Positions 1-31,934 of a DNA stretch of 31,934 nucleotides are shown here, in pieces. How positions within the stretch are numbered: position 1 is the first letter of the stretch; each line of letters opens with the position of its first letter. The notes below the pieces were generated by a model. The model was not told the origin of the DNA and did not search any database. It saw only the letters and a program-made list of their open reading frames with translations. Position numbers and translations under genes: made by a program. Source of the stretch: a virus; IMG/VR virus record IMGVR_UViG_3300037502_000944, positions 1-31,934 of that record. The stretch is one strand, 5' to 3'.

Positions 1-102
1 CTTGTGGAAGGCATCGTTGCAACCACCTCGGCGGCATCTGCCTCTGCGGTGACCTGCATCGCTGGCTATCCGCACGTTGCCACGGGCGTTGTGGGCTTCT
101 AA
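1..102 (+). CDS. C-terminal end of a probable major capsid protein (partial)
   Basis: Only the last 33 codons are present, in frame 1, ending in TAA at 100-102. The tail is small, hydrophobic and Ala/Thr/Val-rich (starts LVEGIVATTSAASASAV, ends ATGVVGF). I do not recognise it from this fragment. The capsid assignment is by position: portal is the last full gene in the window, and this fragment directly precedes head-completion and head-tail genes, where the major capsid protein sits in portal-scaffold-capsid layouts. The stop overlaps the next start as TAATG, so translation is probably coupled. A decoration or other head protein is also possible. Confidence 0.5.
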   Translation, partial: LVEGIVATTSAASASAVTCIAGYPHVATGVVGF

Positions 103-878
103 TGAAGCCGCTGGAGATTACGGTGCAAGCGGCAGGGACGGAGGAGGAGCTTTGCTCCAATATCCGCTCGGCTCTTGCCCGTAATCTTCCAGAGTTGACC
201 CTCGCTCCCATTAAACACGATGGCAACATGGTGTTGGTGGCGAGCGGGTGGTCAATGCCTGATTACATTGACGAAATTAAGGCGCACCGCAAAGCCGGTC
301 GCCCCATCGTGGCAATCAAAGCCACGCACGATTTCCTCGTTGAGAACGGCGTAGAGCCGGATTTGTGGATCAACCTTGACCCACGCGACCGCACCAACGG
401 TATCAAGCACCTCAACGACCACACAACGTATATGCCAGCCTCGCGCTGCCCGCCCTCCACGTTTGACTACCTCAAAGGCAAACGAGTGTTGCTGTGGCAC
501 TCATGGGCGCCCGGCCCCGAAATGGAGGCTATCGGCCCCGGCAAGGTCGCCATTGGCGGCGGCACAACGTCGGGGCTGCGAGCCATCAACATTGGCTACA
601 TCCTCGGCTACCGCAATTTCCATATGTACGGTTACGACTCTTGCAACAGCCCAGATGGGCGCAAGAAGTTCTGTGGCGCGACACCCGGCGCAACCGTAGA
701 CATTTGGGTAGGCGGCCCGACTGGCAAGAAGTTCAACTGCAACATGGCAATGGCCCAGCAGGCGAACGAGTTTCAGAAACTGTTTGAGGTGATGCCAGAC
801 CTAAACCTTAACGTGGCTGGCCCCGGTTTGATTGCCGAAATCATGCGGGTGCGTGAGCAACGCGCCGAGGCAGCCTGA
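102..878 (+). CDS. DUF115 / MptE-like protein (6-hydroxymethylpterin diphosphokinase-like fold)
   Basis: 258 aa. The pattern fits the DUF115 (MAF/MptE-like) family found in archaeal pterin kinases, flagellin-modifying Maf proteins and many phage genomes. A VLVASGWSMP segment (about residues 44-53) resembles the glycine-rich nucleotide-binding turn. It is followed by a helix and a strand, then the family-typical THDFL...GVEPDLWINLDPRD stretch (about residues 75-96). A Gly-rich IGGGTTSGLRA loop follows near residue 150. The start overlaps the capsid stop (TAATG) and the stop overlaps the next start (TGATG), so it is embedded in the virion operon. Seen: motif order and position. Inferred: a nucleotide-sugar or glycan-modifying role, since the phage also encodes two glycosyltransferases. 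The substrate cannot be read from the sequence. Confidence 0.72.
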   Translation: MKPLEITVQAAGTEEELCSNIRSALARNLPELTLAPIKHDGNMVLVASGWSMPDYIDEIKAHRKAGRPIVAIKATHDFLVENGVEPDLWINLDPRDRTNGIKHLNDHTTYMPASRCPPSTFDYLKGKRVLLWHSWAPGPEMEAIGPGKVAIGGGTTSGLRAINIGYILGYRNFHMYGYDSCNSPDGRKKFCGATPGATVDIWVGGPTGKKFNCNMAMAQQANEFQKLFEVMPDLNLNVAGPGLIAEIMRVREQRAEAA

Positions 879-1705
879 TGGCGATCCCTTCCCGCGTGTT
901 GGGGTCAGGCGTAAACAGCCTGTCCACCGTTTCCATTTGTGGCGACGGCGTTGCCTCGCTAACCGCCGCCGGTACATCAGCCGGTGACGCAACGGCGATT
1001 ACTTACGTCTACACCAACGTCACTACGGTTGCCGCTGGCGCAGGCGTGAAGTTGCCGCCGACCGAAATGGGCGAAACCATCATCGTTAAAAACAGCGGTG
1101 CAAACCCGCTGACGGTGTACGCATACGACGCCAACAGCACGATTAACAATGCAGGGTTTGGCACGATCAATGCCGACTGCTCGGCCATGTTTTTTGCCGT
1201 CAGCAATACGCTGTGGGAAGAATTGCAGGGTTTTGGCCGCTCGGTTCCTGTCCTGCATTACGGTGCGTTTTCGGACACCACTTTGCAAACCGTTACCTCT
1301 ATTGGCGAGGCGATGGCAATGACGTTTGACACGACAGACGCAGCAAACGGCATCAGTATTGGCTCGCCCACCTCGCGCATCGTGGTGGACAATCAGGGTG
1401 TCTACAACATTCAGTTTTCGGCGCAATTGGATAAAACCTCTGGCGCAGCGGCAGTCATTCACATTTGGCTACGCAAAAACGGCATCAATGTGCCAAACAC
1501 CACTAGCAGGGTTGTCATACAAGGCACCGCTGCGGAGTTAGTGGCGGCATGGAATTTTGTCATCCAACTGGAACCCACCAATTATGTAGAATTGATGTGG
1601 GAGAGTAATGACGCAGACGTAGTTTTACTTGCGGCAAGCGCCACAAGCGTTTATCCCGCAATTCCCTCGGTCATTTGTACCGTAACACAGGTCAACAACC
1701 TGTAA
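878..1705 (+). CDS. Virion protein with C-terminal C1q-like jelly-roll domain
   Basis: 275 aa. Residues 1-120 are Ala/Thr/Gly/Val-rich beta sequence, with a GETIIVKNSG segment typical of phage surface or decoration proteins. From about residue 125 the pattern is that of the C1q/TNF-like jelly roll seen in many phage structural proteins: a YGAFSDTT start, RIVVDNQGVYNIQFSAQL, then IHIWLRKNG and a closing YVELMWESND strand. No catalytic motif is visible. It likely sits on the capsid or at the head-tail junction, because it lies between the capsid end and the adaptor gene. The ATG overlaps the preceding stop (TGATG). A host-binding or head-decorating role is inference. Confidence 0.6.
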   Translation: MAIPSRVLGSGVNSLSTVSICGDGVASLTAAGTSAGDATAITYVYTNVTTVAAGAGVKLPPTEMGETIIVKNSGANPLTVYAYDANSTINNAGFGTINADCSAMFFAVSNTLWEELQGFGRSVPVLHYGAFSDTTLQTVTSIGEAMAMTFDTTDAANGISIGSPTSRIVVDNQGVYNIQFSAQLDKTSGAAAVIHIWLRKNGINVPNTTSRVVIQGTAAELVAAWNFVIQLEPTNYVELMWESNDADVVLLAASATSVYPAIPSVICTVTQVNNL

Positions 1706-1725
1706 TCCCCACAGGAGCAAGGACA

Positions 1726-2280
1726 ATGCCATTAGATAGCGACATCAACAACGCCGACGCCCAACTGCACGTTGAGTTTTACACCCGTGACGAAGGCCCG
1801 AACGCAGGCAAGACCTACGTTCGCATTATGGCCCCCGGTGATAAGACAAACATTCTGGATCAGCCGCTGCGGGACGATCACAAAGAGCGTTTCCCGCGCC
1901 AATGGCTGTACTACCAGATGCAGCAGAACGAGGGCGCAGCCTCGCAGATTGGTACACCGCTGTCCCAATGGAACAAAGACGCTCCTGATGAAATCAACCG
2001 CGACCAGATCGCAGAGTTGAACATCCTCAAATTTGTCACGGTGGAGCAACTCGCCCTCGCTTCGGACGCCCAACTACAGCGCGTCGGGATGGGTGGCATT
2101 GGCTTGCGCGACCGTGCGCGTTTATATCTGAACCGCAAGAACCGCACCGAAGCGAGCGCGGAGCTTGAGGACACCAAGAAGCAACTTGCGGAGTTGCAGG
2201 CGCAGATGGCCGCTCTCTTAAGCAGAGACGAGGAGCCAAAGCGCCGTGGCAGACCGCCTAAAGAATTAGCGGAGGCATAG
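1726..2280 (+). CDS. Conserved phage protein of unknown function, basic AT-hook-like tail
   Basis: 184 aa using the ATG at 1726, which has AGGAG at 1713-1717, eight bases upstream. An in-frame upstream ATG at 1675 lies inside the previous gene and adds an unlikely N-terminus. Residues 1-75 are polar with a beta-like GKTYVRIMAPGD segment. The middle (VEQLALASDAQLQRVGMGGI, then LRDRARLYL) resembles a small helical SAM/HhH-like unit. A coiled coil (ELEDTKKQLAELQAQMAALL) follows, then a basic KRRGRPPKE end containing the GRP core of AT-hooks. Its place before the adaptor suggests a head or assembly protein. Scaffold-like or DNA-contacting roles are both possible. Confidence 0.6.
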   Translation: MPLDSDINNADAQLHVEFYTRDEGPNAGKTYVRIMAPGDKTNILDQPLRDDHKERFPRQWLYYQMQQNEGAASQIGTPLSQWNKDAPDEINRDQIAELNILKFVTVEQLALASDAQLQRVGMGGIGLRDRARLYLNRKNRTEASAELEDTKKQLAELQAQMAALLSRDEEPKRRGRPPKELAEA

Positions 2281-2281
2281 T

Positions 2282-3196
2282 ATGGGCAGCACGATGTCGC
2301 AACTCATCCAGCAAGTGACAAACGAGCTGGGCATCCCGACCCCTGCGACGGTGGCGGGAAATGCAAGTCAAGATGTGATTCAGCTGCTCGCGCTGATGAA
2401 CGCCTGCGGTTATGAGTTGCTGCGTCGTGCTGACTGGCGCGAATTAACAAAGCAGCACACGTTCTACACCGAAGCAATTACGACAACGGGAACGTGGACG
2501 ACGGCTGCGGCCACCATTACCGGCATCCCCACAACGGCTGGCCTTTCTACGGCATATCAGGTGCAGGGCGTTGGCATCCCCAACGCCACCTACGTGACGG
2601 CAGTTACCGGATCATCTTCGGTAACCCTAAATTACAAGCCAACCGAAGCGCAGGTAGACGGGCAGTTAATCTTCCAAAAAGTAAAGTACGACCTGCCTGC
2701 CGACTACAACAGCACGGTCAACCGCACCCATTGGGATAAGAGCAAGCGTTGGGAAATGCTCGGCCCAGAGTCGCCGCAGCAATGGGAATGGCTGCTCTCG
2801 GGCTATATCAGCACCGGCCCGCGTATTCGCTGGCGTCTGCTCGGCAAATACTTCCAAATTTGGCCGGGCATGAATGGCGACGAACTGCTCGGCTTTGAGT
2901 ATCGCAGCGTTTCGTGGGCAGAAAGCGCCCTTGGTGTGCCAAAAACCAGCTTTACCGCTGACACCGACACCTGCATCTATCCCGACCGCGTGATGGTGCT
3001 TGGCACCAAGCTGAAGTATTTTGAAGCAAAGGGCTTTGATACGACGGCGCTATACCGCGATTACATTGCCGAGCTAGAAACAGCGATTGCACAAGATACG
3101 GCAGCGGCAAATCTGTCGTTTGCGCCGCGCCCGGGTACGGTGTTGATCGGTTATGACAACATCCCTGACAGCGGCTACGGCACGGATAGCCAATAA
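2282..3196 (+). CDS. Head-tail adaptor / tail tube protein, P22 gp4 / T7 gp11-like
   Basis: 304 aa. The start has GGAGG at 2271-2275, six bases upstream of ATG 2282; a second ATG at 2294 is an alternative. Helical ends flank an inserted Thr/Ala/Val-rich beta stretch (about residues 60-125). This is followed by a pattern I associate with podoviral adaptors: YDLPADYNSTVNRTHWDKSKRWEMLGPESP written as two adjoining pieces (YDLPADYNSTVNRT and HWDKSKRWEMLGPESP), and a later YFQIWPGM strand. This family forms the dodecameric ring between portal and tail nozzle. It lies directly before the gp10-like nozzle gene, as in P22. I rely on motif memory and gene order, not a search. Confidence 0.65.
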   Translation: MGSTMSQLIQQVTNELGIPTPATVAGNASQDVIQLLALMNACGYELLRRADWRELTKQHTFYTEAITTTGTWTTAAATITGIPTTAGLSTAYQVQGVGIPNATYVTAVTGSSSVTLNYKPTEAQVDGQLIFQKVKYDLPADYNSTVNRTHWDKSKRWEMLGPESPQQWEWLLSGYISTGPRIRWRLLGKYFQIWPGMNGDELLGFEYRSVSWAESALGVPKTSFTADTDTCIYPDRVMVLGTKLKYFEAKGFDTTALYRDYIAELETAIAQDTAAANLSFAPRPGTVLIGYDNIPDSGYGTDSQ

Positions 3197-4761
3197 TGGC
3201 GTCTCCCGTTCGCAGGCGGTTAATCCAGCGCACTACCGCCAACGTAGCGTCATTGCCTGCGCCAGTAGGCGGCTGGAACGCGAGAGACGCGTTGGCCAAC
3301 ATGGCCCCGACCGACGCGGTTTACTTGGAAAATATGTTTCCAAGCGTTTCTAACGTCAATTTGCGAGGCGGTTACGCCAAACATGTAACAGGCTTGCCGT
3401 CTACGGTAGACAGCTTGATGACGTACAACGCTGGCTCAAACGTCAAATTGTTTGCCGTTAGCGACGCAAAAATTTTTGACGTTACTTCAGCAGGTAGCGC
3501 CACCTCGGCAGTCGTTGTCAGCCTGTCCAATTCGGCATGGGAATATGCCAACGTCACAACAGGCGGCGGCAGTTATATGTACACCGCGAACGGCGTTGAT
3601 AAGCCGCTGTTGTACAACGGCACAACATGGACGCCGATTGATGGCGTCAGCACCCCCGCCATCACAGGGGTTACCACGACCAAACTGATCCAGCCAACGC
3701 TTTTCAAAAACCGGATGTGGTTTATTGAAAAAGACACGCTGAAGGCATGGTATCTGCCCGTGTCGTCGGTAGGCGGTGCGGCCAACGTGCTTGACCTATC
3801 TAGCGTCATGCATTTGGGCGGTAAGCTGCAAGCGATGGCAACGTGGACGATTGACGCAGGTTACGGCGTTGACGATAACCTTGTTTTTGTCAGCGACAAG
3901 GGCGAAGTAGCCGTTTATCGCGGAACCGATCCCACCAGCGCGTCAACATGGGCGCTGATCGGCGTATGGGTTATTGGTGCGCCAATTTCGCAGCGTTGCC
4001 TAACCAAATATGGCGGCGATTTGCTGATTTTGACGCTAGACGGGCTGATTCCGTTCGCCTCGGCGCTGCAATCGTCGCGCCTTGACCCCAACATCGCGCT
4101 GTCAGACAAAATCCAAGGCGCGTTTGCTAACGCAGCACGTACTTACAAAGACACGTTTGGCTGGGCGCTGCTCTACAACCCGCTCAACAACGCTTTGATC
4201 GTCAACGTGCCGGTGGCGTCGGGTCAACAGCAGTTTGTGATGAACAACATCACCAAAGCGTGGTGCAACTTCACGGGTTGGAACGCAAGTTCGTGGGCGC
4301 TGGTAGGCAACGAGCCGTTTTTTGGCGGCAACACCTACGTTGCAAAGGCTTGGACGCAAGGCGACAACGGTTACATGGACGATGGCGAGCCGATCCGCGC
4401 CAAAGCCCTGCAAGCGTTCAACTACTTTGAGACGCGTGGCGTCATCAAGTATTTCACCCGCGCTCGCCCGAGCATATTTAGCAACGGGCAGCCTAACGTC
4501 GTTATCGGTATCAACACCGATTTCCAGACTGCTGACCAGACTGGCGCGTTGTCGTTTAGTCCATCGGTGGCAGGCCTTTGGGATGTTGGCTCTTGGGATG
4601 TGGCGCTGTGGGGTTCTGATGTGGTCATCAGCAACAACCAAGCGGGCGTCACGGGCGTGGGTTATTCGGGCGCAATCGCGTTCAACAGCGTCAGCAAGAA
4701 CCTACAGGTTCAATGGGCATCAACCGATGTGGTGTATCAACTAGGATGGGCTGGAATATAG
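3196..4761 (+). CDS. Tail nozzle / packaged-DNA stabilisation protein, P22 gp10-like
   Basis: 521 aa. The N-terminus carries the signature PAPVGGWNARDALANM, then a DAVYLENMFPS segment and a short GGY, typical of the beta-propeller nozzle proteins of podoviruses. The rest is almost entirely beta: repeated short strands with Trp/Asn/Gly turns and no membrane segment. A late part (about residues 420-521) looks like a further sandwich domain. It would sit below the adaptor ring, closing the portal channel and carrying the fibres. The start overlaps the adaptor stop (TAATG). The C-terminal 16 nt overlap the GNAT gene. Confidence 0.72.
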   Translation: MASPVRRRLIQRTTANVASLPAPVGGWNARDALANMAPTDAVYLENMFPSVSNVNLRGGYAKHVTGLPSTVDSLMTYNAGSNVKLFAVSDAKIFDVTSAGSATSAVVVSLSNSAWEYANVTTGGGSYMYTANGVDKPLLYNGTTWTPIDGVSTPAITGVTTTKLIQPTLFKNRMWFIEKDTLKAWYLPVSSVGGAANVLDLSSVMHLGGKLQAMATWTIDAGYGVDDNLVFVSDKGEVAVYRGTDPTSASTWALIGVWVIGAPISQRCLTKYGGDLLILTLDGLIPFASALQSSRLDPNIALSDKIQGAFANAARTYKDTFGWALLYNPLNNALIVNVPVASGQQQFVMNNITKAWCNFTGWNASSWALVGNEPFFGGNTYVAKAWTQGDNGYMDDGEPIRAKALQAFNYFETRGVIKYFTRARPSIFSNGQPNVVIGINTDFQTADQTGALSFSPSVAGLWDVGSWDVALWGSDVVISNNQAGVTGVGYSGAIAFNSVSKNLQVQWASTDVVYQLGWAGI

Positions 4762-5189
4762 TCAGCGGCCCCCACGTTGGGGCATGGGTCACCGCCCAGA
4801 CCGAAGGGGCGTTTGACCCAAATCGGTCAGTTGCCATTGGGCTTGAACGCGACGGCAAGCTCGTTGCCGGAACGGTTTACGAAAACTGGAACGGGCGATC
4901 CGTCGTTTGCCACATTGCATGGGAACGGGTCACCCCGACTTACATGGCTGCCGTTTACGATTATGCGTACAACGTCGCAGGAGTTGATAAGATAATAGGG
5001 CCAATCAGCAGCAACCATACCCGGGCGCTCGCATTGGTCAGCAAGATGGGGTTTTCGGAAGAAGCGCGAATTAAAGATGCCGCGCATGATTCTGGAGACA
5101 TTGTTTTGATGACTCTGACACCTGACAAGTGTCGTTTCTTGGAGCCGAGGTATGGGCAAAAAATCACCAGCACCGCCACCAGCGCCTGA
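4746..5189 (+). CDS. GNAT-family N-acetyltransferase (phage type)
   Basis: 147 aa from ATG 4746. An in-frame ATG at 4713 would add 11 residues that read poorly. The chain fits the phage GNAT pattern: IGLERDGKLVAGTVYENWNG (beta2-beta3), a VCHIAWE strand, then the acetyl-CoA-binding helix region and the closing NHTRALALVSKMGFSEEARI motif, which matches the N-x-x-A-x-x-L-x-x-x-x-GF signature of GNAT enzymes. It then has GDIVLMTLTPDKCRFL. The gene overlaps the nozzle gene by 16 nt and the next gene by 38 nt, so it belongs to the structural operon. The target is unknown; related phage proteins are found near tail genes. Confidence 0.75.
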   Translation: MGWNIVSGPHVGAWVTAQTEGAFDPNRSVAIGLERDGKLVAGTVYENWNGRSVVCHIAWERVTPTYMAAVYDYAYNVAGVDKIIGPISSNHTRALALVSKMGFSEEARIKDAAHDSGDIVLMTLTPDKCRFLEPRYGQKITSTATSA

Positions 5190-8100
5190 CTACACCACCC
5201 TTGCGATCAAGCAGGGTGAGGCTAACTTGGCCGCCGCCAAGCAGTCGGCGTATATGTCCAATCCGAACATTTACTCGCCCACGGGTACGCAAACCGTAAC
5301 GTGGACGAAAACGCCGACCGTAGACACCGACGCTTACAACAAGGCGATGGAGGCGTGGCAGGCGCAAGTGTATAGCAACCCCGAATACGCAGGGGAAGCG
5401 CCGAGTCAAGAACAGTTTACGACGTACATTGAGCAGCCGACTGTTCGCCAAACCATTGATCCAAACGCTGAAGCTGCGTTGCGCCAGCAGGAATTGGCGC
5501 AGCGGTATATGTCGGAAGCCGCCGCAGGCGCGGCGCGAGGCTTGGGCGGCCTTGGCATCGCATCCGCTTTTGATGCTCGCAACATCCCGGGTTTGCGCTA
5601 CGACGTAGCGGGCGCAGGGGATATTCAGCGCGGTTACCCGCTCTTGGGCATGGCCGGTGCGCTTGGTCAGGGCGCAGGTGGCGAAATAGCGGGCGCTCCG
5701 CAAGGCATTTACGCGCCGCAAGCGGGTTATTACACCGAAGGATTGCCGGGACAGATGGGCGCAGGGCAGCAAGCGGGCGCTGGCCCTGCCGCGCCAACTA
5801 ACCTTGGTCAGTTGGACGAATCGCGGTTCTATTCGCAGTCAGCTCCGGGCGGTCAAGCGTTTGGTACTGCAACGGGCGGCCCTGCTGGTATGCAATTTGG
5901 CGGTCTTGACCTGTCGGGTCTTGGCATGGCGCAAGGCGGCCCGAACGCGGGGCAGTTTGCCGCATACGGCGGCGTTGGCGCTCCGCAAATACAGGGCTTG
6001 AATCTTGCCAATGTTGGTCAAGTTCTTGGCGGTCTGTCGCCGTCTATGTTGGCGCAACTTGGCGGTGGCCCATCAGCTGGTTTGTACGGCATGGCAGGCG
6101 GCGGCCCCGCTGGCGTTCAGTTTGGCGGCTTGGATACTAGCGGATTACAGGGCATCCAAGGCGGCATAGGGCAGTTTGGTCAGGCGCAGGGCGGCCCTGC
6201 GGGATTAAATTTCGGTGGCTTTAATGCCGCGCAACTTGGACAGATTGCAAACGCTCCAAGCATGGGCGATTACGGTTTAGCAGGACGCGGCCCGGCTGCG
6301 GGTCAAATTGATCAAAATTTAAATTTGTCGGGCGTTGGCGATGTTGCCCGCAACGTGCAGGAAGGCCGATTTGGCTATGCCAGAGGCGAGCTTGGCACCC
6401 CAGAGCTACAGCGACAATTAAACGTCAGCGGGCTGGCGGCAATGCCAGTCAACGCTGGAATGACCGCGCAAAACGCGATCATGTCGCGCCTTGAGCCGCA
6501 GTTGCAGCGGGAACGCGCACAGTTAGAGCAGCGTCTGGTAAACCAAGGCTTGCGCCCCGGCGGCGAGGCATACAACGCAGAAATGCAGTTGCAGGCCGAG
6601 CGTGAAAACGATTTGCGTACGCAAGCCGCGTTGCAGGGGATCGGCCTTGACGCACAAATGCGTCAACAGGGGCTTTCCGAGCAGCAAACGTTGGCCGATT
6701 TTGCCAACCAAGCAGCATTGGCGCAGTTTGGCGCAGGCGCTCAAGGCTTGGGCTTGTACAACGAAGCCCTCGCGCAGAACTTCCAGCAGAGCCTTGCCGC
6801 GCAGTCAGCGCAGAACATGGCGCAACAGCAGGCGTTCCAGCAGCGCCTTGCGGCAGGCGAATACGGACGCGAAGCGCAACTCGCGTCGTTTGGCATGGGG
6901 CAATCTGCACAGCAGATGGCAAATCAGGCCATTCAGCAGAATTATCAGCAGGCGTTGGCTGCACAACAGGCGCAAAACCAAGCGCAACAGCAAGGCTTTG
7001 GCCAGCAGATGGCGATGCAGCAGTTCAACCGTGAAGGCGCATTGGCTGGATTTGAGACGCAGCAGCAGGCTGCACAAGCTCAAAATCAAGCAATCGCGCA
7101 AAACACACAACTGGCGTTGCAGTCAGGTCAGTTTGCCAACGAAGCGCAGGCGCAGCAGTTCGCGCAACGTCTCGCCGCAGGCGAATTTGGCCGAGAGGCG
7201 CAGTTGGCGTCGTTCCAGACGGGACAACAGGCCCAGCAGGCTATCAATCAGGCTATCGCGCAGAACTTTGCTCAAGGGCAGGCCGCGCAGCAACTGCAAA
7301 ATCAGGCAACCCAGCAAAACATTCAAAATGTGCTGGCGACCGAGGAAGCGCAGCGAGCAGCACAAGCGCAGCAGTTTGGGCAGGCAGTTACCGGCGCACA
7401 AGCGGCGGCGGGACTTACTGGCCAACAGTTTGAAATGCAGCAGGCTGCCCAACAAGCGCAAAATCAAGCGCAAGCGCAAAATTTCCAGCAAGCATTGGCT
7501 GCCGCACAGCAGGGCAATGCCGCGCAGCAACAGAACTTCTTGCAGCGCGTTGCTGCGGGAGAATTTGGCCGCGAAGCGCAACTGGCAACCTTCCAGACGG
7601 GTCAGCAAGCTGCACAAGCGCAAAATCAGGCCATTGGGCAGAATTTCCAGCAGGCTCTTGCCGCGCAACAGGCTCAAAACGCTGCTATTGCACAAAACTA
7701 CCAACAGGCGCTTGGCGCAGGGCAGTTCAACCGCGAAGCGTTGTTGCAGCAGTTTGGCATGGGGCAGCAGGCGCAACAGCTTGCCAATGCCGCCGCAGGA
7801 CAAAACTTCCAGCAGCAACTGGCCGCACAGCAGGCCAACCTTGCGCGGCAAGCCCAGCAAGCCGGTCAGTCGCAGGAAGCCGCTGCTTTCTACAATCAGG
7901 CACAGGCGCAGGCTTACCAACAGGAATTGGCGCGTCAGGCTGCCGCAAACGCCGCACAACAGCAGCGTTTTGGCCAGCAAATGGACATCCAGAGCGCCGC
8001 CAACGCTGCCTTGGCTCAAAACCAAGCCCAGCAACAGGCTGGTGCCGCGTTCTTCAATCAGGCGCAGCAGCAGCAGTTCCAGCAGAACATCGCCAATCAG

Positions 8101-8601
8101 CAGTTCTACAACACGGCTGTGCAGCAGGCGTTGGCGCAGCAGGCAGCGATGCGAAGCATCCCGGTCAACGAGATCAGCGCATTGTTGTCAGGCGGGCAGG
8201 TCAATGTGCCGCAGTTCCAAGGCTACAGCGGCGTTTCGGTCGCCCCTGCTCCGATATTCCAAGCGGGTCAGGCGGCGGGCGACTTCGCGCAGCGTAATTA
8301 CGCCAATCAAGTTGGCGCGTATAACGCGGGCATGGGAATGCTTGGAAGCCTTGCTGGCGCAGCAGGAACCGCAATTGGCGGCGCAGGCAGCATCCCCGGA
8401 TTGTTTGGTATGTCAGATCGCCGCTTGAAGTCCAACATCGTGCGCGTCGGTACGCATCCGCTCGGCATTGGCATTTACGAATACGACATATTTGGCGAAC
8501 GTCAGCGCGGCGTCATGGCCGACGAGTTAGAAGCTGTGCTGCCAGAAGCAGTTGTTACGCACTCATCTGGCTACAAAATGGTCAACTACGGAATGTTGTG
8601 A
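5152..8601 (+). CDS. Giant Gln/Ala-rich virion protein with C-terminal S74 chaperone motif
   Basis: 1149 aa. Residues 1-150 are a Pro/Tyr/Glu-containing head (starts MGKKSPAPPPAPDYTTL). Residues about 170-420 are Gly-rich with repeated GGPAG and FGGLD units. Residues about 430-520 form a charged coiled coil. Residues about 540-1000 are Gln/Ala repeats with recurring GEFGREAQLASF and QNFQQALAAQ blocks. A short hydrophobic Gly/Ala segment (MLGSLAGAAGTAIGGAG) precedes the end. The last 62 residues start SDRRLKSNI and contain GVMADELEAVLPEAV, matching the peptidase S74 intramolecular chaperone. Ser1088 and Lys1093 have the S-x4-K spacing of the autocleaving dyad. It lies between nozzle and ejection genes, so a trimeric or elongated tail-associated or ejected protein is inferred. 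Confidence 0.75.
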   Translation: MGKKSPAPPPAPDYTTLAIKQGEANLAAAKQSAYMSNPNIYSPTGTQTVTWTKTPTVDTDAYNKAMEAWQAQVYSNPEYAGEAPSQEQFTTYIEQPTVRQTIDPNAEAALRQQELAQRYMSEAAAGAARGLGGLGIASAFDARNIPGLRYDVAGAGDIQRGYPLLGMAGALGQGAGGEIAGAPQGIYAPQAGYYTEGLPGQMGAGQQAGAGPAAPTNLGQLDESRFYSQSAPGGQAFGTATGGPAGMQFGGLDLSGLGMAQGGPNAGQFAAYGGVGAPQIQGLNLANVGQVLGGLSPSMLAQLGGGPSAGLYGMAGGGPAGVQFGGLDTSGLQGIQGGIGQFGQAQGGPAGLNFGGFNAAQLGQIANAPSMGDYGLAGRGPAAGQIDQNLNLSGVGDVARNVQEGRFGYARGELGTPELQRQLNVSGLAAMPVNAGMTAQNAIMSRLEPQLQRERAQLEQRLVNQGLRPGGEAYNAEMQLQAERENDLRTQAALQGIGLDAQMRQQGLSEQQTLADFANQAALAQFGAGAQGLGLYNEALAQNFQQSLAAQSAQNMAQQQAFQQRLAAGEYGREAQLASFGMGQSAQQMANQAIQQNYQQALAAQQAQNQAQQQGFGQQMAMQQFNREGALAGFETQQQAAQAQNQAIAQNTQLALQSGQFANEAQAQQFAQRLAAGEFGREAQLASFQTGQQAQQAINQAIAQNFAQGQAAQQLQNQATQQNIQNVLATEEAQRAAQAQQFGQAVTGAQAAAGLTGQQFEMQQAAQQAQNQAQAQNFQQALAAAQQGNAAQQQNFLQRVAAGEFGREAQLATFQTGQQAAQAQNQAIGQNFQQALAAQQAQNAAIAQNYQQALGAGQFNREALLQQFGMGQQAQQLANAAAGQNFQQQLAAQQANLARQAQQAGQSQEAAAFYNQAQAQAYQQELARQAAANAAQQQRFGQQMDIQSAANAALAQNQAQQQAGAAFFNQAQQQQFQQNIANQQFYNTAVQQALAQQAAMRSIPVNEISALLSGGQVNVPQFQGYSGVSVAPAPIFQAGQAAGDFAQRNYANQVGAYNAGMGMLGSLAGAAGTAIGGAGSIPGLFGMSDRRLKSNIVRVGTHPLGIGIYEYDIFGERQRGVMADELEAVLPEAVVTHSSGYKMVNYGML
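5870..6300 (+). repeat. Degenerate Gly-rich in-frame repeats
   Basis: Within the 1149-aa gene the encoded motif GGPAG-x-QFGGLD/GGF recurs three times or more (near 5877, 6100 and 6193), interspersed with LSGLGMAQGGP, ANVGQ and MAGGGP variants. Base-level copies are imperfect, so this is an old protein repeat rather than a recent tandem duplication. Confidence 0.6.
6790..8150 (+). repeat. Gln/Ala coiled repeat array in the 1149-aa gene
   Basis: The block R-x-AAGE(F/Y)GREAQLA(S/T)F-x-x-GQ appears near 6844, 7168 and 7546. Shorter relatives QFNREG/QFNREA appear near 7021 and 7720. QNFQQALAAQQAQN-type blocks lie between them. CAG, CAA and GCN codons dominate, which leaves long open shadow frames on both strands. 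Three full copies are spaced about 324 and 378 bases apart, both multiples of three. Confidence 0.7.
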
Positions 8602-8610
8602 GGAAAAAAC

Positions 8611-9066
8611 ATGAACGGACGACGCCCTATGAATATGCCGATGCAGCCTGATCGTCGCCCGCAGGAGCTGGCACGTATGCTGGCCATGCAAGAGCGCAAC
8701 TCCTCGCTAAACGGCCCGGGGATGCAGCAGCCAATGCGCCCCTCGTCGGCTTATGCTGGAGCAACGCCTAACTCTGCCCCCGGCGTTGCCCCGCAATCCA
8801 TGAACTTTAACGGCCCTCCCGGCCCGCAGCAGTACGGCGGCCCCATTAGCAACCCGTCCATGAGTGCAATGGCTGCTCCGCAGCAGGCTGGCGTTGCAGG
8901 CGCGATGCCAATGGGTGGCATGGGTCGCCCGCGAATGTCGCCGCAGGTTGGCGGTCAGATGCAGCGCCCACGCGGCCCCGGCGCACAAGGTTATCCACGC
9001 TCGCCGGGCTTAACGACCCCGCAGGGAGGTGGCTACAGAGGGGATTTTGACTATGGCCAAGAGTGA
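8611..9066 (+). CDS. Gly/Pro/Met/Gln-rich low-complexity protein
   Basis: 151 aa. The start is ATG 8611, nine bases after the S74 gene stop, with AGGA at 8601-8604. After a short helical start (RRPQELARMLAMQERN) the chain is disordered and rich in Pro, Gly, Met and Gln (for example GAMPMGGMGRPRMSP). No domain, membrane segment or catalytic motif is visible. It lies between the S74 protein and the putative ejection proteins, so it may be a virion or assembly factor. Its stop overlaps the next gene by 14 nt. I do not recognise a family. Confidence 0.65.
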   Translation: MNGRRPMNMPMQPDRRPQELARMLAMQERNSSLNGPGMQQPMRPSSAYAGATPNSAPGVAPQSMNFNGPPGPQQYGGPISNPSMSAMAAPQQAGVAGAMPMGGMGRPRMSPQVGGQMQRPRGPGAQGYPRSPGLTTPQGGGYRGDFDYGQE

Positions 9067-10276
9067 TCGCGTCCGATACGTCAGCACGTTCCGCGCTCCG
9101 ACCGAGTACGAGCGCCAGTTAGAGGAAGCCCGCCGCCGCGCTGCCCTCGCTGAAGCCCTCGCACAGCAGCAATATCAGCCGATGGAAGGGACGGCTGCGC
9201 CGATCCCCCGTGCTGCGCCGCTTGTTAAGGCATTGCAGGGCTACCTGACCGCCCGCGAAGGGCGCAAAGCGCGTGAGGCTGCCGAAGAAGCAAAGGGCAT
9301 GGAGGCAGATTACGCCCAGCGTATGCTCGGTCGTATGCAGGGCGGGTACGAGTACGACCCAAATGCAGCGCCTGCCGTTATCCCCGAGCAGACCGAATTG
9401 GCTGAAGTCACGCGGCAATCGCAATACCGTCGTTCGCCCGAGGAAGTGTTGGATATGGCATCCACCGGGCTTGGCACGGCTGCACTCAAAGATCGCCCAA
9501 TTATGGCGCAGCGCATCGCGCAGATGCTTGAAACGCCGAAAACGGCAGAGTTTGGAACTACGCCGCAGTTTGATGCGTCTGGCCGCGCTTTTGTTGTTAA
9601 CAAAGCCGGTGAAGTGCGTTATTTGGATGGCGTCAAAAAGCCCGCTCCCGAAGCGCCAACCTCGGTGCGTGAGTTTGAATTTGCACAAACAAGCCCTGAA
9701 TTTGCAAAGTTTTTGGAAAGCCGCACGCCAAGCACCAAAGTGGATGTTTCGTATGGCGCTCCCGTTGCTGGCGTAGACGAGCAAGGCAACCCTGTTTTCT
9801 TCCAGCCGAGCCGTACTGGCGGTGCGCCGTCAATGATTCCGGGCGTTCGCCCAGAAGGCAAAGCGCCGACAGAATCGCAGTCAAACGCCATGCTTTTTGC
9901 CGAGCGTATGGCTCAAGCAGAACCGCTTTTCCAAAACCCACCTCCGAGTTTTGGCTCGCGGTTCAAAGAAGGTTTGCCGGGCGGCGTAGGCAACGTGATG
10001 ATAACGCCAGAATCTCGGCAATTTTTCCAAGCCGAACGCAATTTCATCAACGCGGTGTTGCGTAAGGAATCAGGCGCAGTTATTAGCGATACGGAATTTG
10101 AAAGCGCTCGGAAGCAATACATTCCGCAACCGGGTGACGATGCGGCAACTTTGGAACAGAAACGCCAAGCCCGCGAAACCGCCATTCGGCAAATCGCAGC
10201 AGGTGGCGGTTCTGGCTACAAACCGCCTAGCATTGGCGGGTCGCAAATTATTGATTTGCCCCCGCGTCGGAGATAA
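9053..10276 (+). CDS. Putative DNA-ejection / internal virion protein
   Basis: 407 aa from ATG 9053, with AGAGGGG at 9037-9043. A GTG at 9029 in frame is less likely. The first 90 residues are Arg/Ala/Glu-rich helix. The middle is mixed. The last third carries a motif I have seen in many phage virion proteins: a FINAVLRKESGAVISDTEFE segment, then ARKQYIPQPGDDAATLEQKR and a Gly-rich end. By position (after the nozzle, before the fibre) it corresponds to the P22 gp7/gp20/gp16 ejection-protein slot. No enzyme motif is seen. The function is inferred from position and composition. Confidence 0.62.
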   Translation: MAKSDRVRYVSTFRAPTEYERQLEEARRRAALAEALAQQQYQPMEGTAAPIPRAAPLVKALQGYLTAREGRKAREAAEEAKGMEADYAQRMLGRMQGGYEYDPNAAPAVIPEQTELAEVTRQSQYRRSPEEVLDMASTGLGTAALKDRPIMAQRIAQMLETPKTAEFGTTPQFDASGRAFVVNKAGEVRYLDGVKKPAPEAPTSVREFEFAQTSPEFAKFLESRTPSTKVDVSYGAPVAGVDEQGNPVFFQPSRTGGAPSMIPGVRPEGKAPTESQSNAMLFAERMAQAEPLFQNPPPSFGSRFKEGLPGGVGNVMITPESRQFFQAERNFINAVLRKESGAVISDTEFESARKQYIPQPGDDAATLEQKRQARETAIRQIAAGGGSGYKPPSIGGSQIIDLPPRRR

Positions 10277-10279
10277 GCC

Positions 10280-12157
10280 ATGCCGCAATACCGCATTGAA
10301 GGCAAAATCTATGAAGCTGCAAGCCCTGACGAAGCATATGCAAAGCACGATCAGGCAATGGCAAGTAAGGCTGCAATGCAGCGCGGCGCTCAAATGTCGC
10401 CAGTTGCACAGGGCGCATTGACGGCGGCGCAGGGTGCTACGTTTAACTTTGCCGATGAAATGGCGGGGCTTGTAAACCCGCAGTATCGGGATGTGGTGCG
10501 CGGCGCTACGCAACAGTTTGCAGCCGAGCGCCCAATGACGGCAGCAGGACTTGAACTTGCGGGCGGTCTTGCTACTGCGCCGTTTACCGGCCCTCTCTCG
10601 CTTGGTCGTGGCGCTACCACAATGGGGCGCGTAGCGCGTACCGCGGGCGACATTGCCGCGCAGGGCGCATTGTCGGGCGCAGGCGCTGCCGATGAAGGCG
10701 ACCGATTATCGGGCGCTGCAATGGGCGCAGGCACAGGGCTTGCCATTGGTGGTGGCGCTAATGTTTTAGGTCGCGCTGTTCGCGGCGCTGCGATCACGCC
10801 TATTGCATCGCGTATGCCGGGAGTTATGGGCATAGCCCCAGAAACGCTTGGTGGTTACAACGTGCGCCCTGACTATCCCCGCGAACGTCTTGCGGAGTTG
10901 CTTGAGCGTGACGCGCAGGCTCGCATTATGACGGGTGTGGAGCCGGGGCAAGAGGCTGTGATGACAGCCGCTCGGTTGCGTAAGTTGGGCAAAGAAGCGC
11001 CGATTGCGGCTGCTGGCGGTAACACGTTGGCCGAGATTGATATGCTCGCCAACCTCCCCGGCACCGCAGGACGACAGCTAACGATGCAGCAGCGCCGAGT
11101 GGCGGCGGGGCGTGGCGGTGCTATCACCGAAACCGCCGAACGCGCCACAGGCGTTACACGCAGCGCAGAGGACGAGTTGACCAACCTTGCCAAGCGCCAA
11201 GCCGATGCCGCTGGCCCGCTTTACAGCAAACTACGTGATGTGACGTTCCCCGTTGACGAGGAATTGCAAAGCATCCTTGGCCGCGCCCGTCTTGACCTTG
11301 GCGCGGCACAGCGCACGGCAACGCGACGAGGGGAGCCGACCGCGCAGTTGCGTAGCCTTAAACAAGGCGACCAGTTGCCGTTTGCGGCTGCCGATCAGTT
11401 AAAGCGCAGCTTATGGGATAAGGCGCAAGCCGCTCGCCGTAAAGGCGCGAACAACGAGGCTGCCGACCTTGACCGCTTGCGGCTAGATTTGGTCAAAAAG
11501 TTAGACTCGCTTTCGCCTGATTACGCCAAAGCCCGCGAAACGTATGCTGGCTTTGCCGAGTTGGAAACGGCGGTAGAGTTGGGTCGCGGTGCGCTGTCGG
11601 AATCATCTGAAGCGCTGTCCAAACTGACCAAAGACCTGACGCCATCCGAATTGGAAGCGTTCCGCGTTGGTGCGGTAGACGCTTTGCGTGGTGTTGCGGG
11701 GTCGCAAGCCGGTCAAACGCGCTTGCTGAATATGTACAAAGAGCCAGAGCTGCAAGGCAAGCTCCGCGCTATCTTTGGCAACGACTTCCGTCAGTTCCAG
11801 CGCATGATTTTGTCGCAGGAAGAACTGAAGAAATTAGAGCGTGTCGGCGGCGGTTCGCAGACGTTTAAGCGTTTGGCGCAAGCGCAAGACCAAAAGGACA
11901 CGTTTGATTTGTTGCAAGCCTCACAGGCGGCAACCAACCCAGTTGGCGCGTTCCAAATGTTGCAGCAAAAAGCCACGCAATACGGGATGCCCGAGGAGCA
12001 ACGCAATCGCCTCGCAAAACTGCTGATGTTGCGTGACGAGCCTGCACAGGCCGAGTTGCGGAATATGCAGGAATATATGCGCCGTCGTGCCGCAGGGCAG
12101 GCGCTTGGACGGCAAGTATCAGGTCGTGTCGGCGCGTTTGGCGCAGGACAGGAATAG
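10280..12157 (+). CDS. Putative DNA-ejection protein with glycine-zipper segments
   Basis: 625 aa. The start is ATG 10280 with GGAGA at 10269-10273. It begins MPQYRIEGKIYEAASPDEAY, a small module seen at the start of several phage ejection proteins. Residues about 35-180 contain Gly/Ala/Thr-rich amphipathic and zipper-like stretches (GAAMGAGTGLAIGGGANVLG) that could insert in membranes. Residues about 200-600 are long Ala/Arg/Glu/Leu helices of coiled-coil character. No lysozyme or protease motif is visible. Size, composition and position fit the large ejection protein (P22 gp16 slot) that crosses the envelope with the DNA. Confidence 0.62.
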   Translation: MPQYRIEGKIYEAASPDEAYAKHDQAMASKAAMQRGAQMSPVAQGALTAAQGATFNFADEMAGLVNPQYRDVVRGATQQFAAERPMTAAGLELAGGLATAPFTGPLSLGRGATTMGRVARTAGDIAAQGALSGAGAADEGDRLSGAAMGAGTGLAIGGGANVLGRAVRGAAITPIASRMPGVMGIAPETLGGYNVRPDYPRERLAELLERDAQARIMTGVEPGQEAVMTAARLRKLGKEAPIAAAGGNTLAEIDMLANLPGTAGRQLTMQQRRVAAGRGGAITETAERATGVTRSAEDELTNLAKRQADAAGPLYSKLRDVTFPVDEELQSILGRARLDLGAAQRTATRRGEPTAQLRSLKQGDQLPFAAADQLKRSLWDKAQAARRKGANNEAADLDRLRLDLVKKLDSLSPDYAKARETYAGFAELETAVELGRGALSESSEALSKLTKDLTPSELEAFRVGAVDALRGVAGSQAGQTRLLNMYKEPELQGKLRAIFGNDFRQFQRMILSQEELKKLERVGGGSQTFKRLAQAQDQKDTFDLLQASQAATNPVGAFQMLQQKATQYGMPEEQRNRLAKLLMLRDEPAQAELRNMQEYMRRRAAGQALGRQVSGRVGAFGAGQE

Positions 12158-12167
12158 GAGATAAACG

Positions 12168-15100
12168 ATGAGCTTTAACGGCAGCGGTACATTTGTCATC
12201 AACTCGGCAGGTCAGCCTGTCGTAGCCAATACTGTCATTAGCGCGACCACGTTTAACGCGCTGACAGCCGACCTTGCAAACGGTCTGACGACCTGTATCA
12301 CCAAGGACGGGCAGAGTACGCCAACGGCCAACATTCCGATGGGCGGGTTTAAAATCACGAACCTTGCCAACGGTACGGCTGCCACAGACGCTGCCACGGT
12401 GGCGCAGATTCAAAGCAACGGCGCTGCCCTTGTTACGGTTACCGGCACCGATACGCTTATCGGTACGCTTTCGCCCGCCCTGACGACTTACGTTACGGGC
12501 GCGGTGTATTACTTCGTCGCACCAGCAACCAACACGGGCGCTGTTACGCTCAACATTGACACGCTTGGCGCTAAAGCAGTCACCCGTGACGGCACCACCG
12601 CTCTTGTGGCTGGTGACCTTGTTTCTGGCGAAATGGTTTCTGTGGTGTACGACGGCACCCGATTCCAGTTGATCAGCCCGGTCAACAGCTTCACCAACCT
12701 TAACGTATCGGGAACGCTGACCGTTGCAGGCAACACGACGTTAAACGGCAACTTGCAGGTCGGTAATGCAGGTAGCGATACGGTCAATTTTCAAGCCAGC
12801 GGTTGGACGTTGACGAACAACGTCTCCATCACGGGAACTTGGGCAGACATTGGCTCCATCACCACCGCCGACATCAACGGCGGCACCATTGACGGCACGG
12901 TGATCGGCAACGGTTCGGCTGCTGCGGGTACGTTTACGACCCTTGGCGCAACGACCGGCAACATCACCACGGTCAACGCCACGACGGTAGATAGCACCAA
13001 CCTTGAGGTAACCAACCTCAAAGCCAAAGACGGCACGGCGGCAGGCTCTATTGCCGACTCCACGGGCGTTGTCACGCTTAACAGCTTAAACGCCACAACG
13101 GTCAACATTGATGGCGGCACCATTGACGCCACGACCATTGGCGGGGCAGCCCCTGCGGCTGGCACGTTCTCTAACCTGACTGCCACCAATCTGTCGGCTG
13201 CATCAGCCAACCTTGGCGTGGCGGTTATCGGCACGTTCTCGGCAACGACGCTGGAGCTGACTAACCTTGAAGTGACCAACATCAAGGCTGATGACGGCAC
13301 CTTGGCCATGACGGTGCAAAACGTCACCGGCAAGGTCAACATTTCTGTGGCGTCTATCGCGTCAGCTAATGCCGCTGTGGCGCTCATCACAAACGGCACC
13401 GTCACCAATTTGGTGTCGTCTGACGCGTCCATTGGATCGGCTGCCATCGTCAATGCTGCTGTCACTAATTTGACGGCAACTGGCGCGTCTATCGCCTCTG
13501 CCAACCTTGGCAATGCGGTCATTTCGTCGCTTTCGTTGACGGGCGTATCTATTGCCTCTGCCAATCTCGGCACCGCCGTCATTACAAACGGCACCGTCAC
13601 AAATTTGACAGCAACAAGCGCTTCGGTCGCCTCGGTCAATGCGGGTGTGGCGCTGCTGACCACGGCCACGGTAACCGACCTGACCGCCTCTAGCGCGTCC
13701 ATCGCGTCGGCTAATATCGGCAACCTTCAGTTTACCGCAGCCTCTATCGCCTCCATCAACGCAGGTGTGGCGGTCGTTACCAACCTCACGGCTACCAGCG
13801 CCTCTATCGCCTCCGCTAACGTCGGTACGGCGGTTGTTACGACGGGAACGGTGACTAACCTCACCTCTACCTCGGCGTCTATTGCGTCGGCTAATGCGGC
13901 GGTAGCGTTGGTGACCACGGGTACGGTCACGAACCTGACTAGCACCGCAGCCAGCATCGCCTCGGCTAACCTTGGCAACGCAGTCGCCACAACCTTGACG
14001 GCCACGGGGGCGTCGGTCGCGTCTGCCAACGTTGGAACGGCGGTGGTGACAGGCTTGACGGTGACTAACGCCTCTATCGCCTCGCTGAACGCAGGTACGG
14101 CGACGATCACAACGGGCAACCTCAACTTCACCGGCACCGGCCAGCGCATCACGGGCGATTTCAGCAATGCAACGGTCGCTAATCGCACAATGTTTCAAGG
14201 AAGCGTTGCTAACGCAACGACTTTTGTTGGATTGATTCCCAACGGAACTGGAACAACGTCATCCATCAATTGTTTTGGCAATAACGACCCAACAAACGCG
14301 TCATTTTTGCGTTTATTGCAAAATTCTACAAACGACTCGCAAATTCGTTCGGACATTACAGGCACCGGCACTTATGTGCCGATGACCTTTCATACTAATG
14401 GCAGCGAGCGTGTTCGGTTAGACACATCAGGAAATTTGCTAGTCAACACGAACACTTCTGGCCAAGGTCGGTTGATGGTTAAACAGCCCTCATCATCCGT
14501 TGCCTCTGGTATTGCATTACAAGCAACATCAAATGACAGCTACCTCGGCCTTTGGAATGACGGTTCTGTATTTAACATTGAGGCGTACTACAACAGCACG
14601 GGTTCGTATCAGCCGATTGCGCTTAGAACGTCTAACGTAGAGCGTCTCCGCGTCGCCGCCGATGGGAATGTCGGTATTGGCGGGACGGCGGGGGCTGATA
14701 CCAAAGTTAATGCGCTTGGAACATACCCAACATCAGGTACGGTAACTCGCGTATTTTTTGCTAACGGCACAATCCCAAGTGGAACGACTGCGGAGGCAAA
14801 CGGGTTTCAAACCAGCCTCAATACGCAAGCGGCAGCGTTTACGCTTGGCAGTCTTTTCCATTTTCAAGCAAATGGAGGCACATTTGGCGCAAGTTCTGCT
14901 GTTACTAACCAATACGGTTTTGCCGTAGCGTCCTCCCTCACCGGAGCCACCAACAACTACGGCTTCTACAGCAACATCGCCTCTGGCACAAACCGCTGGA
15001 ACTTCTATGCAAACGGGACGGCGCGGAACTACTTTGCTGGAGACACAGGAATTGGAACAACTGGCACAAATCCTATTGGAGACAATGCCGTTGGAACCGT

Positions 15101-15680
15101 AATTTTTGGTTCTGGCGCAATAGCAATCACAAGGGACAGCAACCCTCCGTTGCTTGTCAACCGAAAAACCAATGATGGAAACTTGGTTGAGTTCTATCAA
15201 GATGGCGTTTTGGAAGGCAGTATCTCTGTTGCCGGTAATGTTGTTTCCTATAACCCATTTATGGGGTCGCACTACACCGAAATTGTTGGCGCAATGCCGA
15301 CACTTAAAGGTACGGTGCTGGAGTCATTGGACGAGTTGGTTGATGGCAAGTGCAGCAGTCAAAACCGCTTGCCTAAAGCGAAGGTTAGCGACACGGAAGG
15401 ATCAAGTACGGTCTACGGTGTTTACTTTTCGCCAGATTCTGACCCGGAAACCAATAACGGCATCCTTGCCGCAGCACTTGGCGCGTCATGGGTTCGCATT
15501 GCAGCGGGCGTGACGGTACAGCGCGGAGATTTGCTGGAATCCAACGGTGATGGCTGCGCCAAGGTTCAGTCAGACGACATTATCCGCAGCAAAACCATTG
15601 GCAAAGTGACTAGCACTACCGTTGCAGATACTTACGCGGATGGCTCGTATATTGTGCCTTGCGTTCTGTATTGCGGCTAA
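12168..15680 (+). CDS. Large repeat-containing tail fibre / tailspike
   Basis: 1170 aa. AGGAG at 12156-12160 precedes ATG 12168. Residues 1-180 look like a virion-attachment region, with a PMGGFKITNLANGTAATDAA stretch common in tail fibres, then beta-rich Thr/Val/Asn sequence. Residues about 395-650 are Ala-Ser-Ile/Val repeats. Residues about 655-1030 contain fibre-like pieces (SERVRLDTSGNLLVNT, GFYSNIASGTNRWNFYANG). The last 135 residues start near HYTEIVGAMPTLKGTVLESL and include VQRGDLLESNGDGCAKVQSD, resembling autoprocessing or trimerising C-terminal caps of fibres; I cannot confirm cleavage. It ends the structural block and is the likely receptor-binding protein. Confidence 0.78.
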   Translation: MSFNGSGTFVINSAGQPVVANTVISATTFNALTADLANGLTTCITKDGQSTPTANIPMGGFKITNLANGTAATDAATVAQIQSNGAALVTVTGTDTLIGTLSPALTTYVTGAVYYFVAPATNTGAVTLNIDTLGAKAVTRDGTTALVAGDLVSGEMVSVVYDGTRFQLISPVNSFTNLNVSGTLTVAGNTTLNGNLQVGNAGSDTVNFQASGWTLTNNVSITGTWADIGSITTADINGGTIDGTVIGNGSAAAGTFTTLGATTGNITTVNATTVDSTNLEVTNLKAKDGTAAGSIADSTGVVTLNSLNATTVNIDGGTIDATTIGGAAPAAGTFSNLTATNLSAASANLGVAVIGTFSATTLELTNLEVTNIKADDGTLAMTVQNVTGKVNISVASIASANAAVALITNGTVTNLVSSDASIGSAAIVNAAVTNLTATGASIASANLGNAVISSLSLTGVSIASANLGTAVITNGTVTNLTATSASVASVNAGVALLTTATVTDLTASSASIASANIGNLQFTAASIASINAGVAVVTNLTATSASIASANVGTAVVTTGTVTNLTSTSASIASANAAVALVTTGTVTNLTSTAASIASANLGNAVATTLTATGASVASANVGTAVVTGLTVTNASIASLNAGTATITTGNLNFTGTGQRITGDFSNATVANRTMFQGSVANATTFVGLIPNGTGTTSSINCFGNNDPTNASFLRLLQNSTNDSQIRSDITGTGTYVPMTFHTNGSERVRLDTSGNLLVNTNTSGQGRLMVKQPSSSVASGIALQATSNDSYLGLWNDGSVFNIEAYYNSTGSYQPIALRTSNVERLRVAADGNVGIGGTAGADTKVNALGTYPTSGTVTRVFFANGTIPSGTTAEANGFQTSLNTQAAAFTLGSLFHFQANGGTFGASSAVTNQYGFAVASSLTGATNNYGFYSNIASGTNRWNFYANGTARNYFAGDTGIGTTGTNPIGDNAVGTVIFGSGAIAITRDSNPPLLVNRKTNDGNLVEFYQDGVLEGSISVAGNVVSYNPFMGSHYTEIVGAMPTLKGTVLESLDELVDGKCSSQNRLPKAKVSDTEGSSTVYGVYFSPDSDPETNNGILAAALGASWVRIAAGVTVQRGDLLESNGDGCAKVQSDDIIRSKTIGKVTSTTVADTYADGSYIVPCVLYCG
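13350..14110 (+). repeat. ASIASAN 20/25-residue repeat array in the fibre gene
   Basis: About eleven encoded units begin A-S-(I/V)-(A/G)-S-(A/V/I/L)-N or a close variant. Most are 20 residues or 25 residues long. The longer form adds a T-(T/N)-G-T-V-T-type insertion before N-L-T-(A/S)-(T/S). Codons vary between copies, so the array is diverged. Units of constant phase suggest a repeating beta or triple-helical shaft. Confidence 0.7.
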
Positions 15681-15691
15681 TTGGAGGCAAA

Positions 15692-15841
15692 GTGAAACTA
15701 GACCTTACTCCCGAAGAAGTGCAGGCCATCCTGCAAGTATTGGGACAACTCCCGACGAGCAGCGGCGCATGGCCGTTGTTGGTTAAGATTGACGCGCAAG
15801 TCAAGGCGCAGACGGAACAAAAGGAGACGGACAATGGCTAA
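15692..15841 (+). CDS. Small phage protein (49 aa), unknown function
   Basis: A GTG start at 15692 has GGAGG at 15683-15687, four bases away. An in-frame ATG at 15659 lies inside the fibre gene and has no ribosome site. The chain is a helical VKLDLTPEEVQAILQVLGQL followed by PTSSGAWPLLVKI and a polar tail. I have seen similar short proteins beside phage lysis genes but know no function. It overlaps the next gene by 8 nt. Confidence 0.55.
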   Translation: MKLDLTPEEVQAILQVLGQLPTSSGAWPLLVKIDAQVKAQTEQKETDNG

Positions 15842-16145
15842 CTGGAAAGTGGAAAGCATGATCGTCAAGCCGCAAGACGGCTCGCACACCGATGTTGTCG
15901 TGACGGCAACGTGGCGCTGCACGGCTACAAGCGGCGACTACAGCGCGTCCAACTACGGCAGCATGGGCTTTGCGTCACCGGGCGACGTTTTCGTAGCCTA
16001 TCCCGATCTGACTGAGGACATTGTGCTGGGTTGGATTTGGGCAAACGGCGTGGACAAGGACGAGGTTGAGGCAAACGTAGCGCGTGAGTTGGATATGCAG
16101 GTCAACCCGCCGACCGTTGCCAAGCCGTTGCCGTGGAGTGCGTAA
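15834..16145 (+). CDS. Small conserved phage protein (103 aa), beta-rich
   Basis: The start is ATG 15834 with AGGAG at 15822-15826. The upstream in-frame ATG (15789) would add a run of Arg/Lys. The chain (ANWKVESMIVKPQDGSHTDV, then VVTATWRCTATSGDYSAS) is a short beta protein with YPDLTEDIVLGWIWANGV near residue 65. This resembles a small family found next to tail-fibre and lysis genes in Caudoviricetes. The function is unknown. The stop overlaps the next start as TAATG. Confidence 0.65.
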   Translation: MANWKVESMIVKPQDGSHTDVVVTATWRCTATSGDYSASNYGSMGFASPGDVFVAYPDLTEDIVLGWIWANGVDKDEVEANVARELDMQVNPPTVAKPLPWSA

Positions 16146-16336
16146 TGACGACGGTGCAAGAGCTGGAGGTGACTGTGACGAGTCACATTGACGTTTGCAC
16201 GGTGCGCTATGAGGCGATTCATGCGCGTCTGAAGCGCCTTGAGAGCCTGCTGATTAAGATTGGCGGCGCGATTATTCTGGTACTGCTCGGTGCGCTTGGC
16301 AGCATGGCCGTTATGTTATTGGATGCCGTCAAGTGA
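16145..16336 (+). CDS. Small one-TM protein, XhlA-like (holin accessory candidate)
   Basis: 63 aa from ATG 16145. Residues 1-38 are a polar helix (EAIHARLKRLESLLIKI) and residues about 39-60 form one transmembrane helix (GGAIILVLLGALGSMAVML). This coil-plus-C-terminal-TM layout matches hemolysin XhlA-type proteins of lysis cassettes. It is the first of three consecutive membrane genes before the lysozyme. Confidence 0.6.
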   Translation: MTTVQELEVTVTSHIDVCTVRYEAIHARLKRLESLLIKIGGAIILVLLGALGSMAVMLLDAVK

Positions 16337-16740
16337 GCGAGGACATTGAACTGCTCAAGGTGCAGATCAAGGCCGAGTTACAGCGCCTTGAAGCCCAGAG
16401 CAGCGCCAAGGACGTAGCGGGGAAGGCTATTGGCAAGGATGGCCTTAAATACATCACCGCCATCGTGGTCATTGGCGTCCTCTCTAGCCTTGCGCTGGAT
16501 AGCGAGAAGATTGCCGCCGTGATGGGGTTGCTTGGTGCCTCGCTGACCGCCCTTATCTCTATGCTGGCGTCTATCGCTGGCACCGTGGAGAAGGAAGATA
16601 AGCCAGAGTTTGAGGTGATCAAGGAACTGATCGCCAAACTAGACCGGCTTGACCGCAAAGAGCAGCCGATGCGCGTGGACGTAGAGGGCGATCATGTCAC
16701 GGTTACCAAGGGTGACGATGTAGTGAGGGCTTCCAAATGA
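16333..16740 (+). CDS. Membrane protein with two TM segments, holin candidate
   Basis: 135 aa from a GTG start at 16333, overlapping the previous stop as GTGA. It has an N-terminal coil (ELLKVQIKAELQRLEAQ), then two hydrophobic helices (YITAIVVIGVLSSLAL and AAVMGLLGASLTALISMLAS), then an acidic/basic soluble tail. Two TM helices with a charged tail fit a class II-like holin topology. Which of the three membrane proteins forms the lethal lesion cannot be decided from sequence. Confidence 0.55.
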   Translation: MSEDIELLKVQIKAELQRLEAQSSAKDVAGKAIGKDGLKYITAIVVIGVLSSLALDSEKIAAVMGLLGASLTALISMLASIAGTVEKEDKPEFEVIKELIAKLDRLDRKEQPMRVDVEGDHVTVTKGDDVVRASK

Positions 16741-17222
16741 TGACGATGGTCAGCACGTTTCTGTCGTTCCTTGCGGGCGGTTTGCCCAAGATTCTGCAAA
16801 TCTTCCAAGACCGGCAGGACAAAAAGCATGAGCTTGCGTTGGTTGCCGCACAGAAAGAGCGTGAACTAGCCCTCGCTGAACGCGGCTTTATCGCGCAGGC
16901 ACGGGTTGAGGAAATCAAGCTGGAGCAAATTCAGACGCAGACCGCTTCCGAGGAGCGTCAAGCGCTTTACAGCCACGACGTAGAGATTGGCAAAGGCGCA
17001 AGCCAATGGATGATTAACCTACGCGCCTCGGTGCGCCCGGTAGTCACCTACATCTTTGTGCTGGAACTGGTCGCGCTGAACCTTGCGGGCATTTGGTACG
17101 CATGGCATCAAGGTGTGCCGTTTGCTATCGCAATGGAGAACGTGTTTTCCGAGGATGAAATGGCGATCCTCGCCAGCATTATTGCCTTTCATTTTGGTGG
17201 TCGCGCTTTTAGCCAGAAATGA
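16737..17222 (+). CDS. Holin of the 3-TM (GTA holin-like) family
   Basis: 161 aa from ATG 16737, overlapping the previous stop (ATGA). It has an N-terminal hydrophobic segment (STFLSFLAGGLPKILQIF), a long charged coiled coil (residues about 25-80), then two hydrophobic segments (VRPVVTYIFVLELVALNLAG and a final AILASIIAFHFGGRAF). This arrangement, with RPVVTY and a Gly-Arg C-terminus, matches the GTA_holin_3TM pattern. It lies directly upstream of the lysozyme, as expected for a holin. Confidence 0.65.
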   Translation: MMTMVSTFLSFLAGGLPKILQIFQDRQDKKHELALVAAQKERELALAERGFIAQARVEEIKLEQIQTQTASEERQALYSHDVEIGKGASQWMINLRASVRPVVTYIFVLELVALNLAGIWYAWHQGVPFAIAMENVFSEDEMAILASIIAFHFGGRAFSQK

Positions 17223-17698
17223 AGGTCAGCGCCGAGTTAATCAAACTCGTAAAACACCATGAGGGCGTGAGGCTACGCCCTTATCGGTGTCCTGCGCTGC
17301 TGTGGACGGTCGGCGTTGGCCATGTGATAGACCCGACCCATGCGGCGGTGAAATATGAGGAACGGAAGAACCTACCGATACCCGATGGCTGGGATCGCCA
17401 GCTCACGATGGGAGAGGTGGACGCTATCCTTGCTCAAGACCTTGGCCGGTTTGAGCGCGGCGTGGCCCGACTTTGCCCTGCTGCTGTTAATCATCAAGGG
17501 CAATTTGATGCTCTGGTGAGTTTTGCTTTTAACGTCGGACTTGGAAACCTTCAGCGCAGTAGCATACGGATGCGCTACAACCGAGGCGACATAGAAGGCG
17601 CTGCTGACGCCTTCCTGATGTGGACAAAGGCGGCAGGCAAAGTGCTGCCGGGGCTGGTTAAGCGCCGCAACGACGAACGTGCGTTATTTCTGACTTAA
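17219..17698 (+). CDS. GH24 lysozyme (endolysin)
   Basis: 159 aa; cleaves peptidoglycan between MurNAc and GlcNAc. The N-terminus has the GH24 core: Glu15 in HHEGVRLRPYRCPALLWTVG, then GVGHV. The T4-type triad spacing E-x8-(D/C)-x5-T is met by Glu15, Cys24 and Thr30, so the usual Asp is Cys. The NVGLGN and GLVKRRNDERALF segments are family-typical. There is no signal peptide or SAR helix, so it should need a holin. ATGA overlap links it to the holin gene. Its last 15 nt overlap the convergent minus-strand operon end. Confidence 0.9.
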   Translation: MKVSAELIKLVKHHEGVRLRPYRCPALLWTVGVGHVIDPTHAAVKYEERKNLPIPDGWDRQLTMGEVDAILAQDLGRFERGVARLCPAAVNHQGQFDALVSFAFNVGLGNLQRSSIRMRYNRGDIEGAADAFLMWTKAAGKVLPGLVKRRNDERALFLT

Positions 17699-17854
17699 GA
17701 TCGTCCACTCGCGCAGGAGCCAATCAGCCTCCTCGCCCAACCCCGCCTTACGCATCCGGTCTAATATCTCCAGAAACGTCGGCGGTCGGCGTTGCCCATA
17801 TCCCCACGGGGCTGCCTTTAACTCTTGCTCCAGCGCGTCATCTTCGTCGTTCAC
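17684..17854 (-). CDS. Small terminal protein of the leftward operon (56 aa)
   Basis: Reading leftward from a GTG at 17854 the frame gives 56 residues (starts VNDEDDALEQELKAAPWGYG, ends TILSQK) and stops with TAA at 17684-17686. GGGAGGG lies about seven bases upstream, and the GTG overlaps the previous stop as GTGA. The chain is acidic then helical (LEILDRMRKAGLGEEADWLL). The strong ribosome site and overlap chain support a real gene. It is the last gene of the operon, and its end overlaps the lysozyme gene tail by 15 nt. The function is unknown. Confidence 0.6.
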   Translation of the reverse strand: MNDEDDALEQELKAAPWGYGQRRPPTFLEILDRMRKAGLGEEADWLLREWTILSQK

Positions 17855-17976
17855 CAATAATCCCTCCCGCCCCTAGACGCCCGCCACTCGGGATTAGGGA
17901 CGCTTGCCCACTCTCGGTTAGCCTCGGCGCTACGTTCGCGCCAGAACCGCCATAAAGCCCTTATAAGCCGTTTCAC
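17851..17976 (-). CDS. Small basic Trp/Arg-rich protein (41 aa)
   Basis: A GTG at 17976 overlaps the 183-aa gene stop as GTGA, with GGAGG seven bases upstream. The frame reads VKRLIRALWRFWRERSAEAN and ends GGRDYW, stopping at 17851-17853. It then overlaps the next gene by GTGA. The chain is strongly basic and aromatic. It could be a small DNA- or membrane-binding peptide, but no family is recognised. Coding status rests on the ribosome site and the unbroken overlap chain. Confidence 0.5.
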   Translation of the reverse strand: MKRLIRALWRFWRERSAEANREWASVPNPEWRASRGGRDYW

Positions 17977-18524
17977 GGCAGTGCCTCCACGCTGTAGTTA
18001 TTAGAGGGGGAGCGCCAATCCCTCGGCACTTCCCCTCTGATCCAACTCGGGTCAGCCCATAACAACCTGTTGTTAGGGTAGGCAATCCATTGCCCCGAGT
18101 CCAAAGCGATAATGTGGTGGTCTTTAGACTGATCCGGCACCTCGCTCCACCCACCGTCACACCAGAATACCGTCATCAGGTACGTTCCCGGTCGCTGCAC
18201 CCCGTCACGGCCTATGGCCTTAACCCGGTGGTTACGCAGGAACGCCACCTCTTTGACCTGACAGTTGCGGCTAAAGCTATCCCACCACACCGCCAGCTGT
18301 AACGCCATTTCGGGGCAGGGCTTACTGCACAGCGCGTGGATCGGGATACGCGCCCATTGTGCGCCTGACTCCAGCATGATTTGGAACATGGGGACGCGCA
18401 TGGGTTCAGCGCGGAAGCCGAACACGGTGCAGAGGGTAAATTCGCCTTTGCCCTTTTCATGGTCGTGCAAAAACTCGTTACGCACATATGCCGTGATGTA
18501 CGGCGTGTCAGCCCAGAAGTTCAT
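17973..18524 (-). CDS. Conserved phage protein, unknown function (183 aa)
   Basis: ATG at 18524 overlaps the upstream stop as ATGA. The chain is a mixed alpha/beta protein with several aromatic and Cys residues. Landmarks are NEFLHDHEKGKGEFTLCTVF, a RIPIHALCSK strand, then DHHIIALDSGQWIAYPNNRL near the end. I have seen this pattern in other aquatic phage genomes but know no function. No nuclease or ATPase motif is visible. Its place at the end of the recombination operon suggests an early accessory role. Confidence 0.65.
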   Translation of the reverse strand: MNFWADTPYITAYVRNEFLHDHEKGKGEFTLCTVFGFRAEPMRVPMFQIMLESGAQWARIPIHALCSKPCPEMALQLAVWWDSFSRNCQVKEVAFLRNHRVKAIGRDGVQRPGTYLMTVFWCDGGWSEVPDQSKDHHIIALDSGQWIAYPNNRLLWADPSWIRGEVPRDWRSPSNNYSVEALP

Positions 18525-18709
18525 TTGTTACCCCTTGCTCGGATCGCGTCGGAATCCACCCAACCAAGCGAATCAGTCAGCTCTAAAATCTGCTCTCGTT
18601 CTGCGTTGGCTACTAATTCCGCAAAATCTATTGCCTGTAGATAAGTCATTTTTTCGCCAACAATCCAACTAATTTGCTCGGCAATGTTGTTCAGTTGATC
18701 CCGAGTCAT
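18521..18709 (-). CDS. Small early protein (62 aa), unknown function
   Basis: ATG at 18709 with GAGGGG five bases upstream, overlapping the YbcO-like stop (ATGA). It is a mostly helical, acidic chain (RDQLNNIAEQISWIVGEKMT, then YLQAIDFAELVANAEREQIL). No recognised domain. The overlap chain on both sides supports translation. Confidence 0.6.
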   Translation of the reverse strand: MTRDQLNNIAEQISWIVGEKMTYLQAIDFAELVANAEREQILELTDSLGWVDSDAIRARGNK

Positions 18710-18993
18710 ATCAACCCCTCTTTGTGTAATTGCATGATGGTGCGAGCCATGCCGTCGTAATGGGCTAGGCGCAGTTCGTCACGGGTCATGCCGCTTTTAT
18801 GCGTTCTGCCATCTACTTCGTCGTGGCAGTTGGAACAGCACCAAGCCCCCAAGGCATCGGGTGCCTTTAGGCCCATGCCCGACACGCCAGCCACGCGGAT
18901 ATGCGCCAGCACGACCGTCTCGCTGTTGAAGTTACAGACGCCCGGTATACGCACCGTGCAGCCACGCCCTCGGGCTTCTTTACGCAGGCTCAT
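18706..18993 (-). CDS. YbcO-like nuclease, DUF1364 (HNH / treble-clef type)
   Basis: 95 aa from ATG 18993, with GGAG four bases upstream. An in-frame GTG at 19026 would give a longer N-terminus inside ninB. The family pattern is clear: LRKEARGRGCTVRIPGVCN, a VVLAHIR segment, then GAWCCSNCHDEVDGRTH. Cys12, Cys20, Cys53 and Cys56 are the likely zinc ligands, and His31 and His57 are candidate catalytic residues. YbcO proteins are encoded in lambdoid recombination regions beside ninB, as here. It probably acts on DNA junctions or branches during recombination; the substrate is not established here. Confidence 0.78.
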   Translation of the reverse strand: MSLRKEARGRGCTVRIPGVCNFNSETVVLAHIRVAGVSGMGLKAPDALGAWCCSNCHDEVDGRTHKSGMTRDELRLAHYDGMARTIMQLHKEGLI

Positions 18994-19384
18994 AAGGCTC
19001 CGGTATTGCAATGCCGAACTCGGCACATTTGGTGTCTATAAACGTCAGGTAATCGCTGAATTCTTGTTTGTTCAGCGCCGAGGATCGTTTGAGCGGTCGC
19101 ATACGCTTGCGCCCAAAGCCCTCTAGCGTCTGCCAACCGAAGCATTCCCCGAGCAGCCATTCGTGCACATCGTCCCGCGTAAAGCCGCCTAGCGCCTCAC
19201 CGCCGCCCTCCATGATGGCGGGATACACCACGCCCCACAGGTAAGCGTTTTGCTGATTGGTGCGTGGTTTCTTCCACAGCTCTACGGTCACCGCTAACGG
19301 CTTATTAGGCAGCCCGCTGACCATCCGCAGCACCGAATGGGCTATCTGCTCTGGCGGCGTGTTGGCGGGGAAAATGCGTTTCAT
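18980..19384 (-). CDS. ninB: NinB-family recombination protein (lambda Orf-like)
   Basis: 134 aa from ATG 19384, which overlaps the glycosyltransferase stop as ATGA. An open frame continues upstream to 19465 but the extra residues read as antisense sequence. The NinB pattern is present: a KPRTNQQNAYLWGVVYPAIM core, then DDVHEWLLGECFG, a KRSSALNKQEFSDYLTFID segment and AEFGIAIPEPYEP at the end. NinB/Orf is a recombination mediator that binds single-stranded DNA and SSB and acts in the same pathway as annealing proteins such as ERF. Its neighbour is the YbcO nuclease. Confidence 0.82.
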   Translation of the reverse strand: MKRIFPANTPPEQIAHSVLRMVSGLPNKPLAVTVELWKKPRTNQQNAYLWGVVYPAIMEGGGEALGGFTRDDVHEWLLGECFGWQTLEGFGRKRMRPLKRSSALNKQEFSDYLTFIDTKCAEFGIAIPEPYEPA

Positions 19385-20049
19385 GTGTACGCCCGCCACT
19401 CCTCGGCGTATTCCACATCCTGATAACCGGGGAACCACGGCCCGCCACGGGTCATATGGACGCACACCGGGTCAGGTTCGTCAGCTTTGGTGTGCCAGCC
19501 CTCAAGGTAATTGAAGGTCACCGGCAGCTCGCCAATGTCATCGTCGGCGCACCACTTAAACTGATGAAGATACATCCCGGTTTCGGTGTTCACCAGTTCT
19601 GGCGTCAGGCGCTTGGTTGCCTCATGCTCACAGTTAATGAACATGAATGATGACCAGTTCTTGCGAGCGTAAGGATGCTGCGCCTTGCCATCCATTTTGA
19701 CGGTTTCGGCAGGCTTGTAATCGTGGTGTACCGCAAACACCGCTTTGCTTTTATCAACGTAACGCCATATCTGCGTCAAGTCATGCCGCACCAAGAAATC
19801 GCAGTCCATAAACACCGCCCAACCCTTGTACTCGCAAAGGTACGGGACGAGAAAGCGCGTAAAACTAAACTGCGTTGACGAAAGCGGATCGTCAGGACGC
19901 CAATACAGCCCGACCGCACGCATATACGCTTGGTCAATCGGCTGGATATACACAGGGTTTCGGGCATGGCGTTCAATGCTGCGACGCGCTACCCGATACG
20001 CAATATCCTCACGGCTGTCGTAGCCGATGAAGATGGGAAGTTCCGTCAT
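19381..20049 (-). CDS. Glycosyltransferase with DCD motif (GT-A type)
   Basis: 222 aa. It begins with a Rossmann-like strand, IFIGYDSREDIAYRVARRSI, followed by SSTQFSFTRFLVPYL and FMDCDFL (Asp82-Cys-Asp84), the metal- and sugar-nucleotide-binding DxD motif. Later conserved pieces are YARKNWSSFMFINCEHE, EWRAY and a VHMTRGGPWF segment. It is known among bacterial and phage LPS or surface glycosyltransferases of this pattern. ATG 20049 overlaps the nuclease stop (ATGA), with GAGGA upstream. A glycosyltransferase within an early recombination operon is unusual. It might modify DNA bases, phage proteins or the host surface; sequence alone does not say. Confidence 0.72.
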   Translation of the reverse strand: MTELPIFIGYDSREDIAYRVARRSIERHARNPVYIQPIDQAYMRAVGLYWRPDDPLSSTQFSFTRFLVPYLCEYKGWAVFMDCDFLVRHDLTQIWRYVDKSKAVFAVHHDYKPAETVKMDGKAQHPYARKNWSSFMFINCEHEATKRLTPELVNTETGMYLHQFKWCADDDIGELPVTFNYLEGWHTKADEPDPVCVHMTRGGPWFPGYQDVEYAEEWRAYT

Positions 20050-20516
20050 AATCGTTCCTCAAAATCTATGTACCGCCATGCCAGATACTCGGGCGCAACG
20101 GCGTAAACGTCGTAGTCGTATCCACGTTCCTTATCGGTGATGCGCCGCACCAACCAATCGGGAAACGTGGTTCGTACATCTACCAGCGCCGCTACGGTCA
20201 AACTCGCGTTGACGATGTAGTAGTAATCGGGGCGAGGATCGGCAGCATCAAACGACTTCTTGGCGCAAATAGCAGCCGTCTCAAACGGCCACGCCTCGTA
20301 TTGGAAATCATGCTTGATGTGTTTCACCTCTATCCGCTTGCCCGAGGCATATACGTCGCCCTTGTCGGCGTAGTCTTTGCGGTCAGCAAAGTCTTTCGCC
20401 ATGCGCCGCTTGGGCAACGTCACCGTATGCCCGAGGTTCAGAAGGTAAGTCGCCACTACGATTTCCGCAGGGCGACTTGCCCTAAACCTTGCCTCAAAGT
20501 CAGAAGGGTGTGTCAA
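20046..20516 (-). CDS. PD-(D/E)XK-type nuclease candidate
   Basis: 156 aa. The start is probably TTG at 20516, overlapping the upstream gene by 17 nt; no in-frame ATG precedes residue 39, so a GTG at residue 21 is the alternative. Motif reading: Glu18 in the first helix, then KGDVYASGKRIEVKHIKHD, giving Asp54 and Glu63-Val-Lys65, the classic D-x(n)-E-x-K nuclease core. A hydrophobic strand YYYIVNASLTVAALVDV follows. It lies in the recombination operon beside ERF. Cleavage specificity cannot be read. Confidence 0.6.
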   Translation of the reverse strand: MTHPSDFEARFRASRPAEIVVATYLLNLGHTVTLPKRRMAKDFADRKDYADKGDVYASGKRIEVKHIKHDFQYEAWPFETAAICAKKSFDAADPRPDYYYIVNASLTVAALVDVRTTFPDWLVRRITDKERGYDYDVYAVAPEYLAWRYIDFEERL

Positions 20517-20784
20517 GGTCGTCCCAATTCTTTTCAGTTATCTCGGGCTTCTTGGTTGGCTGGCGCTGCGGTTCGCCAGAACGCGACAGCTTGCCCTCGC
20601 CCTTCGCCTCAAACTTGAGCGACAGGTAGGTATCACCCGTTTTCTGGCTTGTTTTCTTCCAGCCCGACACGTTGAAATCCACGTTGTTAATCACGCACGA
20701 CCCACGGAAGTCGGGGCGCTTGGCGTTCTCGCCCTTGTCGTTCTTAAACAGGACGCCACGCATATTCGGGTCAAACTTATCCAC
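20500..20784 (-). CDS. DUF736-like small protein, possible ssDNA-binding partner of ERF
   Basis: 94 aa from GTG 20784, with an AAAGGAGC ribosome site six bases upstream. It overlaps the ERF stop by 8 nt. The core (RGSCVINNVDFNVSGWKK, then GDTYLSLKFEAKG) resembles the DUF736 family: strand, short loop, W-K, then YLSLKF. It has a disordered, basic/polar C-terminal tail ending in acidic DDLDTPF. The acidic tip resembles the tails of SSB proteins. Immediate coupling to an annealing protein fits a single-strand DNA-binding role, but that is inference. Confidence 0.6.
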   Translation of the reverse strand: MDKFDPNMRGVLFKNDKGENAKRPDFRGSCVINNVDFNVSGWKKTSQKTGDTYLSLKFEAKGEGKLSRSGEPQRQPTKKPEITEKNWDDLDTPF

Positions 20785-21421
20785 GGTTTTGCTCCTTTGC
20801 CATTTGAATGTACTTCTTGATCGCTGACCGCTCCTTTGCCGTCAACACATCTGCCACGGCGATATACAGGTCATGGTCAGGGTTCAGCGCCTCATGCACA
20901 GCCAACACGGCAAGAGCTATATCCTTTTCCTCGGCGTCTAGATCAAACGCGCCACGAAACTGCTGCACGAACTGGTCACGCTTGGTCTGGTCAAACTTCT
21001 TGCCCAGATCGCCACGGGGGTCGTTAGTAAACGTGCGGCCTTGGGCAGCCTCCGCGTCATCGTCAATCTGCGCCAGCCCCACGATGGCTGCGAGAGCATA
21101 GCGACGAGCGTAAGTAATGCCGCTGCCCTGCCCCTGTGGGCTGTTGTCCTTGGTCAGCACGGGCATTTGCCCTGCAATCCATTCGCCGCTGCTGTGCGCC
21201 AACGTAGTGACCAGCATCAAGCCCTGCTCGGTCATCTGCGTGGTCTGGATCACCGACAAACCGTTCGCCGCTAACTGCTTACGGCAGGCGTCCCAACACG
21301 ACGCCAGATCGGCGTACTTGGACTTAAAGAACGGGTTGCTGCTGTCTTTCAGCGCACCCGTGATGTCGGCTTGCGCCTTTGACAGCGCGGCGGCCAATGC
21401 GCCGATGGTTTCACTCTGCAT
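20777..21421 (-). CDS. erf: ERF-family single-strand annealing protein
   Basis: 214 aa. GGAG in AAAGGAGAAGAAG precedes ATG 21421. The family signature is complete: residues 29-39 NPFFKSKYADL, an LSKAQADITGALKDSSN lead-in, LAHSSGEWI (about 74-82) and GSGITYARRYAL (99-110), followed by a DDDAEAAQG stretch. ERF proteins anneal complementary single strands during phage recombination and replication. The downstream genes (DUF736-like, nuclease, NinB, YbcO nuclease) form a coherent recombination operon with it. The C-terminal 80 residues are helical and acidic or polar, as in other ERF proteins. Confidence 0.92.
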   Translation of the reverse strand: MQSETIGALAAALSKAQADITGALKDSSNPFFKSKYADLASCWDACRKQLAANGLSVIQTTQMTEQGLMLVTTLAHSSGEWIAGQMPVLTKDNSPQGQGSGITYARRYALAAIVGLAQIDDDAEAAQGRTFTNDPRGDLGKKFDQTKRDQFVQQFRGAFDLDAEEKDIALAVLAVHEALNPDHDLYIAVADVLTAKERSAIKKYIQMAKEQNRG

Positions 21422-21539
21422 CTTCTTCTCCTTTCAGTTCATCCAATGCCCGGTTACAGGCGTCTATGCGTTCTTGTTCTTCAAGCTGCTGCATCAGCTC
21501 GTCTTGGTGATGCCACCAAGTCATGTCGTCATCGTGCAT
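21411..21539 (-). CDS. Small acidic/Trp-containing protein (42 aa)
   Basis: A frame from ATG 21539 reads MHDDDMTWWHHQDELMQQLE and continues as a Glu/Asp-rich helix (EEQERIDACNRALDELKGEE). AGGAG lies about ten bases upstream, and it overlaps the next gene by 11 nt. A start at ATG 21524 (MTWWHHQ) is also possible. The function is unknown. An acidic peptide before ERF could be a regulator, but nothing supports a specific role. Confidence 0.5.
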   Translation of the reverse strand: MHDDDMTWWHHQDELMQQLEEQERIDACNRALDELKGEEDAE

Positions 21540-21651
21540 GGCTGGCTCGCTCCTCGGCTGCGGTGCAACCGCCGTCACCACACGGGTCACAGGCGGCGGC
21601 AATCAGAAACAGGATGGCGATAGCAATAAATTGCGGGTAGGGGCTTTTCAT
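21529..21651 (-). CDS. Small Cys-rich membrane-anchored or lipoprotein-like peptide (40 aa)
   Basis: ATG at 21651 overlaps the upstream stop as ATGA. The chain begins MKSPYPQFIAIAILFLIAAA, a signal or TM-like helix, then continues C-D-P-C-G-D-G-G-C and a short charged end. Cys21 follows AAA after a hydrophobic core, reminiscent of a lipobox, though the -3 residue is Ala rather than Leu. Three Cys within nine residues are unusual. No good ribosome site is seen, so translational coupling is required. It might be a lipoprotein or a small membrane peptide; not confirmed. Confidence 0.5.
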   Translation of the reverse strand: MKSPYPQFIAIAILFLIAAACDPCGDGGCTAAEERASHAR

Positions 21652-21914
21652 TCCCAACCCCCATTGCGGAGCGCATCAAGGGTGGCAATCTCGTTGAGGG
21701 TAAATTCCTCGCTCTCGGTCAAATCGCAAAGGTCTAATTTGATGTCATGGTTGAGTGCGGTGGCGTACTTATCGCTGTCCAAGTAGATGCCAATGATCGT
21801 GGCTTTTTCCACAAACACGGAATGATCCATGTCTTGGCTGTACTCAACGTCAACTTGGAACTTGTTGCCGAGGGCGTAGAAATCACCGAGGGCGCTGTAT
21901 TTATCCTTGAACAT
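21648..21914 (-). CDS. Early protein of unknown function (88 aa)
   Basis: ATG at 21914 with AGGAG about seven bases upstream. It is the first gene behind promoter-operator A. It is acidic, with a MFKDKYSALGDFYALGNKF start, then a Val/Asp-rich beta pattern and an acidic LCDLTESEEFTLNEIATLDA helix. No family is recognised. It is likely an immediate-early product, perhaps directed at host functions; this is inferred only from position. Confidence 0.6.
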   Translation of the reverse strand: MFKDKYSALGDFYALGNKFQVDVEYSQDMDHSVFVEKATIIGIYLDSDKYATALNHDIKLDLCDLTESEEFTLNEIATLDALRNGGWE

Positions 21915-21930
21915 ATCTGTTGCTCCTGTG

Positions 21931-21967
21931 TTGTGTTTGTCAACGGTTATAGTTTAGTCGTCTAAAC
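21931..21967. repeat. Direct repeat copy A of the promoter-operator block
   Basis: 37 bp. By hand alignment, 32 of 37 bases match the copy at 22346-22382. It contains the operator palindrome at 21952-21967 and, on the leftward strand, a conserved leader containing CGTTGACAAACACAA before the ribosome site. Confidence 0.85.
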
Positions 21968-21978
21968 GGCCAAGTCAA
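21951..21978 (-). promoter_or_regulatory. Leftward promoter with overlapping operator A
   Basis: On the minus strand, TTGACT (21978-21973), a 16-bp spacer and TAAACT (21956-21951) form a sigma70-like promoter. The 16-bp palindrome GTTTAGTCGTCTAAAC at 21952-21967 covers the -10 region, so bound repressor would block polymerase. It drives the 88-aa gene and the operon behind it. The stop codon of the 56-aa gene lies inside this operator. Confidence 0.65.
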
Positions 21979-22132
21979 CAACTTTCTGCGCCTGATCGCG
22001 GCGGCGCTGCTCGTACTGCATCAGCAAACGGCCAGCCGCCAACAATTCAGCCTGCGAGCAGTTGGGGTTCATTCGCAGGATTATCTGGATCAGACGCTCT
22101 ACTGCGTAAGCAAAGTCAGCTTCCATGCTCAT
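21962..22132 (-). CDS. Small helical protein (56 aa) ending inside operator A
   Basis: ATG at 22132 overlaps the 65-aa gene stop (ATGA). The chain is amphipathic helix (FAYAVERLIQIILRMNPNCS, then ELLAAGRLLMQYEQRRRDQA) and ends VVDLAV. The TAG stop is at 21962-21964, inside the operator. No family is recognised; a small helical regulator is possible. The GTT-GAC-TTG codons near its end overlap the -35 box of the next promoter. Confidence 0.6.
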   Translation of the reverse strand: MSMEADFAYAVERLIQIILRMNPNCSQAELLAAGRLLMQYEQRRRDQAQKVVDLAV

Positions 22133-22326
22133 ACGCCACCCCGCACCAGCTTCATCAGCCGCAGCAGTTCCGGCTCCGAAAACTCGCGCAACTGGCGCGG
22201 GCTGATGTATTCGGCAGGACGATCAAGGTTCTGGAGGTGGTAAAGCCCCCACAATCGCCATTTGTGGACGTAGTGCAGGTGCATGGCGTTTTTGGCGGCC
22301 AGCAGCTTTGCAGGTTGCGGTTTCAT
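22129..22326 (-). CDS. First leftward early protein (65 aa), unknown function
   Basis: ATG at 22326 with AGGAG five bases upstream, behind promoter-operator B. The chain is basic and His/Leu-rich (NAMHLHYVHKWRLWGLYHLQ, then EFSEPELLRLMKLVRGGV). No domain is recognised. It is the first gene of the leftward transcript, so it is probably immediate early and under Cro-type control. Confidence 0.6.
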   Translation of the reverse strand: MKPQPAKLLAAKNAMHLHYVHKWRLWGLYHLQNLDRPAEYISPRQLREFSEPELLRLMKLVRGGV

Positions 22327-22345
22327 GTTTGCTCCTATCTGTGGG

Positions 22346-22382
22346 TTGTGTTTATCAACGCCTACAGTTTAGTCGCCTAAAC
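22346..22382. repeat. Direct repeat copy B of the promoter-operator block
   Basis: 37 bp, partner of 21931-21967; five mismatches by hand alignment. It contains operator B at 22367-22382. Confidence 0.85.
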
Positions 22383-22393
22383 TCTGGAGTCAA
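22366..22393 (-). promoter_or_regulatory. Leftward promoter with overlapping operator B
   Basis: On the minus strand, TTGACT (22393-22388), 16 bp, TAAACT (22371-22366): the same geometry as promoter A. Palindrome GTTTAGTCGCCTAAAC at 22367-22382 overlaps the -10. It is likely the main early leftward promoter, divergent from the Cro-like gene's promoter. Confidence 0.68.
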
Positions 22394-22397
22394 GGGG

Positions 22398-22427
22398 TTG
22401 TGCAAAAAAAGTTAAACGAGCTAAACT
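22398..22427 (+). promoter_or_regulatory. Rightward promoter with degenerate operator C
   Basis: TTGTGC (22398-22403), an 18-bp spacer and TAAACT (22422-22427) form a weak promoter pointing to the Cro-like gene. GTTAAACGAGCTAAAC at 22411-22426 keeps one perfect operator half (CTAAAC) and one degenerate half. A start about seven bases after the -10 would fall at or next to ATG 22434, so the message may be leaderless. Confidence 0.5.
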
Positions 22428-22433
22428 GGCGGC

Positions 22434-22601
22434 ATGAACATCCACAAGCTCATAAAACGATACGGCAGCCAACAGGCGTTAGCCGAGGCATTTGGCGTAA
22501 CTAAAGGGGCTGTAAGCCAATGGGTAAAAGCTGGGGCGATCCCGGCTGCTCGGGCATGGCAGCTCAAGGCTGGGCAGGTAAAGCCCCCACAGGGGCGCTA
22601 A
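22434..22601 (+). CDS. Cro-like helix-turn-helix repressor (55 aa)
   Basis: 55 aa from ATG 22434 to TAA 22599-22601. Residues 13-30 (QQALAEAFGVTKGAVSQW) are a textbook helix-turn-helix: Ala-x3-Gly in the turn and a recognition helix with V-S-Q-W. The chain starts MNIHKLIKRYGS, like small Cro/YdaS-type regulators, and ends in a basic tail. It is transcribed away from the leftward operon and preceded by three copies of a 16-bp palindromic operator. No clear ribosome site exists, so leaderless translation is likely. It probably represses the early leftward promoters and itself. No partner CI-like repressor or integrase is visible. Confidence 0.85.
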   Translation: MNIHKLIKRYGSQQALAEAFGVTKGAVSQWVKAGAIPAARAWQLKAGQVKPPQGR

Positions 22602-22628
22602 TGCGTTTTACGGAACCCAGAAACGACA

Positions 22629-22668
22629 AACCCCCAGTTACGGGGGTTGACGCGGCAGGGGGGCTGCC
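22629..22668. other. Two adjacent hairpins in the gap after the Cro-like gene
   Basis: The 165-base gap 22602-22766 holds no convincing gene. A perfect 7-bp stem AACCCCC/GGGGGTT (22629-22635 and 22642-22648, six-base loop) is followed by GGCAG/CTGCC (22654-22658 and 22664-22668). Neither has a rightward U-tract. On the minus strand the first stem is followed by a modest T-rich run. They could be a leaky terminator or attenuator separating the repressor gene from replication genes. Confidence 0.4.
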
Positions 22669-22766
22669 ATACGCTTTCGGTGTTGCAGAGCGTAGCGGAA
22701 GGTTAAGGGGGGAGTCCTTGACCTGTCAACCGCTACGCATGGTTTTTCTAACTATGCGGAGACATT

Positions 22767-23213
22767 ATGCTTTTCTATACACGCCATCTCGGTGACTACG
22801 CCCGAGATACCGGCCATCTCACGACATATGAGCATGGGGTCTACACCCTGCTTTTAGATCGCTTTTATGCCACCGAAAAACCGTTTGGCGAGCGTGAAGC
22901 GATGCAGTTATGCCGTCCTGCCAACGGACGGGAACGAGAGAGAATCCGTCGCATCCTAAACGACTTTTTCATTCTTACTGCGTCCGGCTATGTGAACGCT
23001 CGGGCCATGAAGGAAATGGAAAAAGTGCAGGAAAAACAGGCAAAAGCGAAACAGAGCGCCCAGCAGCGTTGGATGCGAACGCATAGCGAACGCAATGCGA
23101 ACGGTATGCTAACCAATAACCATAATCCAATAACCAATAACCAGAAGCCAAACGGCATCGCTAGGGTTAGCACCGCTGCTGTGTTGAGCGTGGTAGCGCG
23201 GAGGGATGAGTGA
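22767..23213 (+). CDS. DUF1376 protein (phage replication-type)
   Basis: 148 aa; GGAGA at 22758-22762 precedes ATG 22767. The DUF1376 signature is present: LFYTRHLGDYARDTGHLTTY, then HGVYTLLLDRFYATEKPF, a RIRRILNDFF strand and GYVNARAMKEMEK, followed by a basic Lys/Gln coil with AQQRWMRTH and an Asn-rich linker (MLTNNHNPITNNQKP). DUF1376 proteins occur as, or fused to, phage replication initiators. This one has no helicase-loader domain, so it may act with host DnaB-type machinery. It is the first gene of the rightward replication segment. Confidence 0.75.
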   Translation: MLFYTRHLGDYARDTGHLTTYEHGVYTLLLDRFYATEKPFGEREAMQLCRPANGRERERIRRILNDFFILTASGYVNARAMKEMEKVQEKQAKAKQSAQQRWMRTHSERNANGMLTNNHNPITNNQKPNGIARVSTAAVLSVVARRDE

Positions 23214-23569
23214 TGGGTGACGAGTACAGTTATCCCCCGAGCGCCGCGAAGTCCGGCCCGAAGGGACTGCCGGACGAGCGAGTGGCGCGAGCGGTGGAAC
23301 GTAGTGCCTCCGGTTGGGATGAAGCCGTGCGTAGCAGCCCGCTGAACCGTCTGCGGTACTACGATGCGTTGCTGGCTCGCACCGCGTTTTCGGGGGACGC
23401 GGGCGAGCGGGAAAGAATTAAGATTCGCGTTGGCGAACTGATCCGCGAAATCGGAGCCTCTGACGTTTTGACCGATCCCGGCGTTGTCGGGTTAGTCAGG
23501 GAGTTGTTTGGCGAGAAAGGTGTTTTGAGGTTGAAAGAACGTGCGCGTACCACCGCTGAAAAAGGCTAA
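23213..23569 (+). CDS. Protein of unknown function next to the DUF1376 gene (118 aa)
   Basis: ATG 23213 follows GGAGG at 23200-23204 and overlaps the previous stop (TGATG); GTG 23210 in frame is an alternative. It is Arg/Glu-rich and helical: LNRLRYYDALLARTAFSGDA, then KIRVGELIREIGASDVLTD. No known motif. By position it may be a replication accessory protein, possibly a loader partner for the DUF1376 protein. That is guesswork from neighbourhood only. Confidence 0.6.
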   Translation: MGDEYSYPPSAAKSGPKGLPDERVARAVERSASGWDEAVRSSPLNRLRYYDALLARTAFSGDAGERERIKIRVGELIREIGASDVLTDPGVVGLVRELFGEKGVLRLKERARTTAEKG

Positions 23570-23620
23570 TCGGATATGGTGGCAAATATGGCTTATCCGC
23601 TGCATCAACGAGGCTAGAGA

Positions 23621-23941
23621 GTGCGACACGCTGCCAGACGAGACGCCAACGACGCACCGATTACTGACGCTTTACGAAAAGCGGGTTTCGTGGTCTACGA
23701 TTACGCTCAAGTGGGTCAAGTCCCCGACAAACTCATCACGAAAGCGTTACCGGATGGCACACCGTGGGTCTGTTGGGTTGAAATCAAAACCCCGAAAGGC
23801 CGCCTCACCGAAAGTCAGGAGACGTTCCGCAAGGTCTTTGAGCCTCGGGGTGAGTTCTACGTCGCCCGCGACCCCCAAGACGCCGTAAAAGACCTATACG
23901 AGCGTTACACCGAAGCGATCAGGCCGGAGTATTCAAGATGA
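23621..23941 (+). CDS. VRR-NUC-like PD-(D/E)XK endonuclease
   Basis: 106 aa from a GTG at 23621 with GAGG at 23610-23613. It is a minimal phage VRR-NUC/PDDEXK protein: Pro35-Asp36 in GQVPDKLITK, Glu54-Ile-Lys56 in WVEIKTPKGRLTESQETF with the downstream Gln66, then a strand EFYVARDPQDAV. It may cut DNA during replication or recombination, or act as a resolvase-type nuclease. Its last 23 nt overlap the convergent glycosyltransferase gene. Confidence 0.68.
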   Translation: MRHAARRDANDAPITDALRKAGFVVYDYAQVGQVPDKLITKALPDGTPWVCWVEIKTPKGRLTESQETFRKVFEPRGEFYVARDPQDAVKDLYERYTEAIRPEYSR

Positions 23942-24575
23942 GGGCTTTGCGTTGACCCTTGTAGTGGGTAATCAGCGGGCGACCGGCCATATGCTCTGGC
24001 AGACACGCCCATTCGTGTTCGGGCAGGTCAACGACCTTGTGCCGTTTGGCGTATTCCCGCAAAACCTCTTGATCGCCGTACCAGACTTTGAACTTGTCAG
24101 GCAGCGCCATGTACATTTCGGTCAGGTCTGCCCACACGCCCCAGTCGGCGGTGATTGTGCAGCACCCAACATAGGGGTAAAGCTCGTCCAACGTCTTACC
24201 GGCGTACTCCGAGAAGTCCTGCCCGCGCTGGTGGGTGTTAAAGATTGCGTCCCGGTTGAACGTACGCCGACACATTGCCACAACGCCCTTCCCCAACGCG
24301 CCGTCAACGTCTATGGGCGCGTTTACGATCATGTCGGTGTCAAGGTAGAGGGCAGGGCTGTCCAGCCCCAAATTTGCCCACGCCGCCGTTCTAGCGAGCA
24401 TCAGGTGACGGCGGTCAATGTCCATCACAACGGTGGTGGTAACGCCCAGTATGGTCGGGGTGTGACCGTCTGTGACTTGGATCACCTCCGCGCCCGAGTT
24501 GTGGGCATGGATGGACGCAACCATTTTGGTCGGCAGGGCGATGTCGTCGCCTACATGGAAAAATACGAAGCGCAT
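23919..24575 (-). CDS. Second glycosyltransferase with DTD motif (minus strand)
   Basis: 218 aa. FVFFHVGDDIALPTKMVASI opens a GT-A Rossmann fold. YLDTDMIV (Asp79-Thr-Asp81) is the DxD metal-sugar motif. Later features are FKVWYGDQEVLREYAKRHKV and PLITHYKGQRK at the end. It is the only minus-strand gene among rightward genes. Its start codon (24575) and the next gene's start (24587) are 11 bases apart and divergent, and no good ribosome site is seen upstream. The lone orientation suggests a separately acquired cassette. The target is unknown. Confidence 0.68.
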   Translation of the reverse strand: MRFVFFHVGDDIALPTKMVASIHAHNSGAEVIQVTDGHTPTILGVTTTVVMDIDRRHLMLARTAAWANLGLDSPALYLDTDMIVNAPIDVDGALGKGVVAMCRRTFNRDAIFNTHQRGQDFSEYAGKTLDELYPYVGCCTITADWGVWADLTEMYMALPDKFKVWYGDQEVLREYAKRHKVVDLPEHEWACLPEHMAGRPLITHYKGQRKALILNTPA

Positions 24576-24586
24576 AAGAGGAATAT

Positions 24587-25198
24587 ATGCTGAACTTAAA
24601 CCGTAAGCGACTGTCTAGGGCTATCTGGGACACGCTGTTTGACGGATTAGAGGACTTACCGTGGCAGCGCATTGACGACCTTGAGGCGCTAGACCCCGAC
24701 CGCCAGACAGGTTCCACCAACAACGCCAGCCTGATTGCCCTGTGGGCGGTGAAACGCTATTTCCAGCCAAAGCGCGTGGTGGAAATCGGCACCTATATCG
24801 GCAAATCCACGTTTGTGCTGGCTCGGGGCGATACCGAGGTGCATACCTGCGACATGACGCACAACTTCAAGCTGCCGATCTACGCGAACGTCACGCAGTA
24901 CCACAGCAGTAGTACCGAAATGCTCGCTAAACTGGATGGAACGATAGACCACCTGCACATAGACGGTCGGCTACAGCCCGGTGATCGGGCGCACCTAGAA
25001 CGGCTGTTCCACGCCGACACTATCATCACGCTGGATGACTTTGAGGGCATAGAGAAAGGCGTCTGGAACGCTATGCAGATAAACCTGTCAAATCGGATAT
25101 TGGTTTACCCGCCAGAGAGGCAGTTGACAGAGCGTTTTGCCGTGGGTGATGCTACGACTGCAATCATCCTGCCTAACTTACGGTTAACCGCCCAATGA
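24587..25198 (+). CDS. SAM-dependent class I methyltransferase
   Basis: 203 aa with GAGGA four bases before ATG 24587. Motif I is VVEIGTYIGKST (Glu66-Ile-Gly-Thr-Tyr-Ile-Gly), followed by an acidic-ended strand VHTCDMTHN (post-I) and HIDGRL and TIITLDDFEGI, typical of Methyltransf_24-like O-methyltransferases. It lies head-to-head with a glycosyltransferase, so together they could modify a glycan. The acceptor is not identifiable. Confidence 0.75.
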   Translation: MLNLNRKRLSRAIWDTLFDGLEDLPWQRIDDLEALDPDRQTGSTNNASLIALWAVKRYFQPKRVVEIGTYIGKSTFVLARGDTEVHTCDMTHNFKLPIYANVTQYHSSSTEMLAKLDGTIDHLHIDGRLQPGDRAHLERLFHADTIITLDDFEGIEKGVWNAMQINLSNRILVYPPERQLTERFAVGDATTAIILPNLRLTAQ

Positions 25199-25563
25199 GC
25201 CATAAAGATGCCGCCGAGTTCGTAGGTGTTTTGCTGCATAGCAGCACAGCGGCTCATTACCTGCACCTCAACACCGCCAGCTACGCCGCCCACAAGGCAC
25301 TCGGTCACTACTACGAGAACATCGTGGACTTGGCCGACAAGTACGCCGAGGCGTATCAAGGGCATTACGGCATTATCCCGTTAGACGACTACCCAAACGG
25401 GTTCAAGGTGCAGAAAGACGCTGCCGCCTACGCCGACAGCCTGCTGACGTTCGTGAAGGGCATCCGAGGCGACCTGCCGAAAGACACCGACTTGCAAAAC
25501 ATCATTGACGAAATAGTGGGCGAGATCGCCGCGCTGTCGTACAAGCTGGAGCGTTTTAAGTAA
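25195..25563 (+). CDS. Ferritin/Dps-like four-helix protein (DUF5856-like)
   Basis: 122 aa; ATG overlaps the methyltransferase stop (ATGA). It is all-helical, with His-rich ferritin-like spacing in the first half: LLHSSTAAHYLHLNTASYAA, HKALGHYYENIVDLADKYAE and AYQGHYG. The second half (SLLTFVKGIRGDLPKDTDLQ) continues the helical bundle. A related phage family (DUF5856) is described as Dps-like. Likely a small metal-binding or bundle protein; whether it binds iron is unproven. Confidence 0.55.
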   Translation: MSHKDAAEFVGVLLHSSTAAHYLHLNTASYAAHKALGHYYENIVDLADKYAEAYQGHYGIIPLDDYPNGFKVQKDAAAYADSLLTFVKGIRGDLPKDTDLQNIIDEIVGEIAALSYKLERFK

Positions 25564-27528
25564 ATGGCCGCTGACCGTCAGCGCCTAGCTGCCGCACTCG
25601 CCTATGAGGAAGAACGCCGCCGCAAATTGGCGCAGGCTACGGGTCAGCTAACCGACCGACAGCGTATGGAATTGGCGCTCGCTGACGAACGCAAGCAGCG
25701 CCAGATGGCAGGTGAAACCGCCCCGACCCTTGAGGGCGAGGTGCAACGTTTGACCGGCCTGCAACCAAACATGGAACGCAGCAATATCCTGCCGTTCTAC
25801 AGCCAAGAAACGGGCCTAGTGGCCCCGCAATTTGTATATGACGCAGCCAAGGCTTTTGTAGCCCCCGGATATGCTGCCCGAGGTAAGCGTGTTGACCCTG
25901 CCGAAGCGATGAACGTGGCGGCAAACGTCATGGGCGGCTCTATCGGCGGCTCGGCGCTGGCCCCCGTGGAAGGCGTTGTCGCTGGCATGGGCGCATCGCG
26001 CAAACCGATAAAGGTGACTTATGAAAGACGAGAAGAAGGCCCATTCCTCCGAATCCGAAAGGCAGAAACGGGTGGCGGCAGCAATCAGCAAACGCAAAGA
26101 GTTGTCGGCCCGACTGGAAAAGCTCCGCAACGGACGCCCGCGAGTGGAGCTGTCGGAGGACGAACTAGCGGCGCGGTGGCGCAATCTGATGCGCCATCGT
26201 CGGTTTCAAGACGACGTTTAACACCGGCACAGGTCGCCACCCAATACACCGAAGCTGAATTCGGAACGCCGTACAAACTGCCGAAAAACCCGCCAAGCAG
26301 CCTGCAAAAACAAGCGCCCATTGGCCGTATTTTCTTGGAAGCCACCAAGGAGTCGCCGCAATACAAAGCCGCTACGCTCAAATCATACGAGCGCGTTATG
26401 CCGGACGTATTGCAAAAGGCCAAGGTTAAAAACTACGACGATTTGCTGGAAAAATCGTATCTCCAGCTTGCGAAAGAAGTTAAATCGCAATTTGATGCGC
26501 TGCCAATATCCATGTCTTATTACCGGGGCGGTGAAGGCGCGTACAAAAGCAGCAAAGAGCTGTTTGAGGACATAGATAAACGCGGGCATATGTTCGTTTA
26601 TCAGGGCGGTGACCCGCACGATTTCCTCGGCCAGACCGACCCCGACACCGGCCTGTCTTACAACGAAATGTTTAGGGCCGTTCACGACTATTTCGGCCAC
26701 GCCGTACATCGCAACCAGTTTGGCCCGGTTGGCGAAGAAACCGCATGGGCGGCGCACAGCCAAATGTTCAGCCCGCTGGCCCGCATTGCCATGAGCAGCG
26801 AAACCCGAGGGCAAAACAGCCTCGTCAATTATTCGCCGCTTAACGCAGAGTTGAAGGCGCAGATTTTAGATGCCGAAAAAGATATTGCTGAAGCCGAGCA
26901 ATATGGCTATGGCGCAGATGTCATCAAAGAGCTGCGTCAAAACCGGCAAGACTTGTTTAACGACTTTCAGTACGCCCCGCAGAAGTCGGTGGTGTTGCCT
27001 GCCGAAATGCTCCAGATTGACTACATGGGAGCTATGCCAGCCGGGTTTGAAGGGCTGATATTGCCCGACCCCGGCACCGCGACATCGCTGCCTCTGACGC
27101 ATTACAGCCAAAGCGCCTCGCTCACGCAGACCGATCCGACTCGCTACGGCACCGGCATTAAAGGGCAAGAAGCAGCGCGATTACGTCAAGCGCCAGATGT
27201 GCGCGAGCGCACTTACTTTTACACCGGCAAACCGGGATCGGTACGCCCAGAGGCAGGGTTAGGCCCGAACGTATACACCGCGCAGGGCGAAAACCTTTAC
27301 AACATGAGGCGCGACCCCGCGAAGCTCGGAGTGCTGGCCGATGTAGTCAATACCACCTCACCGCTGGCCCGCATGAACCCCGGTGGCGTTGATGATTTCC
27401 AACGCGCCAATGATTTTGAGCGCCTGATGCGAGCCTATGGCTACAGCGGGTATTACAGCCCCGAAGCCAAGGTTGCCACCGTGTTTGAACCCATGAATGT
27501 GCGACTCGCCAAGGCGTTGAGACGCTGA
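25564..27528 (+). CDS. Polyvalent-type protein: HDYFGH/ETRGQN module plus ART-like end
   Basis: 654 aa. Residues 1-75 are a charged helix. Residues about 78-150 form a module with a SGLVAP-like NILPFYSQETGLVAPQFVYD lead, then MNVAANVMGGSIGGSA, as found in phage-borne virion proteins. Residues 153-219 are low-complexity and overlap the nested frame described separately. Residues about 250-430 hold MFRAVHDYFGHAVHRNQFG (His374, Asp375, His379) and GEETAWAAHSQMF (Glu391, Glu392, His398), then SSETRGQNS (Glu413, Arg415, Gln417, Asn418). The last 140 residues start LTHYSQS (His513), contain TYFYTGK, and end in KVATVFEPMNVRL, resembling polyvalent ADP-ribosyltransferase-like ends. Its place before the terminase genes suggests virion delivery; the reactions are unknown. 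Confidence 0.68.
   Translation: MAADRQRLAAALAYEEERRRKLAQATGQLTDRQRMELALADERKQRQMAGETAPTLEGEVQRLTGLQPNMERSNILPFYSQETGLVAPQFVYDAAKAFVAPGYAARGKRVDPAEAMNVAANVMGGSIGGSALAPVEGVVAGMGASRKPIKVTYERREEGPFLRIRKAETGGGSNQQTQRVVGPTGKAPQRTPASGAVGGRTSGAVAQSDAPSSVSRRRLTPAQVATQYTEAEFGTPYKLPKNPPSSLQKQAPIGRIFLEATKESPQYKAATLKSYERVMPDVLQKAKVKNYDDLLEKSYLQLAKEVKSQFDALPISMSYYRGGEGAYKSSKELFEDIDKRGHMFVYQGGDPHDFLGQTDPDTGLSYNEMFRAVHDYFGHAVHRNQFGPVGEETAWAAHSQMFSPLARIAMSSETRGQNSLVNYSPLNAELKAQILDAEKDIAEAEQYGYGADVIKELRQNRQDLFNDFQYAPQKSVVLPAEMLQIDYMGAMPAGFEGLILPDPGTATSLPLTHYSQSASLTQTDPTRYGTGIKGQEAARLRQAPDVRERTYFYTGKPGSVRPEAGLGPNVYTAQGENLYNMRRDPAKLGVLADVVNTTSPLARMNPGGVDDFQRANDFERLMRAYGYSGYYSPEAKVATVFEPMNVRLAKALRR
26021..26221 (+). 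CDS. Nested frame of 66 codons inside the 654-aa gene
   Basis: ATG 26021 follows AAGGTGA (26011-26017) and stops at TAA 26219-26221, in the +1 frame relative to the host gene. It reads MKDEKKAHSSESERQKRVAA and then a charged coiled coil (KELSARLEKLRNGRPRVE, EDELAARWRNLMRHRR). By hand count about 68% of its third bases are G or C, against about 42% for the outer frame in the same stretch, which instead reads as Arg/Gly/Ser low complexity. It could be a true nested gene or the remnant of a separate gene fused into the outer frame by an indel. Confidence 0.5.
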   Translation: MKDEKKAHSSESERQKRVAAAISKRKELSARLEKLRNGRPRVELSEDELAARWRNLMRHRRFQDDV

Positions 27529-27567
27529 CTCTTTAATTATTGTTTCAAATGTGCATAAATAACATCT
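27529..27567. promoter_or_regulatory. AT-rich intergenic stretch before the terminase genes
   Basis: 39 bp, markedly AT-rich compared with its surroundings, between the 654-aa stop and the small-terminase ATG. It contains TTTAATTATTG and CATAAATAAC, with a TGTGCATAAA extended -10 look. No ribosome site precedes ATG 27568. It is a candidate late promoter; the element is not certain. Confidence 0.35.
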
Positions 27568-27822
27568 ATGGCACGACCTAAAGGATCGCCCAACAAGGCA
27601 ACCGCAGAGGCCAGAGAAGCAATAGCCCGTCTTGTAGACGGCAACGCCCATCGCCTTAACATCTGGCTGGACGAAATCTACGAGACGAAAGGCGCAGAAG
27701 CCGCATGGCGCTGCATGATGGATGTCATTGAATACCATGTGCCGAAGCTCGCTCGTCACGAACACACCGGCCAGAACGGCGACAAGATCAAGGTGGAAGT
27801 GACATGGATGGCTCCCGAGTAG
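27568..27822 (+). CDS. terS: Terminase small subunit candidate
   Basis: 84 aa. It begins ARPKGSPNKATAEAREAIAR, a basic DNA-binding-like start, with LNIWLDEIYETKGAEAAWRC and then EYHVPKLARHEHTG, a pattern common in phage small terminases and upstream partners of terL. It overlaps the large subunit start by 19 nt. It should recognise the packaging site. No full HTH can be shown, so the call leans on neighbourhood. Confidence 0.68.
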   Translation: MARPKGSPNKATAEAREAIARLVDGNAHRLNIWLDEIYETKGAEAAWRCMMDVIEYHVPKLARHEHTGQNGDKIKVEVTWMAPE

Positions 27823-29144
27823 TCATCCCCTACCGCCCACGAAAGGCGTTCATGCCTTTCCACAACCGGACGCAGCGGTGGGCTTGCCTAGTCGCCCATC
27901 GTCGCGCTGGTAAAACAGTCGCAGCCGTCAACGACATCATCCGAGCAGCCATCACTTACCAAGGTGAGCGCGGGTTGTTCGCCTACATCTGCCCCTTCAG
28001 ATCGCAAGCCAAGTCCGTTGCGTGGCAATATTTCCTTGAGTTCGCAGACCCCATCATTCAGAGCAAGAACGAGCAGGAGTTGCTCATTACCCTGATCAAC
28101 GGCACCCAAATACGGCTCGCTGGATCAGACAACGGCGATGCGCTCCGAGGTCTGGGACTGTCAGGGGTTTTCTGCGACGAATATGCCGACTGGAAGGTGG
28201 GCGTGTGGGGGAACGTGATTCGGCCTGCTTTGGCTGACAAGCAGGGTTGGGCCGTGTTCGCATCCACGCCGAAAGGCCACAACCACTTCTATGACATTTT
28301 CCAACTTGCCACTCGGTTCCCTAGCGAGTGGTTCCTGCTGCGCCTTCCCGCCTCAACCAGCGGGCTTCTGCCGGCGACAGAGCTAGCCGCCGCAAAGGCG
28401 CAATTATCCGACGATCAGTATTTGCAGGAAATGGAGGTTTCGTTTGAAGCCGCAATCGTCGGAGCTTTTTTCGGCAAGGAAATGCGAGAGGCAGAGCAGC
28501 AAGGGCGCATCTGCCAAGTGCCTTACGACCCGAACCTGCCTGTCTATAGCAGTTGGGATTTGGGGTATAGAGACGACACGGCGATATGGTTCTACCAGAT
28601 CGGGCGCGGGGAAATCCGCGTCATAGACTTCCACGCTGTCTCGGGTGCTGACATCTACGACATTGCAGGCACGGTGATGGCAAAGCCTTACCGCTACGCT
28701 CGCCACTACCTACCGCATGACGCCAGAGCCAAGAGCTTGCAGACTGGCAAGAGCATTATTGAGCAGCTGGCAACGCATTTGGATGTCGCCAAACTCGCTG
28801 TCGTTCCCGACATCGGCGTACAGAGCGGCATACAGGCTGTGCGTATGATTCTGCCGCGTGTGTGGTTTGACGCAGAGAAGTGCCGCGAGGGTATTGAGGC
28901 GTTGAAGCAATATCAACGCGAGTACGACGAGAATAAGAAAGCCTACAGGCAGTCACCGCGTCACGATTGGACTAGCCACCCGAGTGACGCTTTCCGTATG
29001 CTTGCGGTATCATACGCCGAACAGGCTGACAAGACCCCGACCCTTGAGCCTAAACCGCTAATCGTCGGGCCAGAGAACACCGTGACACTTAACGATATGT
29101 GGGCGGTTCACGACCGCCAAGGCTCTCGGAGGGCAAGGATATGA
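27804..29144 (+). CDS. terL: Terminase large subunit
   Basis: 446 aa. It packages DNA using ATP and cuts it with an RNase H-like nuclease. Walker A-like VAHRRAGKTVAAV (A31-T38), Walker B-like GVFCDEYAD (Asp125-Glu126), coupling motif STPKGHNHFYD, nuclease SWDLGYRDDTAIW (Asp252) and HPSDAFRM (Asp395) are all in place. The start at ATG 27804 lies inside the small subunit gene. The length is normal for podoviral TerL. The stop overlaps the next start (ATGA). Confidence 0.92.
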   Translation: MDGSRVVIPYRPRKAFMPFHNRTQRWACLVAHRRAGKTVAAVNDIIRAAITYQGERGLFAYICPFRSQAKSVAWQYFLEFADPIIQSKNEQELLITLINGTQIRLAGSDNGDALRGLGLSGVFCDEYADWKVGVWGNVIRPALADKQGWAVFASTPKGHNHFYDIFQLATRFPSEWFLLRLPASTSGLLPATELAAAKAQLSDDQYLQEMEVSFEAAIVGAFFGKEMREAEQQGRICQVPYDPNLPVYSSWDLGYRDDTAIWFYQIGRGEIRVIDFHAVSGADIYDIAGTVMAKPYRYARHYLPHDARAKSLQTGKSIIEQLATHLDVAKLAVVPDIGVQSGIQAVRMILPRVWFDAEKCREGIEALKQYQREYDENKKAYRQSPRHDWTSHPSDAFRMLAVSYAEQADKTPTLEPKPLIVGPENTVTLNDMWAVHDRQGSRRARI

Positions 29145-29434
29145 CCGCGATTAGTCCCGTTCGTAACAACTACGTTGCCGTGGCGGCCACCAGCAGCAGC
29201 ACGTTCGGCACGGTGGGTGCCTACCTGCACAGCGTGATCGTCAACGTGCAGAGCAACACCGAAGCAACCTGCATCGTGAGCGACAACGGCGTGGCCCTTG
29301 TTAGCATCCCGGCAACGCAGGCCGCTGGCGTGTACGTGATCCCGCTAGAGGTTGCTACCAAGGGCGCGATTACCGCGACCTGCTCGGGTAACTCCAACTG
29401 CCGCGTCGTCGGCTTATTCAGCGATTACGTATGA
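29141..29434 (+). CDS. Small beta-rich virion-type protein (97 aa)
   Basis: From ATG 29141, with GGAGGG at 29128-29133; the longer in-frame start at 29099 lies in terL. Thr/Ser/Val/Ala-rich beta sequence such as VGAYLHSVIVNVQSN and VALVSIPATQAAGVYVIPLE. It could be a head or decoration protein. I do not recognise the family. It overlaps terL and the next gene by four bases each. Confidence 0.6.
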   Translation: MTAISPVRNNYVAVAATSSSTFGTVGAYLHSVIVNVQSNTEATCIVSDNGVALVSIPATQAAGVYVIPLEVATKGAITATCSGNSNCRVVGLFSDYV

Positions 29435-29589
29435 ATCGCAAGCCCGGTCTGTACGCAAACATTCTGGCGAAGCAGGAGCGCATCAAGGCTGGTTCGGGCG
29501 AGCGTATGCGTAAGCCCGGCGACCCCGGCGCACCGACCGCCAAGGCGTTCCGCGAATCGGCCAAGACGGCCAAGAAGGAAAACAAGTGA
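29431..29589 (+). CDS. Small basic conserved protein (52 aa)
   Basis: ATG 29431 overlaps the previous stop (ATGA). The chain is highly basic and short: MNRKPGLYANILAKQERIKA, then GSGERMRKPGDPGAPTAKAF and a Lys-rich end. It resembles small conserved phage proteins found beside DUF6321 genes upstream of portal. It may bind DNA or act in packaging. The overlap chain on both sides supports it. Confidence 0.65.
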   Translation: MNRKPGLYANILAKQERIKAGSGERMRKPGDPGAPTAKAFRESAKTAKKENK

Positions 29590-29879
29590 GCGCAGCGTGG
29601 CAGCGTAGCGAGGGCAAGAACCCGAAGGGCGGTCTAAACGCCAAGGGTCGCGCCTCTTACAAAGCCGAGACGGGTGGCACGTTGAAGCCCCCGGTAAAGA
29701 AGGGTGACAACCCGCGCCGCGCCTCGTTCCTCGCCCGCATGGGCAATATGCCGGGGCCGATGGAAAAGAACGGTAAGCCCACGCGCCTTGCCCTCGCCCT
29801 CAAGGCTTGGGGTGCGAGCAGTAAAGAGGACGCCAAGGCCAAGGCCCGAGCAATTAGCGCCCGTAACAAGGGGAAATGA
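29586..29879 (+). CDS. DUF6321-like conserved phage protein (97 aa)
   Basis: A GTG start at 29586 overlaps the previous stop as GTGA. The family pattern is clear: AAWQRSEGKNPKGGLNAKGR, then ETGGTLKPPV, RRASFLARMGNMPGPM and KPTRLALALKAWG. It is basic and mostly disordered. Widely carried by tailed phages, often near terminase and portal; the function is unknown. Its stop overlaps the portal start. Confidence 0.75.
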   Translation: MSAAWQRSEGKNPKGGLNAKGRASYKAETGGTLKPPVKKGDNPRRASFLARMGNMPGPMEKNGKPTRLALALKAWGASSKEDAKAKARAISARNKGK

Positions 29880-31903
29880 AGATGGACGTACTGGTACAGC
29901 CGGAACTCAACAAGTACCTCCGCATTATCGGGCAGTACGACAACGAATTTGCCAAGTGGACGGCGCGAACCAAGAAGATCATCAAGCGTTACCGCGACGA
30001 CACCCGTGGGCAGACGCTGACTGAATCTGCAAAGTTCAACATCCTTTGGAGCAACGTGCAGACGCTCAAACCTGCCGTGTACGCCAAGCTCCCGAAGGCC
30101 GACATCAGCCGCCGCTTTGGTGACAACGACCCCGTTGGCCGCGTGGCAGGGCAGCTGCTAGAGCGAGCCATTGATTTTGAGATTGAGCATTATTCTGACT
30201 ACCGCTCCACGATGGCGTATTGCGTAGAGGATCGCTTCCTCGGTGGACGCGGCACGGCGTGGGTACGGTACGAGCCGCACACCGCACCGATTGGCATTGA
30301 GGACGATGGCGTATCGGTCACCCCGAACATTGAGCAGGGTGAGGGTGCGCCGCCTGCGTTAGAGCAGATTGAGTACGAGTGCGCCCCGGTGGATTACGTC
30401 CATTGGCGCGACTTTGGTCACAGCACCGCCCGCACATGGGAAGAAGTTGGACAGGTGTGGCGCTGGGTCTATATGACCCGTGAGGCTCTCGTAGAGCGGT
30501 TTGGCGAGGAAGTAGCCGCCAAGATACCGCTAGACCAAGGCCCAGAGCCGCTGAACGCCTACAACGAAAACAAGCGCCTCTATAACCGCGCCAAGATTTG
30601 TGAACTTTGGGACAAGGAAACCCAGAAGGTTTATTGGTTCTCCAAGGGGATGCCGCAGATTATTGACGTACGCGACGATCCGCTCGGACTTGAGGGATTC
30701 TTCCCCTGCCCGCGCCCGCTGTACGCCACGACGACCAGCGATACGCTCGTCCCGGTTCCCGACTTCGTGCTGTACCAAGATCAGGCGATGGAGTTGGACA
30801 TTCTCTCCGACCGCATTGACGGCTTGGTGAAATCGCTGCGTGTACGTGGCGTGTACGACGCCAGCCAGCCTGCGCTGCAACGCTTGATGACGGAGGGTGA
30901 TAACAATGCTCTCATTCCAGTTGATAAGTGGATGGCTTTCAGCGAAAAAGGCGGCCTTAAAGGCAGCATTGACCTGCTTCCGCTGGACACGCTCGCCAAC
31001 GCCCTCCTCCAATGCTACCGAGCGCGAGAGGACATCAAAGCCCAAATCTACGAAATCACGGGTATTGCGGACATTATCCGTGGTGTCTCGGCAGCCTCCG
31101 AAACTGCCACGGCGCAGCAGATCAAAGGCCAGTACGCAGGATTAAGACTGCGCTCCATGCAGGAGGAGGTGGCGATGTTTGCCGCCGAACTCATCCGGCT
31201 GAAGGCGCAGGTCATGTGTATGCACTACCAGCCAGAGACAATTCTGGCCTACGCCGCTGCCAACCAGATGACGCCAGCGGATCAACAGTTGATCCCGCAG
31301 GCGCTAGAACTGATCCGCAACAAGCCGCTGCGTAACTTCCGCGTAGACATTGCCTCTGACTCGCTTGTGATGCTGGACGAGAACCAGAACAAGCAGGATC
31401 GGCTGCAATTCCTACAGGCGTTTGGTGGTTTCCTCGCGCAGGCGCTCCCGGTCGGTCAGGCGTCACCCGAAATGGTGCCGATGATGATGGAGTTGCTGCG
31501 CTTTGGTATGCAGGCGTTCAAGGCTGCCCGTCCGATTGAGGGTCAGATTGACGCCACGTTGCAGCAGTTGCAGCAGGCCGCCATGCAGCAGCAGCCCGAT
31601 GGCGAGCAACAGGGCAAGCAGGCCGAGTTGCAGCAAAAGGGTCAGATGGAGCAGGGCCGTATGCAGATGGAGGCGGCGCTACAGCAGGCCAAACTCCAGC
31701 AGCAGATGCAGATGGAGCAGCTCAAGAACCAGACCAAGATGGCGATGGAGCAGCAAAAGCAGCAGTTTGAGGCGCAGTTGGAGGCGATGAAGCTGCAAAG
31801 CCAGCAGGAAGCCGCCAAGTACAAGGCCGACATGGACGCCCAGACGCGCTTAATCATCGCGCAGATGAACAAAACTTTACCAACGCTACCCGTTAATCAA
31901 TGA
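29876..31903 (+). CDS. Portal protein (podovirus type)
   Basis: 675 aa. It forms the dodecameric ring through which DNA enters and leaves. The long helical/beta clip body starts with a coil (EFAKWTARTKKIIKRYRDDT), contains NILWSNVQTLKPAVYAKLPK, and the wing and stem core includes YEITGIADIIRGVSAASETA, a strong portal signature. The last 120 residues are a Gln/Met/Lys coiled coil (QQKGQMEQGRMQMEAALQQA), like the long barrel of P22 portal. ATG 29876 overlaps the previous stop, and a second ATG lies at 29882. The stop overlaps the next gene (ATGA). Confidence 0.88.
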   Translation: MKMDVLVQPELNKYLRIIGQYDNEFAKWTARTKKIIKRYRDDTRGQTLTESAKFNILWSNVQTLKPAVYAKLPKADISRRFGDNDPVGRVAGQLLERAIDFEIEHYSDYRSTMAYCVEDRFLGGRGTAWVRYEPHTAPIGIEDDGVSVTPNIEQGEGAPPALEQIEYECAPVDYVHWRDFGHSTARTWEEVGQVWRWVYMTREALVERFGEEVAAKIPLDQGPEPLNAYNENKRLYNRAKICELWDKETQKVYWFSKGMPQIIDVRDDPLGLEGFFPCPRPLYATTTSDTLVPVPDFVLYQDQAMELDILSDRIDGLVKSLRVRGVYDASQPALQRLMTEGDNNALIPVDKWMAFSEKGGLKGSIDLLPLDTLANALLQCYRAREDIKAQIYEITGIADIIRGVSAASETATAQQIKGQYAGLRLRSMQEEVAMFAAELIRLKAQVMCMHYQPETILAYAAANQMTPADQQLIPQALELIRNKPLRNFRVDIASDSLVMLDENQNKQDRLQFLQAFGGFLAQALPVGQASPEMVPMMMELLRFGMQAFKAARPIEGQIDATLQQLQQAAMQQQPDGEQQGKQAELQQKGQMEQGRMQMEAALQQAKLQQQMQMEQLKNQTKMAMEQQKQQFEAQLEAMKLQSQQEAAKYKADMDAQTRLIIAQMNKTLPTLPVNQ

Positions 31904-31934
31904 AACGCACTTATGTTTTCGTAGACGGCGAGTT
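31900..31934 (+). CDS. Start of the next gene, probably scaffold-region protein (partial)
   Basis: ATG at 31900 overlaps the portal stop as ATGA. The visible start is MKRTYVFVDGE, a beginning I associate with small proteins between portal and scaffold in podoviruses. Only 11 full codons are seen, so the call rests on position. Confidence 0.5.
   Translation, partial: MKRTYVFVDGE

Follow-up and report, generated by a model that had tools for sequence, protein, structure and literature searches.

RESULTS

A 66-codon frame inside a 654-codon phage gene

Does a long phage gene conceal a second, complete gene in another frame, or has it been pieced together from several genes by a lost stop codon? 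The question arises in the virus record IMGVR_UViG_3300037502_000944, a tailed phage sequence of 31,934 bases, which in its entirety forms the window analyzed here. At 25564–27528 (+) the window carries a gene for a putative polyvalent-type protein of 654 aa (the outer gene). Nested within this gene is a 66-codon ORF (the inner gene) that occupies the +1 frame and runs from ATG to TAA at 26021–26221 (+), and the outer frame continues uninterrupted across the whole overlap. A Shine–Dalgarno-like site, AAGGTGA, precedes the inner ATG at 26011–26017 (+) and is written within outer codons. The initial annotation had described this ORF and its upstream site, and the sequence bears out both. Its estimates of third-position GC were accurate as well, with values of 68.2% for the inner frame and, over the same bases, 41.8% for the outer frame; outside the overlap the outer gene has 63–64%. 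Codon use in the overlap was, as had been claimed, better in the inner frame than in the outer (codon-adaptation-like index of 0.68 versus 0.52), and the index is 0.73–0.76 in the remainder of the outer gene. The outer frame does read through the sequence TTATGA at the inner start, at 26019–26024 rather than at 26018–26023, a difference of one base from the position first reported.

The right end of the window holds terminase and portal genes, identified by PHROGs profile matches: the terminase large subunit at 27804–29144 (+; phrog_2, E 9.6e-31) and the portal protein at 29876–31903 (+; phrog_12082, E 3e-187). Directly upstream of the outer gene, a gene at 25195–25563 matches DUF5856 (1e-22) and phrog_858, which is annotated as a starvation-inducible transcriptional regulator. 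Gene order varies by clade. The nested pair of the window lies just upstream of the terminase gene, and that of locus L107 lies between the genes for the terminase large subunit and the portal.

An open +1 frame of this length is not remarkable. The inner frame stayed open in ∼25% of synonymous-codon resamplings of the window, and across 26 relatives the median share of trials with an open +1 frame was 32%. Because synonymous resampling so often leaves the frame open, an open frame by itself argues only weakly for a gene. The evidence that exceeds chance comes from relatives, in how the frame is conserved and selected, and there the substitution pattern is remarkable.

Both frames are kept in relatives

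Whether viral contigs were queried with the inner or the outer protein, the same group of sequences was retrieved. A scan with outer patterns from downstream of the overlap found 134 relatives, and 80 of these were retained. Loci collected in this way carry no bias towards the inner frame, and all of those covering the overlap have the inner ORF. Overall, a complete ORF lies inside the outer gene, intact and at the same place, in 154 of the 155 loci that cover the overlap start, as expected of a nested gene. The loci come from about 100 metagenomes, counted from the sample numbers in contig names. Since several of the 155 are different cuts of one contig, distinct sequences give a fair count: there are 74 distinct inner proteins of 53–66 aa, each with a stop and with a start at (T/C)ATG, the ATG sitting in this element of one conserved outer codon.

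Among close loci with full coverage, both frames are open in every case. In these loci the inner ORF is 61–66 codons long; it begins at the shared outer codon, behind a ribosome-binding site, and is closed by a stop of its own. Full-length outer homologs are 78–96% identical, and wherever the inner ORF changes length in frame, the outer alignment has a matching in-frame gap. Two loci cut by contig ends still display the C-terminal half of the inner protein. The inner frame is kept down to ∼44% outer identity, with outer homologs at 43–46% still carrying the +1 ORF, and distant inner proteins can be aligned as a single family (K 5, S 9 and 12, R 54 and 58, in window numbering).

These alignments also bear on the proposal that separate genes, two or three by the initial annotation's count, were joined by an indel or a recent fusion. 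An assembly error or fusion that removed a stop near 26020 would account for the fall in outer codon usage over the overlap, and one inserted base would indeed yield TAATGA, a stop/start junction. But the junction codon, TAT (CAT in 4 loci), is read through in every covering relative, in independent assemblies, and the outer motif and linker of this region can likewise be aligned in distant homologs. Because no relative covering the junction has TAATGA at the inner start, we reject this explanation as extremely improbable.

Outside the viral contigs, a search of bacterial and archaeal genomes with a diverse alignment returned one full relative, a 3.3-kb Burkholderiales MAG contig with an intact copy of the inner gene; a search of such genomes with close sequences returned nothing. 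On the strength of this one contig, freshwater Burkholderiales are a possible host group. Among isolated phage genomes, three inner queries gave no inner match beyond chance. The stretches fetched from Limnohabitans phage DC33, phage zth2-2 and Microcystis phage Mel-JY33 contain no inner gene; the first two phages share only the C-terminal part of the outer protein, and the third shares chiefly its central domain. The DC33 record (locus L059, PQ492659.1) is 39 kb long and filed under Inoviridae, a classification that looks wrong, and a 9.4-kb gene of this phage has a domain common to these polyvalent-type proteins.

The inner gene has a conserved start signal

A match of at least 4 nt to AAGGAGGTGA, the complement of the anti-Shine–Dalgarno sequence, lies upstream of the inner ATG in 72 of 74 distinct relatives (97%), and 77% of the 74 have a match of 5 nt or more. 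For other +1-frame ATGs of the same outer genes, the corresponding figures are 20% and 7%. The ribosome-binding site is kept although the outer residues encoded there differ between clades. By sequence, then, the inner gene has a start signal of its own, comprising a conserved ATG and a Shine–Dalgarno-like site. Because both elements are conserved, we strongly infer that the inner gene is translated by internal initiation. In the clade that includes L049, L054, L163 and L165, the likely outer start lies 5–8 codons upstream of the codon containing the inner ATG; two gene starts, in different frames, probably fall within ∼25 bases of each other there.

The two frames divide the constraint

The substitution pattern refutes the idea that the inner frame is a by-product of outer conservation and base composition, encoding no protein. 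The decisive comparison is that of the window with its nearest relative, L002, from which it differs at six bases of the overlap: each of these alters the outer protein and leaves the inner one unchanged. Of the 126 outer codons that differ between the two outside the overlap, 106 do so synonymously and 20 nonsynonymously. We estimated omega from all pairs of equal length, which share lineages, under a simple substitution model, and obtained inner values of 0.29 (95% 0.16–0.47) and 0.34 (0.24–0.48) for the two length classes that predominate in the window's clade. Control windows read in the same frame further downstream gave 0.66–1.57 in this clade, every one of them far above the inner values. 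Outer omega within the overlap was 0.74 and 0.95, versus medians of 0.12 and 0.21 in the controls. Inner omega was just moderately low, at 0.69 (95% 0.52–0.94), in the largest of the distant clades, where the inner protein has 61 aa. The position of substitutions shows the same trend: outer position 3 holds 70–75% of them in the controls, and in the overlap they shift to outer position 1, equivalent to position 3 of the inner codons. Compared frame by frame across relatives, the overlap is thus under purifying selection that acts specifically on the inner frame.

This selection is not uniform along the overlap. In its first part, segment A (26020–26058, +), with the outer motif YERREEGPFLRIR, conservation is mainly in the outer frame: outer omega is ∼0.5 or lower and inner omega is ∼1. 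The outer frame is the chief constraint on these first 13 outer codons (YxxRxEGPFxRvR), and the inner frame on those that follow. In segment B (26059–26221, +), where the outer protein has a low-complexity linker, the window's clade gives an inner omega of 0.30–0.35 and an outer omega of 0.9–1.25. Outer residues 166–214 are among the most variable of the outer protein, whereas the inner protein is conserved there. The split indicates that the two genes share out the constraint along the overlap.

These data leave very little room for the by-product explanation. The openness of the +1 frame in a median of 32% of resamplings speaks for it; the variable outer residues opposite a conserved inner protein, the six close differences silent only in the inner frame, the low inner omega and the conserved ribosome-binding site amid differing outer residues all speak against it, and we regard it as highly unlikely. 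The initial annotation had held that outer homologs aligning continuously through this region, with purifying selection in the outer frame alone, would tell against an overlapping gene. Such continuous homologs exist, but selection is not confined to the outer frame, since from overlap codon 14 to the end the main constraint is that of the inner frame. The true overlapping gene that it had offered as one possibility is strongly supported by conservation and selection in the relatives.

The outer protein

The 654-aa outer frame is also a real gene. Its product has a phrog_3170 domain at residues 359–438; no Pfam model scored above its cut-off for the outer family. An AlphaFold model of the outer core has a pLDDT of 91. 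The C-terminal domain (27064–27525, +) has a predicted ADP-ribosyltransferase/RES-toxin-like fold, and the top Foldseek row for it was AcrIF11 (6kyf, E 0.22). VIA-align gave Z scores of 6.2–6.6 to AcrIF11 (6kyf), MbcT and NatT, proteins of the ADP-ribosyltransferase and NAD-acting RES types, over 113–130 residues, which is below the level taken as sure and hence suggestive, not proof. A similar domain occurs in a pre-ejectosome chain of cyanophage A4 (9k3a_B, Z 5.2). Across 31 outer homologs, H513 is invariant and Y551/Y553 are nearly invariant. These data suggest that the outer product is a phage protein of the polyvalent type whose C-terminal domain is putatively ADP-ribosyltransferase-like.

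The central domain (26667–26820) contains a strongly conserved motif, FRAVHDxxGHA...GEExAW...ETRGQNS, whose spacing resembles a metal site (HxxxxH, cf. aromatic amino acid hydroxylases). Uncharacterized proteins of mycobacteriophages and cyanophages contain the motif as well. Foldseek rows pointed to a phenylalanine hydroxylase fold for this domain; because VIA-align covered just 44 residues of helix, we make no such claim.

The inner protein

The inner protein is 53–66 aa long and basic (pI ∼10). It is charged throughout, and inspection of its sequence revealed no signal sequence or hydrophobic stretch. The structural model (pLDDT 75, pTM 0.40) predicts, with moderate confidence, a flexible N terminus followed by two helices, at residues 10–35 and 46–63. 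A fold search of the viral structure library with this model gave no match. Comparisons with PHROGs, Pfam, NCBIfam, PADLOC and PDB sequences gave no credible match either, and scattered hits to coiled-coil families were taken as noise. Two of 55 inner family members matched the addiction-module family TIGR02574 weakly (14–15 bits). With a best score of 14.8 bits against a cut-off of 31.9, the inner protein does not belong to TIGR02574/PF09720, and other coiled-coil families score as well or higher. PF09720 had no match in 11 related phage records.

A probable origin by overprinting

The sole exception among the 155 loci, L057, has an outer identity of 37–38% and no recognizable inner gene. At the same spot (7708 onward) L057 has an ATG, an AAGGA site and a +1 frame open for 54 codons, with no similarity to the family. 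This ORF does not match the inner family profile and is either a remnant or a chance ORF. L057 does have a recognizable counterpart of the first outer motif, and in a midpoint-rooted tree of 31 outer cores it falls outside all carriers of the inner gene. This outgroup lacks the inner gene yet has the motif, which fits a probable origin of the inner gene by overprinting, in an outer linker that the carriers' common ancestor already had. A loss from this single genome is a possible alternative.

DISCUSSION

The ORF at 26021–26221 is almost certainly a genuine, fully nested overlapping gene, maintained in a group of uncultured tailed phages. Its expression can be pictured as follows. The ribosome-binding site written in outer codons would place a ribosome on the (T/C)ATG of the conserved outer codon, and this ribosome would then read the +1 frame to the inner gene's own stop. 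After about codon 13 of the overlap, the outer frame would serve as a loosely constrained linker, kept open because the N-terminal part must be joined to the putatively enzymatic C-terminal core.

What the inner protein does is a matter of weighing several possibilities. One reading with a fair claim, though short of probable, is that the inner gene is independent of the outer, encoding an accessory protein that acts on the host or on phage DNA and was overprinted in a tolerant linker; our estimate here covers many different functions. Newly overprinted viral proteins are often accessory, and the inner protein is small, basic and helical, with no known family. On the other side, it is single-copy in each of six long contigs (52–56 kb), and scans of viral contigs with inner patterns found no free-standing copy outside an outer gene, observations that discriminate only weakly. 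Our own tentative best guess is that the inner protein may instead work with the outer protein, as a chaperone, a packaging adaptor or an inhibitor of the ADP-ribosyltransferase-like domain before injection. We consider such a partnership because the two genes share a message, occur in one copy per contig and are never found apart; this co-occurrence is partly forced by the overlap and so is weak evidence. More specifically, and with less likelihood, the nested protein could be a built-in inhibitor or chaperone that restrains or packages an injected ADP-ribosyltransferase-like effector until injection. A role as a head or packaging component, such as a terminase or portal accessory or a small basic internal protein, seems doubtful. 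The basic pI would suit it, as would the position of the gene just upstream of the terminase in the window and between the terminase large subunit and the portal in L107. But gene order differs in the window's clade, and the inner protein has no similarity to any packaging family. Our weak preference places the partner role ahead of the packaging role and about level with the independent accessory role.

Fully nested overlapping genes are known in phages, among them lambda Rz/Rz1 and phiX174 E inside D. Like these, the inner gene is small and complete, lies in a larger gene but in a different frame, begins at a start site of its own and is conserved in relatives. It differs in that we found no sequence similarity to either pair and in that its host gene encodes a polyvalent protein. 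Unlike the Rz/Rz1 spanin, the inner protein has no hydrophobic segment and, by sequence, is not a lysis protein. It is small and helical like the antitoxin-like addiction-module component TIGR02574, but it is not a member of that family.

Phage polyvalent proteins carry ADP-ribosyltransferase domains (Iyer et al. 2017, PMC5512222), and the outer protein resembles them in being large and multidomain, with varied N termini and a putative ADP-ribosyltransferase-like domain at the C terminus. Under the word 'overlapping', the main text of that paper has no nested gene in polyvalent proteins, and a limited search of open papers gave no description of a nested gene family in a polyvalent phage gene. 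Gene callers usually skip wholly nested genes, so the inner family is likely missing from annotations, and its existence suggests scanning phage polyvalent genes for others. If the inner protein does control the outer effector, the locus would be a compact coupling of a toxin-like enzyme to its partner. It is in any case a clean example of two frames dividing constraint along one stretch. Next to lambda Rz/Rz1 and phiX174 E/D, then, the nested arrangement is of a known kind; what is new is the inner family, deeply conserved inside a polyvalent phage gene.

Follow-up and report, generated by a model that had tools for sequence, protein, structure and literature searches.

Residues ~230-490 of protein P0001 constitute a compact, independently evolving domain, referred to here as the HDxxGH module. 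We tentatively consider this module a metal-dependent enzyme acting on an S-adenosyl/homocysteine metabolite, which the phage would use against defences early in infection. The central 260-residue module would thereby belong to an uncharacterised family of metal-dependent enzymes. This enzyme-like family, which is absent from Pfam, NCBIfam, and PDB, has now been named, delimited, and aligned. Its connection with S-adenosyl chemistry is new in the present analysis.

P0001 is encoded in the window, i.e., the whole stretch of DNA that was analysed, a virus record of 31,934 bases. The open reading frame (ORF) at 25564–27528 on the plus strand is intact, and its translation gives a multi-domain protein of 654 aa, as an earlier interpretation made without database searches (the sequence-only reading) had stated. 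Relatives spanning the whole or nearly the whole protein were found in 17 viral contigs, with 78-96% identity. The immediately upstream gene (25195–25563, +) matches DUF5856 in Pfam and phrog_858 in PHROGs, and it is preceded by a gene for a class I methyltransferase-like protein (24587–25198, +; PF13578, E 3.9e-7). Downstream, one small gene separates the P0001 ORF from the gene of the terminase large subunit (27804–29144, +; phrog_2, 9.6e-31, and phrog_2472), and the portal protein is encoded at 29876–31903 (+; phrog_12082, 3e-187). The proximity of the terminase and portal genes is only suggestive of P0001 being injected with the DNA. The same virus also encodes an Erf-like ssDNA annealing protein and a primosomal-type protein at window positions 20777–21421 and 22767–23213.

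The module occupies positions 26251–27033 (+) and was delimited as a predicted metal-dependent enzyme domain with the use of phrog_3170, the alignment, the AlphaFold2 model, and the homologs. In an alignment of 108 relatives, extending down to 25% identity, the residues Y299, N367, F370, R371, H374, D375, H379, G390, E391, H398, E413, and Q417 are invariant, so the motif residues are not there by chance. The core motif helix N367-x2-F-R371-A-V-H374-D375-Y-F-G-H379 is encoded at 26662–26700 (+), and its N, F, R, H, D, and H are the same in all the sequences. The helix G390-E391-E-T-A-W-A-A-H398 (26731–26757, +) contributes G390, E391, and H398. In the helix E413-T-R-G-Q417-N (26800–26817, +), the invariant E413 and Q417 are accompanied by T414 in 102, R415 in 99, and G416 in 95 of the 108 sequences. 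The pair Q473-K474 (26980–26985, +) is nearly invariant (102/108 and 106/108, respectively). A helical hairpin insertion, aa 424-466 (26833–26961, +; model helices 206-227 and 232-247), was recognized from the alignment and the AlphaFold2 model; it is present in this phage group and missing from the compact members. The motif itself reads HDxxGH in 101 modules and HDxxAH in the other 7, with the Asp invariant. HDxxAH is likewise seen in actinobacterial plasmid-type proteins at L176:2999-4579 (with L175-L190) and L259:8197-9600; proteins of the L176 type and L259 have an N-terminal domain with weak S-AdoMet lyase matches (0.0089 and 0.073).

The positions given for H374-D-Y-F-G-H379, E391/E392, H398, and E413 in the sequence-only reading were correct, and E392 is not among the invariant positions of the alignment. 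Among seven close relatives, the dN/dS values of the module (residues 230-490) were mostly 0.04-0.14, compared with 0.15-0.33 for the faster-evolving N-terminal part and 0.01-0.10 for the C-terminal part. The invariant residues and the purifying selection bear out the earlier impression of a conserved module with a putative metal-binding active site. Judging from residue invariance and helix order, H374, H379, and E413, possibly together with E391/H398, may hold a metal. D375 could then serve as a base or a second-shell ligand, and R371/Q417/K474 would hold a small-molecule substrate.

The structure of residues 220-500 was predicted by AlphaFold2 with 108 sequences (pLDDT 94.7, pTM 0.90), and that of a compact Micromonospora protein with 83 sequences (pLDDT 90.2, pTM 0.88). 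The P0001 model is mostly helical. H374, D375, and H379 are located in the helix 366-380, E391 and H398 in the helix 388-399, and E413 and Q417 in the helix 404-423. As three successive helices carry them, the conserved His and Glu residues are predicted to be ordered and not scattered over the fold; scatter is what the sequence-only reading had regarded as speaking against it. Single helix faces hold E391-H398 (i, i+7), E413-Q417 (i, i+4), N367-R371-H374 (i, i+4, i+7), and E305-Q309 (i, i+4). This spacing, worked out arithmetically from the helices of the model and not from inter-residue distances, fits with a shared pocket.

The search of a viral structure library gave 19 matches at E<=0.001, all of them to phage proteins that carried either no name or names such as ART-PolyVal-like, large polyvalent protein associated, head morphogenesis, and NAT_SF. 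Further small phage proteins were matched at a probability of 0.99-1.00. In the PDB search by Foldseek, aromatic amino acid hydroxylases ranked first for both models (E 0.035 and 0.83), and the top rows did not superpose (TM 0.12-0.16, rmsd 17-18 A). The VIA rows obtained for the P0001 model cover only the hairpin insertion, and VIA lists selecase alone for the compact model (Z 2.3 over 92 residues, with rmsd 5.4 A). The structure prediction proposed earlier for this region gave a confident model, and the fold search that was to go with it gave no superposable PDB match by Foldseek or VIA. A weak or absent fold match is no proof of a new fold.

The regions flanking the module are distinct domains, neither of which has a Pfam match. 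The N-terminal part, aa 1-229 (25564–26250, +), consists of a charged helical start, an ILPF..GLVAP.. segment, and a low-complexity linker. It had been taken for a phage-virion module; it has no Pfam match above the threshold and no match in the phage records, and its conservation does not extend beyond near relatives of this virus, which does not support that assignment. The C-terminal domain, aa 503-654 (27070–27525, +), has the pattern H-Y-S ... YGTGIKGQE..RL ... YFY ... E.GLG ... GY.G, and a nine-sequence alignment revealed 18 invariant positions, including His and Tyr. It represents a small phage family characterized by an invariant H, YGTG.KG.E..RL, and a GY.G-type end. Members of this family are found at window positions 27070–27525 and in L226, L229-L232, L204, and L205. 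The ADP-ribosyltransferase-like nature proposed for this end found no support: the region has no Pfam match, and a profile comparison with an alignment of 38 ART hits (ART-PolyVal) gave a probability of 0.4%. Furthermore, in L232 a domain of the C-terminal type occurs together with the beginning of an ART-PolyVal domain, so these are distinct families. The polyvalent setting suggested for the protein held up, since 21 of the 79 related viral ORFs encode an ART-PolyVal domain along with the module.

No match to P0001 or to the bacterial members was found in sequence searches of Pfam, NCBIfam, PADLOC, or PDB, and a text search of the accessible literature did not find the motif strings searched. 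PHROGs (v4) lists the module as phrog_3170 (unknown function), which matches residues 359-438 (7.7e-16). The claim that the family is undescribed is in agreement with these results. The search of phage records gave 202 matches, including two to the C-terminal domain only; they come mostly from Bxz1-like mycobacteriophages, and also from Gordonia, Rhodococcus, Streptomyces, and cyanobacterial phages. At least 580 module stretches were found in viral contigs among the first 600 pattern matches listed. Of 104 places matched in bacterial and archaeal genomes, 80 were kept, and four actinobacterial plasmids also carry the module. On scattered bacterial chromosomes (Aquimarina, Enterovibrio, Ruegeria, Micromonospora, and others), it often occurs as a single-domain protein of 220-310 aa, and in Streptomyces phage Dagobah its version is 188 aa long. 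The boundaries of the module are therefore fixed by its standalone copies. Bacterial copies are rare, as among 296 genomes of one phylum, that of Aquimarina (L118), the module was found in the starting genome only.

The genes found next to the bacterial copies point to S-adenosyl chemistry. An SahH-like NAD-binding protein (PF00670) is encoded beside the module gene or one gene off in 11 loci (L116-L118, L120-L126, and L132), which are interrelated and should not be taken for 11 separate events; they belong to Bacteroidota, Gamma- and Alphaproteobacteria. This neighbour is about 350-410 aa long and 43-64% identical between loci, and its best PDB relatives are adenosylhomocysteinases (2.3e-10). 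It is not the housekeeping copy, because a standard SahH is encoded separately in 7 of 8 genomes of this kind that were checked. A DUF3293 gene is also present in 10 of the 11 loci. In two loci of the BD1-7 genome (L125/L126), the module and DUF3293 form a fusion, and in L113 one long protein contains DUF3293, the module, and ART-PolyVal. The trio of the SahH-like protein, the HDxxGH module protein, and DUF3293 can be seen at L116:2805-5139, L118:2724-5044, L122:2727-5066, and L117:3803-6167; to our knowledge, it does not correspond to any described system. A relationship of DUF3293 to SAM lyases is a weak lead: the Pfam matches (E 0.0021 to 0.12) were below the curated cut-off, T3-type SAMases were matched at 0.6% by profile comparison, and the PDB search provided no backing.

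In another three loci (L171, L180, and L191), the module stands beside AdoHcyase (L171 and L180), UbiE-type methyltransferases, Cys/Met PLP enzymes, a class V aminotransferase, or a homocysteine S-methyltransferase. Possible biosynthetic clusters with the module extend over L171:414-7803, L180:3863-7764, and L191:130-4621. In two Nocardiopsis loci (L174 and L182), its neighbour is adenosine deaminase. Assuming 1-2 AdoHcyase-type genes per 5 Mb, we roughly estimated that one would be met by chance in an 8.5-kb stretch about 3 times in 1000. AdoHcyase-type neighbours were found in 13 of the 80 genome loci, which is far above chance even when relatedness is allowed for.

A different environment was found in about 25 Micromonosporaceae loci, where the standalone module gene is flanked on one side by the gene of an N6 DNA methyltransferase and on the other by that of a UvrD/GajB-like helicase, after which comes Cas3. 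A CRISPR array with a 61-base period lies alongside in most of the loci scanned. These defence islands are exemplified by L130:1-8402 and about 24 others (L133, L137, L141, L143, L156-L158, L168-L170), and the arrangement may simply reflect synteny inside a single family. On a Microbacterium plasmid, the module is located near genes for an ArdC-like protein, an HNH endonuclease, and a DNA methyltransferase.

The family of Pseudomonas phage LKA1 ORF7, found in T7-like Pseudomonas phages and comprising 123 phage records, probably consists of remote relatives of the module. It shares with the module the order N..FR..HD.GH, E, [DE]T..Q[NS], QK, and a Foldseek probability of 0.99. In the five aligned members, N..FR.FHD.GH, E, and DT..QS follow each other as in the module, and QK is present in four of them. 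The LKA1-type proteins differ from the module in being shorter (about 155-190 aa), in having one residue fewer between the histidines, and in the replacement of H398 by Gln. The structural link is better than the profile link, as the profile match of 36% is weak and largely motif-driven. The genes of this family are early ones located ahead of the RNA polymerase; the gene is the first one in Keila and lies at the left end in phi15 and Kurepalu-2; in the corresponding early region, T3 carries its SAMase. Loci of this family are L262:606-1088, L263:1329-1820, L264:1425-1898, and L203:3662-4228.

Based on the gene neighbourhoods, the substrate of the module would be SAM, SAH, or a SAM-derived compound. 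The phage module would act early in infection, within a virion-borne polypeptide, and by removing or changing the metabolite it would weaken a methylation-dependent or nucleotide-signalling defence. We infer this early counter-defence use because the setting is polyvalent, some module genes have neighbours typical of defence islands, and the LKA1-type genes lie early. A bolder version, which we regard as rather doubtful, is that the fold of the module is new and that it represents a novel class of metal-dependent enzymes, which degrade or rebuild S-adenosyl thioether metabolites. Bacteria would employ it in a small pathway with the SahH paralogue and DUF3293. In phages and plasmids, as part of polyvalent proteins or as an early gene, it would counter defence that depends on methylation or SAM-AMP.

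The conserved residues could alternatively be those of a mononuclear non-heme iron oxygenase with a 2-His-1-Glu centre (H374, H379, E413), perhaps pterin-dependent, which we consider unlikely. Aromatic amino acid hydroxylases (PF00351) resemble the module in the HDxFGH motif, in the order of His, His, and Glu, and in the nearby elements (strand, helix, strand, HDxxGH helix, helix, Glu helix). The string HDVFGH is identical in module members and in bacterial phenylalanine hydroxylases, which contain FHDVFGH, and the hydroxylases were the top-ranked Foldseek rows for both models. However, these rows fail to superpose and none appears in the VIA lists, the other invariant residues differ, and no pterin-pathway neighbours were found among the genes examined. 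In 14 genomes or records, PF00351 had no match to the module gene at E<=10, although the canonical members were detected there. The profile comparison of hydroxylases with the module gave a probability of 36-42%. When the motif columns alone were shuffled, the score fell from 35 to 15-17; with all columns but the motif shuffled it was 31-38, and 42 unrelated neighbour families used as a control scored at most 21. The column-shuffling controls thus revealed that the profile signal comes from the motif alone. Homology to aromatic hydroxylases was therefore dropped, and the caution of the sequence-only reading about the biopterin-dependent enzymes was justified, as the resemblance is confined to the HDxFGH motif. 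A similar 2-His-1-Glu centre in the module is possible.

It is somewhat less probable again that the module has a non-catalytic role in the virion, either structural or in binding. Rhodococcus phage E3 gp205 is annotated in its record as a 'structural protein', and in mycobacteriophages the copies are found in late structural regions. The single-domain bacterial copies, which keep all the invariant polar residues outside the phage context, count against a merely structural role, and the LKA1 relatives are early genes. We consider it quite improbable that the module is an aberrant zincin-type metallopeptidase, with HDxxGH in place of HExxH/HExxxH and a Glu on the following helix, processing the polyvalent polypeptide or a host protein. 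The MPTases of polyvalent proteins do have an HEXXXH form with the Glu on the next helix, according to Iyer et al. 2017 (PMC5512222). The order of helix, strand, active helix, and Glu helix is zincin-like, and besides the selecase row of VIA, BepA was found by Foldseek (TM 0.28). Nevertheless, the scores (Z 2.3, E 8.9) do not rise above noise, there is no peptidase Pfam match, and all 108 modules have an invariant Asp at the position of the zincin Glu. The invariant polar residues also far outnumber what a peptidase needs, and the standalone bacterial copies occur among metabolic, not proteolytic, genes. Least probable of all seems a phosphohydrolase of the HD-domain type with nucleotides or signalling nucleotides as substrates. 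The HDxGH of the LKA1-family members resembles that of HD-domain enzymes, and the module is located in CRISPR islands. On the other hand, no HD structure appeared among the Foldseek rows listed, though PDB has many, no HD Pfam match was obtained, and the upstream first His is missing from the conserved residues of the module.

Among known families, phrog_3170 is very probably the same as the module family; it is a phage-only cluster with no function assigned and does not cover the members from bacteria and plasmids. In phages and conjugative elements, polyvalent proteins combine several unrelated domains per chain (Iyer et al. 2017, PMC5512222); a description of the module was not found in the accessible part of that paper. 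P0001 is like them in its multi-domain chain, in the ART-PolyVal domains in the ORFs of module relatives, and in its late-gene position, and differs in having no recognised second enzymatic domain. With phage SAM lyases (T3 0.3, PF23780), the proposed enzyme of S-adenosyl/homocysteine chemistry shares a functional analogy only, through the early position of the LKA1-type relatives and the SAM-linked neighbours. The sequence and the predicted fold are unrelated: PF23780, a SAM lyase with a PII-like fold, gave no match to P0001 at E<=10, the module model is mostly helical, and the weak SAM lyase matches come from the neighbour DUF3293. The context of the module makes cheap and concrete testing possible, with SAM/SAH-type substrates and metal content. 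Restriction-modification and BREX depend on the methyl-donor system, and if our preferred reading is true, phages would have a second route to attack that system, unrelated to SAM lyase.
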